Shown here in pieces: positions 1-64,000 of a stretch of DNA of 64,000 bases (positions within the stretch are counted from its first letter, which is position 1; every line of letters starts with the position of its first letter). Origin of the DNA: Lachnospiraceae bacterium (GTDB taxonomy: Bacteria > Bacillota > Clostridia > Lachnospirales > Lachnospiraceae); contig JAEEYF010000030.1 of the NCBI GenBank assembly GCA_016291655.1, positions 28,945-92,944 of the forward strand, in the 5' to 3' direction. Made by a program: the position numbers and the translations under genes. The notes below the pieces were generated by a model. The model did not search any database, was not told the DNA's origin, and worked only from the letters and a program-made list of their open reading frames with translations.

Positions 1-2
1 CC

Positions 3-719
3 ACGAAAGCGGGCTTTGACATGTGGCCGGGACCTTACGGGAACTTCGGAAGCAAAAAGTATCTTGTGGCAAGTCTGGATCAGAGCCTGAAACGTATGGG
101 GCTTGAGTACGCGGACATTTATTATCACCACAGACCGGATCCCCAAACCCCGCTGGAGGAGACCTGCGGAGCTCTTGACGGACTTGTAAGGGCCGGAAAG
201 GTCCTTTATGTGGGAGTTTCAAACTACAATAAAGAACAGACGGATGCCGCCTTAAAGATATTTAAGCGGCTTAATACTCCGTTCATAGTAAATCAGAGCA
301 GGTTTTCCATGCTGGATCGAAAGATCGAAAGAACGGGGCTTAAGGGTTATCTCAAAGAAAAGGGGATCGGGCTTCTTGCCTTCAGTCCCCTGGCGCAGGG
401 AATGCTTACGGGAAAGTATCTTAAAGGGATACCTGAGGATTCGAGGGTCAGAACGGACGGAAGATATCTTAAACCCGACGACGTGCGAAATCCTCGGCTC
501 TCTCAAAAGGTGGAAGCTCTTTCGAAGCTGGCGGCGGAGCGGGGGCAGACGCTTGCTCAAATGGCCCTTGCCTGGGTGCTGAAGGACGAGGAAGTGACCG
601 GAGTGATCCTGGGAGCCTCCAAGCCAGAACAACTGGATGAAAATCTTAAAGCCCTTGATAATACGAGGTTTACAAAAAATGAATTGAATTATATAAATGA
701 AATTATAATAAAGAATTAG
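3..719 (+). CDS. Aldo/keto reductase, YghZ-like (5' partial)
   Basis: The 5' end lies outside the window; the reading frame is open from base 3 and runs through TKAGFDMWPGPYGNFGS, a block typical of the YghZ / L-glyceraldehyde-3-phosphate reductase branch of NADPH-dependent aldo/keto reductases. Also visible are the barrel segment with YYHHRPD (catalytic His region), the GVSNYN strand and a C-terminal GASKPEQLDENLKAL segment that normally binds the nicotinamide nucleotide. The 239 residues present are roughly the C-terminal two thirds of a protein of about 330. Expected role is NADPH-dependent reduction of small aldehydes in the cytosol; the substrate is inferred from the family. Its stop codon lies inside the CIRCE operator of clpB. 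Confidence 0.88.
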   Translation, partial: TKAGFDMWPGPYGNFGSKKYLVASLDQSLKRMGLEYADIYYHHRPDPQTPLEETCGALDGLVRAGKVLYVGVSNYNKEQTDAALKIFKRLNTPFIVNQSRFSMLDRKIERTGLKGYLKEKGIGLLAFSPLAQGMLTGKYLKGIPEDSRVRTDGRYLKPDDVRNPRLSQKVEALSKLAAERGQTLAQMALAWVLKDEEVTGVILGASKPEQLDENLKALDNTRFTKNELNYINEIIIKN

Positions 720-742
720 CACTCACCTCTTGACAGTGCTAA
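716..742 (+). promoter_or_regulatory. CIRCE operator (HrcA site) of clpB
   Basis: TTAGCACTC, nine bases, CAGTGCTAA: the consensus CIRCE inverted repeat with one mismatch in the right arm. It covers the stop codon of the upstream reductase and overlaps the -35 box of the clpB promoter, so bound HrcA would block that promoter. hrcA itself is not in the window. Confidence 0.9.
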
Positions 743-758
743 CAACTCGATGTATATT
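730..758 (+). promoter_or_regulatory. clpB promoter
   Basis: TTGACA (730-735), 17 bases, TATATT (753-758). The -35 box lies in the CIRCE element. The predicted start near 765 falls inside the left arm of the following terminator hairpin. Confidence 0.75.
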
Positions 759-759
759 T

Positions 760-802
760 GAGTCATCAAAAACGGATTGGAGTTTTGATGACTCTGTTTT
801 TT
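760..802 (+). terminator. Terminator of the reductase transcript, nested in the clpB leader
   Basis: GAGTCATCAAAA (760-771) pairs perfectly with TTTTGATGACTC (783-794) over an 11-base loop and is followed by TGTTTTTT. Transcripts reading through from upstream contain both arms; a transcript starting near 765 lacks half the left arm and should escape termination. Confidence 0.75.
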
Positions 803-823
803 CGGAAATAAGGTGGTGATACT

Positions 824-3403
824 ATGAATATAAGTAAATTTACGCAAAAATCCATGGAAGCGGTGAACAATTGCGAAAAACTGGCCTATGATTACGGGCA
901 TCAGGAGCTCCTTCCGGAGCATCTTCTCTACAGCCTCATGACGATTGAGGACAGTTTGACCGCAAGGCTCATAGAAAAGATGGAGATCAGCCCCGAAGTG
1001 TTTACAGCGCAGGTTGAAGGACTCCTTAATAAGAGACCCAAGGTCAGCGGCGGAAACGTTTACATGGGCGACAAACTGAATAAGGTTCTGATCTATGCCG
1101 AAGATGAGGCTAAAGCCATGGGGGATTCTTATGTTTCCGTGGAACACCTTTTCCTCAGCATATTAAAGCACCCGACGGCAGAGTTGTCGGATCTGCTCAA
1201 GCAGTTTAAGATCACAAGGGATCGTTTCCTCAAAGCCTTGCAGGAGGTAAGGGGAAATGTAAAGGTTACGACGGACAACCCGGAAGGAACCTACGAATCA
1301 TTGGAAAAGTATGGATATGACCTTGTGGAAAGAGCAAAACAACAGAAGCTCGATCCCGTGATCGGCCGTGATGCTGAGATAAGAAATGTTATCAGGATCC
1401 TTTCAAGAAAGACCAAGAACAACCCTGTACTGATCGGTGAACCCGGTGTGGGAAAGACGGCGGTGGTTGAGGGCCTTGCGCAGCGTATCGTTGCGGGAGA
1501 CGTGCCCGAGACACTGAAGGACAAGACACTATTCTCTCTTGATATGGGCGCGCTTGTGGCAGGCGCAAAGTACAGAGGAGAATTTGAGGAAAGACTTAAG
1601 GCTGTTCTTGAGGAAGTCAAGAACAGCGACGGACGTATCATCCTTTTCATAGACGAACTTCATACCATAGTGGGAGCAGGCAAGACGGAAGGATCGATGG
1701 ATGCGGGAAACATGCTTAAACCCATGCTTGCCCGGGGCGAGCTTCATTGCATAGGAGCCACCACACTCGATGAATACAGACAATACATAGAGAAGGATGC
1801 TGCGCTGGAGCGTCGTTTCCAGCCTGTAATGGTGGATGAACCCACAGTTGAAGACACAATTTCCATTCTCAGAGGAATCAAGGAAAGATATGAACTCTTC
1901 CACGGGGTAAAGATCACGGACGGCGCGCTGGTTTCTGCGGCGGTACTCTCCAACCGCTACATATCCGACCGATTCCTGCCCGATAAAGCAATAGACCTGG
2001 TGGACGAAGCCTGTGCATCGATAAAGACGGAGCTTGATTCCATGCCCACGGAGCTGGACGAAGTGAGAAGAAGGATCATGCAGCTGGAGATCGAGGAGGC
2101 GGCGCTAAAAAAGGAAAAGGACCGTCAAAGCATAGAAAGACTGGAGACGCTTCAAAAAGAGCTCTCCGAGCAAAGAGAGACCTATGCTGCCGTAAAGTCA
2201 AAGTGGGACAATGAAAAAGCTTCCGTCGACAGAGTGATGAAGCTGCGTGAACAGCTGGAGGCTTTGAATAATGAGATCGCGGCTGCAGAGAGAACATATG
2301 ACCTCAATAGGGCTGCAGAGCTGAAATACGGAAAGCTTCCGGAACTGCAGAAGAGTCTGGAGGCAGAGGAAGAAAAGAACCGTCTGAAGGAGAACGAGCT
2401 TGTCCATGAGGCGGTGGATGAGGATGAGATCGCGGAGATCGTATCAAGATGGACGGGCATACCCGTCCACAAGCTGACGGAAGGGGAAAAGAGCAAAACG
2501 CTTCATCTGGATGAGGAACTTCATAAAAGAGTGGTCGGTCAGGACAATGCAGTGCGTCTGGTGACGGAATCCATTCTTCGTTCAAAGGCAGGGATCAAGG
2601 ACCCCACAAAGCCCATAGGTTCCTTCCTGTTCCTCGGACCAACCGGCGTCGGAAAGACGGAGCTTGCAAAATCTCTGGCGGCGAGTCTTTTTGACAACGA
2701 AGCGAACATGGTACGTATCGATATGAGCGAATATATGGAGAAGTTCTCGGTTTCACGTCTCATAGGAGCGCCGCCCGGATATGTGGGCTACGAGGAGGGC
2801 GGTCAGCTTACCGAGGCGGTAAGAAGAAAGCCGTATTCGGTAGTGCTGTTTGATGAGGTTGAAAAGGCTCATCCGGATGTGTTTAATGTAATGCTGCAGA
2901 TCCTGGATGACGGCCGGGTGACGGATTCACAGGGAAGGACCGTGGACTTCAAAAACACGATCCTGATCATGACCTCAAATATCGGTTCGCAGTACATCCT
3001 TGACGGAATAGAACGTGAAGGGGAGATCGGCAAAGGTACGGAAGATCTTGTGATGGCCGATCTGAGAGCTCATTTCCGTCCGGAGTTTTTGAACCGTCTG
3101 GACGAGATCATAATGTTCAAGCCTCTCTCCAAGGATGACATATCTGGCATCATGGACCTGTTGGTAGAGGACGTGAACAGAAGACTGGCGGATAAAGAGA
3201 TAAAGATAACGCTTACGGATGAGGCTAAGAAGCTCGCGATCACGGAAAGCTATGATCCGGCTTACGGAGCAAGACCTCTGAAACGTTACCTGCAAAGGAG
3301 CGTTGAGACCATAAGCGCCCGTCTGATCCTGGAAGGAAAGGCCGTCGAAGGAAGCACGATCACAATTGATAACATTAACGGACACCTTGAAGGAAGGGTG
3401 TGA
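824..3403 (+). CDS. clpB: ATP-dependent disaggregase ClpB
   Basis: Cytosolic Hsp100 ATPase of 859 residues that rescues aggregated proteins together with DnaK. Domains in order: Clp_N repeat domain (about 1-145), first AAA+ domain with Walker A GEPGVGKT (about 205-212) and Walker B ILFIDELH, the long charged coiled-coil middle domain (about 400-525) that separates ClpB from ClpA/ClpC, and a second AAA+ domain with Walker A GPTGVGKT (about 605-612), Walker [14 protein letters not shown] and the C-terminal D2 small domain. Length matches the family. AGGTGGTG lies 5 bases before the ATG. It is a single-gene unit under CIRCE control and ends in a strong terminator. Confidence 0.98.
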
Positions 3404-3405
3404 TC

Positions 3406-3439
3406 TCAGGCGCGGGAAACCGCGCCTGAAATTTTTTTT
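3406..3439 (+). terminator. clpB terminator
   Basis: Ten-base-pair stem TCAGGCGCGG / CCGCGCCTGA closed by a GAAA tetraloop, followed by eight or nine T residues. Confidence 0.93.
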
Positions 3440-3449
3440 AAAAAAGGTG

Positions 3450-3478
3450 TTGACATACTTCGACTGTCGTGGTATAAC
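3450..3478 (+). promoter_or_regulatory. Promoter of the PadR operon, with operator-like repeats
   Basis: TTGACA (3450-3455), 17 bases, TATAAC (3473-3478). TACTTCG (3456), TACTACG (3480) and TACTACG (3494) are three direct repeats across the promoter, and CTGTCGT (3464-3470) faces ACGACAG (3498-3504). These are plausible autoregulatory PadR sites; which repeat is bound is not known. Confidence 0.75.
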
Positions 3479-3497
3479 ATACTACGTCAGATGTACT

Positions 3498-3557
3498 ACG
3501 ACAGACGTTACAATGACAGACAAAGGAACGACAGACGAAGGAACGACAGACAAAGTA
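3498..3557 (+). repeat. Four tandem 15-base units in the padR leader
   Basis: Four consecutive 15-base units beginning at 3498, 3513, 3528 and 3543 share the core AYGACAGAC followed by an AAAGGA-like tail. They lie in the untranslated leader just after the promoter. The frame is open across them, but it has no ribosome binding site and low complexity, so I do not call a gene. Confidence 0.8.
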
Positions 3558-3584
3558 AGAAAAAAATAAAGAAAGGGTGGAAGT

Positions 3585-3944
3585 ATGATTGAGATCAGCA
3601 GTGATGTGATCAGAGGTTACAATGATACGATGATCCTGTACATACTTAGAAACGCACCGTCATACGGCTATGAGATATCTAAAAACATTAAGAGCATGAC
3701 GGACGGGAAGTACATTATAAAAGAAACAACTTTGTACTCTGCGTTTACGAGAATGGAAAAGAACGGATACATCGAGTCGTTTTCCGGACAGGAAGACAGA
3801 AGGACCTACTACAGGATCACGGATTCCGGACGTAAGTTTTACTCGGAAAAATGTGATGAATGGGAACTTACAAAGGAAGTTGTCGAGAAGTTCATTGCCT
3901 CACAAGCCGATGAGGCATATGAAAAAGACAGCGGAAACGAATAA
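3585..3944 (+). CDS. PadR-family transcriptional regulator
   Basis: A 119-residue winged-helix protein. The N-terminal part (about 10-85) has the PadR signature: an ILRNAPSYGYEI helix, a recognition helix with ETTLYSAFTRMEKNGYI, and the wing RRTYYRITDSG. A short C-terminal helix should give the dimer. AAAGGGTGG is placed 4 bases before the ATG. It starts a three-gene unit with a HAAS-domain membrane protein and a DUF4097 protein, an arrangement common in Firmicutes in which PadR represses its own operon and is relieved by envelope or antimicrobial stress; that role is inference here. The effector is unknown. Confidence 0.92.
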   Translation: MIEISSDVIRGYNDTMILYILRNAPSYGYEISKNIKSMTDGKYIIKETTLYSAFTRMEKNGYIESFSGQEDRRTYYRITDSGRKFYSEKCDEWELTKEVVEKFIASQADEAYEKDSGNE

Positions 3945-3995
3945 GGCAATACAGGGATAAAAGTAAACAGTAGAGTGGATTGAAAGGAAGAAAAA

Positions 3996-4982
3996 ATGGA
4001 TACAATAAAAAATTATCTTGAGACTATGTTTATGCAGCTTCCCAACACAAGGGAAGTATTGAAAGCCAAGGCTGAGCTGGGGCAGATGATGGAAGACAAG
4101 TTCAACGAGCTCATGGCTGAAGGAAAACATGAAAATGAAGCGATCGCTGAAGTCCTTGCGGATTTCGGAAACCTTGATGAAGTGGCGGAAACACTTGGGA
4201 TCAAGGATGTGATCCACAAGGATCCGGTTGACAGGAGAATTGTTAAGCTCGAAGAAGCTCGTGAGTATGTGAAAGCAAGAGAAGCCAATTCACTCAGAAC
4301 CGGCATCGGTGTTATGCTTTGCATCCTGTGCCCCGTAGCCGAGATGGTCATCGGAGAAAACATGGGACACAGAGGACTTGGAGTTCTTTCACTTTTTGCG
4401 GTGCTTGCGGTAGCCATAGGACTTTTCATTTACAACTCCGTACAGAGTGAAAAGTGGAGCTGGATGGAAAAGACTCCCTGCGCTGTGGAATTTGCAACCG
4501 TTGATGAGATCAACAAGGCAAGAGAAGCCTTCAGGCCTTTGAAAGCAATATTCCTTTGTGCCGGTATCGTCCTTTGCATATTGGCCCTGGGAATATCGGG
4601 GGCGGTTGATGAGATGCATGCGTTTACCGGAATAAATGACGTAGAAGGCATATTTTTCCTGTGTATCGTTGCGATCGGTGTCTGCCTTATCGTATACGGC
4701 TGTGTAAGAGATACCGCCTTTACGGACATCCTTAAGCTGAATGACAGCAAGACCGTCGGCGGAAACTTTGTCGACAGCCAGAAGACAGCCAAAAGAGTTA
4801 CAAAGACCGGTCAGGCTGTTCTTGATGTGTTCTGGCCCACAGTAACATGTATCTATTTCATTTGGAGCTTTGTGACAATGCATTGGTACATCACATGGAT
4901 AATCTGGCCGATAGCACCTTTGTTCAGAATGCTGATCGAGACGATCTTTGCGGACACTTCGTCGGGTGACCGGAACAAATAA
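3996..4982 (+). CDS. HAAS/DUF1700-type membrane protein (permease prefix domain)
   Basis: 328 residues. The first ~75 form a soluble helical domain (NTREVLKAKAELGQMMEDKF, then EAIAEVLADFGNLDEVAETL) typical of the permease prefix / HAAS domain that accompanies PadR regulators. Hydrophobic segments follow near residues 105-125, 130-150, 180-205, 215-240 and 285-315, so about five membrane helices are likely. The enzymatic or transport role is unknown; the family is thought to act as partner of PadR at the membrane. RBS AAGGAAG lies upstream, 51 bases after padR. Confidence 0.8.
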   Translation: MDTIKNYLETMFMQLPNTREVLKAKAELGQMMEDKFNELMAEGKHENEAIAEVLADFGNLDEVAETLGIKDVIHKDPVDRRIVKLEEAREYVKAREANSLRTGIGVMLCILCPVAEMVIGENMGHRGLGVLSLFAVLAVAIGLFIYNSVQSEKWSWMEKTPCAVEFATVDEINKAREAFRPLKAIFLCAGIVLCILALGISGAVDEMHAFTGINDVEGIFFLCIVAIGVCLIVYGCVRDTAFTDILKLNDSKTVGGNFVDSQKTAKRVTKTGQAVLDVFWPTVTCIYFIWSFVTMHWYITWIIWPIAPLFRMLIETIFADTSSGDRNK

Positions 4983-5001
4983 TGGGAAAAAGGAGAGAAA
5001 A

Positions 5002-5874
5002 ATGAACAGAAGAATATATCTTATCATACTTTATATAGTTACAATCTTTATATGCATCAGTGCTGTCAGCTACCACACAGGACGCGTAATTTCCGGATGT
5101 GCGGCTTGTTTGGACGGGGATTACGACGTGGATTTCGATTGGGATAACGGATTAGTTATAAAGAATAACGGAACTGTGATTTCGGAAGGATCGGTGGAAG
5201 AAGACTTTGATGAAAAGGGATACAAGAATATTGATGTTGACGGTGCAGTGGGCGATCTGACGATAACTGAGGGTGACGGTTATTCCTGCAAGTTTGTCGG
5301 TAATGAGAAACTCAAGCCTACGGTATCGGTTAAGAATAATACACTGGTTGTAAAGCAGAAAAAGATCAGGAATAATGTTGGAAGTGTAAATAACTATTCA
5401 AAGATAAACATTACCGTTCCCAAGGACACCCTCGGACATATTGAGATCGATTCAGCTGTAGGAGATGTAAATATAAAGAATCTGTCATGTACCGGTATTA
5501 AGGCAGTGGTCGCAGTGGGAAACATCCGAACGGAAAATGTTGTGTGCGACGGAAAAACAACGATCGAGGCAAAAGTAGGTGAAATAACACTGAAAAACAG
5601 TGCCTTTGGTGATCTTGATCTGAATACCGATGTGGGACAGATCAGAATAGACGATTGTTCTTTTGAAGACGCAGAGATGGATTCGCATATCGGAAATGTG
5701 ACTATCTACGGGCTTGATGCGGACAGGTACGATCTTGATATTGACTGTTCCCTCGGTGATTTTGAATTCGACGGAAAGGATTACGGTAAAAAAGGAAGGA
5801 TCAATAACAGCGGTGCGGATTACACGCTTACCGTCGATTCAGATCTTGGCGACGTGAAGATCCACTCGAAATAA
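5002..5874 (+). CDS. DUF4097-family beta-strand repeat protein, membrane-anchored
   Basis: The ATG at 5002 is chosen because AAAGGAGAG precedes it and because translation then opens with a typical anchor or signal (MNRRIYLIILYIVTIFICIS). The 290-residue product has a short acidic linker and then a series of beta-strand repeats (VDGAVGDLTI, IDSAVGDVNI, VAVGNI, DVGQIRI, SHIGNVTI, SDLGDVKI), the pattern of DUF4097 (LiaG-like) right-handed beta structures. It probably sits outside the membrane. It is the last gene of the PadR unit. The function is unproven; LiaG-type proteins belong to envelope-stress operons. Confidence 0.85.
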   Translation: MNRRIYLIILYIVTIFICISAVSYHTGRVISGCAACLDGDYDVDFDWDNGLVIKNNGTVISEGSVEEDFDEKGYKNIDVDGAVGDLTITEGDGYSCKFVGNEKLKPTVSVKNNTLVVKQKKIRNNVGSVNNYSKINITVPKDTLGHIEIDSAVGDVNIKNLSCTGIKAVVAVGNIRTENVVCDGKTTIEAKVGEITLKNSAFGDLDLNTDVGQIRIDDCSFEDAEMDSHIGNVTIYGLDADRYDLDIDCSLGDFEFDGKDYGKKGRINNSGADYTLTVDSDLGDVKIHSK

Positions 5875-5884
5875 AATCTACAAA

Positions 5885-5924
5885 GAAGACAAGGGACTAA
5901 AAACGTCTCTTGTCTTCATTTTTT
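5885..5924 (+). terminator. Terminator of the PadR operon
   Basis: GAAGACAAGGGA (5885-5896) pairs with TCTCTTGTCTTC (5906-5917) with one G-T wobble, followed by ATTTTTTT. The 120 bases between it and the next promoter are AT-rich and show nothing else I can call. Confidence 0.9.
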
Positions 5925-6046
5925 TAACAAAAAAATTGCAGATAAGAGCGGGATTCCGGGAGACATTTTGAAAAAAGCATTTAAAAGGGGGATTACAAAG
6001 CCTCGAAAAGGCTCCAAAAATAAATGCTAAAAATGCTTAAAGTTAC

Positions 6047-6075
6047 TTGCAAAAAATATAGTAATGAATTATACT
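6047..6075 (+). promoter_or_regulatory. Promoter of the hxlR-suf operon
   Basis: TTGCAA (6047-6052), 17 bases, TATACT (6070-6075). It is followed 26 bases later by an AAAGGAG ribosome binding site. No other promoter or terminator is evident before sufC, so it probably drives the entire cluster. Confidence 0.65.
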
Positions 6076-6115
6076 ACCCAATCGAAGTGATTGGAAAGAC
6101 CAAAGGAGCAATCTG

Positions 6116-6475
6116 ATGAACAAAGAAAACGATATAACAAAATGCCCGTTGGAGTACGGGCTCGAGGTTTTCGGGAAAAAATGGGAATCCAAGGTGATCT
6201 GTGTTCTCTCTGCAGACAGAAGCATGCGTTACGGGGAGATCAGGGCTTGTGTTGACGGGATTACAGATGTCGCTTTAACCGCAACACTTAAAAAATTAAC
6301 CGTGGACGGGATCGTCGAAAGAACCCAGTACAGGGAGATTCCGCCTCGCGTTGAATATACACTTACAGATAAAGGACGATCGATCGTACCCATTATTAAA
6401 AGCATTTGTTCGTGGTCGCAGGGAAACAGTGACGGGGTCGCTATAAGCTGCGAAAACTGCAATGCTGAAAAATAA
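6116..6475 (+). CDS. HxlR-family winged-helix regulator, candidate SUF regulator
   Basis: 119 residues with the HxlR fold: conserved CPLEYGLEVFGKKW start (Cys10), recognition helix around TDVALTATLKKLTVDGIV, and the wing PPRVEYTLTDKGRSI. HxlR proteins often sense electrophiles or redox state through the N-terminal Cys. This one has six cysteines (10, 29, 45, 98, 112, 115), including a C-terminal CENC pair, which is many for its size. It ends 27 bases before sufC with no terminator between, so it is probably co-transcribed with the SUF genes and may regulate them in place of an Rrf2-type IscR. That link is inferred from position and cysteine content. Confidence 0.9.
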   Translation: MNKENDITKCPLEYGLEVFGKKWESKVICVLSADRSMRYGEIRACVDGITDVALTATLKKLTVDGIVERTQYREIPPRVEYTLTDKGRSIVPIIKSICSWSQGNSDGVAISCENCNAEK

Positions 6476-6502
6476 CCGACAACTCTCATTAAGGAGGTAG
6501 AT

Positions 6503-7243
6503 ATGTCAAAATTACTTACAATTAAAGACCTTACGGTCAACGTAAAGGATAAAACCATTCTTCGGGGGATCAATCTCGAGGTGGGAAGAGGCGAGACCCA
6601 TGTACTCATGGGACCTAACGGAGCCGGTAAATCCACGCTGGGAAATGCGATCATGGGCAACCCCAACTACGAGATAACCGAAGGCTCCGTCTTTTTTGAC
6701 GGAGAAGACATTCTTGAGGACGATGCTGCCGAAAGAGCAAAGAAAGGCATCTTCCTTACTTTCCAGAACCCGATCGAAGTACCGGGCATATCTCTTGCAA
6801 ACTTTATCAGGAATTCCATTGATTGCAAGAACAATACAAGAACCAAGATCTGGGAATTCAGAAAAGAACTCGAAAAGCAGATGAAGCTCCTGAACATGGA
6901 CGAGGCATATGCAGACAGAGACCTTAACCTTGGTTTCTCAGGCGGTGAAAAGAAGAAGGCAGAGATCCTGCAGCTTCTCATGCTGAAGCCCTCTCTGGCC
7001 ATTCTTGACGAAACAGACTCCGGACTTGATGTTGACGCCGTAAGGACCGTTTCAGCAGGCGTAAAGGAATTCCAGAAGGATCCGAACCGTGCGCTCATGA
7101 TCATCACACACAGCACACGTATCCTTGAGCAGCTTCACGTTGATTATACACACATCATTGTTGACGGTCGTATCGTTGAGACCGGTGACGCATCTCTTGT
7201 TGCAAAGGTAAATCGCGAAGGCTTCGTTAAGTATGCTTCTTAA
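6503..7243 (+). CDS. sufC: Fe-S assembly ATPase SufC
   Basis: ABC-type ATPase of 246 residues that powers the SufBCD scaffold. Visible: Walker A GPNGAGKS, Q-loop LTFQNPIEVPGIS, signature LGFSGGEKKKAEI, Walker B LAILDETDSGLD (DE followed by TDSGLDVDA is diagnostic of SufC) and the H-loop HSTR. AAGGAGG is 5 bases upstream of the ATG. It is first in the order sufC-B-D-S-U that is standard in Firmicutes. It acts in the cytosol and has no membrane partner despite the ABC fold. Confidence 0.98.
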   Translation: MSKLLTIKDLTVNVKDKTILRGINLEVGRGETHVLMGPNGAGKSTLGNAIMGNPNYEITEGSVFFDGEDILEDDAAERAKKGIFLTFQNPIEVPGISLANFIRNSIDCKNNTRTKIWEFRKELEKQMKLLNMDEAYADRDLNLGFSGGEKKKAEILQLLMLKPSLAILDETDSGLDVDAVRTVSAGVKEFQKDPNRALMIITHSTRILEQLHVDYTHIIVDGRIVETGDASLVAKVNREGFVKYAS

Positions 7244-7289
7244 TGCTGCATAGTTAGCATATGCTTACTTGACAGGGAAAGGAATTATA

Positions 7290-8702
7290 ATGAAAGAAAA
7301 AACCAAACTCGATGATGTCGACAGAAATTTATATGATTTCCGATTCGAAGAAAGCGATGAGGATTTCTACAAAGTAGACAGCGGACTGACGCCCGAGATC
7401 GTAGAGCAGATCTCGAGGGAAAAGAACGATCCGCTGTGGATGAGGGAACTGAGGCTGGAATCGCTTAAGGTTTATGAGGAAATGAAAATGCCCGATTGGG
7501 GTCCGTCCCTTGACGGATTGGATATGAACAATATCATAACCTATATTAAGCCGAAGACAGAAATGGTGGCATCGTGGGACGATGTGCCTGATGATATAAA
7601 GGAAACCTTTGAAAGGCTCGGTATTCCGAAGGCTGAGCGTGATTCTCTTGCGGGAGTGGGCGCGCAGTATGACTCGGAGATCGTTTATCACAATATGAAA
7701 AAAGAAGTTGCGGAGCAGGGCGTGATCTACACGGACCTTGAATCTGCGCTTCACGGACCCTATGCAGAGATGATCAGAGAGCATTTCATGAAGCTTCTGC
7801 CCGCAAAGGATCACAAATTCATGGCGCTTCACGGAGCTGTATGGTCGGGCGGTTCGTTTGTTTACGTTCCCCCGGGCGTAAAGGTGGAGATCCCCTTACA
7901 GTCCTACTTCAGATTGAATGCTCCCGGCGCGGGACAGTTCGAGCATACGCTGATCATCGTTGATGAAGGCGCTGACCTGCACTTCATCGAAGGCTGCTCG
8001 GCACCCAAGTACAACATAGCAAACCTGCATGCGGGTGCGGTTGAACTTTATGTAAGAAAGAATGCGAGACTCAGATATTCCACCATTGAAAACTGGTCGA
8101 AGAACATGTACAACCTTAACTCCAAGAGAGCGCTGGTTGAAGAAGGCGGTAAGATGGAATGGGTTTCCGGATCTTTCGGATCCCATACGGGTTACCTCTA
8201 TCCCATGACGATCCTTAAGGGAGACAATTCAAAATGCGAATTTACCGGTATTACTTTTGCGGGTAAAGGACAGAATCTGGATACGGGACTGAAGATCGTT
8301 CACAGCGGCAAGAACACGACCTCCGCGGTTAACACGAAGTCCATTTCGAAGAGCGGCGGCATAGGAACGATGAGAAGCTCGGTGCTTGTAAATCCCGGTG
8401 CGGAAAATGCCAAGTCTACCGTAGACTGTGCAACGCTCATGCTGGATTCGGAATCCTGCTCCGACACCATCCCCGTAATGGACATCCGTACACAGAGCGC
8501 GGATGTAGGTCATGAAGCAAAGATCGGCCGTATCAGCAATGATGCCATCTTCTATCTTATGTCCAGAGGCATGGGTGAAGAGGATGCGAGAGCTATGATC
8601 GTAAGCGGATTTGCGGACAATGTATCCAAGGAGCTTCCGCTTGAATATGCAATTGAGATGAATAACCTGATCCGCCTTGAAATGGTGGGTTCCATCGGTT
8701 AG
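7290..8702 (+). CDS. sufB: Fe-S scaffold protein SufB
   Basis: 470 residues, of the usual SufB size. The ATG at 7290 is chosen because GGGAAAGGA lies before it; a start 21 bases upstream has none. Conserved blocks include GAVWSGGSFVYVPPGVKVEIPLQ, NLHAGAVELYV, SESCSDTIPVMDI and the C-terminal GHEAKIGRISNDAIFYLMSRG, where Asp/Glu and Cys residues build the cluster with SufD. It forms the SufBC2D complex with the neighbours and builds nascent Fe-S clusters. The 46-base gap after sufC contains no terminator. Confidence 0.98.
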   Translation: MKEKTKLDDVDRNLYDFRFEESDEDFYKVDSGLTPEIVEQISREKNDPLWMRELRLESLKVYEEMKMPDWGPSLDGLDMNNIITYIKPKTEMVASWDDVPDDIKETFERLGIPKAERDSLAGVGAQYDSEIVYHNMKKEVAEQGVIYTDLESALHGPYAEMIREHFMKLLPAKDHKFMALHGAVWSGGSFVYVPPGVKVEIPLQSYFRLNAPGAGQFEHTLIIVDEGADLHFIEGCSAPKYNIANLHAGAVELYVRKNARLRYSTIENWSKNMYNLNSKRALVEEGGKMEWVSGSFGSHTGYLYPMTILKGDNSKCEFTGITFAGKGQNLDTGLKIVHSGKNTTSAVNTKSISKSGGIGTMRSSVLVNPGAENAKSTVDCATLMLDSESCSDTIPVMDIRTQSADVGHEAKIGRISNDAIFYLMSRGMGEEDARAMIVSGFADNVSKELPLEYAIEMNNLIRLEMVGSIG

Positions 8703-8713
8703 GGAGGTATAGT

Positions 8714-9778
8714 ATGGACAATGCGAGAGATTTATACGTAAATCCCCTGCCGAAGCCTACCTGGCACAGATGCAGGGTTAATGATGCAAGAATAGTTTTA
8801 AAGGAAACCGGGGTGGTTCCCGCCATTTTGAGCGTTTCCGCATCTTCGGGCGTGAACGGAAAGATGGTGCTTGCGGAAGAGGATTTCAGAAAGATGGAAT
8901 CCGGAATGGGCAAGGATTTCGAACAATACGGTTTCTCGGTTACCGGAGCACCTGTTTGCAGGCATGTGACCGCCGGAGCGGATGAAGAGATCAACGTGGA
9001 TCTTTGGTATGACGGAAAGACGGATTGCTTCAATTCCTTCAGATTTGAGATCGAGGACAATGCCGCAGTAGACATATACATGGTCTGCAGACAAAAAAAG
9101 GAAGAAATGTTCAAAGGCTGTATCGATACGAGGATCAAGGTCGGTAAAAATGCACATGTTCGTCTGATCCAGGTCAACGAAACAAAAGGAACCTGCGTTT
9201 ACAACAATGTGGCAGCGGCTGTTGATGACAATGGACAGTTTGAGATCATCCACATTCTGCCCGACGGAAAAGAAGTGTTTGACGGAGTGGCTGCCGATCT
9301 GTTCGGAAAAAGCAGCCGGATGACCATTGATACCGCATATGATGCGAAGTGCGATACAAAGTTTGACATTAACTACGTTGCCCGTCACAGAGGCAGGGAG
9401 AGCCTTTGTGAGATCTCGGCAAACGGGATACTGGAAAAAGGCGCGGAGAAATGCTTCCGTACAACAGTGGACTTTATTACGGGCTGCGTCGAGGCTAAGG
9501 GGGTTGAAAATGAGGACGTCCTGCTTATGGACGATAATGTTATCAACAAAACTGTTCCGTTGATCCTTTGTACGGAAGAGGATGTTGAAGGTGAACACGG
9601 AGCAACGATCGGAAAACTCAGTGACGAGATCCTCTTCTATCTCAATACCAGAGGCATAGAAGAGTCGATGGCGTACAAGCTGATATCCGCCGGAAGAATG
9701 GCAAGCGTGATCAATCTCATTCCCAAGGCGACGTTGCGTAAGGAAATTTATGAAATGATAGGTGCGGAGCAGATCTGA
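8714..9778 (+). CDS. sufD: Fe-S assembly protein SufD
   Basis: 354 residues, paralogous to SufB and partner in the SufBC2D scaffold. The N-terminal half is divergent, as is usual; the C-terminal half carries the beta-helix and the shared ending GEHGATIGKLSDEILFYLNTRGI. GGGAGG lies 6-11 bases before the ATG, only 11 bases after sufB. Its TGA overlaps the ATG of sufS by one base (ATGA), implying translational coupling. Confidence 0.95.
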   Translation: MDNARDLYVNPLPKPTWHRCRVNDARIVLKETGVVPAILSVSASSGVNGKMVLAEEDFRKMESGMGKDFEQYGFSVTGAPVCRHVTAGADEEINVDLWYDGKTDCFNSFRFEIEDNAAVDIYMVCRQKKEEMFKGCIDTRIKVGKNAHVRLIQVNETKGTCVYNNVAAAVDDNGQFEIIHILPDGKEVFDGVAADLFGKSSRMTIDTAYDAKCDTKFDINYVARHRGRESLCEISANGILEKGAEKCFRTTVDFITGCVEAKGVENEDVLLMDDNVINKTVPLILCTEEDVEGEHGATIGKLSDEILFYLNTRGIEESMAYKLISAGRMASVINLIPKATLRKEIYEMIGAEQI

Positions 9779-11001
9779 TGAGCTTTATCAATATTGACGG
9801 GATCAGAAGGGAGTTTGCGCTGTTCAGAGAGGCAAAGGATCTTGTTTATCTTGACAACAGTGCGACTTCCCAAAAGCCTGACTGCGTTCTTGACGCAGTC
9901 AGGACTTTCTATGAAAAAGAAAATGCAAATCCTTTCAGAGGCATATACGAATTGTCCGAGCGGGCAACAAACGCATATGAAAACTCGAGAAAAACGGTGG
10001 CGGATTTTTTGAATGCGGCGGATCCTTCGGAGATCGTTTTTACGAGAAACGCCTCGGAGAGCCTGAACCTTGCGGCATTCAGCCTCGGTGAACTGATGGT
10101 CCGAGAAGGGGATGAGGTCGTCATTTCCATTTCCGAGCATCACAGCAATATGCTTCCATGGAGATCGATGGCGGAGAGAAAAGGCGCGGTTGTAAAGTAC
10201 CTGAATTGCGGCAAAGACGGCGGTCTGGAGCCTTCCGAACTGGAAAAACTGATGACCGACAGAACAACGATCGTTGCCGTGACAGCCATGTCAAATGTGT
10301 TCGGAAAACTGAATGACGTTAAAGCACTTGCAGCCATAGCACATTCAAAGAATGCGGTGATAGTTGCGGACGGAGCGCAGAGTGTCCCGCACACCAAGAC
10401 TGATGTGAGAGATACAGATGTCGATCTCCTGGCATTTTCCGGTCACAAACTCCTTGCACCGATGGGTATCGGAGTCTTATACGGTAAAAAGGAGCTGTTA
10501 AAGAAGATGCCGCCCTTCCTGACGGGAGGAGAAATGATCGAGCGGGTTTCCACCGAGGAGATCGTCTATTCCGAGGCGCCTCATAAATTCGAAGCGGGAA
10601 CGGTAAACGCGGGAGGCGCGGTTGGACTTGCACAGGCGATAAAGTACCTGGAAGGTATAGGCATGGAAAATATTGCAAAGAGGGAACACGAACTGACCGA
10701 ATATGCCATGAACCGATTGAGGATGGTTCCGGGGATTACGGTGATAGGATCGCCAAAGGCCGAGGATCACAACGGGATTCTCACTTTTAAAGTGGAAAAT
10801 GTTCATCCGCATGATGTTTCTGCGATCCTGGCGGACAACAACATTGCGGTAAGAGCAGGGCATCACTGCGCAGAGCCGTTACACAGGTTCATAGGGATAC
10901 CCTCCACAACCAGAGCGTCGATCATGTTCTATAATACGGAAGAAGAGATAGACAGGTTTATAAAATGTGTTTCGGAAATCCGCGGGTTAATGGGTTACTA
11001 A
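9778..11001 (+). CDS. sufS: Cysteine desulfurase SufS
   Basis: PLP-dependent group II cysteine desulfurase of 407 residues that takes sulfur from L-cysteine for cluster assembly. Seen: LDNSATSQKP near the N terminus, the SEHHSNMLPW helix, the PLP lysine in FSGHKLLAP (Lys224), the catalytic Cys364 in AGHHCAEPLHRF and the group II ending TTRASIMFYNTEEEID. Sulfur is expected to pass to SufU, encoded next. The start overlaps the sufD stop by one base and no separate RBS is needed. Confidence 0.98.
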   Translation: MSFINIDGIRREFALFREAKDLVYLDNSATSQKPDCVLDAVRTFYEKENANPFRGIYELSERATNAYENSRKTVADFLNAADPSEIVFTRNASESLNLAAFSLGELMVREGDEVVISISEHHSNMLPWRSMAERKGAVVKYLNCGKDGGLEPSELEKLMTDRTTIVAVTAMSNVFGKLNDVKALAAIAHSKNAVIVADGAQSVPHTKTDVRDTDVDLLAFSGHKLLAPMGIGVLYGKKELLKKMPPFLTGGEMIERVSTEEIVYSEAPHKFEAGTVNAGGAVGLAQAIKYLEGIGMENIAKREHELTEYAMNRLRMVPGITVIGSPKAEDHNGILTFKVENVHPHDVSAILADNNIAVRAGHHCAEPLHRFIGIPSTTRASIMFYNTEEEIDRFIKCVSEIRGLMGY

Positions 11002-11038
11002 AATATATGCCTGAGAGAAAAGAGCAAGGGGCTATAAA

Positions 11039-11482
11039 ATGAACAACAGAACTTTTTACAATGAAATATTGACGGAACACAATATGCATCCGGCTCACAA
11101 ACATGTAAGCGTGGGATCGGTCATTTCGTTGAGGGGTGTAAACCCCTCCTGCGGAGATGATATTACGCTGCAGCTTCTTTTGGGGGATGACGGGATAATA
11201 AAGGATGGTTCCTTCACCGGAGACGGCTGCGCGATCTCTCAGGCCTCGGCAGACATGATGCTGGACCTTATAATAGGAAAAACCGTAGATGAGGCAATGA
11301 AGCTTAAGGACACTTTTGTCAAGATGATCCGCGGCGAAGCGAGCGAGGAGGAGATAGAAACCCTTGAAGAAGCTTCTGCTCTGCGGGACATATCTCATAT
11401 GCCGTCCAGAGTTAAGTGTGCGGTTTTGGGCTGGCATACCTTCGAAGAGATGATGAAGGATCATGGGGGCAAGAAGGAGTAA
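11039..11482 (+). CDS. sufU: SufU, zinc-dependent sulfurtransferase of the SUF system
   Basis: 147 residues, IscU-like fold of the SufU type. The metal and sulfur ligands are visible: Cys38 and Asp40 in NPSCGDD, Cys64 in GDGCAIS and Cys127 in RVKCAVLGW, plus the ~20-residue insertion before the last Cys that distinguishes SufU from IscU. It accepts persulfide sulfur from SufS and passes it to SufBCD. RBS GAGAAAAGAGCAAGG is weak but near. It is the last gene of the operon; I see no convincing terminator directly after it. Confidence 0.95.
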   Translation: MNNRTFYNEILTEHNMHPAHKHVSVGSVISLRGVNPSCGDDITLQLLLGDDGIIKDGSFTGDGCAISQASADMMLDLIIGKTVDEAMKLKDTFVKMIRGEASEEEIETLEEASALRDISHMPSRVKCAVLGWHTFEEMMKDHGGKKE

Positions 11483-11552
11483 AATGCGGGTTTAGTCAGG
11501 CTTATAGATTAATTAAATGTTTATAGATATAAAATACTTGTATACATTTTTC

Positions 11553-11581
11553 TTGACGTCAGTCTAATATAGTAGTATAAT
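11553..11581 (+). promoter_or_regulatory. Promoter of the opp operon
   Basis: TTGACG (11553-11558), 17 bases, TATAAT (11576-11581). The start would be near 11588, giving a leader of about 190 bases. Confidence 0.85.
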
Positions 11582-11626
11582 TCTTGCACAATATTCCCAG
11601 AGTTTATTATTGTATACTTTAAGAAG

Positions 11627-11668
11627 GAAGCACGGAATGAGCAATGGAGCTCACCGGATGCTTCTTTT
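11627..11668 (+). promoter_or_regulatory. Structured leader hairpin of the opp operon (attenuator candidate)
   Basis: Three stacked stems, GAAGCA/TGCTTC, CGG/CCG and TGAGC/GCTCA, separated by a two-base bulge on each side, form one hairpin (11627-11664) followed by TTTT. It lies between the promoter and the coding region. It might be a weak terminator or a protein-binding leader; no known riboswitch consensus is recognised. Confidence 0.55.
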
Positions 11669-11777
11669 GTGCTTTATTGGGGCTTTTAGTAAATTAAAGT
11701 AATAAGATAGCAGAGCAAAAAAGCAATGAATTAAGCATACATTGGTAAACACGAAGGAGACAAAAGGAGGATATTTC

Positions 11778-14462
11778 ATGAAAAACATGAAGAAAATTCT
11801 CTCTCTTGTACTGGTGGGAGCTATGGTTGCTTCCATGGCAGCGTGCGGAGGGAAGAATAACAAGGCTGGCGCTACACCTACACCGGCACAAAGTGAGACA
11901 GGCAAGCCTGAAGCTACAAAGGCACCCGAAAAGACGGAAAAACCCGTGATCAAAGCACCTTCTATGAATGTTTTGGATCCTGCGATTGATTATTCAAAGA
12001 AAACAATTAATGCAGGTTCTGTACAAGCTACGATCGGCAGTTCTGCCGGCGGTGTTGTCGGTCATGATGTATATTCAGGTGTAGAAGGCAAGGATTACAC
12101 AGATCCTGCGGTTTATACATATAATGACTATACAGCAGGCACTTCTAACATGAAGTGGTCTACCCATACTTGGGAAACGGCAGATGATCGCGCTATTCTG
12201 GACTACATCAGCAGCGAATTCTATACATTTAAGCTTAATTCTGATCGTACCGGATGGTCCATAATTCCTGTTTTGGCAGCTGACTATCCTGTAGATGTTA
12301 CGGCAGATTATGTTGGCAAATATGGAATCAATGCAGGCGAAAAGGGTAAGGCGTGGAAGATCGCCATCGATCCCGCTGCTTGCTGGGAAGACGGCACGCC
12401 TATTGACGCTCAGTATCTCCTTTATTCATATAAAGAGCTTCTTAATCCTAAGATGCTCAACAGACGTGCAGACTCTGTGTATGCAGGTACATTCCAGATC
12501 GTAAACGCGAAGAATTATCTCTATGGTGGAACCTCCGTTTTAACAGATAACAAGGCAAGCGGAGCGATCAAGTATAAAAAGGAAGATCTTAAGCTTGGGG
12601 CGGACGGCGTTTATTATACTCCCGACGGCGGTATGGTATACATCGGACTCGACTTTAAGCTTAATCAGTGCGGCGGAAAAACTCTCAAAGCTTATGTAGA
12701 CGGATATGGCACAGCTTACTTTGATGTTACGAACTGGGAAGCACTTATCGCAAAGGTTGACAAAAAGGGACTTATTCCCCTTACCGAGGAAAACTACAAG
12801 CTTTTTGTTCCCGTAACCACAGGCAACCCTGCATGGAATGAAACAGAAGCGGACGTTCCCACTTACTTTGTATATGAAGAGAGCTTTGAGGAGGTTGACT
12901 TCTCCGAAGTCGGCATTATTGCTACCGATGATAACAGCTTGATCTTTATTACGACTGCAGAGATAGAAGAACCCAACTACTATGTTCCTTACAACCTTGG
13001 TAGTTCGTATCTTGTTTACAAGCCCCTTTGGGAGTCCTGCAAGAAGTTCTTTGATAAGGACGGCAATCAGGTTGATGCAAACTCTGATAAGATTGCGTCA
13101 ATAACAACAGATTATTGTACAACAAAAGACACCACAATGTCTTATGGCCCTTATAAGCTCACCTACTTCGAGCTTGATAAGAAGTACACTCTGTCCAGAA
13201 ATGAAAACTGGTGGGGCTACAAGAGCGGAAAGTTCAAGGGACAGTATCAGACAGACGTTATAGATGTCCAGGTTATTGCAGATCACGCTACACAGCTTCT
13301 TGCTTTCCTTAATGGAGAAGTTGACGCTGTAGGTCTTCAGTCAGAGGACATGGAGAAGTATGGTTCTTCCAGCTTCATTCATTACACACCTCAGAGCTAC
13401 ACCACAAAGCTTTCCTTCAACACAGACATGGATGCTCTTAAGGCAAGGAAAACAAATGCACAGGTACTTACCAATGCGTTCTTCCGTAAAGGCTTCAGTC
13501 TTGCAATCGACAGAAATACTTTTGCAAAGTCTTATACAGCAGCAGGTACCGCAGGATATGGTCTCTTAAACAAGATGTATGTTTACGATCCTTTCACAGG
13601 TGCCGCTTATCGTGATACCGATGGTGCTATGGATGCTATTGTATCCGTATATGGTATTACATATGGCCCTGACGGAGATTTCGATACACTTGAGGAAGCA
13701 TATGAGGCAGTTACCGGATACGAACCCGAGAAAGCAAGCGCATGCATGCAGCAGGCATATAACGAGCTCGTAACCGAAGGCGTATATGACGGCGTATCGC
13801 CTGTGACACTTCAGATCTCCGTTTACAACTCCGACGACATCTATGTTAAGATGTTCAATTACCTTAATGATGCCCTTAAGGCAGCATGCAAGGGAACAAG
13901 CTTTGAAGGAAAGGTTTCCCTTACAATGGTTGTTGATGCCGATTACTATGACACAATGAATTCAGGCGGAACAGACATCATCTTCTCAACATGGGGCGGT
14001 GCAGCAAACTCACCCTTCACACTTCTTTATGAGTGCTACTGTGATGCAGCTGACGGAAGCGGACAGCAGATGGAATACGGTTTTGATACCGAAGCTGTAA
14101 AGGTTACCCTTGACATCAACGGCAAGGAATATACCCAGGGTCTCAGAACATGGGCACTCTGGATGGATGGAAACAAGGATACTGTTATTTCTTCAAACGA
14201 CGGATCCACGAAGCTTGAAACATTTGCTACTTATGATGCCGAGACAAAAGCTGCTCTCTTCGGAAAGATGGAATATGCTTATCTTTCCATGGGCGTAGTA
14301 ACTCCTGTATATTATCGTAACGTTGCATCCCTTCACGCACAGAAGTTGATCTATCCTGTAGATCACTTTGTAAACACGGTTGAATACGGTGGATTGGAAT
14401 TCATCACATATAAGTATAACGATGAAGAATGGGCAAAGGTTAAGAGCACCATTACTTACTAA
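11778..14462 (+). CDS. Oligopeptide ABC transporter substrate-binding lipoprotein, oversized
   Basis: The start at 11778 follows AAAGGAGG by 7 bases and gives a lipoprotein signal (lipobox SMAAC, Cys23) and a Thr/Pro/Lys-rich linker. The 894-residue mature part resembles the SBP_bac_5 family (AWKIAIDPAACWEDGTPIDAQYLLYSYKELLNP, LSRNENWWGYKSGKF, FRKGFSLAIDRNTFAK), but is about 350 residues longer than the usual 540. It should sit on the outer membrane face and deliver peptides to the permeases encoded next. Peptide specificity is inferred from the downstream gene order. It is separated from them by a hairpin that could lower their expression. Confidence 0.88.
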   Translation: MKNMKKILSLVLVGAMVASMAACGGKNNKAGATPTPAQSETGKPEATKAPEKTEKPVIKAPSMNVLDPAIDYSKKTINAGSVQATIGSSAGGVVGHDVYSGVEGKDYTDPAVYTYNDYTAGTSNMKWSTHTWETADDRAILDYISSEFYTFKLNSDRTGWSIIPVLAADYPVDVTADYVGKYGINAGEKGKAWKIAIDPAACWEDGTPIDAQYLLYSYKELLNPKMLNRRADSVYAGTFQIVNAKNYLYGGTSVLTDNKASGAIKYKKEDLKLGADGVYYTPDGGMVYIGLDFKLNQCGGKTLKAYVDGYGTAYFDVTNWEALIAKVDKKGLIPLTEENYKLFVPVTTGNPAWNETEADVPTYFVYEESFEEVDFSEVGIIATDDNSLIFITTAEIEEPNYYVPYNLGSSYLVYKPLWESCKKFFDKDGNQVDANSDKIASITTDYCTTKDTTMSYGPYKLTYFELDKKYTLSRNENWWGYKSGKFKGQYQTDVIDVQVIADHATQLLAFLNGEVDAVGLQSEDMEKYGSSSFIHYTPQSYTTKLSFNTDMDALKARKTNAQVLTNAFFRKGFSLAIDRNTFAKSYTAAGTAGYGLLNKMYVYDPFTGAAYRDTDGAMDAIVSVYGITYGPDGDFDTLEEAYEAVTGYEPEKASACMQQAYNELVTEGVYDGVSPVTLQISVYNSDDIYVKMFNYLNDALKAACKGTSFEGKVSLTMVVDADYYDTMNSGGTDIIFSTWGGAANSPFTLLYECYCDAADGSGQQMEYGFDTEAVKVTLDINGKEYTQGLRTWALWMDGNKDTVISSNDGSTKLETFATYDAETKAALFGKMEYAYLSMGVVTPVYYRNVASLHAQKLIYPVDHFVNTVEYGGLEFITYKYNDEEWAKVKSTITY

Positions 14463-14495
14463 TCCTTAAAAACAATAATTATTATAGCTATGGCA

Positions 14496-14531
14496 GCAAG
14501 GTACGGGCTTTTTAGGTCCGTATCTTGCTTT
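14496..14531 (+). terminator. Intercistronic hairpin between SBP and permease genes
   Basis: GCAAGGTACGG (14496-14506) pairs with CCGTATCTTGC (14518-14528), with one G-T wobble. The T run after it is short (TTTG), so it is probably a partial terminator or 3' stabiliser that makes the binding protein more abundant than the permeases. Confidence 0.6.
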
Positions 14532-14640
14532 GCCTAAAAGACACATCACCATGCTAATGAACAGAAGTGTAGATTTGAATTGGAAAATATCCTTTTAGGT
14601 TGATCATAGATGAAACATTAGACAGATACGGAGAAATAAA

Positions 14641-15597
14641 ATGGGAAAGTATATACTTAAAAGAATATTATTTATTTTCCTGACTTTCTTTATCATCATT
14701 ACCATGTGCTTTGTTTTGATAAAGTTGCTTCCGCTTCCGGCAGTTAAGGAAATGGGCAGAGACGTGGAGCTCGTAAAAGCCAGAAGAATGGCTATGGGAT
14801 ACGGAAAGCCTATACTTGTACAATATTTCTTATATTGGAAACATATTCTGACCGCGGGAGATTTCGGCCTTGGTGAGCAGATGTATGTAGGACAGGAAGT
14901 TGCATCCATCATGCTAAGCAAACTTCCCTATACGGTAGTGGTTAACTTTTATTCCATTATTGTGGCAATTCCTTTCGGTCTTCTTTTCGGTATTTACGCC
15001 GCACTGAAGAAAAACAAGTGGCAGGATGGAGTGATCTCTACAGGTGTAATGATCCTTGTATCGGTACCCAGCTACGTATATGCATTTCTCGTACAGTATT
15101 TTTTGTGCTATAAAACAGGTTGGTTTACTCTTACGGTGGCCTCCAGAGAAACCACATCATTTTTCTCGTTCGCAATGTTCAGGTCTATGTTCCCTGCAGT
15201 TTTTTCACTTGCTCTCGGAACAGTAGCAGGACTTACCAGATTTACAAGAGCGGAATTGGCTGAGGTTCTAACGGGAGACTATCTTTTACTTGCACGTACA
15301 AAGGGACTCACCAAGAATCAGGCTATCATCAGACATGCCATGAGAAATGCGATGGTTCCTATTCTTCCGATGATACTTGCAGAGTTCATAGGAATTCTGG
15401 GAGGATCCTTTATCATAGAGAAGATCTTCTCGATCCCGGGCATCGGAGCGCTTGCAATTATAGCCATCAATGTTCGTGATTACAATTTCTTTATGGCTGA
15501 GACGTTCTTCTATACGGCATTGGGATTATTCAGTAATCTTGTTTTGGATCTGAGTTACGGTTTTATCGATCCTCGTATAAAGATGGGACAGAGGTAG
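14641..15597 (+). CDS. oppB: Oligopeptide ABC transporter permease, OppB type
   Basis: 318 residues of the DppB/OppB family. An N-terminal membrane helix (FIFLTFFIIITMCFVLI) is followed by a periplasmic-type loop and five more hydrophobic segments. The cytoplasmic coupling loop LARTKGLTKNQAIIRHAMRNAMVP is the EAA-like contact for the ATPases, and DLSYGFIDPRIKMG is the typical C terminus. A CGGAG sequence precedes the ATG. It is normal in length, unlike its partners. Confidence 0.95.
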   Translation: MGKYILKRILFIFLTFFIIITMCFVLIKLLPLPAVKEMGRDVELVKARRMAMGYGKPILVQYFLYWKHILTAGDFGLGEQMYVGQEVASIMLSKLPYTVVVNFYSIIVAIPFGLLFGIYAALKKNKWQDGVISTGVMILVSVPSYVYAFLVQYFLCYKTGWFTLTVASRETTSFFSFAMFRSMFPAVFSLALGTVAGLTRFTRAELAEVLTGDYLLLARTKGLTKNQAIIRHAMRNAMVPILPMILAEFIGILGGSFIIEKIFSIPGIGALAIIAINVRDYNFFMAETFFYTALGLFSNLVLDLSYGFIDPRIKMGQR

Positions 15598-15601
15598 AAA
15601 T

Positions 15602-17155
15602 ATGGCTGATAAGATTAATATAAACAATATTCCCGCCGAAAAATTTAAATTGGCCGAAAGAAACGGAAGGATCAGTGATAAAAGACTTGAGACCAAGCCT
15701 GTGGGATCTTTCAAAGATGCACTGCAACGTTTTAAAAAGAACCGATCCTCGGTTGTGGCATTTTATATCATTGTCCTTCTTATCTTATATGCTTTGATAG
15801 TGCCGTTTGTATCGAATTACGATGTTACTTTCCGTGACGGTTATTACAAGAACCTTTTACCGAAGAGTAAGCTCTTTGCAAAGTTGGGCTGGGATGGTTG
15901 CGCCAATGTGACGGAGACCCAGTCGGGCTATGATTATCTGAGCGGTATAGGTTATGAATATGGCTCATCCGCTGTTGTAAAAGTAAAAGATTCTTTTACA
16001 AATGAATTGGATGGCACGCCCCGATACAAGATTCGTGTGGACTCCTATGAAAAAGTAGGGTTTGTTTATGCTGATGTCAACGAGACCGAATTCAATGCCC
16101 TTAAGGATTATCAAAATGAGACGGGGATACAGGTGATCTATCCCATTCCGGACAATTACAAAACGGAGTTTATTGCAGTTTCCAACGGAGCAAATCTCTG
16201 GTATGAACTTAAGGATGATCTGGCGACAACAACAGGTGAATCCAAGTATCATGAAGATGACGGAACGCCCATCTTCAAAGCTAATTACAAGACTTCAAGC
16301 AATCAGAATTACGGACGTTATGACAGCTTGAGGATCGAGGGTGATAACGGCGGTGAAGACGGTAATACCTGGTATGTTTACTCAATAAAGAATCAGACCG
16401 GATTTAAGATCAGAGTTCTTTATAAAGAGTATTACAACTATAAAAACGGTTTCTATCCCAATCATCTCTTTGGAACAAACCAGCACGGACAGGATATATT
16501 GGCCTGCCTTGCAATGGCTGCGAGATTATCGTTTATCCTTTCTATCAGCGTTTCACTGATCAACCTGTTCATAGGTGTGATCTACGGATCGATCGAAGGA
16601 TATTACGGCGGATGGATCGATATCTTACTTGAAAGAATAGCGGAGATATTAAGTGCTGTTCCTTTCATTGTAGTTGCGACGCTGTTCCAGATGCACTTGG
16701 CAAAAAAGGTGGGGCCTGTCTGGTCGTTGCTTTTTGCCTTTGTGCTGACCGGATGGATCGGAATAGCAGCCAGAGTTCGAACGCAGTTCTACAGGTTTAA
16801 AGGACATGAATATGTACTTGCCGCAAGAACGCTCGGTGCAAGTGACAGAAGGCTGATATTCAGGCACATTCTTCCGAACGGACTCGGAACCATCATTACG
16901 GGTACGATTTTGATCATCCCGGGAGTAATCTTCGGTGAATCCAGCTTGTCCTATTTAGGTATCATTAACCTTGAAACATCGAGCCTTACTTCTGTTGGTA
17001 CAATGCTTGCTAACGGACAGGCTTATCTTGCAACGTTTCCGCATGTAATCTTCTTCCCTGCGGTATTTATTTCGTTGCTTGAGATTTCGTTCAACCTTTT
17101 CGGTAACGGACTCAGAGATGCATTTAATCCTTCGCTGAGAGGAGTGGATGAATAA
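15602..17155 (+). CDS. oppC: Oligopeptide ABC transporter permease, OppC type, with large outer loop
   Basis: 517 residues compared with about 300 for typical OppC. The N-terminal OppC segment and first membrane helix (SSVVAFYIIVLLILYALIVPFV, about residues 48-69) are followed by roughly 210 residues of polar, aromatic-rich sequence (about 72-285), then the usual GTNQHGQDILACL block, five helices, and the coupling loop LAARTLGASDRRLIFRHILPNG. The extra domain lies on the outer face, where it could contact the enlarged binding protein. The start is 5 bases after oppB; the stop overlaps the next start by one base. Confidence 0.93.
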   Translation: MADKININNIPAEKFKLAERNGRISDKRLETKPVGSFKDALQRFKKNRSSVVAFYIIVLLILYALIVPFVSNYDVTFRDGYYKNLLPKSKLFAKLGWDGCANVTETQSGYDYLSGIGYEYGSSAVVKVKDSFTNELDGTPRYKIRVDSYEKVGFVYADVNETEFNALKDYQNETGIQVIYPIPDNYKTEFIAVSNGANLWYELKDDLATTTGESKYHEDDGTPIFKANYKTSSNQNYGRYDSLRIEGDNGGEDGNTWYVYSIKNQTGFKIRVLYKEYYNYKNGFYPNHLFGTNQHGQDILACLAMAARLSFILSISVSLINLFIGVIYGSIEGYYGGWIDILLERIAEILSAVPFIVVATLFQMHLAKKVGPVWSLLFAFVLTGWIGIAARVRTQFYRFKGHEYVLAARTLGASDRRLIFRHILPNGLGTIITGTILIIPGVIFGESSLSYLGIINLETSSLTSVGTMLANGQAYLATFPHVIFFPAVFISLLEISFNLFGNGLRDAFNPSLRGVDE

Positions 17156-19302
17156 TGGCTGAAAAAAAATTACAAGTTAAAGACCTGACCATTTCTTTCA
17201 GAACAAATGCAGGAAAAGTACAGGCAGTAAGAAAAATAGATTTTGATCTTTATAAAGGCGAAACGCTTGCCATAGTTGGTGAATCCGGATCCGGAAAGTC
17301 GGTAACCAGCCGTGCCATCATGGGTATCCTTGCGGGTAATGCCATGGTTGAAGGCGGGAAGATCCTTTATGGTGATAAGGACCTTATGAAGATCACAGAA
17401 GAGGAATTTCAGCAGATCCGCGGTGATAAGATCGCCATGGTTTTTCAGGATCCGCTTTCTTCCCTCAATCCCATTATGCGTGTCGGCGCGCAGCTTACGG
17501 AAGCTATGCTCTTAAAGAACAAAGCGCTTCGTTCCGAAAGCAGGAAAAACATCAAGAGAATGTTTGCTAATCTTAAAAAGTACATGATAGCATCGGGTGT
17601 TGATACTTCTGTCACCGAAGAAATGATCGCAAAGTTTAAGAAGTTTGAGCTCAAGCACAGCGCTCTTGAAAGTGAGTACACGACAGCGTTGGATTACGCA
17701 AATGAAGGAGCTGCTCTTTGTGAGCATATAAGGCTTACTCTTGAAAAAGGAAACAAGATCAATATTTCAGACGACCTTAAGGATCTGGTGGTTTCAGCAA
17801 AAAATGCACGCTCCTATTTTGTGATAAGAGACAAAGCGAATGAGACTACAGAGATCGCTGATACGATAAAGGAAGATGTTGTCAATGGTAAGAAAACCGG
17901 TGATTACAGCGTTGCCATCGAAAAACTAAACCGATTAAAGGCAATCTTTGATGAGGCTGCCGGATTTGACGTACCCAATACGTTTACTCTCGGATACTAT
18001 CTCACCTTCGTAAACAGTGAGATTCCCGATATGAAGGTTGCAGACCTTAATGCTCTTACAAGAAAGAAGACCGATGAGGAATTCATGCTGAAGTTCCTTG
18101 AGGCTGCTCAAAAGGGTGTAGAAAAATCTGCTGCCGACACTGAAGAAGCAAGAAAGAAAGCCATTGCCTTTTTACAGTCTAAGCTGCCTTTATTTGAGAA
18201 TCCTCAGGAAGCTCAGGTAAAAGAAGCTGTAAAGCAGATGGAGGAGATTGTAATAGCGTGCCTCGATATGCTCGATGTTGAGAAGGACAGTCTTACACAC
18301 ACCTTTGCTTCGTCTATGGACAACCTTACCGATCTTTATTTTTCGGGTATCGGAAGAAACAGGGCAGAGGAAAAGCGTTATGCCAGACAGAAGGCTAAGC
18401 GTGACAGGATCGTCGCAAGAGGAAAAATACCCGAGTGGGAAGTAATACCTGCAAGCTATATCGATCTTGACTCGGTTAAACAGGAAATGATCGATACTAT
18501 CAAGGAGATCATCGCTCATTTCGAAAAGCAGTCTCTCGCTGTCAAAACTGCGGATTATGCAGCAAGGACAGTAGATGTTATCGATTATCTCAAGAAAAAC
18601 GCAGCCGATTCTGTTAATAAATTATCTAAGAGTGCTGCACGTGAAAGAGCTATTAAGCTCATGGAAGGCGTTGGTATAGATGAGCCTCGTCGTCGTTACA
18701 GACAGTACCCGTTTGAGTTCTCAGGCGGTATGAGACAGAGAATCGTTATTGCAATAGCACTTACTGCAAATCCCGATGTTCTCATCTGTGATGAGCCTAC
18801 AACCGCTCTTGATGTAACAATTCAGGCCCAGATCCTTGAACTTATCAATAATCTGAAAAAAGAGAGAGAGCTGTCCGTAATCTTCATTACTCACGACCTC
18901 GGTGTAGTTGCCAATATGGCTGACAGGATCGCGGTAATGTATGCAGGTAAGATCGTTGAGTACGGTACTTCTGAAGACATTTTCTACAATCCGGCTCATC
19001 CCTATACCTGGGCATTGCTCTCATCCGTTCCGGATCTTGATACGAAGGAAAAACTGGAATCAATTCCCGGAACGCCTCCGAACATGATCTATCCTCCCAA
19101 AGGAGATGCTTTTGCGGATCGTAACAAATATGCACTGGACATCGATTTTGAAATGCAGCCGCCTATGTTTAAGGTGAACGATACCCATTACGCGGCTACT
19201 TGGCTGTTGCATCCCAATGCACCAAAGATTGAACCTCCGGCTGTGGTTACAGAGAGGATTAATAGAATGAAAAACAAGAGGGAGGTAAAGACTAATGAGT
19301 GA
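17155..19302 (+). CDS. oppD: Oligopeptide ABC transporter ATPase, OppD type, with ~375-residue insertion
   Basis: 715 residues, twice the usual ~330. Standard parts are present: Walker A GESGSGKS (about 41-48), Q-loop MVFQDPLSSLNP (about 96-106), signature FEFSGGMRQR (about 520), Walker B VLICDEPTTALD, H-loop THD and the oligopeptide C-terminal NPAHPYTWALLSS with PPNMIYPPKG. Between Q-loop and signature, residues about 120-493 are a highly charged, helical, Lys/Glu/Ala-rich insertion with no motif I recognise. All catalytic motifs are intact and the frame is continuous. The C-terminal Cys cluster of many OppD proteins is missing. It hydrolyses ATP with OppF. Confidence 0.93.
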   Translation: MAEKKLQVKDLTISFRTNAGKVQAVRKIDFDLYKGETLAIVGESGSGKSVTSRAIMGILAGNAMVEGGKILYGDKDLMKITEEEFQQIRGDKIAMVFQDPLSSLNPIMRVGAQLTEAMLLKNKALRSESRKNIKRMFANLKKYMIASGVDTSVTEEMIAKFKKFELKHSALESEYTTALDYANEGAALCEHIRLTLEKGNKINISDDLKDLVVSAKNARSYFVIRDKANETTEIADTIKEDVVNGKKTGDYSVAIEKLNRLKAIFDEAAGFDVPNTFTLGYYLTFVNSEIPDMKVADLNALTRKKTDEEFMLKFLEAAQKGVEKSAADTEEARKKAIAFLQSKLPLFENPQEAQVKEAVKQMEEIVIACLDMLDVEKDSLTHTFASSMDNLTDLYFSGIGRNRAEEKRYARQKAKRDRIVARGKIPEWEVIPASYIDLDSVKQEMIDTIKEIIAHFEKQSLAVKTADYAARTVDVIDYLKKNAADSVNKLSKSAARERAIKLMEGVGIDEPRRRYRQYPFEFSGGMRQRIVIAIALTANPDVLICDEPTTALDVTIQAQILELINNLKKERELSVIFITHDLGVVANMADRIAVMYAGKIVEYGTSEDIFYNPAHPYTWALLSSVPDLDTKEKLESIPGTPPNMIYPPKGDAFADRNKYALDIDFEMQPPMFKVNDTHYAATWLLHPNAPKIEPPAVVTERINRMKNKREVKTNE

Positions 19303-20371
19303 AAAAGAAACCATACTCAAGGTTGATCATCTCTCCATGTTCTTCGGCAAAGGACAATATGTCAAAAAGGCCGTAAATGACGTCAGCTTCGATGTTAAGA
19401 AGGGTGAGGTTTTCGGACTTGTAGGTGAATCCGGATGCGGAAAGACCACTACGGGAAGAACGATCATAAAGTTATATGAAGCTACGGCAGGCAGCGTTTA
19501 CTTTAACGGTACGCGAATCGTTGCCGGCATAGGCGGTTATCTCGATGAGATAAAAGCGACAAAGAGCAAGATGCGTGAGCTTAAGCAAAACGGCGGATCT
19601 GCCGAGGAGATCAAAGCTTGCGAGGAAACAATAAAAGAACTCAAAACAGAGATCAGTAAGGCCAAGGCAGATAACAAGCATGCGGATAAAAAGCTTGTAA
19701 CAAAGATACAGATGATCTATCAGGATCCTATTGCATCACTGGATCCCCGTATGACCGTAAGGGAGATCATAGCTGAAGGCCTAAGGATACAAGGGGTCAG
19801 AGACAAAAAATACATTGACGAGCAGGTTTATCAAGTGCTTGAAACGGTTGGACTTGTTAGAGAGCATGCGGGACGTTATCCTCATGAGTTTTCGGGCGGT
19901 CAGCGTCAAAGGATCGGTATAGCCAGATCGATCATCATGAAACCTGAGCTGATCATTGCCGATGAACCGATATCCGCTCTTGACGTTTCAATTCGCGCAC
20001 AGGTTATAAATCTTTTGAACGATTTAAGGCAGTCAATGGGACTTTCCATTTTGTTCATTGCTCACGATCTTTCTGTCGTTAAATATTTCTCTGACAGGAT
20101 CGGCGTTATGTACTTTGGAAACCTTGTAGAACTGGCAGATTCCGATGAGCTTTTCAAACATCCTTTGCATCCTTATACAAGATCGCTTTTGTCGGCTATT
20201 CCGATCCCGGATCCCGAGACGGAAAAGAACAGGATACGAGTAAGGTACAATCCTCTTACAGATCATGAAAAGACAGATGAAGAACCTGAATTGCGCGAAG
20301 TATGCCCCGGACATATGGTAAGGTGCACACTCAAGGAATTCAAAAACTATCAGGAGCTCGTTAAACAATAA
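19295..20371 (+). CDS. oppF: Oligopeptide ABC transporter ATPase, OppF type
   Basis: 358 residues. Walker A GESGCGKTT, Q-loop MIYQDPIASLDPRM (about 138), signature EFSGGQRQRIGI, Walker B LIIADEPISALD, H-loop AHD and the C-terminal HPLHPYTRSLLSAIP with CPGH...C block. Between Walker A and Q-loop is an extra charged segment of about 50 residues (about 80-130, EIKATKSKMRELKQNGGSAE and on), at a different place from the OppD insertion. It overlaps oppD by 8 bases, with GGGAGG inside oppD as RBS. Last gene of the operon. Confidence 0.95.
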   Translation: MSEKETILKVDHLSMFFGKGQYVKKAVNDVSFDVKKGEVFGLVGESGCGKTTTGRTIIKLYEATAGSVYFNGTRIVAGIGGYLDEIKATKSKMRELKQNGGSAEEIKACEETIKELKTEISKAKADNKHADKKLVTKIQMIYQDPIASLDPRMTVREIIAEGLRIQGVRDKKYIDEQVYQVLETVGLVREHAGRYPHEFSGGQRQRIGIARSIIMKPELIIADEPISALDVSIRAQVINLLNDLRQSMGLSILFIAHDLSVVKYFSDRIGVMYFGNLVELADSDELFKHPLHPYTRSLLSAIPIPDPETEKNRIRVRYNPLTDHEKTDEEPELREVCPGHMVRCTLKEFKNYQELVKQ

Positions 20372-20378
20372 GCTTATT

Positions 20379-20411
20379 AAAGAGGCATATGTGATAAACA
20401 CTTGCCTCTTT
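20379..20411 (+). terminator. opp operon terminator
   Basis: AAAGAGGCA (20379-20387) pairs with TGCCTCTTT (20403-20411) and is followed by CTGTTTATT. Confidence 0.7.
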
Positions 20412-20457
20412 CTGTTTATTAACAATACCGGAGTCGGCAACTTTCGAGAGGTTAGAT

Positions 20458-20886
20458 ATGGATGAGATCAAGAACGAAAAAAATATTAAGGGATCGATCC
20501 TGAAATACAGTATTACAACTGTTATAGGCGCATTGATCTGTGTCGGAGTCATGTCCGTCAGAGGCTTATTTTCAGAGGGGCAGTCGCAGCTTGAAAAACT
20601 GCTTGCGATAACGGACGGATTCTCGGTTGCAGGTATGGCGCTCAGCCTTATCGGTTTAACGGCCTGGGTTTCGGGACACGGAGTATTCGACCCCATCGGA
20701 TTCAGTTTTAAACTTCTCATCAATGTCGTGTTGGGTAAAAAGACCGAGTCTTACTACGAATACAAACAGACGAAAGCAGCAAAAGAAAATCCACGCATAG
20801 GCTTTATACTTATCGTAGGCCTGGTTTTCCTTGCAGTAGGCGTAATACTCACAATAAAGTATATGCAACTGGATCCCATACAGTAA
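20458..20886 (+). CDS. DUF3899-like small membrane protein
   Basis: 142 residues with three or four hydrophobic segments (about 17-36, 55-75, 80-95 and 113-134), and charged ends. The GVFDPIGFSFK region resembles DUF3899 proteins of Firmicutes. The RBS is a weak GAGAGG before the ATG. No function is known. It stands alone between the opp operon and a strong terminator. Confidence 0.7.
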   Translation: MDEIKNEKNIKGSILKYSITTVIGALICVGVMSVRGLFSEGQSQLEKLLAITDGFSVAGMALSLIGLTAWVSGHGVFDPIGFSFKLLINVVLGKKTESYYEYKQTKAAKENPRIGFILIVGLVFLAVGVILTIKYMQLDPIQ

Positions 20887-20893
20887 ACATATG

Positions 20894-20917
20894 CCCGAGC
20901 AAAAGCTCGGGTTTTTT
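20894..20917 (+). terminator. Terminator after the DUF3899 gene
   Basis: CCCGAGC, AAAA loop, GCTCGGG, then TTTTTT. The last T is the first base of a dispersed 29-base element. Confidence 0.92.
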
Positions 20918-20945
20918 GATACCCGGGGACGGGGTTGTGGTGTCA
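20917..20945 (+). repeat. Dispersed 29-base element, copy 1
   Basis: Core CGGGGACGGGGTTGT flanked by TGATACC and GGTGTCA, which can pair with one T-G wobble. G-rich strand is the + strand. One core base (G for A) differs from the other copies. Confidence 0.85.
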
Positions 20946-21006
20946 TTTTTGCAGGTCAAGGTCAAAAATTTACCACTTACCTATGGGTTTAAGACAAAAA
21001 GATGGT

Positions 21007-21012
21007 TATAAT
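21007..21012 (+). promoter_or_regulatory. -10 box of the LytTR operon
   Basis: TATAAT with no good -35 box at the right distance (TGGGTT at 20984-20989). Such promoters usually need an activator; LytTR could activate its own gene from the region 20946-20990, but I cannot mark its site with confidence. Confidence 0.5.
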
Positions 21013-21050
21013 GTATTATGTGACTGTAAAAAAAGAAGGAGTTTCAAAAA

Positions 21051-21488
21051 ATGAAGGTAAGCGTAGATGTTTCGCCCGAATACAAGGAGCCATATGCAGT
21101 GATCCACACAGACAAGATCACCGAGGAGGTTCAGAGAATGCTGGACGCCTTCGGCAGTTCGGATATGCCTATCACCGCATACAGAAATGAGGAGGACATA
21201 GTGATCCTTAAGCCCGCCGACATATACATGGTGAGGGTTGAAAACGGAGAAACGATCGTGTACGGCGAAAAGAAGCAGTATCGGTCAAGAAAGAGATTGT
21301 ATGAACTCAGTCGACAATTGGGAACCCAATTCATGCAGATCTCGAAATCCACACTTGTCAATCTTTCCGTAATGGACAGCATTGAATCAGGCTTCGGATG
21401 CACCTATCTTTTGAAACTCAAAAACGGTTGCAGCGACTACGTGACGCGGACGTATCTCCCTGCATTTAAGAAGTACCTGGGAATGTAA
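21051..21488 (+). CDS. LytTR-family DNA-binding regulator
   Basis: 145 residues with no receiver domain. The C-terminal ~100 residues form a LytTR domain: the DIYMVRVENGETIVYGEKK strand pair, a central helix RKRLYELSRQLG, FMQISKSTLVNLSVMDSI, and the terminal VTRTYLPAFKKYLG. The short N-terminal part is of unknown role. AAGAAGGAG precedes the ATG. It is followed 26 bases later by a DUF3021 membrane protein, the usual partner, and stand-alone LytTR proteins of this kind typically control their own operon in response to a membrane signal. Confidence 0.92.
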   Translation: MKVSVDVSPEYKEPYAVIHTDKITEEVQRMLDAFGSSDMPITAYRNEEDIVILKPADIYMVRVENGETIVYGEKKQYRSRKRLYELSRQLGTQFMQISKSTLVNLSVMDSIESGFGCTYLLKLKNGCSDYVTRTYLPAFKKYLGM

Positions 21489-21514
21489 ACCGGGCATATT
21501 AAGGAGGTCACAGT

Positions 21515-21937
21515 ATGAAAGGTATAGTAAAAAGCTCAATTCAGGGCATTATGTTGGCGATGTGCATATTTGCGGTCGTATGTATGATATTCGATCTGGT
21601 TTTTAAAGGCACATTTAAACTGGAAAATTATCAAATGACAAAGATGGTTATCGGATGCATAATCTGCGGCATCGGATACGGAGCTCCGTCGGTGGTCTAT
21701 AACAGCGAGAAGCTTGCCTATCCGGTGAAGATCCTGATCCACATGGGCATAGCATCCGTCATTTATGTCATAGTTGCATTTAACGTAGGCTGGCTGGGAA
21801 ATGACACAACTCTCGGAACAAAGGTGGTTATCATATGTTGCCTGCTCGCCCTGTCATTTGTGTTATGGTTTGGCTTTGCAATGTATTACAGACGTCAGTC
21901 GAAAAAAATGAACGAGAAGCTTCAACAGAAAAAATGA
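21515..21937 (+). CDS. DUF3021-family membrane protein
   Basis: 140 residues with four predicted membrane helices (about 8-30, 43-62, 70-90 and 103-125) and a basic C-terminal tail. The pattern and the position after a LytTR regulator match DUF3021. AAGGAGGT lies 8 bases before the ATG. The TGA stop is the first three bases of a dispersed element, so the present C terminus may have been set by insertion of that element. The function is unknown; a sensor or inhibitor role for the LytTR protein is inferred. Confidence 0.88.
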   Translation: MKGIVKSSIQGIMLAMCIFAVVCMIFDLVFKGTFKLENYQMTKMVIGCIICGIGYGAPSVVYNSEKLAYPVKILIHMGIASVIYVIVAFNVGWLGNDTTLGTKVVIICCLLALSFVLWFGFAMYYRRQSKKMNEKLQQKK

Positions 21938-21963
21938 CACCCGGGGACGGGGTTATGGTGTCA
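21935..21963 (+). repeat. Dispersed 29-base element, copy 2
   Basis: TGACACC and GGTGTCA form a perfect 7-base inverted repeat around CGGGGACGGGGTTAT, flanked by A runs on both sides. Its first three bases are the stop codon of the DUF3021 gene. Confidence 0.9.
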
Positions 21964-22030
21964 AAAAATGAAGAGGCCGCATGTCCCACGGATGCTATTC
22001 GAAATTGCATGAAAATTGAGCATATGTGAG

Positions 22031-22059
22031 TTGACTTAAAAAATTATTGATAGTAAAAT
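22031..22059 (+). promoter_or_regulatory. xylA promoter
   Basis: TTGACT (22031-22036), 17 bases, TAAAAT (22054-22059). The predicted start near 22066 lies inside the inverted repeat that follows. Confidence 0.75.
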
Positions 22060-22095
22060 GCGAATGGTTAGCATTGGCTAACATTCGCATTTTTT
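22056..22095 (+). promoter_or_regulatory. Inverted repeat over the xylA start site (operator or attenuator)
   Basis: AAATGCGAATGGTTAGC (22056-22072), ATTG, then GCTAACATTCGCATTT (22077-22092): a near-perfect repeat with one extra base in the left arm, followed by TTTT and directly by the RBS. The central GTTAGC/GCTAAC could be an operator; the T run also fits a terminator for upstream transcripts. Confidence 0.7.
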
Positions 22096-22111
22096 ATAAG
22101 GAGGAACGATT

Positions 22112-23437
22112 ATGGAAGAGATCTTTAAGGGGATACCCGAGATCAAATATGAAGGACCTGCAAGTAAGAATCCTTTTGCATTTAAGTATTATGATGCAGA
22201 CAGAATAGTATTGGGTAAAAAAATGAGTGAGCACCTGCCTTTTGCTATGGCATGGTGGCACAATCTCTGTGCGAACGGCGTTGATATGTTCGGCAGAGGA
22301 ACAGCAGACAAGCGTTTCGGAGCAGCTGCGGAAGGAACGATGGAGCATGCAAAGGCAAAAGTTGATGCAGGCGTGGAATTCATGAGGAAGCTGGGTATCA
22401 AGTACTACTGCTTCCATGATGCAGACATCGTGCCGGAGGCAGATGACATCAATGAGACAAACAGAAGACTTGACGAGATCACGGATTATATACTGGAGAA
22501 GACAAAGGGCACAGGCATAAAGCTCCTTTGGGGCACTGCAAACATGTTCTCCAATCCAAGATTTATGAACGGCGCAGGAAGCACAAACGATATCGACGTT
22601 TATTGCTTTGCTGCCGCTCAGGTAAAAAAGGCCATTGAACTTACGGTTAAACTCGGCGGTAAGGGCTATGTTTTCTGGGGCGGAAGAGAAGGCTATGAAA
22701 CTCTTCTCAACACAAAGGTTAAGTTCGAACAGGAAAACATTGCAAACCTTATGAGAATGGCAAGAGACTACGGAAGAAAGATCGGCTTCAACGGTACCTT
22801 CCTGATCGAGCCCAAGCCGAAGGAGCCCATGAAGCACCAGTATGACTATGATGCTGCTACAGCAATTGGCTTCCTTAAGGAGTATGGCCTTGATAAGGAT
22901 TTCAAGATGAACATTGAAGCAAACCATGCAACACTTGCGGGGCACACCTTCCAGCATGAGCTTCGCATCAGCCGTATCAACGGAATGCTTGGCTCCATCG
23001 ATGCAAACCAGGGCGACATCATGCTTGGCTGGGATACAGACTGCTTCCCTTCAAACGTATATGATACAACCCTTGCTATGTATGAGATCGTGAAGAACGG
23101 CGGACTTCCTGTGGGGATCAACTTTGACTCCAAGAACAGACGTCCCAGCAATACATATGAGGATATGTTCCATGCATTCATTCTCGGAATGGATTCCTTT
23201 GCATATGGTCTCCTGAAGGCTGCGGCTATCATAGAAGACGGCAGAATTGAGAAGAATGTGGAAGATCGCTACTCATCCTTCAATTCCGAGCTCGGACAGA
23301 AGGTAAGAAACGGAAAGGCAACTCTTGAAGAGCTGGCAGCAAAGGCTTCTGAGATGAAGGCACCCAGGGTTCCCGCTTCCGGAAAGCAGGAGTACCTCGA
23401 GGGCGTTCTCAACAATATCATTCTTTCCAATAACTGA
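22112..23437 (+). CDS. xylA: Xylose isomerase
   Basis: 441 residues, class II xylose isomerase length. It interconverts D-xylose and D-xylulose in the cytosol with two divalent metal ions. Seen: catalytic His in YYCFHDADIVPE, substrate motif VFWGGREGYETLLNT, metal-binding Glu in FLIEPKPKEPMKHQYD, NIEANHATLAGHTFQHEL, and metal ligands in GSIDANQGDIMLGWDTD. AAGGAGG precedes the ATG by 8 bases. No xylulokinase or transporter is adjacent, so the rest of the pathway is elsewhere. The transcript ends in a strong hairpin just after the gene. Confidence 0.98.
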   Translation: MEEIFKGIPEIKYEGPASKNPFAFKYYDADRIVLGKKMSEHLPFAMAWWHNLCANGVDMFGRGTADKRFGAAAEGTMEHAKAKVDAGVEFMRKLGIKYYCFHDADIVPEADDINETNRRLDEITDYILEKTKGTGIKLLWGTANMFSNPRFMNGAGSTNDIDVYCFAAAQVKKAIELTVKLGGKGYVFWGGREGYETLLNTKVKFEQENIANLMRMARDYGRKIGFNGTFLIEPKPKEPMKHQYDYDAATAIGFLKEYGLDKDFKMNIEANHATLAGHTFQHELRISRINGMLGSIDANQGDIMLGWDTDCFPSNVYDTTLAMYEIVKNGGLPVGINFDSKNRRPSNTYEDMFHAFILGMDSFAYGLLKAAAIIEDGRIEKNVEDRYSSFNSELGQKVRNGKATLEELAAKASEMKAPRVPASGKQEYLEGVLNNIILSNN

Positions 23438-23461
23438 AATCATATATCGTGATAATTGCAC

Positions 23462-23491
23462 CCGGGAGGCTTTAGTCTCCCGGATTTTTTT
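23462..23491 (+). terminator. xylA terminator
   Basis: CCGGGAG (23462-23468) pairs with CTCCCGG (23477-23483), followed by ATTTTTTT. Confidence 0.92.
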
Positions 23492-23526
23492 CGCTAATGA
23501 GGAAATATTTGTCATTTTACTAAAAA

Positions 23527-23604
23527 TGATACCATAACCCCGTCCCCGGGGTTCATAAAAATGATACCATAACCCCGTCCCCGGGGTTCATCCCCGGGGT
23601 TCAT
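23527..23604 (-). repeat. Dispersed element, copies 3 and 4 in tandem plus a fragment
   Basis: Two identical 29-base copies (23527-23555 and 23562-23590), 35 bases apart, are followed by a 13-base fragment (23592-23604) of the same right end. The G-rich strand is the minus strand; ends are TGAACCC and GGTATCA, which do not pair completely. Confidence 0.9.
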
Positions 23605-23630
23605 CGGCTGCCCCCCGTTATACCACCGGA

Positions 23631-23658
23631 TTGCTTTACTTTGGAATATGAATATGAT
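23631..23658 (+). promoter_or_regulatory. Candidate promoter of the small membrane protein gene
   Basis: TTGCTT (23631-23636), 16 bases, TATGAT (23653-23658). Moderate match only. Confidence 0.4.
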
Positions 23659-23694
23659 AAGATAAGGGAAAACAATGTATGTGGAGAGGAAAAT

Positions 23695-24063
23695 ATGAAA
23701 TCATTATTGGGAGTTGAAAAGGCTATAGCGGGATGGATCATTACTTACAATGTTTTGACGCTGATCGTTATAATCAGTTATGCGTCACGTTTCGGAATGG
23801 TGGAAGGGCTGTTTTGGAGGTTCATCTATTTGGCAGTTGTTTTGATCTTTTCCGTTGTTGTTTTAAAATTTATCAACGAGAATGCAGAGATCCCGGTTGT
23901 CCTGAAAGTGTTGTCATTTGTTGTATATTTGTCTTGGGGACCGATCGTAGGCACATTCATCTGCTGTCGCCATTTGGAGGATGCGAAGACCAACTATTTC
24001 GATCATCCGGAGAATATGAACCATCTTGACAACATAGGGACGATTTCGAAAGATGAAAAATGA
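23695..24063 (+). CDS. Small membrane protein, unrecognised
   Basis: The ATG at 23695 follows GGAGAGGA; a TTG 54 bases upstream has no RBS and is rejected. The 122-residue product has three hydrophobic segments (about 10-30, 40-58 and 70-90), then a polar tail of about 30 residues rich in Asp, Asn and His. I do not recognise the family. Its TGA stop is the first three bases of dispersed element copy 5, and copies 3-4 lie just upstream, so the gene is bracketed by the same repeat. Confidence 0.65.
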   Translation: MKSLLGVEKAIAGWIITYNVLTLIVIISYASRFGMVEGLFWRFIYLAVVLIFSVVVLKFINENAEIPVVLKVLSFVVYLSWGPIVGTFICCRHLEDAKTNYFDHPENMNHLDNIGTISKDEK

Positions 24064-24090
24064 ACCCCTAACCCCGTCCCCAAGGGTTCA
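24061..24090 (-). repeat. Dispersed 30-base element, copy 5
   Basis: TGAACCC and GGGTTCA form a perfect 7-base inverted repeat around a variant core (on the minus strand TTGGGGACGGGGTTAG). This is the most divergent core, yet its ends still pair. The first bases are the stop codon of the preceding gene and the msrA RBS follows at once. Confidence 0.88.
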
Positions 24091-24105
24091 AAAGGAAGGA
24101 ATACT

Positions 24106-24591
24106 ATGAAAGCTTATTTTGCCGGCGGATGCTTTTGGTGCGTTACGCCCATTTACAAGATATACGGGGTGGACAGTGTTACAAGCGGCTACAGCGGCGG
24201 CGACGAGCCGAATCCTGCATATAAAGATGTTAAAGCCCAGAAAACAGGGCACAGAGAGACCATATGCCTGGAATACAGGGAAGATAAAGTGAGCTTTGAA
24301 AAGCTGCTGGACATATATTTTGCGAACGTGGACCCTTTCGATGCCGAGGGGCAGTTTATTGACAAGGGCTTTTCCTACACGCTTGCCATATATTATGTAG
24401 ACGGGGCACAGCGGGAAGCGGCGGAAAAGAAGATAGCGGAGATAGAAGCCCGGGAAGGCAGGAAGGTGCAGGTAGCGCTGGAGCCCTTCAAGAGTTTCTG
24501 GCCTGCGGAGGAGGAGCACCAGGATTACTACCTGAAGCATCCGGAAGAGTTTGAGCGGGAGCTGATCTCTTCGGGACGAAAGAGCAAATAA
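24106..24591 (+). CDS. msrA: Peptide-methionine (S)-S-oxide reductase MsrA
   Basis: 161 residues. It reduces the S epimer of methionine sulfoxide in proteins and free methionine. The active-site motif GGCFWC gives catalytic Cys9 and a second Cys12; the Glu that often follows this motif is replaced (VTP). Also present: SGYSGGDEPNPAYKDV, TGHRETICLEY and the C-terminal AEEEHQDYYLKHP. No MsrB domain is fused. AAAAGGAAGG lies before the ATG. It is a single gene close behind element copy 5. Confidence 0.95.
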   Translation: MKAYFAGGCFWCVTPIYKIYGVDSVTSGYSGGDEPNPAYKDVKAQKTGHRETICLEYREDKVSFEKLLDIYFANVDPFDAEGQFIDKGFSYTLAIYYVDGAQREAAEKKIAEIEAREGRKVQVALEPFKSFWPAEEEHQDYYLKHPEEFERELISSGRKSK

Positions 24592-24632
24592 AAAGGCAGT
24601 CAAACGACTGCCATATATATTTACAGAACGAT

Positions 24633-24659
24633 ACAGTCACTTAGGAGTGGCTGTTTTTT
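24633..24659 (+). terminator. msrA terminator, inside the 3' end of the convergent gene
   Basis: ACAGTCAC (24633-24640) pairs with GTGGCTGT (24647-24654) with one wobble, followed by TTTTTT. A smaller hairpin GGCAGTC/GACTGCC (24595-24612) precedes it. Confidence 0.7.
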
Positions 24660-25788
24660 GGTGTACGGACTCGGCCGCATCGGATTTCATTTTATGTTTG
24701 CAAGCGTACATTGCGGCATCTGCCTCTTTTACGACATTTGTGATGTCTGCAGCTTTGCCCCTGGCGGTTCCGTGAGCAACGGATACGCATGCTTCAGCCT
24801 TGCTTTCTGTTTCGGAAAGAATCTTTAAGATTTCCTTTTCCACAATTTTTTCTTCTTCGGGAGAAGGGTTGTCTATTATGGTCAAGAATTCATCGCCACC
24901 GACACGGTAAACACGTCGGGTATCGGAAGTTATCGCCAAAAGTGCCTCGGCAAGTTCAAAAATGATCCGATCACCCATTTCATGACCATATTCGTCGTTT
25001 ACTTCTTTAAGATTGTTTATATCCCAGAAGATAACACCGACCTCGTTCAGATTTGGATAATAATCATTGATCATCTGAGCGTATTTGTTCTTGTTAAACA
25101 CACCGGTAACGAAATCAGTTTCGCTTATCATCATTGTCCTTGCCATTTGAGCAGCTTCAGATCGTCCTTTTTCAGTGATCTTTGAAAGCATATATGCAAA
25201 CAATGCCAGGATCATCGCTCTGGGGATGGTGGCATATACAAGGATGACAAAGGTGGGATTGGGATTGGTGGCAAGTCCTGCGTAGCCTGTCTCCGCCAGT
25301 TCGGTAAAATGCTTGTAATTGTCCATGCTGACAAAGAATATGTTGAGATCGCACATTCCGTAGTAAAAAGCAATGAGCGAGCTGACTGCAACCACTATGA
25401 TGTTAAAGGCATATGTGCACCAGATCACATACTGCTTGGAATACTGCGCAGCAAAAACCAGAGGCAGGGCATAGATCAGGACGGCATGAAAAGATAATGC
25501 TGAGACTATGGTTCCGCACAGAACGCATATGACAGCAAGGACAAGGTATTTTAGCCATTTTTTTGAATTGTCGATAACCCTGAGAAGGATACAAAGCGAA
25601 AGGAAACCTAAAACACTGACAACAGCGATGTTCGTCATCATGAGCTTGTCAATGACAAAAAAGTCTGTCAACGTTAGGATCCACACTGCAACGATCACTA
25701 CGATCATTGCCAACAGAGCCTTTGAAGAATATCTGTTGGCTCTTGCTTCGATCTCATCCCAAGGATCTGAGTAATTGGTCTTCATCAT
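24637..25788 (-). CDS. Membrane-bound diguanylate cyclase (GGDEF)
   Basis: Start taken at 25788 (MMKTNYSDPWDEIEARAN); upstream codons encode no plausible start. About six membrane helices occupy residues 25-205, followed by a GGDEF domain with FWDINNLKEVNDEYGHEMGD and the intact RVGGDEF active site. The RxxD inhibitory site five residues upstream is absent (SDTR instead), so product inhibition there is unlikely. It should make cyclic di-GMP in response to a signal sensed in the membrane. It is a single gene, convergent with msrA. No clear RBS precedes the start, and a TATAAT lies very close to it. Confidence 0.9.
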   Translation of the reverse strand: MMKTNYSDPWDEIEARANRYSSKALLAMIVVIVAVWILTLTDFFVIDKLMMTNIAVVSVLGFLSLCILLRVIDNSKKWLKYLVLAVICVLCGTIVSALSFHAVLIYALPLVFAAQYSKQYVIWCTYAFNIIVVAVSSLIAFYYGMCDLNIFFVSMDNYKHFTELAETGYAGLATNPNPTFVILVYATIPRAMILALFAYMLSKITEKGRSEAAQMARTMMISETDFVTGVFNKNKYAQMINDYYPNLNEVGVIFWDINNLKEVNDEYGHEMGDRIIFELAEALLAITSDTRRVYRVGGDEFLTIIDNPSPEEEKIVEKEILKILSETESKAEACVSVAHGTARGKAADITNVVKEADAAMYACKHKMKSDAAESVHQKTATPK

Positions 25789-25910
25789 ATAATTATTATA
25801 GCAAAAAAAAGAAAATAGTAAAGCCAAGAAATCCGACAAAACCGCTTGTTTCGAGCATTTTTAATAAAGTTTTAAAAAAAATATATGACAAAATTTATTT
25901 GTTTTAATGG

Positions 25911-25969
25911 TTGAAAAATGAGAATGATGCTGTTATACTGCATAACTGTAAAGTGCCTCTGCATGAGGC
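25911..25969 (+). promoter_or_regulatory. Distal promoter and hairpin upstream of the lacI-type gene
   Basis: TTGAAA (25911-25916), 17 bases, TATACT (25934-25939) is a good promoter match about 150 bases before the gene. Just after its predicted start lies the hairpin GCCTC/GAGGC (25955-25969) followed by TGTTTTA. It may give a second, longer transcript of the regulator or a short RNA. Confidence 0.5.
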
Positions 25970-26042
25970 TGTTTTAGTGAGAATATCGCAGAAACAGGTT
26001 GTTAAAACCCAAAAACTACTGGAATTATTGCTGATTTTGCGG

Positions 26043-26069
26043 TATAATTTTTTTACGAAAACGATTTCG
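26043..26069 (+). promoter_or_regulatory. -10 box and operator O1 of the lacI-type gene
   Basis: TATAAT (26043-26048) is followed by CGAAAACGATTTCG (26056-26069), a LacI-family palindrome with central CG. A repressor bound here would cover the start site, implying autoregulation. The same 14-mer recurs at 30860 and, with one change, at 30604. Confidence 0.85.
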
Positions 26070-26088
26070 AAAACATGGGGTGATTAAA

Positions 26089-27108
26089 ATGGTATCCTTA
26101 AAAGATATTGCAAAAGCATGTAATGTCAGCCCCGCTACTGTAAGTAAAGCTTTGAACAATCAGAGCGACGTTAGCGAAGAGACAAAAGCGCTCGTCAACA
26201 ATGTCGCAAAAAGTATGGGATATTTCCCCAATTCCTTCGCAAGAGCATTAAAGACCAACAGGACGTACAACATAGGAGTACTTTTTGTCGACGAAGCACA
26301 GAGTGGATTGACACATGACTATTTTTCCTACGTTCTCGACAGTTTTAAGAAGGCTGCGGAGGCGAAGGGATATGACATAACTTTCATAAACAGCAACAAA
26401 TCAAATCCACGGCGGATGACGTACCTCGAACATTGCAAATACAGAGGCTTTGACGGGGCGCTTGTGGCCTGTGTGGATTTCTACGATCCGGAGGTTTACG
26501 AACTGGTTAACAGCGGACTGCCGGTTATCACCATCGACCACTATTTCTTCGGTCATTCGGCGGTTCTTTCCGACAACGTCAGGGGGATGAAGGACCTGAT
26601 CACATTCATAGTCCAAAAGGGACATAAGAAGATCGCCTATATTCACGGTATGCCCTCAGCGGTTACAAGCAACCGTCTTTCCTCCTTTTTCAAAACGTTG
26701 GATGAATTCGGCATCAGCGTTCCGGATGAATATGTTCGCGAGGCTCCGTACAGAAATACAAAGATTACGGCAAGTGAAACGGAAAAGCTTCTCAATCTTT
26801 CCGATCCGCCGACCTGTATTCTTTATCCCGATGATTTCTCCTGTTTCGGAGGCATTAACGTGATAAACGAGAGAGGCCTCAGCATTCCGGATGACATTTC
26901 TGTCGTCGGATACGACGGTATCAGGATAGGCAGGCATATAGAGCCTCAGCTCACCACACTTCGCCAGGACACCGCACGTATCGGGGTGACGGCCGCGCAA
27001 AAGCTCATAGATCGCATAGAACATCCCAAAACTACCATAGAGGATCAGGTGATGATCGAGGGCTCGGTATACATCGGAAAGACTGTTAAAGATCTTAATC
27101 TCAAATAA
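26089..27108 (+). CDS. LacI-family transcriptional regulator
   Basis: The ATG at 26089 is used because GGGGTGA lies 5 bases upstream; a GTG 9 bases earlier would have none. 339 residues: N-terminal helix-turn-helix LKDIAKACNVSPATVSKALN with the hinge helix YFPNSFARALKTNRT, then a periplasmic-binding-protein-like sugar sensor and dimer domain. The DNA-binding domain fits the central-CG operators O1-O3 in front of this gene, of the transporter operon and of cellobiose phosphorylase. It probably represses all three until a beta-glucoside binds. The inducer identity is inferred from those neighbours. Confidence 0.95.
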   Translation: MVSLKDIAKACNVSPATVSKALNNQSDVSEETKALVNNVAKSMGYFPNSFARALKTNRTYNIGVLFVDEAQSGLTHDYFSYVLDSFKKAAEAKGYDITFINSNKSNPRRMTYLEHCKYRGFDGALVACVDFYDPEVYELVNSGLPVITIDHYFFGHSAVLSDNVRGMKDLITFIVQKGHKKIAYIHGMPSAVTSNRLSSFFKTLDEFGISVPDEYVREAPYRNTKITASETEKLLNLSDPPTCILYPDDFSCFGGINVINERGLSIPDDISVVGYDGIRIGRHIEPQLTTLRQDTARIGVTAAQKLIDRIEHPKTTIEDQVMIEGSVYIGKTVKDLNLK

Positions 27109-27140
27109 AAAACGAGACGGTTTAAAACCGTCTCATTTTT
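27105..27140. terminator. Bidirectional terminator
   Basis: GAGACGG (27114-27120) and CCGTCTC (27128-27134) with an A run on the left and a T run on the right serve the converging regulator and transporter operons. Confidence 0.9.
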
Positions 27141-27164
27141 ATTATCATTGCTTAAATCTTCTTA

Positions 27165-28628
27165 TTATTTGTTCTTTTTCCAAGCTTCATACTGAGAAGA
27201 GAACTCATCAATAAGCTTCTGTAAGCCTGCTTCCTGAAGTGCAGCCTTGTATTCTGCGATCTTGGAAGCTACGTCAGCCTTAGCAACACCACCGGTCTCA
27301 AGAATGAAACCGTACTCTGCGAAGAGGTTCTTACAAGCGGTGTATTCAGCGTTAACCTTGGAGAAGTCAAATCTGAAACCTGCTGCGGAAGATGTCTTTG
27401 CGGAACCGTTGAACTCTCTGTAAGCATCAGCAAAGTTCTTGGGTGATCCTGTCTCGGGAGTGATAACAAGAGCGGAAACAGACTCCCACATACTGTGGTT
27501 GTACTTCTTGCCAAGCTTCTCAACCTGTTTGTCGGAATTGAGCTTCCAATCCTCGCCTTCGATACCGTAGGTGAAGAGATCTGCAAGCTTTGTATCTGTG
27601 TAAAGGAGGCCGAGGAAGTCTATGCAAGCCTGAGCCTGAGCCTTATTGCTGTTAGCTGTTACACAGTAGCAGGAACCGAGAGCTGAGTTGGAATGAGCCC
27701 ATCTGTTGGAGAAAGGATAAACTACAACATCCTGGTTATATCTGTTGTTTGCTTCTGCATTGTTGGGTGTGTCTGTCCACCATGATACGCCCCAATCCTT
27801 GGACTGAGTTGTTGTATCGGTAACAACCTTTGTATACTCATCCTCGTGGATGTAGCCCTTAGCTCTCCAGTCAGCGATGAGATCGCAGTACTCCTTGTAC
27901 TGAGGTGTGTCGATTGTAAGAACAACCTTATCTGTTGCACGGTCAACTGCTACGAAGTTGGATTCTGACTCGCTTGTGAAGAAATCAAACTTGTCAATGT
28001 AGAATCTGTAGAACATAGCGGTCTTCTGAAGAAGGAAAGGATACTTGAGGCCTGCCTTCTTGCATGCTTCAAGGTAGGGCTCGAGATCAGGGAGCTTGGA
28101 AACCTTCTTGTAATCGAAGTTGGCTGCATCAAGTGCTTCCTTACGATACATGATATCGTAACCTTCTACGTTATCCTTGTAAACGGGTACGAAGTAGTTC
28201 TTTCCGTCAAACTTTGTAGCTTCCCACTGACCTGCGTCCATGGACTTGTAAAGTGCTGTGTCGGGAAGGAGAGCTGTGATGTCGTAAACCATGTCGTTGG
28301 AAACGAGGTTGGATGTCTTGATCTTGCCCTCTTCCCATGATGCTGTCCAAAGAAGGTTTACTTCTTTGTTTGCAACTGCGTTTCCGGCCTTTTCTGCATA
28401 TTCACCGGAACCGATCTCCTTAATGGAAACCTCTACGTTGATCTTGTCCTTGATGTAATCGTTGATAGCTGTCTCAACCTTTTTTACCTGAGCCTCATCG
28501 ATTGCTTCGAGGTTAAAGCATGCTCTTAAGATGTTGATCTTTGTTCTGCCGCTTTTACCGCCGCAGCCACCGAGTATGCCGGCTACCATTGCTGTAACAA
28601 GCAATAATGCCAAAACTTTTCTCTTCAT
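27165..28628 (-). CDS. Sugar ABC transporter substrate-binding lipoprotein (CUT1 type)
   Basis: 487 residues with a lipoprotein signal (lipobox ILGGC, Cys22) and an extracellular solute-binding family 1 fold (WTASWEEGKIKTSNLVSNDM, KNYFVPVYKDNVEGYDIMYRKEAL). AGGAGG lies 6 bases before the ATG. It is the first-read product of the gene trio only by function: by position it is the last gene, downstream of both permeases on the minus strand. It should capture a gluco-oligosaccharide, probably cellobiose or cellodextrins given the divergent phosphorylase. Specificity cannot be read from the sequence. Confidence 0.9.
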   Translation of the reverse strand: MKRKVLALLLVTAMVAGILGGCGGKSGRTKINILRACFNLEAIDEAQVKKVETAINDYIKDKINVEVSIKEIGSGEYAEKAGNAVANKEVNLLWTASWEEGKIKTSNLVSNDMVYDITALLPDTALYKSMDAGQWEATKFDGKNYFVPVYKDNVEGYDIMYRKEALDAANFDYKKVSKLPDLEPYLEACKKAGLKYPFLLQKTAMFYRFYIDKFDFFTSESESNFVAVDRATDKVVLTIDTPQYKEYCDLIADWRAKGYIHEDEYTKVVTDTTTQSKDWGVSWWTDTPNNAEANNRYNQDVVVYPFSNRWAHSNSALGSCYCVTANSNKAQAQACIDFLGLLYTDTKLADLFTYGIEGEDWKLNSDKQVEKLGKKYNHSMWESVSALVITPETGSPKNFADAYREFNGSAKTSSAAGFRFDFSKVNAEYTACKNLFAEYGFILETGGVAKADVASKIAEYKAALQEAGLQKLIDEFSSQYEAWKKNK

Positions 28629-28692
28629 AAAATTCCTCCTGGATAAATTGTTTTATATTCAAAGGGACGAGCCCCTTCAAATACCGGATTGA

Positions 28693-29634
28693 TCAGCCCT
28701 TTACCGAACCGACGGTAAGGCCTTTGACAAAGTATTTCTGGAAGAACGGATAGGCAACCATTATAGGAGCTATGACAACTATAACCGTTGCCATTGTTGC
28801 CGAGTTCTTCGGGATGTTTCCGCCCATGGCGTCTCTTACTGCCTGAGGGACGTTGTTGCTGTTCAGAAGGAAGTCAATGTTCTTCTGAATGTTGTAAAGC
28901 AGGAGCTGCAAAGGCTTCAATGAGTTTTTGTCGATGTAGAGAACCGCGTTCTGCCAATCGTTCCAATAAGCCGTTGCCATCATGAAACCGACTGCCGCAA
29001 GAGAGGGCTTCATCAAGGGAAGACAGATGGTGAAGAATGTTCTGCCCTCGCCCGCTCCGTCGATCTTCGCCGCTTCCATGAGCTCTGCGGGTATGCTGTT
29101 TACAATGTAGGTCCTTAAGATCAACACGTTCATTGTCGTAACGCAGAGCGGAAGTATAAGGATCAAAAGATTGTTTTTAAGGTGATAGTAATTGGTAAAT
29201 ACGATGTAACCCGCCAACTGTCCGCCGTTAAAGAGCATCGGAATGATCAGGTAGATCGATAAAAACTTTGCAAGTCTGAAGCCCGGACGGCTGATCGCAT
29301 ATGCATACATGCTCATGACCAAAAGTCCGAAGGCAGTTCCGGCTATAACGATGAAGATCGTTACGCAATATGAGTTAACAAGCTGTGTACCGTATTTGAG
29401 CACCGAGTGCATACCGTCCATCGACAGGCTGTCGGGGAAAAAGCTGAAACCCTTCGCGCTGATGGATTTCTCCGAAGAGAAGGCTACTATGAACACGAGC
29501 AGAACGGGAAGTGCGCAAAAGAGCGTGTACAGCAGGAGGAAAAAACCGAGGATATATTGTCCGGGAGTCTTCTTTACCTTGTCCTTGAACTCTTTTTCTT
29601 TTTTGCTTTTGCTTAATGTCTTTTCGGTATCCAT
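28693..29634 (-). CDS. Sugar ABC transporter permease (YtcP/LplC-like)
   Basis: 313 residues with six hydrophobic segments starting near residue 30 (ILGFFLLLYTLFCALPVLLV), and the coupling motif MEAAKIDGAGEGRTFFTICLP. The C terminus FFQKYFVKGLTVGSVKG is typical of the LplC/YtcP group of CUT1 permeases. AAGGAGGG precedes the ATG, and that sequence overlaps the stop codon region of the upstream permease. It pairs with the next gene to form the membrane channel. Confidence 0.93.
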   Translation of the reverse strand: MDTEKTLSKSKKEKEFKDKVKKTPGQYILGFFLLLYTLFCALPVLLVFIVAFSSEKSISAKGFSFFPDSLSMDGMHSVLKYGTQLVNSYCVTIFIVIAGTAFGLLVMSMYAYAISRPGFRLAKFLSIYLIIPMLFNGGQLAGYIVFTNYYHLKNNLLILILPLCVTTMNVLILRTYIVNSIPAELMEAAKIDGAGEGRTFFTICLPLMKPSLAAVGFMMATAYWNDWQNAVLYIDKNSLKPLQLLLYNIQKNIDFLLNSNNVPQAVRDAMGGNIPKNSATMATVIVVIAPIMVAYPFFQKYFVKGLTVGSVKG

Positions 29635-29645
29635 TCCGTCCCTCC

Positions 29646-30566
29646 TTAAAACAATGAATTCTCAGGCGAGATCTTCTTGACCGTTCCGTTGGCGATGAGC
29701 ATCATTGCGAGACCGACAACAGACTGGAACAAGCTGGCTGCCGCTGTATATCCGTACTCGGGAATACTGAGTATGGCATGGAGCACGTAGGAATCGATAA
29801 CCTGTGTTGTTTGAAACAACGCTCCGCTGTCTCGGGTAACCTGGAAGAAGAGACCTGTATCGGATCTCATCACGTTACCTACTGAGAGAAGGAGCATTAC
29901 TGTGATCATGGGAACAAGCGAAGGCAGTGTAATATGCATGATCTGCTGCCATTTGTTGGCACCGTCTATCTTGGCGGCTTCGTAAAGTGACGTATCTATA
30001 CCCGCCAGCACCGACATATAGAGCACCGATCCGTATCCGACCGAATTCCAGATTTTTACGATTGTAAGTATTGCGATCCAGTATTTCGGTTCCGAATAGA
30101 AGGAAGTGTTTGTGCCGAGAATCTGATTTATGAGACCGTTATCGCTTGCAATGAACGCATATACGATAAATTGTACGGCTGCAAACGAAATGAATATGGG
30201 AACGATCATCATTGTCTGCATCAATCGGCCCACCTTTTTAAAGATGAACTGATCGAGCGCTATGGCAAGAACGATGTTTAAAAATGTTCCTATGCCGGTG
30301 AAGATCAGGTAGTACATTATCGTATTGCGTGTCATACGGAAGAATGTATCCTTGCTGGCGAACAGGAACTTGAAATTATCAAGCCCGACAAATTTGCTTC
30401 CGAAAAATCCTTTCATGGGCTTGAAGTCCTGAAATGCCATTACAAGACCGCCCATAGGAACATACATTATGGCAAACAATATCAAAAAGGCAGGCAATGC
30501 AAAAAGTACAAATGCCATGTTCTTTTTAGTGTTGGCCAGAAGGGATTCCTTTTTCTTCTTATACAT
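29646..30566 (-). CDS. Sugar ABC transporter permease (LplB-like), first gene of the operon
   Basis: The ATG at 30566 has GAGGAG seven bases upstream; an in-frame TTG six bases earlier is too close to that RBS. 306 residues with about six membrane helices and the coupling motif YEAAKIDGANKWQQIMHITLP. It resembles LplB/YteP-type permeases (MGGLVMAFQDFKPMKGFFGS near the N terminus). The operon has two permeases and a binding protein but no ATPase gene, so a shared MsmX/MsmK-type ATPase encoded elsewhere is expected. Confidence 0.93.
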   Translation of the reverse strand: MYKKKKESLLANTKKNMAFVLFALPAFLILFAIMYVPMGGLVMAFQDFKPMKGFFGSKFVGLDNFKFLFASKDTFFRMTRNTIMYYLIFTGIGTFLNIVLAIALDQFIFKKVGRLMQTMMIVPIFISFAAVQFIVYAFIASDNGLINQILGTNTSFYSEPKYWIAILTIVKIWNSVGYGSVLYMSVLAGIDTSLYEAAKIDGANKWQQIMHITLPSLVPMITVMLLLSVGNVMRSDTGLFFQVTRDSGALFQTTQVIDSYVLHAILSIPEYGYTAAASLFQSVVGLAMMLIANGTVKKISPENSLF

Positions 30567-30600
30567 CTTCAATCTCCTCGGGAAGAAATGCTCGGTCTCT

Positions 30601-30620
30601 TTACGAAACCGATTTCGTAA
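30601..30620. promoter_or_regulatory. Operator O2, transporter operon
   Basis: TTACGAAACCGATTTCGTAA is a 20-base palindrome apart from the central base pair. It lies between the transporter promoter and its first gene, so the regulator would block elongation. Confidence 0.88.
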
Positions 30621-30669
30621 GAAGGGAAAAAAATATAGGCATATATTCCGGGTCCCAACTTACGTTGTC

Positions 30670-30698
30670 ATAATATACAATTTTTTTACTCCTGTCAA
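30670..30698 (-). promoter_or_regulatory. Promoter of the sugar transporter operon
   Basis: On the minus strand TTGACA (30698-30693), 17 bases, TATTAT (30675-30670). Transcription starts near 30663, upstream of operator O2. Confidence 0.75.
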
Positions 30699-30823
30699 CA
30701 CAAATTTGTGCATTTTTACATGAGTATTTTTGAGGAGAATTCTTGATAATTAATTGACAAAGCCGCCGAAGCCTCTTAAATTCAGGACTTTGAGAGAAAT
30801 TTCCCGCGAAATCAAAAAAAGTG

Positions 30824-30873
30824 TTGTTAATTTTGGATTTTTAAAGTATACTGATCTCACGAAAACGATTTCG
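30824..30873 (+). promoter_or_regulatory. Cellobiose phosphorylase promoter and operator O3
   Basis: TTGTTA (30824-30829), 17 bases, TATACT (30847-30852), with CGAAAACGATTTCG (30860-30873) at the predicted start. A second, weaker promoter (TTGACA 30754-30759, TAAATT 30777-30782) lies upstream. Confidence 0.8.
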
Positions 30874-30930
30874 AGAAGAACATACCCTCGAAACACAGTA
30901 TTTACAATGCCTGCGTATAAGGAGACAAAA

Positions 30931-33363
30931 ATGAAGTACGGATATTTTGATGATAACGCCAAGGAATATGTTATCACTTCGCCCAAAACCCCGCTTCCCT
31001 GGATAAATTATCTCGGAACGGACGGCTTTTTCTCGCTGGTTTCGAACACCTGCGGCGGTTACAGCTTTTACAAGGATGCAAAACTCTTAAGGCTTACCAG
31101 ATACAGATACAACAATGTGCCTGCCGACAATAACGGTAAGTACTATTACATAAATGACGGCAAGGACATATGGAATCCCGGTTGGCAGCCTTCCAAGACT
31201 CCCCTGGACCTTTACGAATGCCGTCACGGAATCGGCTACAGCCGGTTTACGGGTAAAAAGAACGGACTGAAAGCGGAGGTGCTTGCATTTGTTCCCGTAG
31301 GAGACAATTGCGAGATCAATAAAGTGACTCTCACCAACGAGTCGGAGGAGATCAAGGCTTTCAAGCTTTTCTCCTATGTAGAGTGGTGCCTTTGGAACGC
31401 AGACGACGACATGAAGAACTTCCAGCGTCTCCTTTCCTGCGGAGAGGTGGAGATCAAGGGTTCTGCGATCTATCACAAGACAGAGTATCGCGAAAGAAGA
31501 GCTCATTATGCATTCTTTTCCGTAAATGAAAAGATAGACGGCTTTGATACCATCAGAGACGATTTCCTCGGAGCATACAACAACAATGACCGTCCCGACG
31601 CGGTAGTGAACGGTAAAGCAGGAAATACAGTAGCAAGCGGATGGTCGCCCATAGCTTCTCATCAGATAAACATCTCTTTAAAACCGGGTGAAAGCAAGAC
31701 GCTCATCTTCGTTCTCGGTTATATCGAGAATCCCGAGAACGAAAAATGGGAGAGTTACGGAGTTATTAATAAAAAGCCTGCGGAAGCTATGCAGGCGAGA
31801 TACACAACGGAAGCGGACACGGAAAAAGCCTTTGCGGCTTTGAAAAACTACTGGGACGAGCTTTTGGCAAAGTACCACGTGGAGTCAAAGGACGAAAAGG
31901 TAAACCGTATGGTAAACATATGGAATCAGTACCAGTGCATGGTAACCTTCAATATGTCCCGCTCCGCGTCCTATTACGAATCGGGCATAGGCAGAGGAAT
32001 GGGCTTCAGAGATTCCTGCCAGGACCTTTTGGGCTTCGTGCATCTGATCCCCGATCGTGCAAGAGAAAGAATAATCGACATCGCATCCACTCAATTTGAG
32101 GACGGACGTGCATATCATCAGTACCAGCCTCTTACCAAGAAGGGAAATTCCGACATCGGAAGCGGTTTCAACGATGACCCGCTCTGGCTCATTGCGGGAA
32201 CGAGTGCATATGTTCGTGAAACGGGCGACACTTCGATCCTCATGGAGAAGGTTCCTTTTGACAACGATGAGAGCAAGGCAACTCCTCTCATGGATCATCT
32301 GAAGCGCTCCTTTGATTTTACCGCAACGCACAAAGGACCTCACGGTTTGCCGCTCATCGGCCGCGCGGACTGGAATGACTGCCTGAACTTGAACTGCTTC
32401 TCGGAGCATCCGGGTGAATCCTTCCAGACCTTCGGACCCGGTGAAGGACCCGTGGCTGAATCCGTGTTCATCGGCGGAATGTTCGTAAAATACGGCAAAG
32501 AATATGCAGATCTCTGCGAACTCATCGGCGACAAGGCAGAAGCCGCGCGCGCTCTCGAAGAGGTCGAAAAGATGAACAAGACGGTTCTCAGCGAAGGCTG
32601 GGACGGCGAGTGGTTTGTCAGAGCATATGATGCCTACAGCCACAAGGTTGGTTCCAAGGAGTGCGAGGAAGGACAGATCTACATCGAGCCTCAGGGCTTC
32701 TGCGTAATGGCAGGCATAGGCCTCGCGGAGGGCAAAGCAGTGAAGGCGCTTGATTCCGTTAAGGAACGTCTTGACACTGAGTACGGCGTAATGATCCTTC
32801 AGCCTGCATATACAAAGTATCATCTCGAGCTGGGTGAGGTATCCTCTTATCCGCCCGGGTACAAGGAGAACGCAGGCATATTCTGTCACAACAATCCCTG
32901 GGTTTCCATTGCGGAAACGGTTGTGGGAAGAGGCGACAGAGCGTTTGAGATCTACAAAAAGACCTGCCCCGCCTATGTTGAGGACATCAGCGAGATCCAC
33001 CGTACCGAGCCTTATGTTTATTCACAGATGGTTGCGGGGCGTGATGCAAAATTCCACGGAGAAGCAAAGAACAGCTGGCTCACGGGAACTGCGGCATGGA
33101 CTTTTGTAAACATTTCACAGTATATCCTCGGAATCTGTCCCACACACAAGGGACTTTCCGTTGATCCTTGTGTTCCCGCGGACTTCGGCGATTTTACCGT
33201 TGTTCGTAAGTTCCGCGGCGCAACCTATAACATCAGTGTGGAAAACAAGGGTGTTCAAAAGGGTGTGAAGGAACTCGTTGTAGACGGCAGGAAGATAGAA
33301 GGCACCGTTATTCCTTTCGAAGAGGGTAAGTCGGAGTACAACGTAAAAGTTATTATGGGTTAG
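30931..33363 (+). CDS. cbp: Cellobiose phosphorylase (GH94)
   Basis: The ATG at 30931 follows ATAAGGAGAC and lies after operator O3; earlier codons in frame would place the start within the operator. 810 residues, the length of cellobiose phosphorylase. [18 protein letters not shown], the N-terminal beta-sandwich, and the (alpha/alpha)6 barrel with [28 protein letters not shown] (second Asp, residue 483, fits the GH94 general acid) and the C-terminal WLTGTAAW block are clear. It splits cellobiose with phosphate to glucose 1-phosphate and glucose in the cytosol. It is divergent from the transporter operon. A longer-chain cellodextrin phosphorylase is less likely given the length. Confidence 0.95.
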
Positions 33364-33399
33364 TTTATATCTTAAAGCTTTTTCCTTATATATTTTCCC

Positions 33400-33438
33400 A
33401 AAAAACAAAACGAGGCTTTTTGTTTCGTTTTGTTTTTT
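33400..33438 (+). terminator. Cellobiose phosphorylase terminator
   Basis: Fourteen perfect base pairs, AAAAAACAAAACGA with TCGTTTTGTTTTTT. AT-rich but long, and effective in both directions in principle. Confidence 0.85.
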
Positions 33439-33531
33439 GTTTCTAAAGAAAGAAAGTAATGGTATAATACTCGAAAGATCAAGGATCCGGCCATGAACGA
33501 AAAAAGTTAAATCAGGAGATAATTTTTTAAA

Positions 33532-34440
33532 ATGAGCTTTATCGGCAGAGTTTCCGAGCGGATAAACAATATAATAAAGAGCAGAAAGAGATTGTTTTGG
33601 TGTATCGGAGCACTTGCAGCCGCAGCAGTAGCGGCAGTCTGCGGAGTGAAGCTTGTAAGGCTTACGGTTGATCGGGCGGAGGACAAAAAAACCTATGAGG
33701 AAGCTGCGGCAACATATGTCAGCGTCTCTCCCCGGACAGATCCGGAATCGTTAGAGGAAAAGACTGACGATGATGCTGTTTTGATATCGGACACTATAGA
33801 AAATACAGAAGAGGATGTGAATTCCGAAGATGAACCGGTTTCCGATGAATGGTACAACAGGATCGCTGTCGACCTGAAGGCGCTTAGAGAACTGAATCCC
33901 GACATTGTGGGGTGGATATGGTTTGAGGACGGAAACACTGTCAACTATCCGGTGCTTTATTCAGGAGATGACACTTACCTGAATACCGATTATAAAGGAG
34001 AAGGATCCAAGGCGGGAGCCATATACATAGAACCTTACAACAAGCCTGATTTCAGTGACGCTCATACGTTGATATACGGACATAACATGAAAGACGGCTC
34101 AATGTTCGGAGTATTGAAGAAGTATCGTACCGTGGAGGATTACATGGAAGGACACGATCTTTTTCAAATAGTTACCGAAGAAAAGATTTACAGATATAAG
34201 ATCTTTCACTATAAAAATGTAAAAGCCGCCAAAAGTGAAGTGTATAAGGTCTTTCGGAGAGCCGGGGAGGAGTACCTGGATTTTATCGGGGATGAACTTG
34301 AATACAGGGGCATATACGATACGGAGGGAGATCTCATCTCTCCCGATCACGTGATCACGCTCTCCACCTGTTCGTACAGTGACAATGTGAGATTTGTGGT
34401 CAGTGCTGTCAGAATAGATGAGCATGAGATCACAGAATGA
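33532..34440 (+). CDS. srtB: Class B sortase, membrane-anchored
   Basis: 302 residues. One N-terminal membrane helix (about 24-42), an acidic spacer, then the sortase fold with catalytic His184 in YGHNMKDGSMFG, Cys280 in TLSTCSYS and Arg287. The WIWFEDGNTVNYPVLYSGDD block and length put it in class B. It cleaves a C-terminal sorting signal and joins the protein to the cell wall. No protein with a sorting signal or pilin gene is adjacent, so it is probably a housekeeping enzyme or its substrates are encoded elsewhere. A TATAAT at 33463-33468 with a weak -35 box lies upstream. Confidence 0.94.
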   Translation: MSFIGRVSERINNIIKSRKRLFWCIGALAAAAVAAVCGVKLVRLTVDRAEDKKTYEEAAATYVSVSPRTDPESLEEKTDDDAVLISDTIENTEEDVNSEDEPVSDEWYNRIAVDLKALRELNPDIVGWIWFEDGNTVNYPVLYSGDDTYLNTDYKGEGSKAGAIYIEPYNKPDFSDAHTLIYGHNMKDGSMFGVLKKYRTVEDYMEGHDLFQIVTEEKIYRYKIFHYKNVKAAKSEVYKVFRRAGEEYLDFIGDELEYRGIYDTEGDLISPDHVITLSTCSYSDNVRFVVSAVRIDEHEITE

Positions 34441-34443
34441 AAA

Positions 34444-34486
34444 AAGCCGTAACCCGAGCAAAAAGCTTAAGTTACGGCTTATTTTT
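34444..34486. terminator. Bidirectional terminator between srtB and the aminopeptidase
   Basis: AAGCCGTAAC (34444-34453) pairs with GTTACGGCTT (34471-34480), with flanking A and T runs. It covers the stop codon of the minus-strand gene. Confidence 0.88.
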
Positions 34487-35762
34487 AATAGAATCCCTTC
34501 ATAAGCTTAATGAGGTCTTCTTCGTCCGAAGCCTGCATAAGTTCGCAGGCGGAATGCATGGCAAGGATCGGAACTCCGATGTCAACCGTATGCATGGGAA
34601 GAAGTGAGGAAAGCATGGGGCCTATGGTTGAGCCTCCGGGAATGTCAGCACGTATCATAAACTTCTTGTACTTTGCACCTGTTTCGGAACAAAGCATTTC
34701 AGCCGTTGCAACAGCCGAGGGATCCAAGGTGTAACGCTGGTTGGAACTGAGTTTTATCGCAATGCCCTCTCCCAAGCCTATGCTTGAAAGCGGATCGTAT
34801 TTCTCGGGATGGTTGGGATGAGTGGCATGACCTACATCCACAGAGAAAAGGAAGCTTGAGAGGATCGCATCGTTCATGCTGCCGACGTTGAAACCGAGAC
34901 CTGCCCACAGCTTTTCAAGCATGGTTTTGAAGATTGAGGAATCTGCACCTGTCTTGGTGCGGCTTCCGATCTCCTCGTGGTCGAACAGGAGCGCCACATC
35001 GATGTGATCTGCGGGAGTTGCCTCCGAAACAGCCTTTGTAAGAGCATAGCAGCTTGTGAGGTTGTCAAGTGCGGGAGCGGAAACCATATCCCCGTTCAGC
35101 CCGACCTTTGTGGGCTCATCGCAGCAGTAAACATAGAGATCGCAATCGAGGATGTCATCAGCCTTAACGCCGAGTTCCTTTGCAACCGCGGCAAGAAGGA
35201 AGTGTCTGTCGTTGATCTTTTCGTTGAAAACACCGAGCAGAGGAACCATATCCGTTTGCTGGTTCAATGCAACACCCTTGTTGACTTCCCGGTTAAAATG
35301 TATAGGGAGATTGGGTATTACGGCGACGGGGCGTTTAAAATCGAAGAGTCTCAAGTCGGGCGCATAGGCATTGTTGCTCTTAAGAGCAACGAGACCCGCT
35401 ACCGAAAGAGGACGGTCGAGCCATGTGCTGTAAATGGGCCCGCCGTATATTTCGCAGCTGAGCTTCATATAATGACCGGAAGATGCCGGATCCGGCTCCG
35501 CTGACGGTTTAATGTGCAGACAGGGATGATCCGTATGCGCCGCAGCCACATGAAAACAGCTGTTTTCGGTAACGTTTTTTCCGATGGAAAACGCGGCGAT
35601 GGCTGTTGAAAAGACCTTGACAAAATACTTTCCGCCGGGCTTTACGTCGAAAGGAGCGTTGAGGGTGAGCTCCGTGAAGTCTGCGGCAGAAAGCATGTCC
35701 GCCGCCGCAGCGGTTGCGTGGTGAGGCGTAACACCGCGTTTTAAATATTCAAAGAATTCCAT
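34485..35762 (-). CDS. M18-family aspartyl aminopeptidase
   Basis: The ATG at 35762 is preceded by GGAGGT; 36 bases of upstream open frame have no RBS. 425 residues, two-metal M18 aminopeptidase. Seen: HVAAAHTDHPCLHIKP (metal His and Asp), FDHEEIGSRTKTGAD (catalytic Glu and metal Glu), and DVGHATHPNHP with DIPGGSTIGPMLSS and the terminal VDIGVPILAMHSACELM. It removes N-terminal acidic residues from peptides in the cytosol. It is a single gene facing away from pckA. Confidence 0.94.
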   Translation of the reverse strand: MEFFEYLKRGVTPHHATAAAADMLSAADFTELTLNAPFDVKPGGKYFVKVFSTAIAAFSIGKNVTENSCFHVAAAHTDHPCLHIKPSAEPDPASSGHYMKLSCEIYGGPIYSTWLDRPLSVAGLVALKSNNAYAPDLRLFDFKRPVAVIPNLPIHFNREVNKGVALNQQTDMVPLLGVFNEKINDRHFLLAAVAKELGVKADDILDCDLYVYCCDEPTKVGLNGDMVSAPALDNLTSCYALTKAVSEATPADHIDVALLFDHEEIGSRTKTGADSSIFKTMLEKLWAGLGFNVGSMNDAILSSFLFSVDVGHATHPNHPEKYDPLSSIGLGEGIAIKLSSNQRYTLDPSAVATAEMLCSETGAKYKKFMIRADIPGGSTIGPMLSSLLPMHTVDIGVPILAMHSACELMQASDEEDLIKLMKGFY

Positions 35763-35929
35763 AAAAGACCTCCGTAATATATCCGTTTGTGAAAGCAAAA
35801 GCCTGTGAAGGTTGTGCTTTGCTAACTTTCTATTTTAACATACTTTTTAACGGGCGGCAAGAAAAACCAAAAGACTGTTGAAACCCTGTAAACCAAAAGA
35901 TTAAATCATTATTAAAGTTTGTATTTTTA

Positions 35930-35958
35930 TTGACAATGTGGATGTGAATGGTTATAAT
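35930..35958 (+). promoter_or_regulatory. pckA promoter
   Basis: TTGACA (35930-35935), 17 bases, TATAAT (35953-35958): a perfect consensus, fitting a highly expressed gene. The leader is about 90 bases and starts with TTCGA and TCGAA separated by TTTGTGCAAACAAT, a possible operator around 35974-35996. Confidence 0.92.
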
Positions 35959-36055
35959 TATATTGGCAAAAAATTCGATTTGTGCAAACAATTCGAACAA
36001 TATATAGCTGAAATTTTAAAAGTTTCTCTCAAATCAAATCAAGGAGGACATGCAT

Positions 36056-37771
36056 ATGTCAACAAAAGCTTATTACAAGCCCGAAGAAATCGGTGCAGGC
36101 AAGGTCGGTTTTTCAAAGACAAGATCGATCATCGAAGCTGCCTTCTACGGAAACAATGTGGTTAAGGTAAACACTCTGAAGGAGGCTTACAATCTCGCAA
36201 AGAATTCACCCGGAACGATCGTTACGGATATGCCTGTTAAAGACGGAGACACCTTCGGACTTGAGAAGGACGCAAAGGTTCTTCTTTTCAACGATGGCGC
36301 TGTTACAGGTCGTTATGCCGTAGCACGTAGGATCAAGGGTGAACCCGGAGTTGATGACGTTAAGCTTGACAAGGTTGTTATGGACGCCGTTTACGAGACA
36401 AGATGGAAGACAATGTATCATGCAGAGTGCTTCATCGGCCTCGATCCCGAGTTCATGGTTAAGGCTCACCTTCTTATTCCCGAAGGCGAAGAGAACCTCC
36501 TTTACAACTGGATGCTCAACTTCCAGTATATGTCCGATGCATATGTTAAGATGTACAAGAACTCCAAGCCCGTTGGTGACGGCAAGGAGCCTGATATCTA
36601 TATCTTCTCGGATCCTCAGTGGGAGCCCCACGAAGCACCCGATGTTGATTATAGCTGCTTAAGCGATCCCAGAACACTTTGCTACTTTGATACAAACCAG
36701 AACTGCGCTGCAATCCTCGGTATGAAGTACTTCGGTGAGCACAAGAAGGGAACACTTACCATCGCATGGGCTATCGCAAACAGAAACGGTTATGCATCAT
36801 GCCACGGCGGACAGAAGGAGTACTCACTTCCCGGCGGAAAGAAGTTCGTTGCTTCCGTTTACGGTCTTTCAGGATCCGGCAAGTCAACTCTTACACATGC
36901 AAAGCACGGCGGAAAGTACGATAAGGACGGCGGCATCAAGGTTCTTCATGATGATGCGTTCATCATCAATTCCGATACCTGCGCATCCATCGCTCTTGAG
37001 CCCACCTATTTCGATAAGACGGCAGACTATCCTACAGGCTGCCCTGACAATGAGTATCTTATCACTGTTCAGAACTGCTCCGCTACCATCGACTGCGATG
37101 GCAAGATCCAGCTCGTAACAGAGGACATCAGAAACGGTAACGGACGTGCCATCAAGTCAAAGCTTTGGAGCCCTAACCGTGTTGATAAGATCGATGCTCC
37201 CGTTAATGCTATCTTCTGGATCATGAAGGATCCTACGATCCCGCCCGTTGTTAAGCTTAAGGGCGCAGCTCTTGCGGCAGTTATGGGTGCTACCCTTGCT
37301 ACAAAGACATCTTCCGCAGAGCGTGTTGCTGCCGGAACAGATATGAACGCTATCAGGATCGTTCCTTATGCAAATCCTTTCAGAACCTATCCTCTCGTTA
37401 ACGACTATGTGAAGTTCCACAAGCTCGTTGCTGAGAAGAATGTTGACTGCTACATCGTTAACACCGGCGACTTCATGGGCAAGAAGGTTAAGAAGGAAGA
37501 CACACTCGGAATTCTTGAGACCATCGTTGAAGGAAAGGCTAAGTTCGAGAAGTGGGCCAACTTCAGTGATATCGAGATCATGAACGACTGGTCCGGAAAG
37601 ACAGGCGATTTCACACCCGATTTCAACGACGCTTCCTACAAGAAGGCATTTACAGACGCCATGAACACTCGTGTTAAGGCAGTTGAAGATTTCGGAACCA
37701 AGAAGGAAGGCTATGACAAGCTTCCCGATGAGGCTCTTGCAGCTCTCAAGAAGGTTATCTCCGAGATCTAA
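36056..37771 (+). CDS. pckA: Phosphoenolpyruvate carboxykinase (ATP)
   Basis: Of two ATGs six bases apart, the second is spaced correctly (8 bases) from AAGGAGGAC. 571 residues, a little longer than the usual 530-540. The P-loop GLSGSGKST (about 270-278), metal-binding LHDDAFIINSD and the DTNQNCAAILGMKYFGEHKKG region identify the ATP-dependent enzyme. In rumen and gut anaerobes it usually runs in the carboxylating direction, making ATP and oxaloacetate from PEP; here that is inferred. Codon use is strongly biased to few codons and the promoter is perfect, which indicates high expression. Confidence 0.96.
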   Translation: MSTKAYYKPEEIGAGKVGFSKTRSIIEAAFYGNNVVKVNTLKEAYNLAKNSPGTIVTDMPVKDGDTFGLEKDAKVLLFNDGAVTGRYAVARRIKGEPGVDDVKLDKVVMDAVYETRWKTMYHAECFIGLDPEFMVKAHLLIPEGEENLLYNWMLNFQYMSDAYVKMYKNSKPVGDGKEPDIYIFSDPQWEPHEAPDVDYSCLSDPRTLCYFDTNQNCAAILGMKYFGEHKKGTLTIAWAIANRNGYASCHGGQKEYSLPGGKKFVASVYGLSGSGKSTLTHAKHGGKYDKDGGIKVLHDDAFIINSDTCASIALEPTYFDKTADYPTGCPDNEYLITVQNCSATIDCDGKIQLVTEDIRNGNGRAIKSKLWSPNRVDKIDAPVNAIFWIMKDPTIPPVVKLKGAALAAVMGATLATKTSSAERVAAGTDMNAIRIVPYANPFRTYPLVNDYVKFHKLVAEKNVDCYIVNTGDFMGKKVKKEDTLGILETIVEGKAKFEKWANFSDIEIMNDWSGKTGDFTPDFNDASYKKAFTDAMNTRVKAVEDFGTKKEGYDKLPDEALAALKKVISEI

Positions 37772-37793
37772 ACAAAAATACAGAATCGGTTAT

Positions 37794-37826
37794 AAAGCTC
37801 ACTCATTAAGGGGTGAGCTTTTTTTA
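37794..37826 (+). terminator. pckA terminator
   Basis: AAAGCTCAC (37794-37802) pairs with GTGAGCTTT (37813-37821), followed by more T residues. Confidence 0.93.
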
Positions 37827-37876
37827 TTGAAAAACATAACTGAATATGAAAGAAAAGAAAAAACAAAATATTATGT

Positions 37877-38081
37877 CTGTTCACACCGCCCTAACGCTCA
37901 TACGATGGGGTCCCTCCCCTGCTTCGCAGCGGTCCTCCCCATTGTCGTGAATTCGCAATCCGCTACGCTACTTGCTCATTAAGCGGGGGCGGTTACTGCT
38001 ACGCAGAATATGCAGTGTGCTGAAACTCTTTGAAAGCAAGCTTTCAGAGTTTTAGCACACTGCATATCTGTGAACAGTAAC
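37877..38081. repeat. Large intergenic folded element S1
   Basis: CTGTTCACA (37877-37885) pairs with TGTGAACAG (38069-38077), and GTTACTG (37992-37998) with CAGTAAC (38075-38081), as alternatives. Inside, ATATGCAGTGTGCT, AAACTCT and GAAAGC (38008-38037) fold back on their complements (38038-38067) to form a 60-base hairpin. The left half holds CTGCTTCGCAG and a 25-base module (37953-37977) shared in reverse orientation with element S2. No gene is seen in the 410 bases between pckA and the chemotaxis receptor. Confidence 0.75.
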
Positions 38082-38181
38082 AATTATGTTAAAAAAAATG
38101 AAAAAAACTAAAAAAATAGTATAAAATAAAGCAAATTTATGATAAAGTTATAATTAATATTACAACTTGGAGGAACTTATT

Positions 38182-39858
38182 ATGAAGCGTAAACTGGTAC
38201 TTAGATTCGGCCTTAGAGAAAAATTCTTGCTGGCCATAGTCGTTTCGGGTCTGATCATTCTCAGTGCTGCAATGATCGTATCAGGAAGGAAATCGGAAGA
38301 AGCTTTGATGGCTGCGGTTGAAAACAACATGTACAATGTTGCGGTATCCTATGGCGAAAACATTGAAAGCCGCGGAAGAATGGCATATGAGCAGTACAAG
38401 AAGATGCTTGTCGATGTAAAGATCTCAGGCTTTGAGCACAGCTATGTATATGTTGTGGACAAAGACGGAACCATGGTTTACCACAAAAAGGTAGAAAAAG
38501 TCGGAGAACCGGTTGTAAATGAAGCGGTAAAGGGCATAGTTGAGGAACTCAAGAAAGGGAATGTTCCAGAGCCGGATGTAATTACCTATGAATTTGACGG
38601 AAAAGATAAACTTGCGGGCTATTACATCACCAAGGACTGGAATATCGTTGTGGTAACATGTGATGCAGATGATGTAAGAGCCATTACAGGAAAGCTTACT
38701 TCTTCTTTGATCGTTGTTGCTGTTGTATGTATAGCAGTATGTATAGTGCTGGGTATTCTTGTAAGCATCGCGATCTCCCGTCCCTACGGCTTTACCGTAC
38801 AGGGAGCAAATCGTATTGCGGACTTGGATGTAAGAATTGACGAAAAAATGGTGTCCATGTCCAAAAGGACCGATGAAAGCGGCAACATAGCAAAATCTCT
38901 TGTGAGGGTAGGAGAAAAACTTAACGAGATCATTGTTGAACTTAAGAACGAAAGTGAGATACTTAAAAGTGACAGCGGAAAGATCAAGAGCAGCGCACAG
39001 ACTATTTCAGGCGCATCAGCAGACAACTCCGCAGTAACCGAAGAGCTCAGCGCAGGCATGAACAATATAGCCGAGACCACAGAGCGTATTAAGGATCGTG
39101 TTGAAAATGTAAATACGGAAGCAACCGAACTGGATCGTGTTGCCAGAGAAAGCCGCAACGAGTCGCTTGAAGTCATTAAGAGAGCTGAGGGCCTCGGAAA
39201 GCAGAGCAACGAAGCTGCTCAGAAGGCTGAAAAGATGCTCGCGGATGTTAATGAACAGGTTAAACAGGCAACGGAAAGAGCGGAAGCGGTTACAAAGATC
39301 ACCTCTCTTACCGATACCATCTCCGAGATCGCAGGACAGACCAGACTGTTGTCGCTTAACGCTTCCATAGAGGCTGCAAGAGCCGGCGAACAGGGACGAG
39401 GCTTTGCGGTTGTTGCGGACGAGATCGGAAAACTTGCACAGGACAGTACTGCCGCAGTTCAGGATATCGTACAGATCGTCGGAGAGATCCGCAGCGCTGT
39501 TGATGATATGCTTTCTACAATGAATACAACTTCTGATTTCATTAATGAACTTGTTACAAAGGAATTCGGAGAGTTTACGAAGGTTGGTAAGCAGTATGCC
39601 GAGGATGCAGGAAACTTCGGAACCACAATGGAAAGCTTCATTGGAGCTGTCAGCACGCTTAAAGAAAACGTTGACGTCATCACCCGCGCGATCGCCGAGA
39701 TCAATACCACTCTTGGAGACACCAACATCGGAGTGGGCGAAATTGCCACGAGGACTCAGGAAATGGCTGAATCTACCATCGGAATCGAAAATATGATCAC
39801 TGAGATTGATAACAGAGCAGAATCGCTTCTCAGGACGATCAATAAATTCAAGGTATGA
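38182..39858 (+). CDS. Methyl-accepting chemotaxis protein with Cache sensor
   Basis: The ATG at 38182 follows GGAGGA. 558 residues: membrane helix 1 (about 18-36), an extracellular sensor of about 130 residues resembling a single Cache domain ([37 protein letters not shown]), membrane helix 2 (about 180-205), a HAMP-like segment, and a long coiled signalling domain with the hairpin tip [30 protein letters not shown]. It should signal to CheA/CheW at the pole. The ligand is unknown. No flagellar or che genes are near, and I found no sigma-28 promoter. Confidence 0.95.
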
Positions 39859-39876
39859 TGAACTGCAGAGGCTGTA

Positions 39877-40983
39877 ATGAACAGAAATTCCGAAATAATT
39901 AAAACAAGTTTTATCGGGATCGCAGTGAATGTCCTGCTTGCGGGTTTTAAATTTGTGGTGGGACTGATCTCTAATTCCATAGCGATCACATTGGATGCTG
40001 TAAACAACTTAAGCGATGCACTGTCGTCGGTCATCACGATCATTGGTGCCAAGATCGCTGCAAAAAAACCGGACAAGAAACATCCTTTCGGACACGGAAG
40101 GGTTGAGTACCTGAGCGCTGCGGTAATAGCAATGATCGTACTGTACGCAGGTCTTACATCCCTTATCGAATCGATAAAAAAGATCATTACTCCGGAAGAA
40201 CCGGATTACTCAACGGTTACACTTATTATTGTCGGAGTAGCGGTTGCGGTTAAATTCCTTTTGGGCGGATTCTTTATAGGCAAAGGAAAAAAGATCGATT
40301 CCGATTCGCTCATAATGTCCGGAAAGGATGCACGGCTGGATTCGCTGGTATCGCTGGCAACTTTGATAGCAGCGCTTGTATTCACGTTTTTCTCTTTCAG
40401 CGTTGAGGCATTCCTCGGTGTTGTTATTGCCGGTTTGATGATCCGTTCGGGAATTGAAATGATCATGGAAACCTTATCCCGTATTCTCGGAGAAAGGCCC
40501 GACAAGAGTAAGGCATTGGAAGTAAAATCGGTTGTAAACAGTTTTCCGGAGGTCAGCGGAGCCTATGACCTGGTGCTTCACAACTACGGCCCCGACATTT
40601 TGACGGGATCGGTGCATATAGAAGTTCCGGATCATATGAATGTCAGCGAACTGGACAAGCTTGAAAGAAAGATCGCCGATGAGGTCTATGTAAAGTGCAA
40701 TGTGGCTCTTACGGGCATTAGTGTTTACAGTAAGAATACAAAAGATGACGAGCTGTCTGCAATGCTTAACAGGATAAGAAGGATCGTCATGGATCATGAT
40801 AATATCATTCAGATGCATGGTTTCTATGCAGATCCGGTAAAGAAGGAAATGAGGTTTGATATCGTCGTTGGGTTTGAAGCGGAAGACAGGACTGCCCTTT
40901 ATAACCACGTTGTGAACGAAATCCATGAACTCTATCCCGATTATGATCTCAGGGTTGGCTTTGACGCCGATCTGAGTGACTGA
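39877..40983 (+). CDS. Cation diffusion facilitator, probable manganese exporter
   Basis: 368 residues with six membrane helices and a C-terminal ferredoxin-like cytoplasmic domain. Metal-site residues are NxxxD in helix 2 (NNLSD) and DxxxD in helix 5 (DARLD), the combination known from Mn-transporting CDF proteins such as MntE, while Zn members have HxxxD in helix 5. HPFGHGRVEY follows helix 2. Proton-coupled export of Mn(II) is therefore the best prediction. It starts 18 bases after the chemotaxis receptor without a terminator and so may be co-transcribed; the two have no obvious shared role. Confidence 0.92.
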   Translation: MNRNSEIIKTSFIGIAVNVLLAGFKFVVGLISNSIAITLDAVNNLSDALSSVITIIGAKIAAKKPDKKHPFGHGRVEYLSAAVIAMIVLYAGLTSLIESIKKIITPEEPDYSTVTLIIVGVAVAVKFLLGGFFIGKGKKIDSDSLIMSGKDARLDSLVSLATLIAALVFTFFSFSVEAFLGVVIAGLMIRSGIEMIMETLSRILGERPDKSKALEVKSVVNSFPEVSGAYDLVLHNYGPDILTGSVHIEVPDHMNVSELDKLERKIADEVYVKCNVALTGISVYSKNTKDDELSAMLNRIRRIVMDHDNIIQMHGFYADPVKKEMRFDIVVGFEAEDRTALYNHVVNEIHELYPDYDLRVGFDADLSD

Positions 40984-40990
40984 AATAATT

Positions 40991-41932
40991 ATGAAAGCTG
41001 ATACCTTTTTGGTTAAAAAAATTATAAAAACATCAAAGACGCTCTTCCTTGCGTTCGCGGGAATTGCTGCAGTGGCTTTATCCGGGTGCGGAAAAGAAAT
41101 GTCTTCTCCCGCTCCGATACCTGCTTTGACGCCTACTTTTACACCCACACCTACTTTGACACCGACTTTTACACCCACACCCACATACACTCCCATTCCG
41201 ACACAGACACCTGTGCCGACTCTCCGCCCCATAGAAGTTTCCGAGGAAATGAGGGGCTTGTATGAGTTGAACAATGATGTTATAGGGTACATCTCGATGA
41301 AGGGGACAAAGCAGCCGGAAATAGATTATCCGGTGGTACAGACCTTTGATGACCCGACGACACCCGACGTGGACGAGAGTCAGTACTATCTTAAAAGAGG
41401 TCTTGATAAGCAAAAGCTTGAAAGAGGAACACTCTTTATGGATCAGAACAGTGAAAGCGGAGTCGGATACAAAGAGGATTCCTATGCAGGCGGGGTCAAG
41501 CCCTCGACCGTTATGATGATATACGGTCATAACATGAAAAAGGGCATGATGTTCGGCTATCTGTACTTGTTCCTGAAGCATGATTATGCTATGGAGCACA
41601 GATATATCCAATATAAAACCCTGTATGAACAGAGGACTTATATGGTCATATCCGTTTTCAGAAGCCATGTTTTTTATGCCTCTCAGGAGATGAACTATTC
41701 AAAAACAAATGACCCGTTTTTTAAGTATTACAAATTCACGGGGGATATTGACAAGGAAAGTTTTGAATACTGGTATGCTAACGTATGCAGTCATGATATG
41801 GCCGACCTTCCGAGACACAATGTAAGATACGGGGACGAATTCCTGGTGCTTTCGACCTGCGGAAGTGAGGATGAATACGGCAACTACAATGACATGGGCA
41901 GAGTTTGCCTTGTGGCGGTAAGGATCGACTGA
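40991..41932 (+). CDS. Class B sortase with lipoprotein anchor
   Basis: Start at 40991, 8 bases after the CDF stop; a GTG at 40976 would also be in frame. The N terminus is a basic signal with hydrophobic core and lipobox ALSGC (Cys33), followed by a Thr/Pro repeat linker (TPTFTPTPTLTPTFTPTPT). The sortase domain has His180 in YGHNMKKGMMFG, Cys290 in LSTCGSE and Arg304 in MGRVCLVAVRID, class B. Sortases are normally held by a membrane helix; a lipid-anchored one with a wall-spanning linker is unusual. 313 residues. No sorting substrate is adjacent. RBS is poor, so translation may depend on the upstream gene. Confidence 0.88.
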   Translation: MKADTFLVKKIIKTSKTLFLAFAGIAAVALSGCGKEMSSPAPIPALTPTFTPTPTLTPTFTPTPTYTPIPTQTPVPTLRPIEVSEEMRGLYELNNDVIGYISMKGTKQPEIDYPVVQTFDDPTTPDVDESQYYLKRGLDKQKLERGTLFMDQNSESGVGYKEDSYAGGVKPSTVMMIYGHNMKKGMMFGYLYLFLKHDYAMEHRYIQYKTLYEQRTYMVISVFRSHVFYASQEMNYSKTNDPFFKYYKFTGDIDKESFEYWYANVCSHDMADLPRHNVRYGDEFLVLSTCGSEDEYGNYNDMGRVCLVAVRID

Positions 41933-41989
41933 GCATATGCAAAGCAGATCGAGGTGATCGCCTGAAGAGTAGTGAACAGGATGTAAACA

Positions 41990-42031
41990 GTGAGTCCGAA
42001 ATGCTTGAGACATTTGAGGACTCACTTTTTT
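41990..42031 (+). terminator. Terminator after the lipoprotein sortase
   Basis: GTGAGTCC (41990-41997) pairs with GGACTCAC (42018-42025), with an inner AAATG/CATTT, and is followed by six T residues. Confidence 0.92.
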
Positions 42032-42033
42032 CA

Positions 42034-42062
42034 TTGCGATATGCGTGAAAAGGTGCTATAAT
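42034..42062 (+). promoter_or_regulatory. trpS promoter
   Basis: TTGCGA (42034-42039), 17 bases, TATAAT (42057-42062). The same hexamer pair drives pepF. The leader is only ~55 bases, too short for a T-box. Confidence 0.8.
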
Positions 42063-42125
42063 CTCAATAATTCGGCAATTTGTGATATTATCGGATAATG
42101 AATTGAGATAGAAGAGGGTAAAAAC

Positions 42126-43223
42126 ATGGCAAAAGAAAAGATAATTTTAACGGGAGACAGACCGACAGGTAAACTGCACATCGGACATTACATCGGATCC
42201 TTGAAGAGTAGAGTCGAACTTCAGAATTCAGGTGAATTTGACAAGATCTTCATTATGATCGCGGATGCCCAGGCACTTACGGACAACTTCGACAATCCCG
42301 AAAAGGTGCGTCAGAATATTATAGAAGTGGCACTTGATTATCTTTCGGTAGGCCTTGATCCTGCGAAGAGCAATCTCTTCATTCAGTCACAGATCTCAGA
42401 GCTTACAGAGCTCACGTTCTTCTATATGAATCTTGTTACGGTTTCCAGATTGCAGAGAAATCCTACGGTTAAATCGGAAATTCAGATGAGGGATTTTGAA
42501 GCAAGCATTCCCGTTGGATTTTTCAACTATCCCATCAGTCAGGCGGCGGACATTACAGCTTTTAAGGCAACCACCGTTCCCGTTGGTGAGGATCAGCTTC
42601 CCATGATCGAGCAGACAAAGGAGATCGTTCATTCCTTTAACAGGATCTACGGCGAAACACTTGTTATGCCGGAAGCATTGATACCCAAGAACGGGGCGCA
42701 GGGAAGACTTCCCGGAGTTGACGGTAAGGCTAAAATGAGCAAGTCGATCGGAAACTGCATTTATCTTTCCGACAGCAAAGAAGCGGTTCAGGAAGCCATC
42801 ATGAAGAAGATGTACACAGATCCTCTTCATATAAACGTTGCAGATCCCGGTCATATTGAAGGGAACATGGTATTTACTTATCTGGATGCTTTCAGCAATC
42901 AGCAGCAGCTTGAAGCATATCTTCCCGGATATGCAAACCTCGACGAGGTTAAGGAGCATTACAAGAGAGGCGGTCTCGGAGATGTTAAGCTTAAGAGGTT
43001 CCTGATCAATGTACTTGAGGACGAGCTGGCTCCCATCCGTGCAAGACGCGCCGAGTACGAGAAGGACATCCCCGCGGTTTACGACATTCTTAAGAAAGGC
43101 ACGGAAGCGGCGCATGAAGTTGCTGCCAAGACTTTAAGCGAAGTAAAGGCTGCCATGAAGATAAACTATTTTGACGATGTTGAGCTGATCAAGGCTCAGT
43201 CGGAGAAATACCAGAGGAATTAA
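42126..43223 (+). CDS. trpS: Tryptophanyl-tRNA synthetase
   Basis: 365 residues, class I synthetase charging tRNA-Trp. Seen: the HIGH motif in [12 protein letters not shown], the Trp-pocket segment [22 protein letters not shown], and the KMSKS loop in [19 protein letters not shown] precedes the ATG. It is followed 3 bases later by the yjjG-type gene and is probably co-transcribed with it. Confidence 0.97.
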
Positions 43224-43225
43224 TA

Positions 43226-43906
43226 ATGTACAAATATCTTTTGTTTGACGCAGACGAAACATTATTTGACTTTTTAAGGGCTGAAAAAACAGCCCTTAAA
43301 TTAGCTTTTGGGGATTGTAATATTCCCTTTAAGGATGAGTTTGTACCGATCTATTCCGAGTTGAATTCAAAGCTTTGGAGAAGACTGGAGCGGAAAGAGA
43401 TCACAAAGCCCGAACTTTTGGCAAGAAGGTTTGCGGATCTGTATGAAGCTCTGGGGTTTGCGGACAGCGATCCGGAGTTAATGCGGGAGGCTTATCAGAG
43501 ACGGCTCGGGGAACAATGTTTCCTGCTTCCCGGAGCCTTGGAACTGGTAAAAAAGCTGTCGGAGGATCACAAGCTGTACCTCATAACAAACGGTCTGAAG
43601 ACAACACAGAGCACCAGACTTTCCCGTTCGGGGCTGCTGCCCTATCTTTCGGGAGTTTTCATATCCGAAGAGGTGGGCTGCGAAAAACCCGATCGCAAAT
43701 ATTTCGAAAAGGTTAAGGAAGCCATCCCCGGATTCAGAGAGGAGGAGGCACTTATTATAGGAGATTCTCTCACCTCCGATATATTGGGAGGCAACAACGC
43801 GGGCATTAAGACCGTCTGGTTCAATCCAAAATGCAAACGCAACGAGACAAAGGCAGTACCTTATTACGAGATCAGGAAGCTTGAGCAGATCTATGAGATT
43901 TTGTAA
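43226..43906 (+). CDS. yjjG: YjjG-family HAD nucleotidase
   Basis: 226 residues of the HAD phosphatase superfamily, subfamily YjjG. Motif I FDADETLFDF (the nucleophile and acid Asp), motif II LITNGL, motif III Lys in CEKPDRKYF and motif IV IIGDSLTSDI are all present, with a helical cap between motifs I and II. YjjG enzymes hydrolyse non-canonical pyrimidine nucleoside monophosphates (house-cleaning). It starts 3 bases after trpS. A perfect 11-base-pair inverted repeat lies in the coding region at 43273-43300. Confidence 0.92.
   Translation: MYKYLLFDADETLFDFLRAEKTALKLAFGDCNIPFKDEFVPIYSELNSKLWRRLERKEITKPELLARRFADLYEALGFADSDPELMREAYQRRLGEQCFLLPGALELVKKLSEDHKLYLITNGLKTTQSTRLSRSGLLPYLSGVFISEEVGCEKPDRKYFEKVKEAIPGFREEEALIIGDSLTSDILGGNNAGIKTVWFNPKCKRNETKAVPYYEIRKLEQIYEIL
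43273..43300 (+). other. Perfect inverted repeat inside yjjG
   Basis: TTTAAGGGCTG, six A, CAGCCCTTAAA. It encodes residues 17-25 of the nucleotidase. No T run follows, so it is not a terminator; an mRNA hairpin just downstream of the start is likely. Confidence 0.8.
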
Positions 43907-43918
43907 CATTTCTTTAAT

Positions 43919-43947
43919 TTGACTATTGTTTTTGTAGGTGATAAAAT
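43919..43947 (+). promoter_or_regulatory. Promoter of degV-tgt
   Basis: TTGACT (43919-43924), 17 bases, TAAAAT (43942-43947), the same pair as the xylA promoter. Confidence 0.75.
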
Positions 43948-44002
43948 CTAACATATGTGCTAGATTGCACAAAATCTGACATTCAGGGGGTTCTGAAACA
44001 AT

Positions 44003-44869
44003 ATGAAAACAGCTGTGGTAACTGACAGTAACAGTGGAATTACGCAGGCAGAAGCAAAAGAAATGGGGATCTTCGTTCTTCCTATGCCTTTTTTTATAAA
44101 TGACGAGCTATTTTACGAGGACATCACCCTTACACAGGAGCAGTTCTACGAAAAACTGCTGCAGGACGCAAACATTAAGACCAGCCAGCCTTCTCCCGGA
44201 GAGGTTATGGACATGTGGGACAAGGTCCTCGAAGAATATGACGAGCTGGTTTACATTCCCATGTCTTCAGGCCTCAGCAAGTCCTGCGAGACGGCTTATA
44301 TGCTTGCAAACGACTATGAGAATAAGGTTTATGTCATTGACGATCAGAGAATTTCCATCACCATGCGCCGTGCGGTCTACGATGCGCAGGAGATGATAAA
44401 GAACGGTAAAACAGCGGCGGAGATCAAGGCAAAGCTTGAGGAAGAAAAGCTGGAATCAAGCATCTATATTACCCTTGAAACCCTCAAGTATCTTAAAAAG
44501 GGCGGCAGGATCACGCCTGCGGCCGCAGCCATCGGAACGGTGCTGAACATTAAGCCCGTTTTGCAGATTCAGGGGCAGAAGCTTGATGCCTATACAAAGG
44601 TGCGCGGAAAAGATGCCGGCAGAAAAAAGATGATCGATGCTGTCCGTAAGGATCTGGACACCAGATTTGCAAAGTATAAGGGACAGATGCACCTTGACCT
44701 TGCTTATTCGGGCAATTACGAAGAGGCTTTGGGCTGGAGAGACCAGGTTCTTGAAGCATTTCCCGAATTTGATGTGAAGGACGTGCATATGGATGCTCTT
44801 TCTCTTTCCGTTTCCTGCCACATCGGACACGGAGCTTTGGCAGTGGCAGTATCCAAGAGCGTTTATTAA
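44003..44869 (+). CDS. DegV-family fatty-acid-binding protein
   Basis: 288 residues. DegV/FakB proteins bind a fatty acid and present it to the kinase FakA for phosphorylation. Seen: VVTDSNSGI at the N terminus, TSQPSPGEV, the PMSSGLSKSCETA lipid-head segment, LKKGGRITPAAAAIGTVLNIKPVL and the C-terminal CHIGHGALAVAV. AGGGGGTT is the probable RBS. It is followed 12 bases later by tgt, probably in one operon though the functions are unrelated. Confidence 0.93.
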   Translation: MKTAVVTDSNSGITQAEAKEMGIFVLPMPFFINDELFYEDITLTQEQFYEKLLQDANIKTSQPSPGEVMDMWDKVLEEYDELVYIPMSSGLSKSCETAYMLANDYENKVYVIDDQRISITMRRAVYDAQEMIKNGKTAAEIKAKLEEEKLESSIYITLETLKYLKKGGRITPAAAAIGTVLNIKPVLQIQGQKLDAYTKVRGKDAGRKKMIDAVRKDLDTRFAKYKGQMHLDLAYSGNYEEALGWRDQVLEAFPEFDVKDVHMDALSLSVSCHIGHGALAVAVSKSVY

Positions 44870-46015
<1,146 letters not shown>

Positions 46016-46059
46016 GTTGGAAATATTTAGTCTTTTTCCGTTTGTTATATATTTTTTAT

Positions 46060-46088
46060 TTGACTTTATGGTAAAATCATAGTAAAGT
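46060..46088 (+). promoter_or_regulatory. Candidate yajC promoter
   Basis: TTGACT (46060-46065), 17 bases, TAAAGT (46083-46088). Moderate match. Confidence 0.5.
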
Positions 46089-46146
46089 AAAGCGCGTTAG
46101 CACATTATCTTGGGGTTACCCGAATACAGTAAGAGAGGTTTTTAGA

Positions 46147-46557
46147 ATGGATATGTTTTTTGCAATCGCAACAACAGCAGAGGGCGGCGGCCTTTTGGGC
46201 GGTCCTGTTATGCTTGTTTTTTACCTTGTTTTGATCGGCGGTCTCATGTATTTCATGATCATCCGTCCTCAGAAGAAGCAGCAGAGACAGCAGGATGAAC
46301 TCATGAACTCACTTGAGATCGGTGACAGCGTCTGCACAACAGGCGGTTTCTACGGAGTAGTTATCGACAAGGTTGATGAAAACGTAGTTATAGTTGAGTT
46401 CGGTAACAACAAGAATTGCCGTATTCCTATGAAAAAGACGGCTATCGTTGAGGTTGAGAAGCCTTACGATCCCAATAAAGCCGCAAATACGTCCACAACT
46501 CCCGAAGAGCCCAAGAAGAGCCTTTTCGCAAAGAAGGATAAGGACGAATTAAAGTAA
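46147..46557 (+). CDS. yajC: Preprotein translocase subunit YajC
   Basis: 136 residues. One membrane helix (VMLVFYLVLIGGLMYFMIIRP) is followed by the conserved PQKKQQRQQDELMNSLEIGD and CTTGGFYGVVIDKVDENVVIVEF, the YajC domain. A Lys/Glu-rich tail of about 45 residues extends beyond the usual ~90-110. It is an accessory subunit of the SecDF complex. AGAGAGG precedes the ATG. The secDF genes are not in this window. Confidence 0.95.
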   Translation: MDMFFAIATTAEGGGLLGGPVMLVFYLVLIGGLMYFMIIRPQKKQQRQQDELMNSLEIGDSVCTTGGFYGVVIDKVDENVVIVEFGNNKNCRIPMKKTAIVEVEKPYDPNKAANTSTTPEEPKKSLFAKKDKDELK

Positions 46558-46596
46558 AAGCAATAAAAAAAATAATATAAAACGAGGTGCTTCAAA

Positions 46597-48126
46597 ATGA
46601 AGAAAAGATTTCTCATTTACTTAGCGGTACTCAGTTTACTCTGCGGTTGCGGAGATGCGAGAGTGCAGAAAGGAGGCGCCGACAGCAAAACAGTGACCGA
46701 AGGTGGAAGCCTTTTGGTCGGAATCACACAGGATCTAGACAGTCTTGACCCACACGTTGCAGTTGCGGCAGGAACCGACGAAGTTCTGTACAATATCTTC
46801 GAAGGCCTTGTAAAGGTCGATGAAAAGGGCAATATGAATCCGGCAGTAGCTGAAAGCTACAAGATCTCGGAGGATGCGAAGACTTACACATTTACTCTTC
46901 GCGACAATGTCAAGTTTCATAACGGAGATGTTGTAACAACTGAAGACGTGGTTTACTCACTGAAAAGGTGTGCCGGGTTCACAGAAGCATATGATCCTAA
47001 TGTGCTTGTGGAGTCGGCGCTTTCTATTGTTACGGACATATATGCTCCGGACGAAAAAACCGTAGTTTTGACTCTTTCAGAGCCTAATACGGAACTCATT
47101 TACTATTTAAACAGTGCCATTATTCCTGCGGACTATAAGGATCAGGCAAAGGCTCCCGTCGGAACCGGCCCCTTCAAGTTCGTGTCCTACGAGCCTTTAC
47201 AGAGCTTCGTGATCGAAAAGAATAATGACTACTACGGCACAAAGCCCCATTTGGACAAGGTTACCTTTAAGATCTTTGCAAACGTGGATGCGGCTTTTAT
47301 GGAACTTCTCGCCGGCTCCGTGGATGTAATGACTCAGCTTCAGGCGGATCAGTGCAAGCAGCTGGAAGACAAGTACAACATCGTGGGAGCAAGCTATAAC
47401 CTTGTACAGGCTCTTTTCCTTAACAATGATTTTGAGCCTTTTAAGAATGTCAAGGTTCGTCAGGCGCTGTGCCATGCCATTGACAGAAACGAGATCAACC
47501 AAATGATCTCCGAGGGACAGGGCAGCCTTATCGGCAGCGGTATGTTCCCGGGAATATCCACCTACTTTGCGGATGACCTTGTAAACTACTATGATTACAA
47601 TCCCGAGAAGGCCAAGACTCTCCTCAAGGAAGCAGGGTACGAAAACCTGAGCTTTACCGTAAGGATCCCTTCCGCCTATGATTCACACGTGGCTACCGGA
47701 CAGATCATAGTGGAGCAGCTCAAGAAGGTCGGAGTTACCATGAAGATCGACACGATCGAGTGGTCCTCTTGGCTTTCGGATGTATACAGGAACAGAGAAT
47801 TTGAGGCTACCATCATCGGTCTTGACGCAAACCTGGCTCCTTCGGACATCCTTAAGAGATACAATACCACAGCAAAGAACAACTTTATCAACTATAAGAA
47901 CGCTTCCTTTGATGAAGCTTACAAGAGTGGGGTGAATTCCATCAGCACCGATGATAAGATCAAGTACTATCATGAGTGCCAGGAACTTCTCACCAAGGAT
48001 GCGGCATCCGTATTTATCCAGGATCCCGCACAGCTCACAGCAGTAAAGAAGGGTCTGGACGGCTATACACCTTACCCGGTTTACGTCTTTGACGCATCCA
48101 AGATCTATTATTGCACTACAAAATAA
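46597..48126 (+). CDS. Peptide/nickel-type ABC transporter binding lipoprotein
   Basis: 509 residues, SBP_bac_5 family at normal length. Lipoprotein signal with Cys18 (LLCGC), then GITQDLDSLDPHVAVAAGTDEV, YTFTLRDNVKFHNGDVVTTEDVVYSLKR and VRQALCHAIDRNEI. It belongs to the dipeptide/oligopeptide/nickel group; the ligand is not determined. GAGGTG lies before the ATG. Two permease genes and one fused ATPase gene follow in the same direction. Confidence 0.93.
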   Translation: MKKRFLIYLAVLSLLCGCGDARVQKGGADSKTVTEGGSLLVGITQDLDSLDPHVAVAAGTDEVLYNIFEGLVKVDEKGNMNPAVAESYKISEDAKTYTFTLRDNVKFHNGDVVTTEDVVYSLKRCAGFTEAYDPNVLVESALSIVTDIYAPDEKTVVLTLSEPNTELIYYLNSAIIPADYKDQAKAPVGTGPFKFVSYEPLQSFVIEKNNDYYGTKPHLDKVTFKIFANVDAAFMELLAGSVDVMTQLQADQCKQLEDKYNIVGASYNLVQALFLNNDFEPFKNVKVRQALCHAIDRNEINQMISEGQGSLIGSGMFPGISTYFADDLVNYYDYNPEKAKTLLKEAGYENLSFTVRIPSAYDSHVATGQIIVEQLKKVGVTMKIDTIEWSSWLSDVYRNREFEATIIGLDANLAPSDILKRYNTTAKNNFINYKNASFDEAYKSGVNSISTDDKIKYYHECQELLTKDAASVFIQDPAQLTAVKKGLDGYTPYPVYVFDASKIYYCTTK

Positions 48127-48211
48127 GGTCGAGAAGGCATATGCCTGCTTGACCGTAACAATCGTAATAAGTGCAGGCCTGAGCCTGCTTGACGACTTAG
48201 GGAGGTCGCAG

Positions 48212-49156
48212 ATGAAATATATCATTAAGAAAATCGCATCACTTGTGATTACGCTGTTGATCATTTCATTTGTGACCTTCCTTGCTTTTTCCGTGATACC
48301 CGGAGATGCGGCTGCTTCAAGGCTGGGCATGGATGCGACCGAGGAGCAGGTAGAGGCTTTGAGGGAAGAGATGGGGCTTAACGACCATTTTATCGTGCAG
48401 TACGGCAGGTGGTTGGGAAAGGCCCTGACCGGGGATTTTGGGGATTCGTACAGATATCATATGCCTGTAACAACGCTCATTTCCGACAGACTGGGAGCAA
48501 CCCTGGGACTTGCGGTAATGTCGCTGGTGCTGATCCTGGTGGTTTCGGTCCCGCTGAGCCTTTTAAGTGCGGCAAAACCCAACGGAACCGTGGATAACGT
48601 GCTCACGGTTTTGACTCAGGTGGGGATGGCGGTTCCGCAATTTTTCTTAGGGATCGTTCTGACGCTGGTTTTCGGGATTATTCTGGCGTGGTTCAAGACG
48701 GGCGGTTACGTTTCGCCGGGAGAGGATTTCGGCGGATTTCTGAGTTTTATGATCCTTCCTGCCGTTTCGGTAGCTATCCCGAAGCTTTCCATGATGGTGA
48801 AGTACTTGCGAGACTGCATAGTTTCCGAGAAGAAGAATGACTATGTTCGCACCGCCAAGGCAAAGGGAAACGGTGAAGCTGCCATACTTTTCAAACATGT
48901 TCTGAAAAATGCCGTGATCTCGGCGATCACGTTTTTTGCGATGATAGCTGCGGAAGCATTTGCGGGCAGTATCGTAGTGGAACAGGTATTCGGAATTCCG
49001 GGCCTCGGAAGGCTTCTGGTCAATTCCATTTCAAGCAGAGATTTTCCGGTCGTTAACGCGATCGTTTTATATATGGCCGCGCTGGTGGTTGTCATGAACA
49101 CCTTGGCGGATATTTCCTATCGTATCGTAGATCCGAGAGTTTCAAGGGCGGATTAG
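48212..49156 (+). CDS. Peptide/nickel-type ABC transporter permease (DppB-like)
   Basis: The ATG at 48212 follows GGGAGGTC and starts at the first membrane helix (MKYIIKKIASLVITLLIISF); an upstream extension of 41 codons has no RBS and overlaps the previous gene. 314 residues with six membrane helices and the coupling loop RTAKAKGNGEAAILFKHVLKNA, ending in DISYRIVDPRV. Partner of the next permease. Confidence 0.94.
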   Translation: MKYIIKKIASLVITLLIISFVTFLAFSVIPGDAAASRLGMDATEEQVEALREEMGLNDHFIVQYGRWLGKALTGDFGDSYRYHMPVTTLISDRLGATLGLAVMSLVLILVVSVPLSLLSAAKPNGTVDNVLTVLTQVGMAVPQFFLGIVLTLVFGIILAWFKTGGYVSPGEDFGGFLSFMILPAVSVAIPKLSMMVKYLRDCIVSEKKNDYVRTAKAKGNGEAAILFKHVLKNAVISAITFFAMIAAEAFAGSIVVEQVFGIPGLGRLLVNSISSRDFPVVNAIVLYMAALVVVMNTLADISYRIVDPRVSRAD

Positions 49157-49175
49157 TGGCTGCAAGGGCTTAAGA

Positions 49176-49991
49176 ATGAAGATCAAAAAGCGGATTTCGA
49201 CAATCAAATATGCCAAATCCTTCAGGGCGGGCATCATAATGGTGGCAGTGATACTGGTGTTTGCGATCATCGGTCTTTGCTGGACGCCTTATGATGTGAA
49301 TGAGATGAGTTACATCGCAAAGAACAGCGCGCCCTCTCTTTCGCATCCCTTCGGAACGGATAATTTCGGGCGGGATGTGCTCAGTCGTGTTATGCAGGGG
49401 GCATCGCTCTCCTTCCTGATCGCGGTTGCGGTGGTTGGAACGGGAGCCGTGATCGGAACCGTCATAGGAGCGCTGACCGGCTACTTCGGCGGGATCGTCG
49501 ACACCGTGCTGATGCGTGTGAACGATGCGCTTTCGGCTTTTCCGAGTGTGCTGCTCGCGCTGGTCATTATTGCGGTGATCGGAAACGGCAAGTACAACCT
49601 GATCCTTGCCTTGGGCATAGTTTTTATTCCCAGCTATGTCAGAGTGGTGAGGGGCGAGGTTCTGAAACAGAAAGAACTGGATTATGTGAAAAACATGAAG
49701 CTCATGGGAGCATCCGATCTTCACATAATCTTTGCAGATATATTACCGAACATTAGGACTGCGCTAACCGCGTCCATCCTTATCGGTTTCCAGAACGCGG
49801 TGCTGGCGGAAGCGGGCATGAGCTATCTGGGACTCGGCGTAACACCGCCGGACCCGAGCCTGGGGCGTATGCTTTCCGAAGCGCAGAGTTGTTTGATCTA
49901 CGCGCCGTGGTATGCAATAGCGCCCGGCTTAACCATATTGTTTTTGACACTGGGATTGGGATTTGTATCGCATGGACTTGCTGAACGTTAG
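49176..49991 (+). CDS. Peptide/nickel-type ABC transporter permease (DppC-like)
   Basis: 271 residues: N-terminal membrane helix, GTDNFGRDVLSRVMQGA block, five further helices, the coupling loop EVLKQKELDYVKNMKLMGASDLHIIFADILPN and LGLGVTPPDPSLGRML. Normal length, unlike the OppC of the first importer. The start is 20 bases after the previous gene and the end overlaps the ATPase gene by 20 bases. Confidence 0.94.
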   Translation: MKIKKRISTIKYAKSFRAGIIMVAVILVFAIIGLCWTPYDVNEMSYIAKNSAPSLSHPFGTDNFGRDVLSRVMQGASLSFLIAVAVVGTGAVIGTVIGALTGYFGGIVDTVLMRVNDALSAFPSVLLALVIIAVIGNGKYNLILALGIVFIPSYVRVVRGEVLKQKELDYVKNMKLMGASDLHIIFADILPNIRTALTASILIGFQNAVLAEAGMSYLGLGVTPPDPSLGRMLSEAQSCLIYAPWYAIAPGLTILFLTLGLGFVSHGLAER

Positions 49992-51477
49992 TAAACTGAA
50001 TATAAAAGTGGACGTTCCGGGCGGTGAGAAGAAGCTGGTCAAGGACGTGAGTTTCACTGTCGGCAGCGGCGAGATCCTGGGCCTTGTAGGCGCATCCGGG
50101 TCCGGAAAAAGCCTGACTTCAATGGCTATTACGCACATCCTTCGGAAGGAATACAAGATCTCTTCGGAAGAGATTACTTTTGACGGCAAAAGGCTGGACC
50201 TCATGAGCGAAAAGGAATTGTGCGACATCAGAGGCCGCGAGATAGCATATGTCTTCCAGGAGCCTATGACTTCCCTGAACCCGCTCTTAAGGATCGGGCG
50301 TCAGGTGGAAGAACCGTTGAACATCCATAATATCGAGTTTGAGTCCAAGGAAAAGAAGCTTGAGGCGGTCAAGGAAGCCTTGAGGGATGCGGGACTCGAA
50401 CCCACCCGCGGACTATTGAGAGCCTATCCTCATCAGCTTTCCGGCGGTCAGCGTCAGAGAGTTATGATCGCGATGGCATTCATATGCAATCCGAAGCTTT
50501 TGGTGGCGGACGAGATCACCACGGCGCTGGATGTGGACACCACCAACATTATCGCCGAGCTTTTGATGGAAAGAAGAAAGAAGTTCGGGACTTCCATAAT
50601 CTTTATCTCTCACGACACAAAGCTGGTGAAGAGAGTTTCCGACAGGATCCTGCATATGAAAAACGGAGAAATGGTGGAGGATATTGAGAAGCTTTCGGAA
50701 GAGGCTGAGGTAAGAAAGAACACGGTTAAGAAGCAGGAAGCGGATGAAACAGGGGAAAAGGACGCGAAAGTCATTTTGGAAGTGAAGGATCTCTGCTTTG
50801 CCTATGCAGACAGGAGCATTCTCGGGAAAGTCACCCTGAAGCCGGTCCTGAAAGATGTGAGCCTTAAGCTTTACGAGGGCGAAACCCTGGGAATCGTCGG
50901 AAAGAGCGGCTCGGGGAAATCCACTCTCGTGAAGACCATATGCGGGCTGCAAAAACCCGGCTCGGGAGCCATATGCTTTGAGGAAGGATACGAGTATCCT
51001 CAGATGGTGTTCCAGGATCCTTACTCAAGCCTTAATCCTGCAAGGTCCGTGGGACGCATACTGTATGAAGCGATCCTCATGGGCGAAAGGCGGGCTGCGA
51101 AGGGGCATTCGGGCGAGCGGAAGGCAAAAAAAGTGGCAAAGACTTTAGCACGGCAAGTTGTTTTCGATATGCTGAAAAGTGTTGACTTAAAATCGGAGAT
51201 AGCGTATCGTAAAATAAGCGAACTTTCGGGCGGTGAAAGACAACGGGTTGCGATCGCTACCGCTCTCATAACAAGGCCGGGCATAGTCATCCTTGACGAA
51301 CCTGTGTCTGCAATTGATGCAAATGTACAGGAGCAGATCCTTGCTCTTTTAAGAAAGCTGAAAAGTACTTTCGGTTGTTCATACATTTTCATTTCTCATG
51401 ACCCGGAGGTTATCGCGAAAATCTGCGATAGGGTTTTGGTTATTGAAGATGGCGGAATCAAAGGAAAAGAAAGATAA
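49972..51477 (+). CDS. Fused two-domain ABC ATPase (DppD-DppF type)
   Basis: The ATG at 49972 lies inside the preceding permease gene. 501 residues with two complete nucleotide-binding domains. First: Walker A GASGSGKS, Q-loop YVFQEPMTSLNP, signature QLSGGQRQRV, Walker B LVADEITTALD, SHD. Second: Walker A GKSGSGKST, Q-loop MVFQDPYSSLNP, signature ELSGGERQRVA, Walker B VILDEPVSAID, SHD. A charged linker of about 30 residues joins them near residue 250. It provides both ATPase subunits of the importer. Its end overlaps the next gene by 29 bases. Confidence 0.94.
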   Translation: MDLLNVSKLNIKVDVPGGEKKLVKDVSFTVGSGEILGLVGASGSGKSLTSMAITHILRKEYKISSEEITFDGKRLDLMSEKELCDIRGREIAYVFQEPMTSLNPLLRIGRQVEEPLNIHNIEFESKEKKLEAVKEALRDAGLEPTRGLLRAYPHQLSGGQRQRVMIAMAFICNPKLLVADEITTALDVDTTNIIAELLMERRKKFGTSIIFISHDTKLVKRVSDRILHMKNGEMVEDIEKLSEEAEVRKNTVKKQEADETGEKDAKVILEVKDLCFAYADRSILGKVTLKPVLKDVSLKLYEGETLGIVGKSGSGKSTLVKTICGLQKPGSGAICFEEGYEYPQMVFQDPYSSLNPARSVGRILYEAILMGERRAAKGHSGERKAKKVAKTLARQVVFDMLKSVDLKSEIAYRKISELSGGERQRVAIATALITRPGIVILDEPVSAIDANVQEQILALLRKLKSTFGCSYIFISHDPEVIAKICDRVLVIEDGGIKGKER

Positions 51478-53341
51478 GAGTGCAAATTTCATATGGAAAT
51501 ACATCTGGCGGCACAGGATCGCATATTTCTTCGGTCTTGTGGCGCTTTTTGTTGTGGATTACGTGAACCTTTACGTGCCCCAGTATACGGGCGAGATCGT
51601 TGACGGACTTACCGACGGGACCCTGAATAAAGACGGACTTTTTTTGCTCGTTTTCCGTATACTCGGAATAGGTCTGATCATTATGACCATGCGTTTTTTG
51701 TGGAGATATACCCTCTTCGGCTCCTGCCGTAAGATCGAGTACGAGATCCGCGTGGACCTGTACAACCATCTGTCCGGGCAGTCGACAAACTTTTATAACA
51801 ACAACAAGACCGGTGATCTCATGAGCTATTTCACCAACGACCTGGGGGCGATCCGTCAGGCGGTTGGAATGGCTGTCATCTCAACATTCGATGCCAGCGT
51901 AATGACCATCATGGTGCTGATCAAGATGGCGATATATGTAAATCTGCCTTTGACGGGGCTTGCGATCATTCCCATGATCGTGATCCTTTTCGGCGGAGTC
52001 AGGTACGGCGCTGAGATCGAGAAGAGATTTGACGAGAAGCAGGCGGCTTTTTCAAAGATGTCCGACAAGGTGCAGGAAAGCATATCGGGCATACGCGTGA
52101 TCAAGGCTTTTGTTCAGGAAGATGAGGAATTAAAGAGCTTTGCAAAAACAAATGCCTATAATAAAAAGAAGAATCTTCGTATTGTGAGCCTGATGGCGGT
52201 CGTTATGCCTATGCTTGATCTTCTTATCGGAATCTCCAGTGTTATTACCCTCCTTTACGGCGGCTGGCTGGTAGTGAACGGAAAATTAAGTCCCGGACGT
52301 TTTGTGGCTTTCACCAACTATATAGGCATGTTGGTATGGCCCATGATCGCCATGGGTGATTCCATTACAAGTTTCTCACAGGGAATCGCTTCCATGAAGC
52401 GTATCGGCGCTATTTTTAAGGTTGAACCCGAGATCAGGGATACGGCCAAAACAGACAACAGTATTACGGATCTTGGCGGAAATATTGAATTTAGGAATCT
52501 GACTTTTAAATATAAGGAAAGCCTTCCGGAGGTTCTGTCGGGCATCGATCTGAAGATCCCCGCAGGTTCCTCCCTTGCCATCATCGGTAAGACGGGCTGC
52601 GGAAAGAGCACGATTGCCAACCTTCTTCTTCATATGCACAATGTGGAAGACGGGCAGATCTTCTTCGACGGCCATGACATCAACACAATTCCGCTACATG
52701 TGCTCCGTTCCAAGATAGCCTATGTACAGCAGGACAACTTCCTGTTCTCCGATACCCTGCAGACCAACATCGCGTTCGGAAAACGCGAATTTAAGGCTGC
52801 TCCCAGAAACAAGAGAATAGATAACAGGATAGTTTTAAATAAAAACGACAGTATGGAAGCCTATCTCGAAGCAGAGTTTGCGCGCCGTGAAAGCGCCGCC
52901 GACAAGGCGTATGACGATCTGGCAGAGGTTCAGGAGGCAGCAAAGGCAGCCTGCATCCATGACAACATCATGGAATTCCCGAAGGGCTACGCCACCATGG
53001 TGGGAGAACGAGGCGTCACGGTGTCCGGCGGCCAAAAGCAGCGTTCCTCCATTGCCCGTGCCCTCATGAAGGATTCCGCGATACTGATCCTGGATGATTC
53101 CCTCTCCGCGGTAGACACAGACACCGAGGAGCAGATCCTCACCAACCTTAAGAAAAACAGGGCCGGCAAGACCACCATCATCATCGCCCACAGGATCTCC
53201 ACCATCGAGCACTGCGACAAGATCGCAGTCCTTGACGATGGCAAGATCGTGGAGTACGGCTCCCATGCCGAGCTTATAAAGCTCGGCGGCCAATATGCCC
53301 AGCTCTACGAAAAACAAAAGCTGGAGGAGGCCCTCGCCTGA
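51449..53341 (+). CDS. Heterodimeric ABC exporter, subunit with degenerate ATP site
   Basis: Start at 51449, within the importer ATPase gene, with no clear RBS. 630 residues: six-helix exporter domain (about 20-310) and C-terminal ATPase domain with Walker A GKTGCGKST, Q-loop YVQQDNFLFSD, signature VSGGQKQRS and H-loop AHR. Walker B reads ILILDDS, so the catalytic Glu is Asp, as in the degenerate-site subunits of BmrCD, LmrCD and TM287/288. About 45 extra charged residues (about 442-490) sit between Q-loop and signature. It should pair with the next gene product to export lipids, drugs or peptides. Confidence 0.92.
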   Translation: MAESKEKKDKSANFIWKYIWRHRIAYFFGLVALFVVDYVNLYVPQYTGEIVDGLTDGTLNKDGLFLLVFRILGIGLIIMTMRFLWRYTLFGSCRKIEYEIRVDLYNHLSGQSTNFYNNNKTGDLMSYFTNDLGAIRQAVGMAVISTFDASVMTIMVLIKMAIYVNLPLTGLAIIPMIVILFGGVRYGAEIEKRFDEKQAAFSKMSDKVQESISGIRVIKAFVQEDEELKSFAKTNAYNKKKNLRIVSLMAVVMPMLDLLIGISSVITLLYGGWLVVNGKLSPGRFVAFTNYIGMLVWPMIAMGDSITSFSQGIASMKRIGAIFKVEPEIRDTAKTDNSITDLGGNIEFRNLTFKYKESLPEVLSGIDLKIPAGSSLAIIGKTGCGKSTIANLLLHMHNVEDGQIFFDGHDINTIPLHVLRSKIAYVQQDNFLFSDTLQTNIAFGKREFKAAPRNKRIDNRIVLNKNDSMEAYLEAEFARRESAADKAYDDLAEVQEAAKAACIHDNIMEFPKGYATMVGERGVTVSGGQKQRSSIARALMKDSAILILDDSLSAVDTDTEEQILTNLKKNRAGKTTIIIAHRISTIEHCDKIAVLDDGKIVEYGSHAELIKLGGQYAQLYEKQKLEEALA

Positions 53342-53343
53342 AA

Positions 53344-53407
53344 TGAACCTCGGGGACGGGGTTATGGTGTCATTTTTTGAAACCTCGGGGACGGGGTTAT
53401 GGTATCA
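53344..53407 (+). repeat. Dispersed element, copies 6 and 7 in tandem
   Basis: Copies at 53344-53372 and 53378-53407, both with the G-rich core on the + strand and TGAACCT or TGAAACCT at the left, GGTGTCA or GGTATCA at the right. Copy 6 ends in TTTTTT and may act as a terminator between the two exporter genes. Confidence 0.9.
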
Positions 53408-53508
53408 TTTTTGAAAAAAAATCGGGAGTTCCCAATAATAGATACATCGGAAATAGAAAAAAAGGGAAAATCGATGTAAATAGCATTATAAATAGGGATT
53501 TTAACAAG

Positions 53509-55269
53509 ATGGAAAACTTAGAGAAAAAACAGAAGAAAAAGTCCGTGTTTTCGAGGCTTTTAAAGTATGCGGCACCCTATGCGGGAAATTTGGCTCTGGC
53601 GCTCTTTTTGGTACTGACCATAACTGCGCTGGATCTGTACAGACCTGTGATACTCGGTAATGTTGTGGATATATTTTCGGAGTCGGGAGATTTCAACGCA
53701 GTCAAAGGATATGCCTTAAGGTACCTGGTCACCATAGTGCTGATTTTCGGCTTCAACTTTGCGCAGACCTGGATCCTGGCACTTACAGGACAGAAGATCA
53801 TCTACAATGTGCGTCAGCAGGTGTTTGAGCACGTGCAGTCCCTTTCACTCAGATTTTTTGATATTACGCCCGTGGGCAGGATCGTGACAAGAGTGACCAA
53901 CGATGTTGAAGCGCTGAATGAAATGTTCACGCAGGTTTTGATCAACCTGATCAAGAATTCCGTGAAGATCATCGGACTTGCGGTGGTAATGCTGATACTT
54001 GATTGGAAACTGGCGCTTCTCGGATTTGCGCTGGTTCCCGTAATTGCAGTCCTCACCTACTTTTTTCGCTCAGTTTCCAGAACCACGTATAAGATAGTCC
54101 GCACCAAGCTGACTGCGCTGAACACCTATCTTTCAGAGCACCTTTCCGGGATGAAGGTGATCCAGATCTTCGCTAAGGAGAAGGCGAAGAATGCTGAATT
54201 CAAGGAGAGAGCAGAGGATCTTTACCACGCTTCCTTCCGTGAAATGATGGTGTTTGCCATTTTCAGACCTGCAATGTACATACTTTCTATTATAGCGCTG
54301 GTCACTATCCTAAGTGCCGGCGGTGTGGATGTGCTTAACGGAACTATCACGGTGGGTACGCTTTATATCTTTTACAATTACATAAATCAGTTTTTCGAGC
54401 CCATACAGTCGCTGGCGGAGCAGTTTGGAACATTGCAGCAGTCTATGGCTTCGGCGGAAAAGATCTTTACACTGCTGGACGATGACACCAAGATCAGGGA
54501 AAGCCTGAATCCTGTCGGCATAGATAAAGTGAAGGGGCGTATAGAGTTCAAGCATGTATGGTTTGCTTATAATAATGAGGATTGGATCCTCAAGGATGTG
54601 TCCTTCGTCATCGAGCCCGGCTCCAGCGCGGCATTTGTGGGCGCGACGGGCGCAGGAAAGTCTTCCATCCTCAACCTGATCGGACGCTACTATGACATAC
54701 AGAAGGGCTCCATCACCATCGACGGAGTGGATATCAAAGACCTGAAGATTGCCGATCTGCGACATGCCATCGGCCAGGTTCAGCAGGATGTGTTCCTTTT
54801 TACCGGCGACATCAAGAATAATATTCGGTTGAAGAATGAAAATATCACAGACGAGGAGATCGTGAAGGCCGCCAAAACCGTTAATGCGGATGGATTCATC
54901 TCCCGCCTCGAGCATGCATATGACGAGTATGTCACAGAGCGCGGTTCCACCTTCTCTGCCGGCGAGCGCCAGCTCATCAGCTTTGCGAGAACGCTGGCAT
55001 ATGATCCTGCGATTCTCGTGCTCGACGAAGCAACCGCAAACATAGATACCGAGACCGAGAGTTTGATCCAGGATGCGCTTGCCCGCCTCATGAAGGGCAG
55101 GACCACTATTATGGTTGCCCATCGTCTTTCCACCATCCAGCATGCGGACAAGATCATGGTAATGCATGACGGCCGCCTTGTTGAAGAAGGTAATCACAAG
55201 GAACTCATCGCCAAAGAAAACGGCTACTACAAGAAGCTTTATGAGATCCAGCTGGAGAATCAGGGCTAA
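53509..55269 (+). CDS. Heterodimeric ABC exporter, subunit with catalytic Glu
   Basis: Start at 53509 (MENLEKKQKKKSVFSRLLKY); the 44 upstream codons in frame come partly from element copy 7 and are not counted. 586 residues: six-helix exporter domain (about 12-320), then ATPase with Walker A GATGAGKSS (about 379-387), Q-loop QVQQDVFLFTG, signature FSAGERQL, Walker B ILVLDEATANID and H-loop AHR. Catalytic Glu is intact and the signature is altered (SAGE), the complement of the preceding subunit. Together they form one consensus and one degenerate ATP site. RBS is weak (ATAGGGAT). Confidence 0.93.
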   Translation: MENLEKKQKKKSVFSRLLKYAAPYAGNLALALFLVLTITALDLYRPVILGNVVDIFSESGDFNAVKGYALRYLVTIVLIFGFNFAQTWILALTGQKIIYNVRQQVFEHVQSLSLRFFDITPVGRIVTRVTNDVEALNEMFTQVLINLIKNSVKIIGLAVVMLILDWKLALLGFALVPVIAVLTYFFRSVSRTTYKIVRTKLTALNTYLSEHLSGMKVIQIFAKEKAKNAEFKERAEDLYHASFREMMVFAIFRPAMYILSIIALVTILSAGGVDVLNGTITVGTLYIFYNYINQFFEPIQSLAEQFGTLQQSMASAEKIFTLLDDDTKIRESLNPVGIDKVKGRIEFKHVWFAYNNEDWILKDVSFVIEPGSSAAFVGATGAGKSSILNLIGRYYDIQKGSITIDGVDIKDLKIADLRHAIGQVQQDVFLFTGDIKNNIRLKNENITDEEIVKAAKTVNADGFISRLEHAYDEYVTERGSTFSAGERQLISFARTLAYDPAILVLDEATANIDTETESLIQDALARLMKGRTTIMVAHRLSTIQHADKIMVMHDGRLVEEGNHKELIAKENGYYKKLYEIQLENQG

Positions 55270-55271
55270 AA

Positions 55272-55300
55272 TGACACCATAACCCCGTCCCCGGGGTTCA
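55272..55300 (-). repeat. Dispersed 29-base element, copy 8
   Basis: TGACACC at the left and GGGTTCA at the right around the core (G-rich on the minus strand). Its right end supplies, on the minus strand, the TGA stop codon of the lipoprotein gene, and it starts 3 bases after the exporter stop codon. Confidence 0.9.
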
Positions 55301-56134
55301 ACGAGAAAAGTCGTATGCTGCGTCAATATCCAAACCGGAGATGACCAGTCTGTAAGAACCCTCGGGAAGTTCTCCGTAGTAACTCAGGTCATAGGTGTGC
55401 TTGCGGGATTCGCCCATGGGCAGGCCGTAAGCGATATCGTTCACGGTCAGATCTTTTTTAAGAGGAACCGCGTACCAGGTGTCATCCAGCAGAATTTCCA
55501 AGCCCCAGTATTCGCCGTAGATCCAATCCATACCAAGGTTATTTGTGACCTCGAGTTCCAGCTTTGTGCCGTTTTCTCCGGTCTTTTTCACAACGAGCCT
55601 GTTGTTGACATCTGAATTACAGGGATTCAAAAATTCTTTCTTCCAGCCCGACTGACCGTTCGCAACATAGTAGCTGCAAGGCATCGCCATCCCACCGCAG
55701 TACTGCGTTTCCCGCCAGGCATAGCGACTCTCAAACCCGGTAAAGTCATAGTCAAATTCATATCCCCTACCGTCCGCTAAAATTGCAAATCCTCCTGCGA
55801 AAAGGATATTTAAATCCTCGCCCGATCTGCTTCCGATATTGATCCCGTAGAAAGGGGCGGATGCCTTGGAAACACCGTAATCCGCAACGGGAAATGCCTT
55901 CACTTTGGACAGTTCGGAGAGGATATCCTTGATCGACCGTTCATCAAAGAGATAGCGAATGGTAGTGGTGCTTCCGTCATAGACATAGAAAGCCAGCGCA
56001 CTGCTCTCAGGGGATGCGTCTTTCAGATACTCGGAGACCTCTTTTTTGGAAACTGAGGATCCGCAGCCTGCGAGGGAGGCAATTGTAGTCAGAGTCATGA
56101 TAAAGACCAACAGTGTTGTAAAGATTTTTTTCAT
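55298..56134 (-). CDS. Lipoprotein with Big_14-like C-terminal domain, paralogue A
   Basis: The ATG at 56134 follows AAAGGA and opens a lipoprotein signal (lipobox SLAGC, Cys24); a start 42 bases earlier has no RBS. 278 residues. The C-terminal ~90 residues (NNLGMDWIYGEYWGLEILLD, TWYAVPLKK, MGESRKHTYDLSYYGELPEGSYRLV) resemble the bacterial Ig-like Big_14 domain; the N-terminal domain is unrecognised. It is clearly paralogous to the lipoprotein at 57252-58100 (shared VYxGxTTTI, GRxYEFDYD, KYAW/RYAW, GxYRL blocks). The stop codon comes from element copy 8. Probably co-transcribed with prsW upstream. Confidence 0.82.
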   Translation of the reverse strand: MKKIFTTLLVFIMTLTTIASLAGCGSSVSKKEVSEYLKDASPESSALAFYVYDGSTTTIRYLFDERSIKDILSELSKVKAFPVADYGVSKASAPFYGINIGSRSGEDLNILFAGGFAILADGRGYEFDYDFTGFESRYAWRETQYCGGMAMPCSYYVANGQSGWKKEFLNPCNSDVNNRLVVKKTGENGTKLELEVTNNLGMDWIYGEYWGLEILLDDTWYAVPLKKDLTVNDIAYGLPMGESRKHTYDLSYYGELPEGSYRLVISGLDIDAAYDFSR

Positions 56135-56176
56135 ATGATTTCCTTTCTGCCCAAGGAAATGAAAATGATCATTCAT

Positions 56177-57022
56177 CTATTTTGTGCGATAGTTTGTATG
56201 CTTATTCGTCGGGTCGCGGCGCGCGGACTCGATGATCACGCGGCCGACAGATGAAGTAGGGCCGTCATCCGGTACCTTGACAACCGGAATGCCGTCCTCG
56301 TTTACTTGAACCTCAATCTCCGGAATGGCTGCGTCGTCAATCATTTTGTCGTGCCTGGACATTGTTCGGATCATAATTGAAGATACTATAAAGAGAACAA
56401 TAATGAAGCCTATGAAGCCCCAGATCGACTGTAAGGTTGTCGAGTAGTCATATATTCCGTGGACCAAAGTCGGCATTGCGACCGCCAGGAATCGGAAGAG
56501 GGAGGATATGCCCTCATTTCCTTTGTTCTGCTGCTTTTTGGCAAAGGCATAGAAAACACCCATGAAAACGCCGAAGCTTGCATGGCCGGGGATCGCAGTG
56601 ACTGCGCGGACCAGAGCGGTGGAGAAGCCGCCTTCTATTATATAAAATACATTTTCCAATATTGCGAAGCCGAGGGAGGTGAAGACCGCATACACCACAC
56701 CATCGTACGAACAGTTGAAATTCGGGTTTTCCCAGGTGAGCAGGCGCATGAGAAGGTATTTGAAAAATTCCTCGGTCAGAGCGACCACGATCATAAATTT
56801 CCAGAAGTTCGTTTGGTTTTCGGAAGAAAAAGGAATGTAGGAGAAGAGTTTCTCTCCCAGAAGTTCAAAAAGCACCGCAAATACAGTGGCGAGAAAGCCG
56901 CCAAGCACAAGTTTCAGGAGCAAATCGCCGGGTTCGCGCTCAGTACGGTCTTTCAAATAAACATAGACAAGTATGAGGATTGCGGGCAAGGCTGCCGCAG
57001 ACAAAAGAATAGCTGTATACAT
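56177..57022 (-). CDS. prsW: PrsW-family intramembrane metalloprotease
   Basis: 281 residues with about eight membrane helices. Family motifs are complete: KDRTEREP after helix 1, ALTEEFFKYLLMR (catalytic EE), FAILENVFYI, IPGHASFGVFMG and LVHGIYDYS (His and Asp). Characterised PrsW proteins cleave anti-sigma factors such as RsiW in response to envelope stress. No sigma/anti-sigma pair is present here; the neighbours are two paralogous lipoproteins. A soluble Asp/Val-rich tail of ~55 residues follows the last helix. GGAGGTGG lies before the ATG. Confidence 0.93.
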   Translation of the reverse strand: MYTAILLSAAALPAILILVYVYLKDRTEREPGDLLLKLVLGGFLATVFAVLFELLGEKLFSYIPFSSENQTNFWKFMIVVALTEEFFKYLLMRLLTWENPNFNCSYDGVVYAVFTSLGFAILENVFYIIEGGFSTALVRAVTAIPGHASFGVFMGVFYAFAKKQQNKGNEGISSLFRFLAVAMPTLVHGIYDYSTTLQSIWGFIGFIIVLFIVSSIMIRTMSRHDKMIDDAAIPEIEVQVNEDGIPVVKVPDDGPTSSVGRVIIESARRDPTNKHTNYRTK

Positions 57023-57106
57023 AAGCCACCTCCGATCAATGAAACCATAATATCAAATGAAATGAGTTTACACAATGTCAAAACAGACAGGTATAGAAGT
57101 AAAAAA

Positions 57107-57172
57107 TGAACCCATAACCCCGTCCCCGGGGTTCACTTAAAAATGAACCCATAACCCCGTCCCCGGGGTTCA
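57107..57172 (-). repeat. Dispersed element, copies 9 and 10 in tandem
   Basis: Two identical 29-base copies (57107-57135 and 57144-57172), 37 bases apart. TGAACCC and GGGTTCA form perfect 7-base inverted ends. The last base of copy 10 abuts the -35 box of the next promoter. Confidence 0.92.
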
Positions 57173-57201
57173 TTGACTAAAGGGGGGCGGCGTAGTATAA
57201 T
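57173..57201 (+). promoter_or_regulatory. Promoter of lipoprotein paralogue B
   Basis: TTGACT (57173-57178), 17 bases, TATAAT (57196-57201), directly adjacent to element copy 10. Confidence 0.85.
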
Positions 57202-57251
57202 TTGCGCGTGGCGGAAGGCCGCTTGAACTACAGGATACAAGGAGAGAAATG

Positions 57252-58100
57252 ATGAGGAAGATAGTATCGTTGATATTGGCGCTGGTTATCGCTATTACAT
57301 GCACAGGATGCGGGAATGGTATAAATACAAGGGACGTGTTCCGCTATTTAAAGGAAGCGGAAGAGGGAAGTGAATTGTACTTCAGTGTATATGAGGGAAA
57401 GACAACAACCATATATACACTGGAGGAGGATAAGCAGGTTAAAAAGATCCTTAAGGAGCTTTCGAGAGTTAAGGCGGTTCCTGTGTCGGATTGGAATCCT
57501 GCGGAGGAGCAGGAGCCGTATTACGGGATTGCTGTAAAGGCGTTGGGCGGAACGAGCCTGCAGATGTTCTTTGCAAACGGAAAAGTAATGCTTGAGGACG
57601 GCAGACAATATGAGTTTGATTACGATCTTTCAAAGTTTCAGGGGAAATATGCTTGGAGTAAAACGGACTATCGCGCCGGATGCTATGTGCCTTGCGCATA
57701 TTATCTGGCTCGTACGGAGGAAGGATTTGACGAGAGGTTTCTTACTGAAAGCAACAGGGAAGTAAATGATAAGATTGAGATCCTGTTTGACCTTGAAAAG
57801 GGTGAGGACGAGTTTGATGACATTTATATGTGGGATTGCGTGATCTACAATAATATGGGCATGGATTTTGTGTACGGAGCCGAGCAGGATGTTGAAGTCG
57901 AGATCGACGGTGCTTGGTATCATGTTCCGATCAGGCGCAGCCCGGTGATTTATGATTCCGCTGAAAGAACAGTCCCGATGGGAGGCAGCCGGGAAATAAC
58001 ATTTTATATGGAAGAGTACGATGACCTGCCGAAGGGCAAATACAGGGTGCTTGCGATCGGAAAAGATGTGTGCGGTGCCATGGAATTTAACATTAACTGA
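57252..58100 (+). CDS. Lipoprotein with Big_14-like C-terminal domain, paralogue B
   Basis: Start at 57252, the second of two adjacent ATGs, for better spacing from AAGGAGAG; 57249 is possible. 282 residues, signal with lipobox TCTGC (Cys20). Same layout as the lipoprotein at 55298-56134: an unrecognised N-terminal domain (FSVYEGKTTTIYTL, GRQYEFDYDLSKFQGKYAW) and an Ig-like C-terminal domain (YNNMGMDFVYGAEQDVEVEI, AWYHVPI, MGGSREITFYMEEYDDLPKG). The two have diverged considerably and face opposite directions around prsW. No function is known. Confidence 0.82.
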   Translation: MRKIVSLILALVIAITCTGCGNGINTRDVFRYLKEAEEGSELYFSVYEGKTTTIYTLEEDKQVKKILKELSRVKAVPVSDWNPAEEQEPYYGIAVKALGGTSLQMFFANGKVMLEDGRQYEFDYDLSKFQGKYAWSKTDYRAGCYVPCAYYLARTEEGFDERFLTESNREVNDKIEILFDLEKGEDEFDDIYMWDCVIYNNMGMDFVYGAEQDVEVEIDGAWYHVPIRRSPVIYDSAERTVPMGGSREITFYMEEYDDLPKGKYRVLAIGKDVCGAMEFNIN

Positions 58101-58125
58101 GGCATATATGCCGTGGAGTTATAGG

Positions 58126-58154
58126 TTGCGAAAAGAATACCCCTAATGTATAAT
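58126..58154 (+). promoter_or_regulatory. pepF promoter
   Basis: TTGCGA (58126-58131), 17 bases, TATAAT (58149-58154). Confidence 0.8.
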
Positions 58155-58205
58155 AAAAAGGCTGTCAGCATTGACGGCAAAGTGTAAAAATAGAAAGAGG
58201 TTAAT

Positions 58206-60002
58206 ATGGCACAGGAATTAAAAAAACGCAGCGAAGTTGCTGTGGAAAACACTTGGAAACTTGAAGACATATACAAAGATAAGGCCGCATGGGAAGCTGA
58301 ACTTAAGGAGATCGAAAAGATCATCGATAAGATCGCGGCGATGAAGGGCAAGCTTTGCGAAAGCGGAAAGTCCTTATATGCCTACTATGAAAATCTGGAA
58401 ATCTTCGCACAGAAGATCGAGAAAGCATTTAACTATACGTCCCGCCTTTCGGACCAGGACACAAAGAATGCGGAGAACCAGGCGCTTGATATGAAGATGG
58501 AAAGCTTCTATCACAGCATGATTGAGAAGATATCCTTCACGGAGCCTGAAATCCTGGCAGGTCTCACGACCAAGCTGGACGAGCTGTACAAGGACGAGCC
58601 GAAGCTTCACGAGTTCGATGTGGAGATCAAGGAAAGTCTCCGTACAAAGGATCACACACTTTCTCCCGAAATGGAAAATCTCCTTGCATCCGCAAGTGAA
58701 GTGCTTGGCTGTGCGGGAACGACTTTTGGCATGTTCAACAATGCAGACGTTGTATTCCCGGAGATCACGGACGATAAGGGCGAGAAGATCCGTATTACAC
58801 ACGGAAGGTACAGAATGCTCCTTGAGAATCCCGATGTAAGGGTTCGTAAGGATATGTTCGAGAATTACTATAAGATGTTCATAGATTACAAGAACACGCT
58901 TGCGTCCAACTATCAGGCGCATGTAAAGGGGCATGTGTTCATGGCTAAAGCGAGAAAATATGCTTCTGCCCTTGAGCGCGGCGTTCAGATCAACAACGTT
59001 TCTCCTCAGGTTTACAAGAATCTCCTTGATGTCGTAAACAAGAACATGGACAAGATGCACCGCTATATGGCTATCCGTAAGAAGGTGCTCGGCCTTAAGG
59101 AACAGCATATGTATGACCTGTTCATACCGCTTGTGGAGGGGGTTGACAAGAAGATCCCCTTTGAAGAGGCTAAGCAGATGGTGCTTGAGGCGCTTGCACC
59201 CATGGGCGAGGAGTATCTCTCCGTGATCAAGAGAGCGCTGAACGAGCGCTGGATCGACATATATGAGAATGAAGGAAAGAGAAGCGGCGCATATTCAGCC
59301 GGAGTATACGGAGTTCATCCCTATGTCCTCCTGAACTATGACGGCGGTCTTGATTCGGTATTCACTCTCATCCACGAGCTGGGACATGCTATGCACTCCT
59401 ATTTCTCGGCGCAGGCACAGACCTGCCTCCATGCGGATTACAAGATCTTCGTGGCCGAGGTGGCATCCACCTGCAATGAGGCGCTTCTCACAAGGTACCT
59501 CCTGAGCAAGACAACGGACAAGAAGGAACGTGCATATATCATCAACCATATGCTGGATGACTTCAGAACCACTCTTTATCGTCAGGCCATGTTTGCAGAG
59601 TTTGAATACAAGACACATGAGATGGTTGAAAACGGAATGAGCCTGACAGCAGACGCACTTTCCAAGCTTTACTACGAACTCAACGTGAAGTACTACGGCG
59701 ATGCGGTTGTGAGCGATCCCCAGATTGCATATGAGTGGTCGAGAATCCCTCACTTCTTCTACAACTTCTACGTTTATCAGTATTCCACAGGTTATTCGGC
59801 AGCCCTTGCGCTCAGCAACAGGATCCTGACCGAAGGCAAGCCTGCTGTGGAGGATTACTTCAAGTTCCTTCGCGGCGGCTGCACCATGTCTCCTACCGAC
59901 CTGCTCAAGGTTGCCGGCGTCGACATGACAAGTCCCAAGCCGATCGAGGATGCTCTGCAGATCTTCTCGGATATGATGGACGACTTTGAAAAATGCATAT
60001 AA
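58206..60002 (+). CDS. pepF: Oligoendopeptidase F (M3 family)
   Basis: 598 residues, M3B oligopeptidase. Zinc motif HELGHAMHS (His390, Glu391, His394) with the third ligand Glu in AEVASTCNEALL. Also VHPYVLLNYDGGLDSVFTL before the zinc helix and FYVYQYSTGYSAALALS after it, both typical of PepF. It degrades medium-length peptides in the cytosol, a fitting partner for the two peptide importers in this window. AGAAAGAGG precedes the ATG. Element S2 begins 9 bases after the stop. Confidence 0.97.
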   Translation: MAQELKKRSEVAVENTWKLEDIYKDKAAWEAELKEIEKIIDKIAAMKGKLCESGKSLYAYYENLEIFAQKIEKAFNYTSRLSDQDTKNAENQALDMKMESFYHSMIEKISFTEPEILAGLTTKLDELYKDEPKLHEFDVEIKESLRTKDHTLSPEMENLLASASEVLGCAGTTFGMFNNADVVFPEITDDKGEKIRITHGRYRMLLENPDVRVRKDMFENYYKMFIDYKNTLASNYQAHVKGHVFMAKARKYASALERGVQINNVSPQVYKNLLDVVNKNMDKMHRYMAIRKKVLGLKEQHMYDLFIPLVEGVDKKIPFEEAKQMVLEALAPMGEEYLSVIKRALNERWIDIYENEGKRSGAYSAGVYGVHPYVLLNYDGGLDSVFTLIHELGHAMHSYFSAQAQTCLHADYKIFVAEVASTCNEALLTRYLLSKTTDKKERAYIINHMLDDFRTTLYRQAMFAEFEYKTHEMVENGMSLTADALSKLYYELNVKYYGDAVVSDPQIAYEWSRIPHFFYNFYVYQYSTGYSAALALSNRILTEGKPAVEDYFKFLRGGCTMSPTDLLKVAGVDMTSPKPIEDALQIFSDMMDDFEKCI

Positions 60003-60010
60003 TTACTGAA

Positions 60011-60146
60011 GCTGCCGTAAACGGCATATGAAACTTCGTTTCATATGTATCGGCACAAATAAGGTCCGCTCTCGCAAACGCAGTTTGCAGAGACGGCCCT
60101 TTTTTGTGCTAATCTAGCGACAAAGTCGCTAGATACCGTTTACAGC
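60011..60146. repeat. Cloverleaf-like intergenic element S2
   Basis: Outer stem GTAAACGG (60017-60024) with CCGTTTAC (60136-60143). Inside are hairpin A (CATATGAAAC, TTC loop, GTTTCATATG), hairpin B (GCACAAA ... CCG CTCT c GCAAAC / GTTTGC AGAG a CGG ... TTTGTGC, 60053-60109) and hairpin C (CTAGCGAC, AAA, GTCGCTAG). The B hairpin is followed by TTTTTT and may terminate pepF. Architecture matches element S3. Confidence 0.85.
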
Positions 60147-60162
60147 AGCGAAGGCTATTACC

Positions 60163-60230
60163 CCCGCCCCGACACACGAGCAAGAAGCGAAGCGGATTGC
60201 GAGTGAAAAATGCGCTCCCGCCCCGACACA
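60163..60230 (+). repeat. Module shared with S1, flanked by direct repeats
   Basis: GAGCAAGAAGCGAAGCGGAT and the next five bases (60178-60202) match the reverse complement of 37953-37977 at 23 of 25 positions. CCCGCCCCGACACA occurs on both sides (60163-60176 and 60217-60230) as a 14-base direct repeat. Confidence 0.8.
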
Positions 60231-60270
60231 ATTCTTCGCTTTATAAGCTAACTAATTTACAAAAATCATA

Positions 60271-60299
60271 TTGACAAATCGTTGTCAGTGTTCTACAAT
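60271..60299 (+). promoter_or_regulatory. greA promoter
   Basis: TTGACA (60271-60276), 17 bases, TACAAT (60294-60299). Confidence 0.85.
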
Positions 60300-60331
60300 A
60301 TTTTGACTCTAAATAGAAATGGAGATAAACG

Positions 60332-60814
60332 ATGGCTGAAGTTAAGAAAAATTTGATGACCTATGAGCATCTTAAAGAGCTTGAGACTGAGCTTGAAGAT
60401 CTCAAGGTAAACAGAAGAAGAGAGATTGCCGACAAGATCAAAGAGGCAAGAGAACAAGGTGACCTTTCCGAGAATGCCGAATATGATGCGGCTAAGGATG
60501 AGCAGAGGGATATCGAAGCCAGGATCGAGCAGATCGAGGGTATTCTCAAAAATGCTGAAATCGCAGATGATGAGGATTTCAAGGGCGGTAAGATTAACTT
60601 TGGTTGCAGAGTAACAATTCTCGATGTGGAATTTAATGATACTTTGGAGTATAAGATCGTTGGTTCTACCGAAGCAAACATCTTAAAGGGACTCATTTCC
60701 AACGAATCTCCTCTCGGTGTTGCATTGCTCGGACACAAAAAGAATGATGTTATTGAAATTGAATCACCTGAAGGCTTTATTAAGTATAAAGTGTTAAAAG
60801 TGGAAAAAGGTTGA
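60332..60814 (+). CDS. greA: Transcription elongation factor GreA
   Basis: 160 residues. N-terminal coiled coil (MTYEHLKELETELEDLKVNR, REQGDLSENAEYDAAKDEQ) with the acidic tip Asp/Glu residues that reach the RNA polymerase active site, and a C-terminal FKBP-like domain with GSTEANILKGLISNESPLG. It stimulates transcript cleavage by backtracked polymerase. ATGGAGAT is the probable RBS. In many Firmicutes greA stands upstream of lysS, as here, but with a phosphoesterase gene and element S3 between. Confidence 0.98.
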   Translation: MAEVKKNLMTYEHLKELETELEDLKVNRRREIADKIKEAREQGDLSENAEYDAAKDEQRDIEARIEQIEGILKNAEIADDEDFKGGKINFGCRVTILDVEFNDTLEYKIVGSTEANILKGLISNESPLGVALLGHKKNDVIEIESPEGFIKYKVLKVEKG

Positions 60815-60819
60815 TAATG

Positions 60820-60845
60820 AGCCCCCGATTTTTGGGGGCTTTATT
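60820..60845 (+). terminator. greA terminator
   Basis: AGCCCCC, seven-base loop, GGGGGCT, then TTATT. It lies only 18 bases before the next gene; some read-through is likely because I see no separate promoter there. Confidence 0.8.
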
Positions 60846-60862
60846 GTTTGAAAGGGCATACT

Positions 60863-61327
60863 ATGAAAATACTTGTATTATCCGATTCTCACGGAAAAGA
60901 AGGATATGTGTATGATATTATGCGTGCCAATACGGACGTTAATGCCGTAATACATCTGGGAGACGGGGAAGACGATATGGGACTTGCTCTTGCCGAGCTG
61001 CCGGCTTTCAGGAATAAACCGGTTTATCAGGTGCGTGGGAATTGCGATCCGGAAGGATTGCCTCAGTGCCGGTTTGAAAACATCGGCGGGTTCAGGTTTT
61101 ATATTACCCACGGGCATATGCAACAGGTGAAATACGGGAAGTTTAAACTGCTGGGCGATGCCAGAAAGATGGATCGCAACGTTGTGTTGTTCGGGCATAC
61201 GCATTCACAGTTTTTGGAGGAATACGACGGCACGTGGCTCTTTAATCCCGGCGCGGTCGTGAACTTGAACTACGGAGTGATTTCGATAAACGAAGCGAAA
61301 CACGAGATAGGGTTTGAGCACTTTTGA
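60863..61327 (+). CDS. YfcE/YsnB-type metallophosphoesterase
   Basis: The ATG at 60863 follows GAAAGGG; an upstream TTG is rejected. 154 residues, a compact two-metal phosphoesterase: VLSDSHG, HLGDGEDD, RGNCD, THGH and FGHTH motifs in order. Members hydrolyse bis-p-nitrophenyl phosphate in vitro or act on phosphodiesters; the cellular substrate is unknown. Probably expressed by read-through from greA. Confidence 0.92.
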   Translation: MKILVLSDSHGKEGYVYDIMRANTDVNAVIHLGDGEDDMGLALAELPAFRNKPVYQVRGNCDPEGLPQCRFENIGGFRFYITHGHMQQVKYGKFKLLGDARKMDRNVVLFGHTHSQFLEEYDGTWLFNPGAVVNLNYGVISINEAKHEIGFEHF

Positions 61328-61380
61328 GACAATGATGAGGGGAGGAAAAGGTGAAGGGGAGAACTGTAGGAAATAAAGTT

Positions 61381-61528
61381 TTGTCGGGAATGTCATGGGC
61401 ACGTGAAATTTCATTTCACGTGTTTAAAAAGGCAAATAGCCCGCTCTCGCAAATGAATTTGCGGAGACGGGCCTTTTGCCTTTTAACCATGTAAGCGGAG
61501 CTTACATGGCCCATGACATCCCGGACAA
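61381..61528. repeat. Cloverleaf-like intergenic element S3
   Basis: Outer stem of 19 positions with two mismatches (61381-61399 with 61510-61528, including perfect ATGTCATGGG/CCCATGACAT). Inside are hairpin A (CACGTGAAAT, TTC, ATTTCACGTG), hairpin B (AAAAGGCAAA ... GCCCG CTCT c GCAAAT / ATTTGC GGAG a CGGGC ... TTTGCCTTTT, 61427-61484) and hairpin C (CATGTAAGC, GGA, GCTTACATG). No coding potential in the 340 bases between the flanking genes. Confidence 0.87.
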
Positions 61529-61603
61529 AACTGAATTCACACTCCCCCCTGCTCCGCATCCTACCCTTCACTCTTTTCAAACCGCCTCAAGCTATTGACT
61601 CAC

Positions 61604-61632
61604 TTGACAAACCCCTGCCGCTGATGTAAAAT
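61604..61632 (+). promoter_or_regulatory. lysS promoter
   Basis: TTGACA (61604-61609), 17 bases, TAAAAT (61627-61632). The leader is about 30 bases, so no T-box fits. Confidence 0.85.
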
Positions 61633-61668
61633 TTCCAAATTAGTTTAAAAAATATAGGAGGGACCGAA

Positions 61669-63285
61669 ATGGCCGAAAATAATCAGAACAGGAACGAGCA
61701 GGCACCACAGCAGGATGTGAACCAGCTTCGCAAGGTGCGTCGCGAAAAGCTCGCAGCGCTTCAGGAAGCGGGACGTGATCCTTTCAGGCACACAAAATTT
61801 GACGTTGAACAGCATACGGACGAAGTCAAAAAGCTTTATGAGGAGCATGAGGCGAAGAAACTCGCAGGCAGAACAGCTCCTGTAACGGACGGCATGGACG
61901 AAGCAGCGGCCAGAGAAGTCCTTAAGGCAGATTATAATGAAATACGCGCCATCATGGATGCTGAGCCTATCCACGTTTCCGTTGCGGGACGTATGATGTT
62001 CAAGCGCGTAATGGGTAAGGCTTCCTTCGCAAACATCCGTGATCTCAAGGGAGACATTCAGGTTTATGTTTCCAGAGATGCACTCGGTGAGGAAGCATAT
62101 GCAGAATTCAAAAAGTCAGACTTAGGCGATATCTACGGCGTTAAGGGCTACATCTTCAGGACTATGACCGGTGAAGTCTCCATCCACGCCGAGGAAATGA
62201 CTCTTCTCAGCAAGAGCCTTCAGGTGCTCCCCGAGAAGTTCCACGGACTTACCGATCAGGATATGAAGTATCGTCAGAGATACGTTGACCTCATCATGAA
62301 TCCCGAATCCAGAGACGTGTTTGTAAAGCGTTCTCAGATCATCCGCGAGATCCGTAATTTCCTTGCGGACCGCAATTTCATGGAGGTTGAAACACCCATG
62401 CTCGTTGCCAACGCAGGCGGAGCGGCTGCAAGACCTTTCATCACCCACTACAACGCATTAAACGAGGATTTCAAACTCAGAATTTCCCTTGAGCTTTACT
62501 TAAAGAGACTCATCGTCGGCGGTCTCGAGCGCGTGTTTGAGATTGGTCGTGTGTTCAGAAATGAAGGCCTGGACACCAGACACAACCCTGAGTTCACCCT
62601 CATGGAGCTTTATCAGGCATATACGGACTATGAAGGTATGATGGAACTTACCGAGAGCATGTTCCGTTACCTGGCAGAGAAGGTGCTCAGAACCACCAAG
62701 TTCAAGTACGGCGATGTAGAACTTGACTTCGGAAAGCCTTTCCGCCGTCTCACCATGACAGACGCCGTGAAGGAATATGCAGGCATAGACTTTGACAAGG
62801 TTGCTACGGACGAAGAGGCAAAGAAGCTCGCCGACGAACATCACATCGAGTACCAGAAGTTCCACACCAAGGGTGATATCCTTAACCTTTTCTTTGAAGA
62901 GTATTGCGAAGAAAAGCTTGTACAGCCCACTTTTGTAATGGATCATCCTCTTGCTATCTCTCCTCTTACCAAGAAGAAGCCGGACGATCCCAACAAGGTT
63001 GAACGTTTTGAGCTTTTCATCAACACATGGGAAATGTGCAACGCCTACTCCGAGCTCAACGATCCCATCGATCAGCGTGAGCGTTTTGCTGCACAGGATA
63101 GAAATGCGGACGCAGGTGACGAAGAAGCCGAGCATACAGATGAAGATTTCCTGAATGCCCTCGAGATCGGCATGCCTCCGACGGGTGGTATCGGTTACGG
63201 TATCGACAGACTGGTAATGCTGCTCACCGACAGCCAGGCGATAAGGGATGTACTTTGCTTCCCGACACTAAAGTCGTTGAGTTAA
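61669..63285 (+). CDS. lysS: Lysyl-tRNA synthetase, class II
   Basis: 538 residues. N-terminal OB-fold anticodon domain, extended by about 40 residues (VTDGMDEAAAREVLKADYNE and neighbours, about 72-105), then the class II core: motif 1 around RNFLADRNFMEVETPML, motif 2 VFRNEGLDTRHNPEFTLME and motif 3 GGIGYGIDRLVMLL. Length otherwise fits LysS (~495-505). AGGAGGG lies before the ATG. Monocistronic, ended by a GC-rich hairpin. Confidence 0.97.
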   Translation: MAENNQNRNEQAPQQDVNQLRKVRREKLAALQEAGRDPFRHTKFDVEQHTDEVKKLYEEHEAKKLAGRTAPVTDGMDEAAAREVLKADYNEIRAIMDAEPIHVSVAGRMMFKRVMGKASFANIRDLKGDIQVYVSRDALGEEAYAEFKKSDLGDIYGVKGYIFRTMTGEVSIHAEEMTLLSKSLQVLPEKFHGLTDQDMKYRQRYVDLIMNPESRDVFVKRSQIIREIRNFLADRNFMEVETPMLVANAGGAAARPFITHYNALNEDFKLRISLELYLKRLIVGGLERVFEIGRVFRNEGLDTRHNPEFTLMELYQAYTDYEGMMELTESMFRYLAEKVLRTTKFKYGDVELDFGKPFRRLTMTDAVKEYAGIDFDKVATDEEAKKLADEHHIEYQKFHTKGDILNLFFEEYCEEKLVQPTFVMDHPLAISPLTKKKPDDPNKVERFELFINTWEMCNAYSELNDPIDQRERFAAQDRNADAGDEEAEHTDEDFLNALEIGMPPTGGIGYGIDRLVMLLTDSQAIRDVLCFPTLKSLS

Positions 63286-63338
63286 GCGGGTGTGAAAGCC
63301 TATTATTCTTTTCTTTGTTTTCAATGTATATTCATCAA

Positions 63339-63361
63339 CGGGCGCCTTTCTTTGGCGCCCG
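63339..63361 (+). terminator. Hairpin after lysS
   Basis: CGGGCGCC, TTTCTTT, GGCGCCCG. The stem is very stable but no T run follows, so Rho-independent termination is not certain. Confidence 0.55.
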
Positions 63362-63425
63362 GAATCTGTTGTTCAATCTTTGTTTCATTTTTTAATTCCT
63401 GTTTTGTTGAAATAACAAGTTGATA

Positions 63426-63824
63426 GTGGCTAAAATTTTAGCTTTTGTTTTTTTAGCCACGGCTTTGCAGGACGTAGGGGGTGAAAAAGCAAGGTAAGAG
63501 TGGCTAAATCCGAAATTCTTGCGTTCTTAGCCACGGCTTTGCAGGACGTAGGGGGGGAAAATGCAAGATAAGAGTGACTAAATCCGAAATTTTTGCGTTT
63601 TTAGCCACGGCTTTGCAGGACGTAGGGGGTGAAAAAGTGAGATAAGAGTGGCTAAATCCGAAATTCTTGCGTTCTTAGCCACGGCTTTGCAGGACGTAGG
63701 GGGTGAAAAAGCAAGGTAAGAGTGACTAAATCTGAAATTTTTGCGTTCTTAGCCACGGCTTTATTGGGCGTAGCGGGGTGATAAGGCGAGATAGGAGTGG
63801 CGAAGATCGGAAAATGGGGCGTAT
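63426..63824 (+). repeat. Tandem array of 74-base units
   Basis: AGCCACGGCTTTG begins at 63455, 63529, 63603, 63677 and 63751, exactly 74 bases apart. The first four units are nearly identical; the fifth is degenerate and a partial unit precedes the first. Each junction holds TGGCTAA or TGACTAA facing TTAGCCA. Units 1 and 3 carry GTGGCTAA and ATTCTT, units 2 and 4 GTGACTAA and ATTTTT, so the array probably grew by duplication of a 148-base dimer. No reading frame is supported in it. The 100 bases after it are featureless. Confidence 0.93.
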
Positions 63825-63929
63825 TTGGTCACTGCAACGGCAATTTGACTGAAAATGAGACAGCACAATCAAAGTAAAAAAGGGCAAGAAAATCGAAAAC
63901 CAAAACAATGAAAAAATGGAGGATGTAAA

Positions 63930-64000
63930 ATGGAGAAGATATTAATGAAACTGAGGACGAGGGCTGCGCTTCTCAGAAAAGCAATTGCAAAGGCGGAAAA
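63930..64000 (+). CDS. Start of an unidentified gene (3' partial)
   Basis: ATG at 63930 preceded by TGGAGG with seven bases spacing. The 23 codons visible encode a basic amphipathic start (MEKILMKLRTRAALLRKAIA) and run off the window. No family can be assigned. Confidence 0.55.
   Translation, partial: MEKILMKLRTRAALLRKAIAKAE

Follow-up and report, generated by a model that had tools for sequence, protein, structure and literature searches.

Two intergenic foldbacks in the genome of a Lachnospiraceae bacterium have the shape of a cloverleaf in common, and the initial annotation attributed the paired differences between them to selection for an RNA fold within the mRNAs of pepF and the phosphoesterase. 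The elements, called S2 and S3 here, lie in the window, which is the whole stretch of 64,000 nucleotides that was analyzed (positions 28,945 to 92,944 of contig JAEEYF010000030.1). The question they raise is whether a fold that keeps its pairing while its sequence changes is at work as RNA in these transcripts, or whether it belongs to DNA that disperses through genomes.

Structure and Setting of the Two Elements

S2 occupies 60011..60149 and S3 61378..61531, both on the + strand and both read directly and folded; under the covariance model R2 introduced below they score 97.7 and 116.5 bits, respectively. The strand given for S2 is the one bearing the CGCTCT core. The locations first proposed stand, while the ends needed correction: S2 had been closed at 60146, 3 nt short of 60149, and S3, given as 61381-61528, extends over 61378-61531.

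In S2, the fold pairs the left arm of the outer stem (60011..60024, +) with its right arm (60136..60149, +) as GCTGC-C-GTAAACGG / CCGTTTAC-A-GCAGC. Sequence and fold together place three + strand hairpins between these arms: hairpin A (60025..60047; 10 bp with a TTC loop, CATATGAAAC-TTC-GTTTCATATG), hairpin B (60052..60110), whose stem has two opposed single-base bulges (CTCT-C-GCAAA / TTTGC-AGAG-A-CGG), and hairpin C (60112..60134; 10 bp with an AAA loop). S3 is built likewise on the + strand, with folded outer arms at 61378..61399 and 61510..61531 and, again from sequence and fold, hairpin A at 61400..61422 (10 bp, TTC loop), hairpin B at 61427..61484 with the same bulged core as that of S2, and hairpin C at 61487..61509 (10 bp, GGA loop). 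Reading and folding confirm the originally described outer stem with three hairpins in the same order; the stem sequences, and the bulged C and bulged A of hairpin B, are as reported in both elements, and hairpin C, said to be common only in shape, is unrelated in sequence between them. Outer-stem sequence is not common to S2 and S3 either, and inverted ends are present in both. The MFE is -78.6 kcal/mol for S2 and -94.2 kcal/mol for S3, with z-scores of -10.5 and -14.9, and none of 200 shuffles folded equally well.

S2 lies between a PepF-like frame and greA, and S3 between a phosphoesterase-like frame and lysS, these being provisional names read from the translations. As the initial annotation had it, each follows the stop codon of a + strand frame: S2 starts 8 nt after the PepF-like stop (frame end 60002), and 50 nt separate S3 from the phosphoesterase-like stop (frame end 61327). 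Downstream of S2, at 60160-60210, stands CCCCCGCCCCGACACACGAGCAAGAAGCGAAGCGGATTGCGAGT, which is like part of a second foldback of the window (37870-38084, see below) and part of the foldback found at the same site in the relative G001. S3 is flanked by an imperfect inverted repeat (GAAAAGGTGAAGGG / CCCTTCACTCTTTTC; 61345-61578) with arms about 200 bp apart.

Further Copies in the Genome, Genus, and Family

The initial annotation knew no family of this description. In agreement with this, the whole window gave no Rfam match at the gathering threshold, and in an E-value scan of 59900-61700 each of the 12 matches fell under the gathering score of its own family. The covariance-model search that it had proposed did find further copies, in the genome, the genus, and the family. 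The genome of the window has a third copy (G000:C8:561-683), which follows a glycyl-tRNA-synthetase-like frame; upstream of this copy (L046), its left outer arm is tandemly repeated in GATGTTCAAAG / GATGTTCAAG units, on one side only. A first model, R1, was built from these three copies; of 61 genomes, 5 had matches to it, and every one of the five belongs to the genus of the window. The second model, R2, was built from the 15-copy alignment A5 (14 copies of the genus and one of Lachnospiraceae bacterium RM5), which leaves out G006:C189 (part of the earlier alignment A4), G003:C13, G004:C139, and three matches of the R1 search that belong to a sister class (L049, L051, L053).

R2 detected copies in six of the seven genomes of the genus; its 33 matches in RM5, counted on both strands, fall at 20 places. 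Among the family genomes, 32 of 397 had a match at E <= 0.01, and in seven, the genome of the window and six others, multiple places scored above 50 bits; the weaker single matches may in many cases be other long hairpins. The family scan scored 8 candidates per genome, so that copy numbers are lower bounds. In the class, six of 391 genomes had a match at E <= 1e-4, all in the family of the window (f1, taken to be Lachnospiraceae), whose share of the sample is not given. The elements are non-coding, multi-copy, and about 110-200 bp in size. Among the 70 whose DNA was fetched, a set smaller than all that exist, 63 share fewer than 40 nt with any open frame of >=200 codons, and 7 share >=40 nt with one.

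Exact matching reached less far. The exact pattern of the conserved core occurs in 30 stretches of the genome contigs, one of which (in RM5) has the cloverleaf fold. The other 29 were rejected as family copies since their folds, as read, are not of this kind; L091, one of the exact-core stretches, follows a stop codon and forms a single long hairpin. When the exact core was extended slightly and sought in 98 relatives, it matched only the genome of the window. S3 had no match in plasmid and phage collections, and LysS was not found in viral contigs.

Covariation and What Is Conserved

Two copies alone say little about covariation; the 15 copies show it. In their alignment, 47 of the 54 pairs are changed on both sides, compared with 30.4 in shuffles, the covariation score is 0.565 (0.189 in shuffles and 0.079-0.152 in slid controls), and 85.7% of the cells in the four helices pair. 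None of 500 shuffles reached any of five covariation measures. The covariation test suggested by the initial annotation thus comes out above its shuffled controls.

Within species (RM5, G332, G351, G285, G101), the copies have hairpin sequences in common. Between species, nearly all of the sequence is replaced, and what is kept is the order of the helices and a few bases near the junction. Away from the junction, most of the outer-stem sequence is copy-specific and yet complementary (genus, RM5, G332, G351). The bulged core of hairpin B is retained in many copies between species, from RM5 to the genus of the window; by a simple pattern and a hand count, its strict CTC/GAG form is present in 26 of 70 copies. 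This hints at the bulges of hairpin B as a candidate protein site.

Strand Symmetry and the Case for RNA

The reading of the elements as structured RNA in 3' untranslated regions, be it a terminator, an mRNA stabilizer, or a processing site selected for its fold, draws on the very strong covariation of the 15 copies, on the position of both window copies and some relatives directly after a stop codon, and on folds that are stable under RNA parameters. A fold that works as RNA would be expected to tolerate G-U better than A-C on the transcribed strand. Mismatches were therefore counted after folding with G-U forbidden, so that G-T and A-C both score as mismatches; six copies nearly identical to others (L171-L174, L187, L188) were removed before the three counts that follow, which left 64 of 70. 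For 41 copies flanked by frames in the same direction, the mRNA strand has 29 G-T and 39 A-C; for 37 copies that have a stop codon no more than 80 nt away, and on just one side, the numbers are 25 and 37, and for all 64 copies in the orientation of the model they are 56 and 63. With the near-identical copies retained, 1x1 mismatches number 34 G-T and 35 A-C. On the strand presumed to be mRNA, G-T mismatches do not outnumber A-C mismatches. Nine tRNAs gave 10 G-T and 1 A-C (Fisher p 0.009 vs 56:63), a small control that used fixed stems rather than the folding method applied to the elements.

Orientation is no more one-sided. In 43 tandem contexts, 24 copies have one orientation and 19 the other by the strand of the model, which is uncertain for some copies. 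Fifteen of 63 callable contexts are divergent and 5 convergent, with 7 not callable; the frames are mechanical ORF calls, those overlapping an element by >=20 nt having been dropped before neighbors were named. At least two of the divergent calls (G001 and G002, at the site of a biotin-carrier-like frame) may be miscalled, G003 being tandem there. An intrinsic terminator was considered separately and rejected: the T runs, of six in S2 and four in S3, are part of the hairpin B stem and do not follow a hairpin, and copies in divergent contexts are at odds with it.

Orientation, mismatch counts, and the tRNA control set an RNA function in the 3' untranslated region aside as the main reading. The pepF-greA interval of the relative G004, which has no foldback, and the terminal repeats and target duplications in the genomes G221 and G285, both treated below, weigh against it as well, and we consider it unlikely. 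Selection for an RNA fold within the mRNAs of pepF and the phosphoesterase, as the initial annotation had it, is not supported.

Terminal Repeats and Target Duplications

The clearest signs of movement come from G221. There, five of the fetched copies stand in unrelated surroundings and yet agree at 92-99% identity over some 195 bp, and the elements end in a 19-bp terminal inverted repeat, TTTGAGTTTCCCCATTTTT, to which this genome has 126 matches (<=3 mismatches) compared with 3 for the reversed control. Exact target duplications of 8-10 bp stand at 14 of 19 distinct elements by hand reading, five copies having been aligned; the 19 are those that could be delimited in 30 fetched loci, and they range from 61 to 198 bp with short derivatives included. 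Among the derivatives with duplications, L220 is without hairpin C, L239 without most of hairpin B, and L217, L227, and L234 without all three hairpins. For these derivatives of 61-63, 154, and 170 bp, the duplication is exact in L217, L227, L239, and L220, and agrees in 8 of 9 bases in L234. They either moved in a form without the cloverleaf or lost it by slippage after insertion; that two short derivatives have a deletion junction in common leans toward movement in the short form. If they did move short, the cloverleaf is dispensable for movement there. Since derivatives without the cloverleaf carry duplications, mobility alone does not explain why the cloverleaf is conserved.

An autonomous parent of the G221 elements was sought among loci with unpaired ends, and one fragment was found. 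L229:1017-1519 encodes the C-terminal part of an IS4-like transposase, the stop codon of which overlaps the terminal repeat of the G221 family; its best profile matches (NCBIfam NF033590, E 5e-7; Pfam DDE_Tnp_1, 6e-4) are both below the cut-offs, and a PDB sequence search gave no match. At two contig ends of G221 (L219, L231), another transposase-like frame (start MARPRKYIISLTEDEFKELKS), possibly of the IS630 type, apparently interrupts the element at a TA that separates hairpin B from hairpin C; a 20-residue piece of this frame had no Pfam match.

In G285, the outer stem itself forms the shared 17-bp ends, and exact 7-bp duplications border three of four delimited copies. The sister class (G000, G001), with ends GTTACTGTTCAC, shows an exact duplication of 8 bp in 3 of 16 rows, and its 12-base end has 71 matches in the genome of the window (<=1 mismatch) compared with 8 for the reversed control. 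It also folds with several hairpins, its R2 matches being weak and on either strand. The second foldback of the window, at 37870-38084, is of this class: its outer arms are TGTTCACA/TGTGAACA, it has a long nested hairpin with a GAGCAAGTAGCGTAGCGGATTGCG-like repeat, and its right end is one of the 71 matches. Elsewhere, sister-class left ends stand in rows (L126, G000:C15:97420-97920, with three within about 50 bp, and L124), as if nested insertions had been followed by partial loss.

For S2, S3, the remaining copies of their class in the genus, and the RM5 copies, the search for target duplications gave none. A duplication scan of 68 elements, two without 100-nt flanks being excluded, was positive for four of G221 and two of G285 only. 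The mobility of S2 and S3 themselves is therefore something that we infer, and the two are not filed as proven MITEs.

These observations also bear on a further explanation, in which the elements are single-stranded or cruciform DNA sites for a protein such as a REP-like HUH transposase or a recombinase, with hairpin B recognized and the fold directly selected. That the bulged core recurs from RM5 to the genus, in a stem that is otherwise replaced, speaks for it, and the equal G-T and A-C counts fit action at the DNA level. The movement that is visible, however, resembles that of DDE transposons, with terminal repeats and 7-10-bp duplications, and G221 elements without a cloverleaf have duplications too, which makes such a site a quite improbable account. 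The REP elements of RAYT transposases bear a GTAG or CGTC tag, according to an excerpt of PMC3733652.

The Same Sites in Relatives and the Origin of Paired Changes

At both window sites, G001 has foldbacks of the sister class (pepF-greA in L056; phosphoesterase-lysS in L056 and L139), and in G004 the pepF frame is separated from that of greA by some 65 nt in which no foldback lies. The elements are thus neither required nor stable at the two sites. Where elements do stand beside the same gene in different species, they may descend from one old insertion or from separate ones.

Comparison of such same-gene elements shows how the paired changes are distributed. Beside the frame ending in SSWNMPLA, G001 and G002 differ by 17 paired and 3 one-sided changes, and beside the biotin-carrier-like frame G002 and G003 differ by 2 of each kind. 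Between identical stems, one loop is exactly inverted, being TTC in G002 and G003 and GAA in G001; hairpin B is inverted in G003 relative to G001 and G002, and at an mgsA-like frame the whole interior is inverted between G003 and G006. Two pairs that align poorly give a more mixed picture, with 5 paired, 9 one-sided, and 4 two-sided non-pairing changes in a more distant G002/G001 pair, and 6, 17, and 5, respectively, in an mgsA pair with the core on the same strand. The glyS-ppdK pair has five one-sided changes and none that is paired or two-sided. Among 17 recent G221 copies, 53 changes are one-sided and 3 two-sided, one of the three pairing; in the same copies, the rate of change per column in stems is about half that of unpaired positions (59 changes in 158 columns vs 29 in 38).

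Published work offers a source for such patterns. Template switching in the hairpins of RNA genes yields multi-base compensatory changes and loop inversion, as the available portion of PMC8794818 describes, and in inverted repeats it brings about arm homogenization and spacer inversion (PMC8604942, likewise in part). The same-gene differences match these signatures of switching between inverted-repeat arms, as far as the two partial sources set them out. Judged from the same portions, paired changes also arise in DNA inverted repeats, and covariation alone is therefore no proof of selection on RNA. The substrates there are RNA genes and yeast coding DNA, while the present family is a dispersed bacterial foldback; multi-base paired changes, arm homogenization, and the inversion of loops or spacers are common to these cases, again by what the excerpts contain. 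By the counts in G221 (53 vs 3) and in the glyS-ppdK pair (5 vs 0), single changes outpace the copying of one arm onto the other, and some of the covariation seen across the family may instead have its source in selection between lineages as they spread.

That the elements are immobile palindromes, made and kept by template switching alone, would account for the paired block changes, the exact loop inversion, and the inverted interiors beside the same genes, but near-identical copies with target duplications in unrelated places and hairpin sequences common to copies within species require dispersal, which largely refutes this account for G221 and G285 and leaves it very improbable overall.

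A Probably Mobile Foldback Family and Its Relation to Known Repeats

The strand symmetry of the mismatches, the orientation of the copies, and the target duplications point to mobile DNA despite the covariation. With a probability of roughly 0.7, S2 and S3 belong to a dispersed family of foldback DNA elements, likely MITEs moved in trans, whose cloverleaf is probably kept at the DNA level. A transposase acting in trans would move the small non-autonomous elements, and S2 and S3 would have arrived by transposition with no target duplication left around either. Template switching between the arms during replication may then have produced paired changes and inversions, and hairpin B with its bulges may have persisted in the lineages that spread, perhaps as a site to which a protein binds. 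A more specific version is a tentative proposal that we regard as possible rather than probable: folded DNA would be the working form of a mobile cloverleaf, its doubly bulged hairpin would be recognized by a protein, and its arms would be rewritten by template switching, giving RNA-like covariation without RNA.

Among known repeats, bcr1 is a folded repeat some 150 bp long, by description like the present family in size and folding, with a different host. It is a stem-loop family of Bacillus cereus, according to a passage of PMC2267715. The bacterial MITEs and small mobile repeats treated in the accessible part of PMC2229807 (Correia/NEMIS, ERIC, RUP) are alike in being about 100-200 bp long, multi-copy, foldback, and mostly outside long frames. 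MITE-like terminal inverted repeats and target duplications are seen in G221, G285, and the sister class. Most repeats of the MITE type form one stem loop by pairing of their ends, without arms, as that part of PMC2229807 states. Unlike Correia/NEMIS, ERIC, and RUP as portrayed there, the family of S2 and S3 has four helices meeting in a junction and keeps the order of its hairpins across genera while nearly all of the sequence is replaced. Many of its copies also have outer stems unique to themselves, and S2 and S3, whose outer stems are unrelated to each other, differ in this from transposons with ordinary ends. Among the matches listed in searches of open-licence papers on MITEs, cloverleaf or four-way foldbacks, bcr1, and Lachnospiraceae repeats, no description of this family was found. 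It is a cloverleaf, transposon-like family for which neither Rfam nor these literature matches held a name.

Covariation is widely taken as proof of functional RNA, and in this family 47 of 54 pairs covary. With its same-gene sites, where loops and interiors are inverted and paired changes come in blocks, the family offers a test set for how far template switching mimics RNA selection in bacteria.
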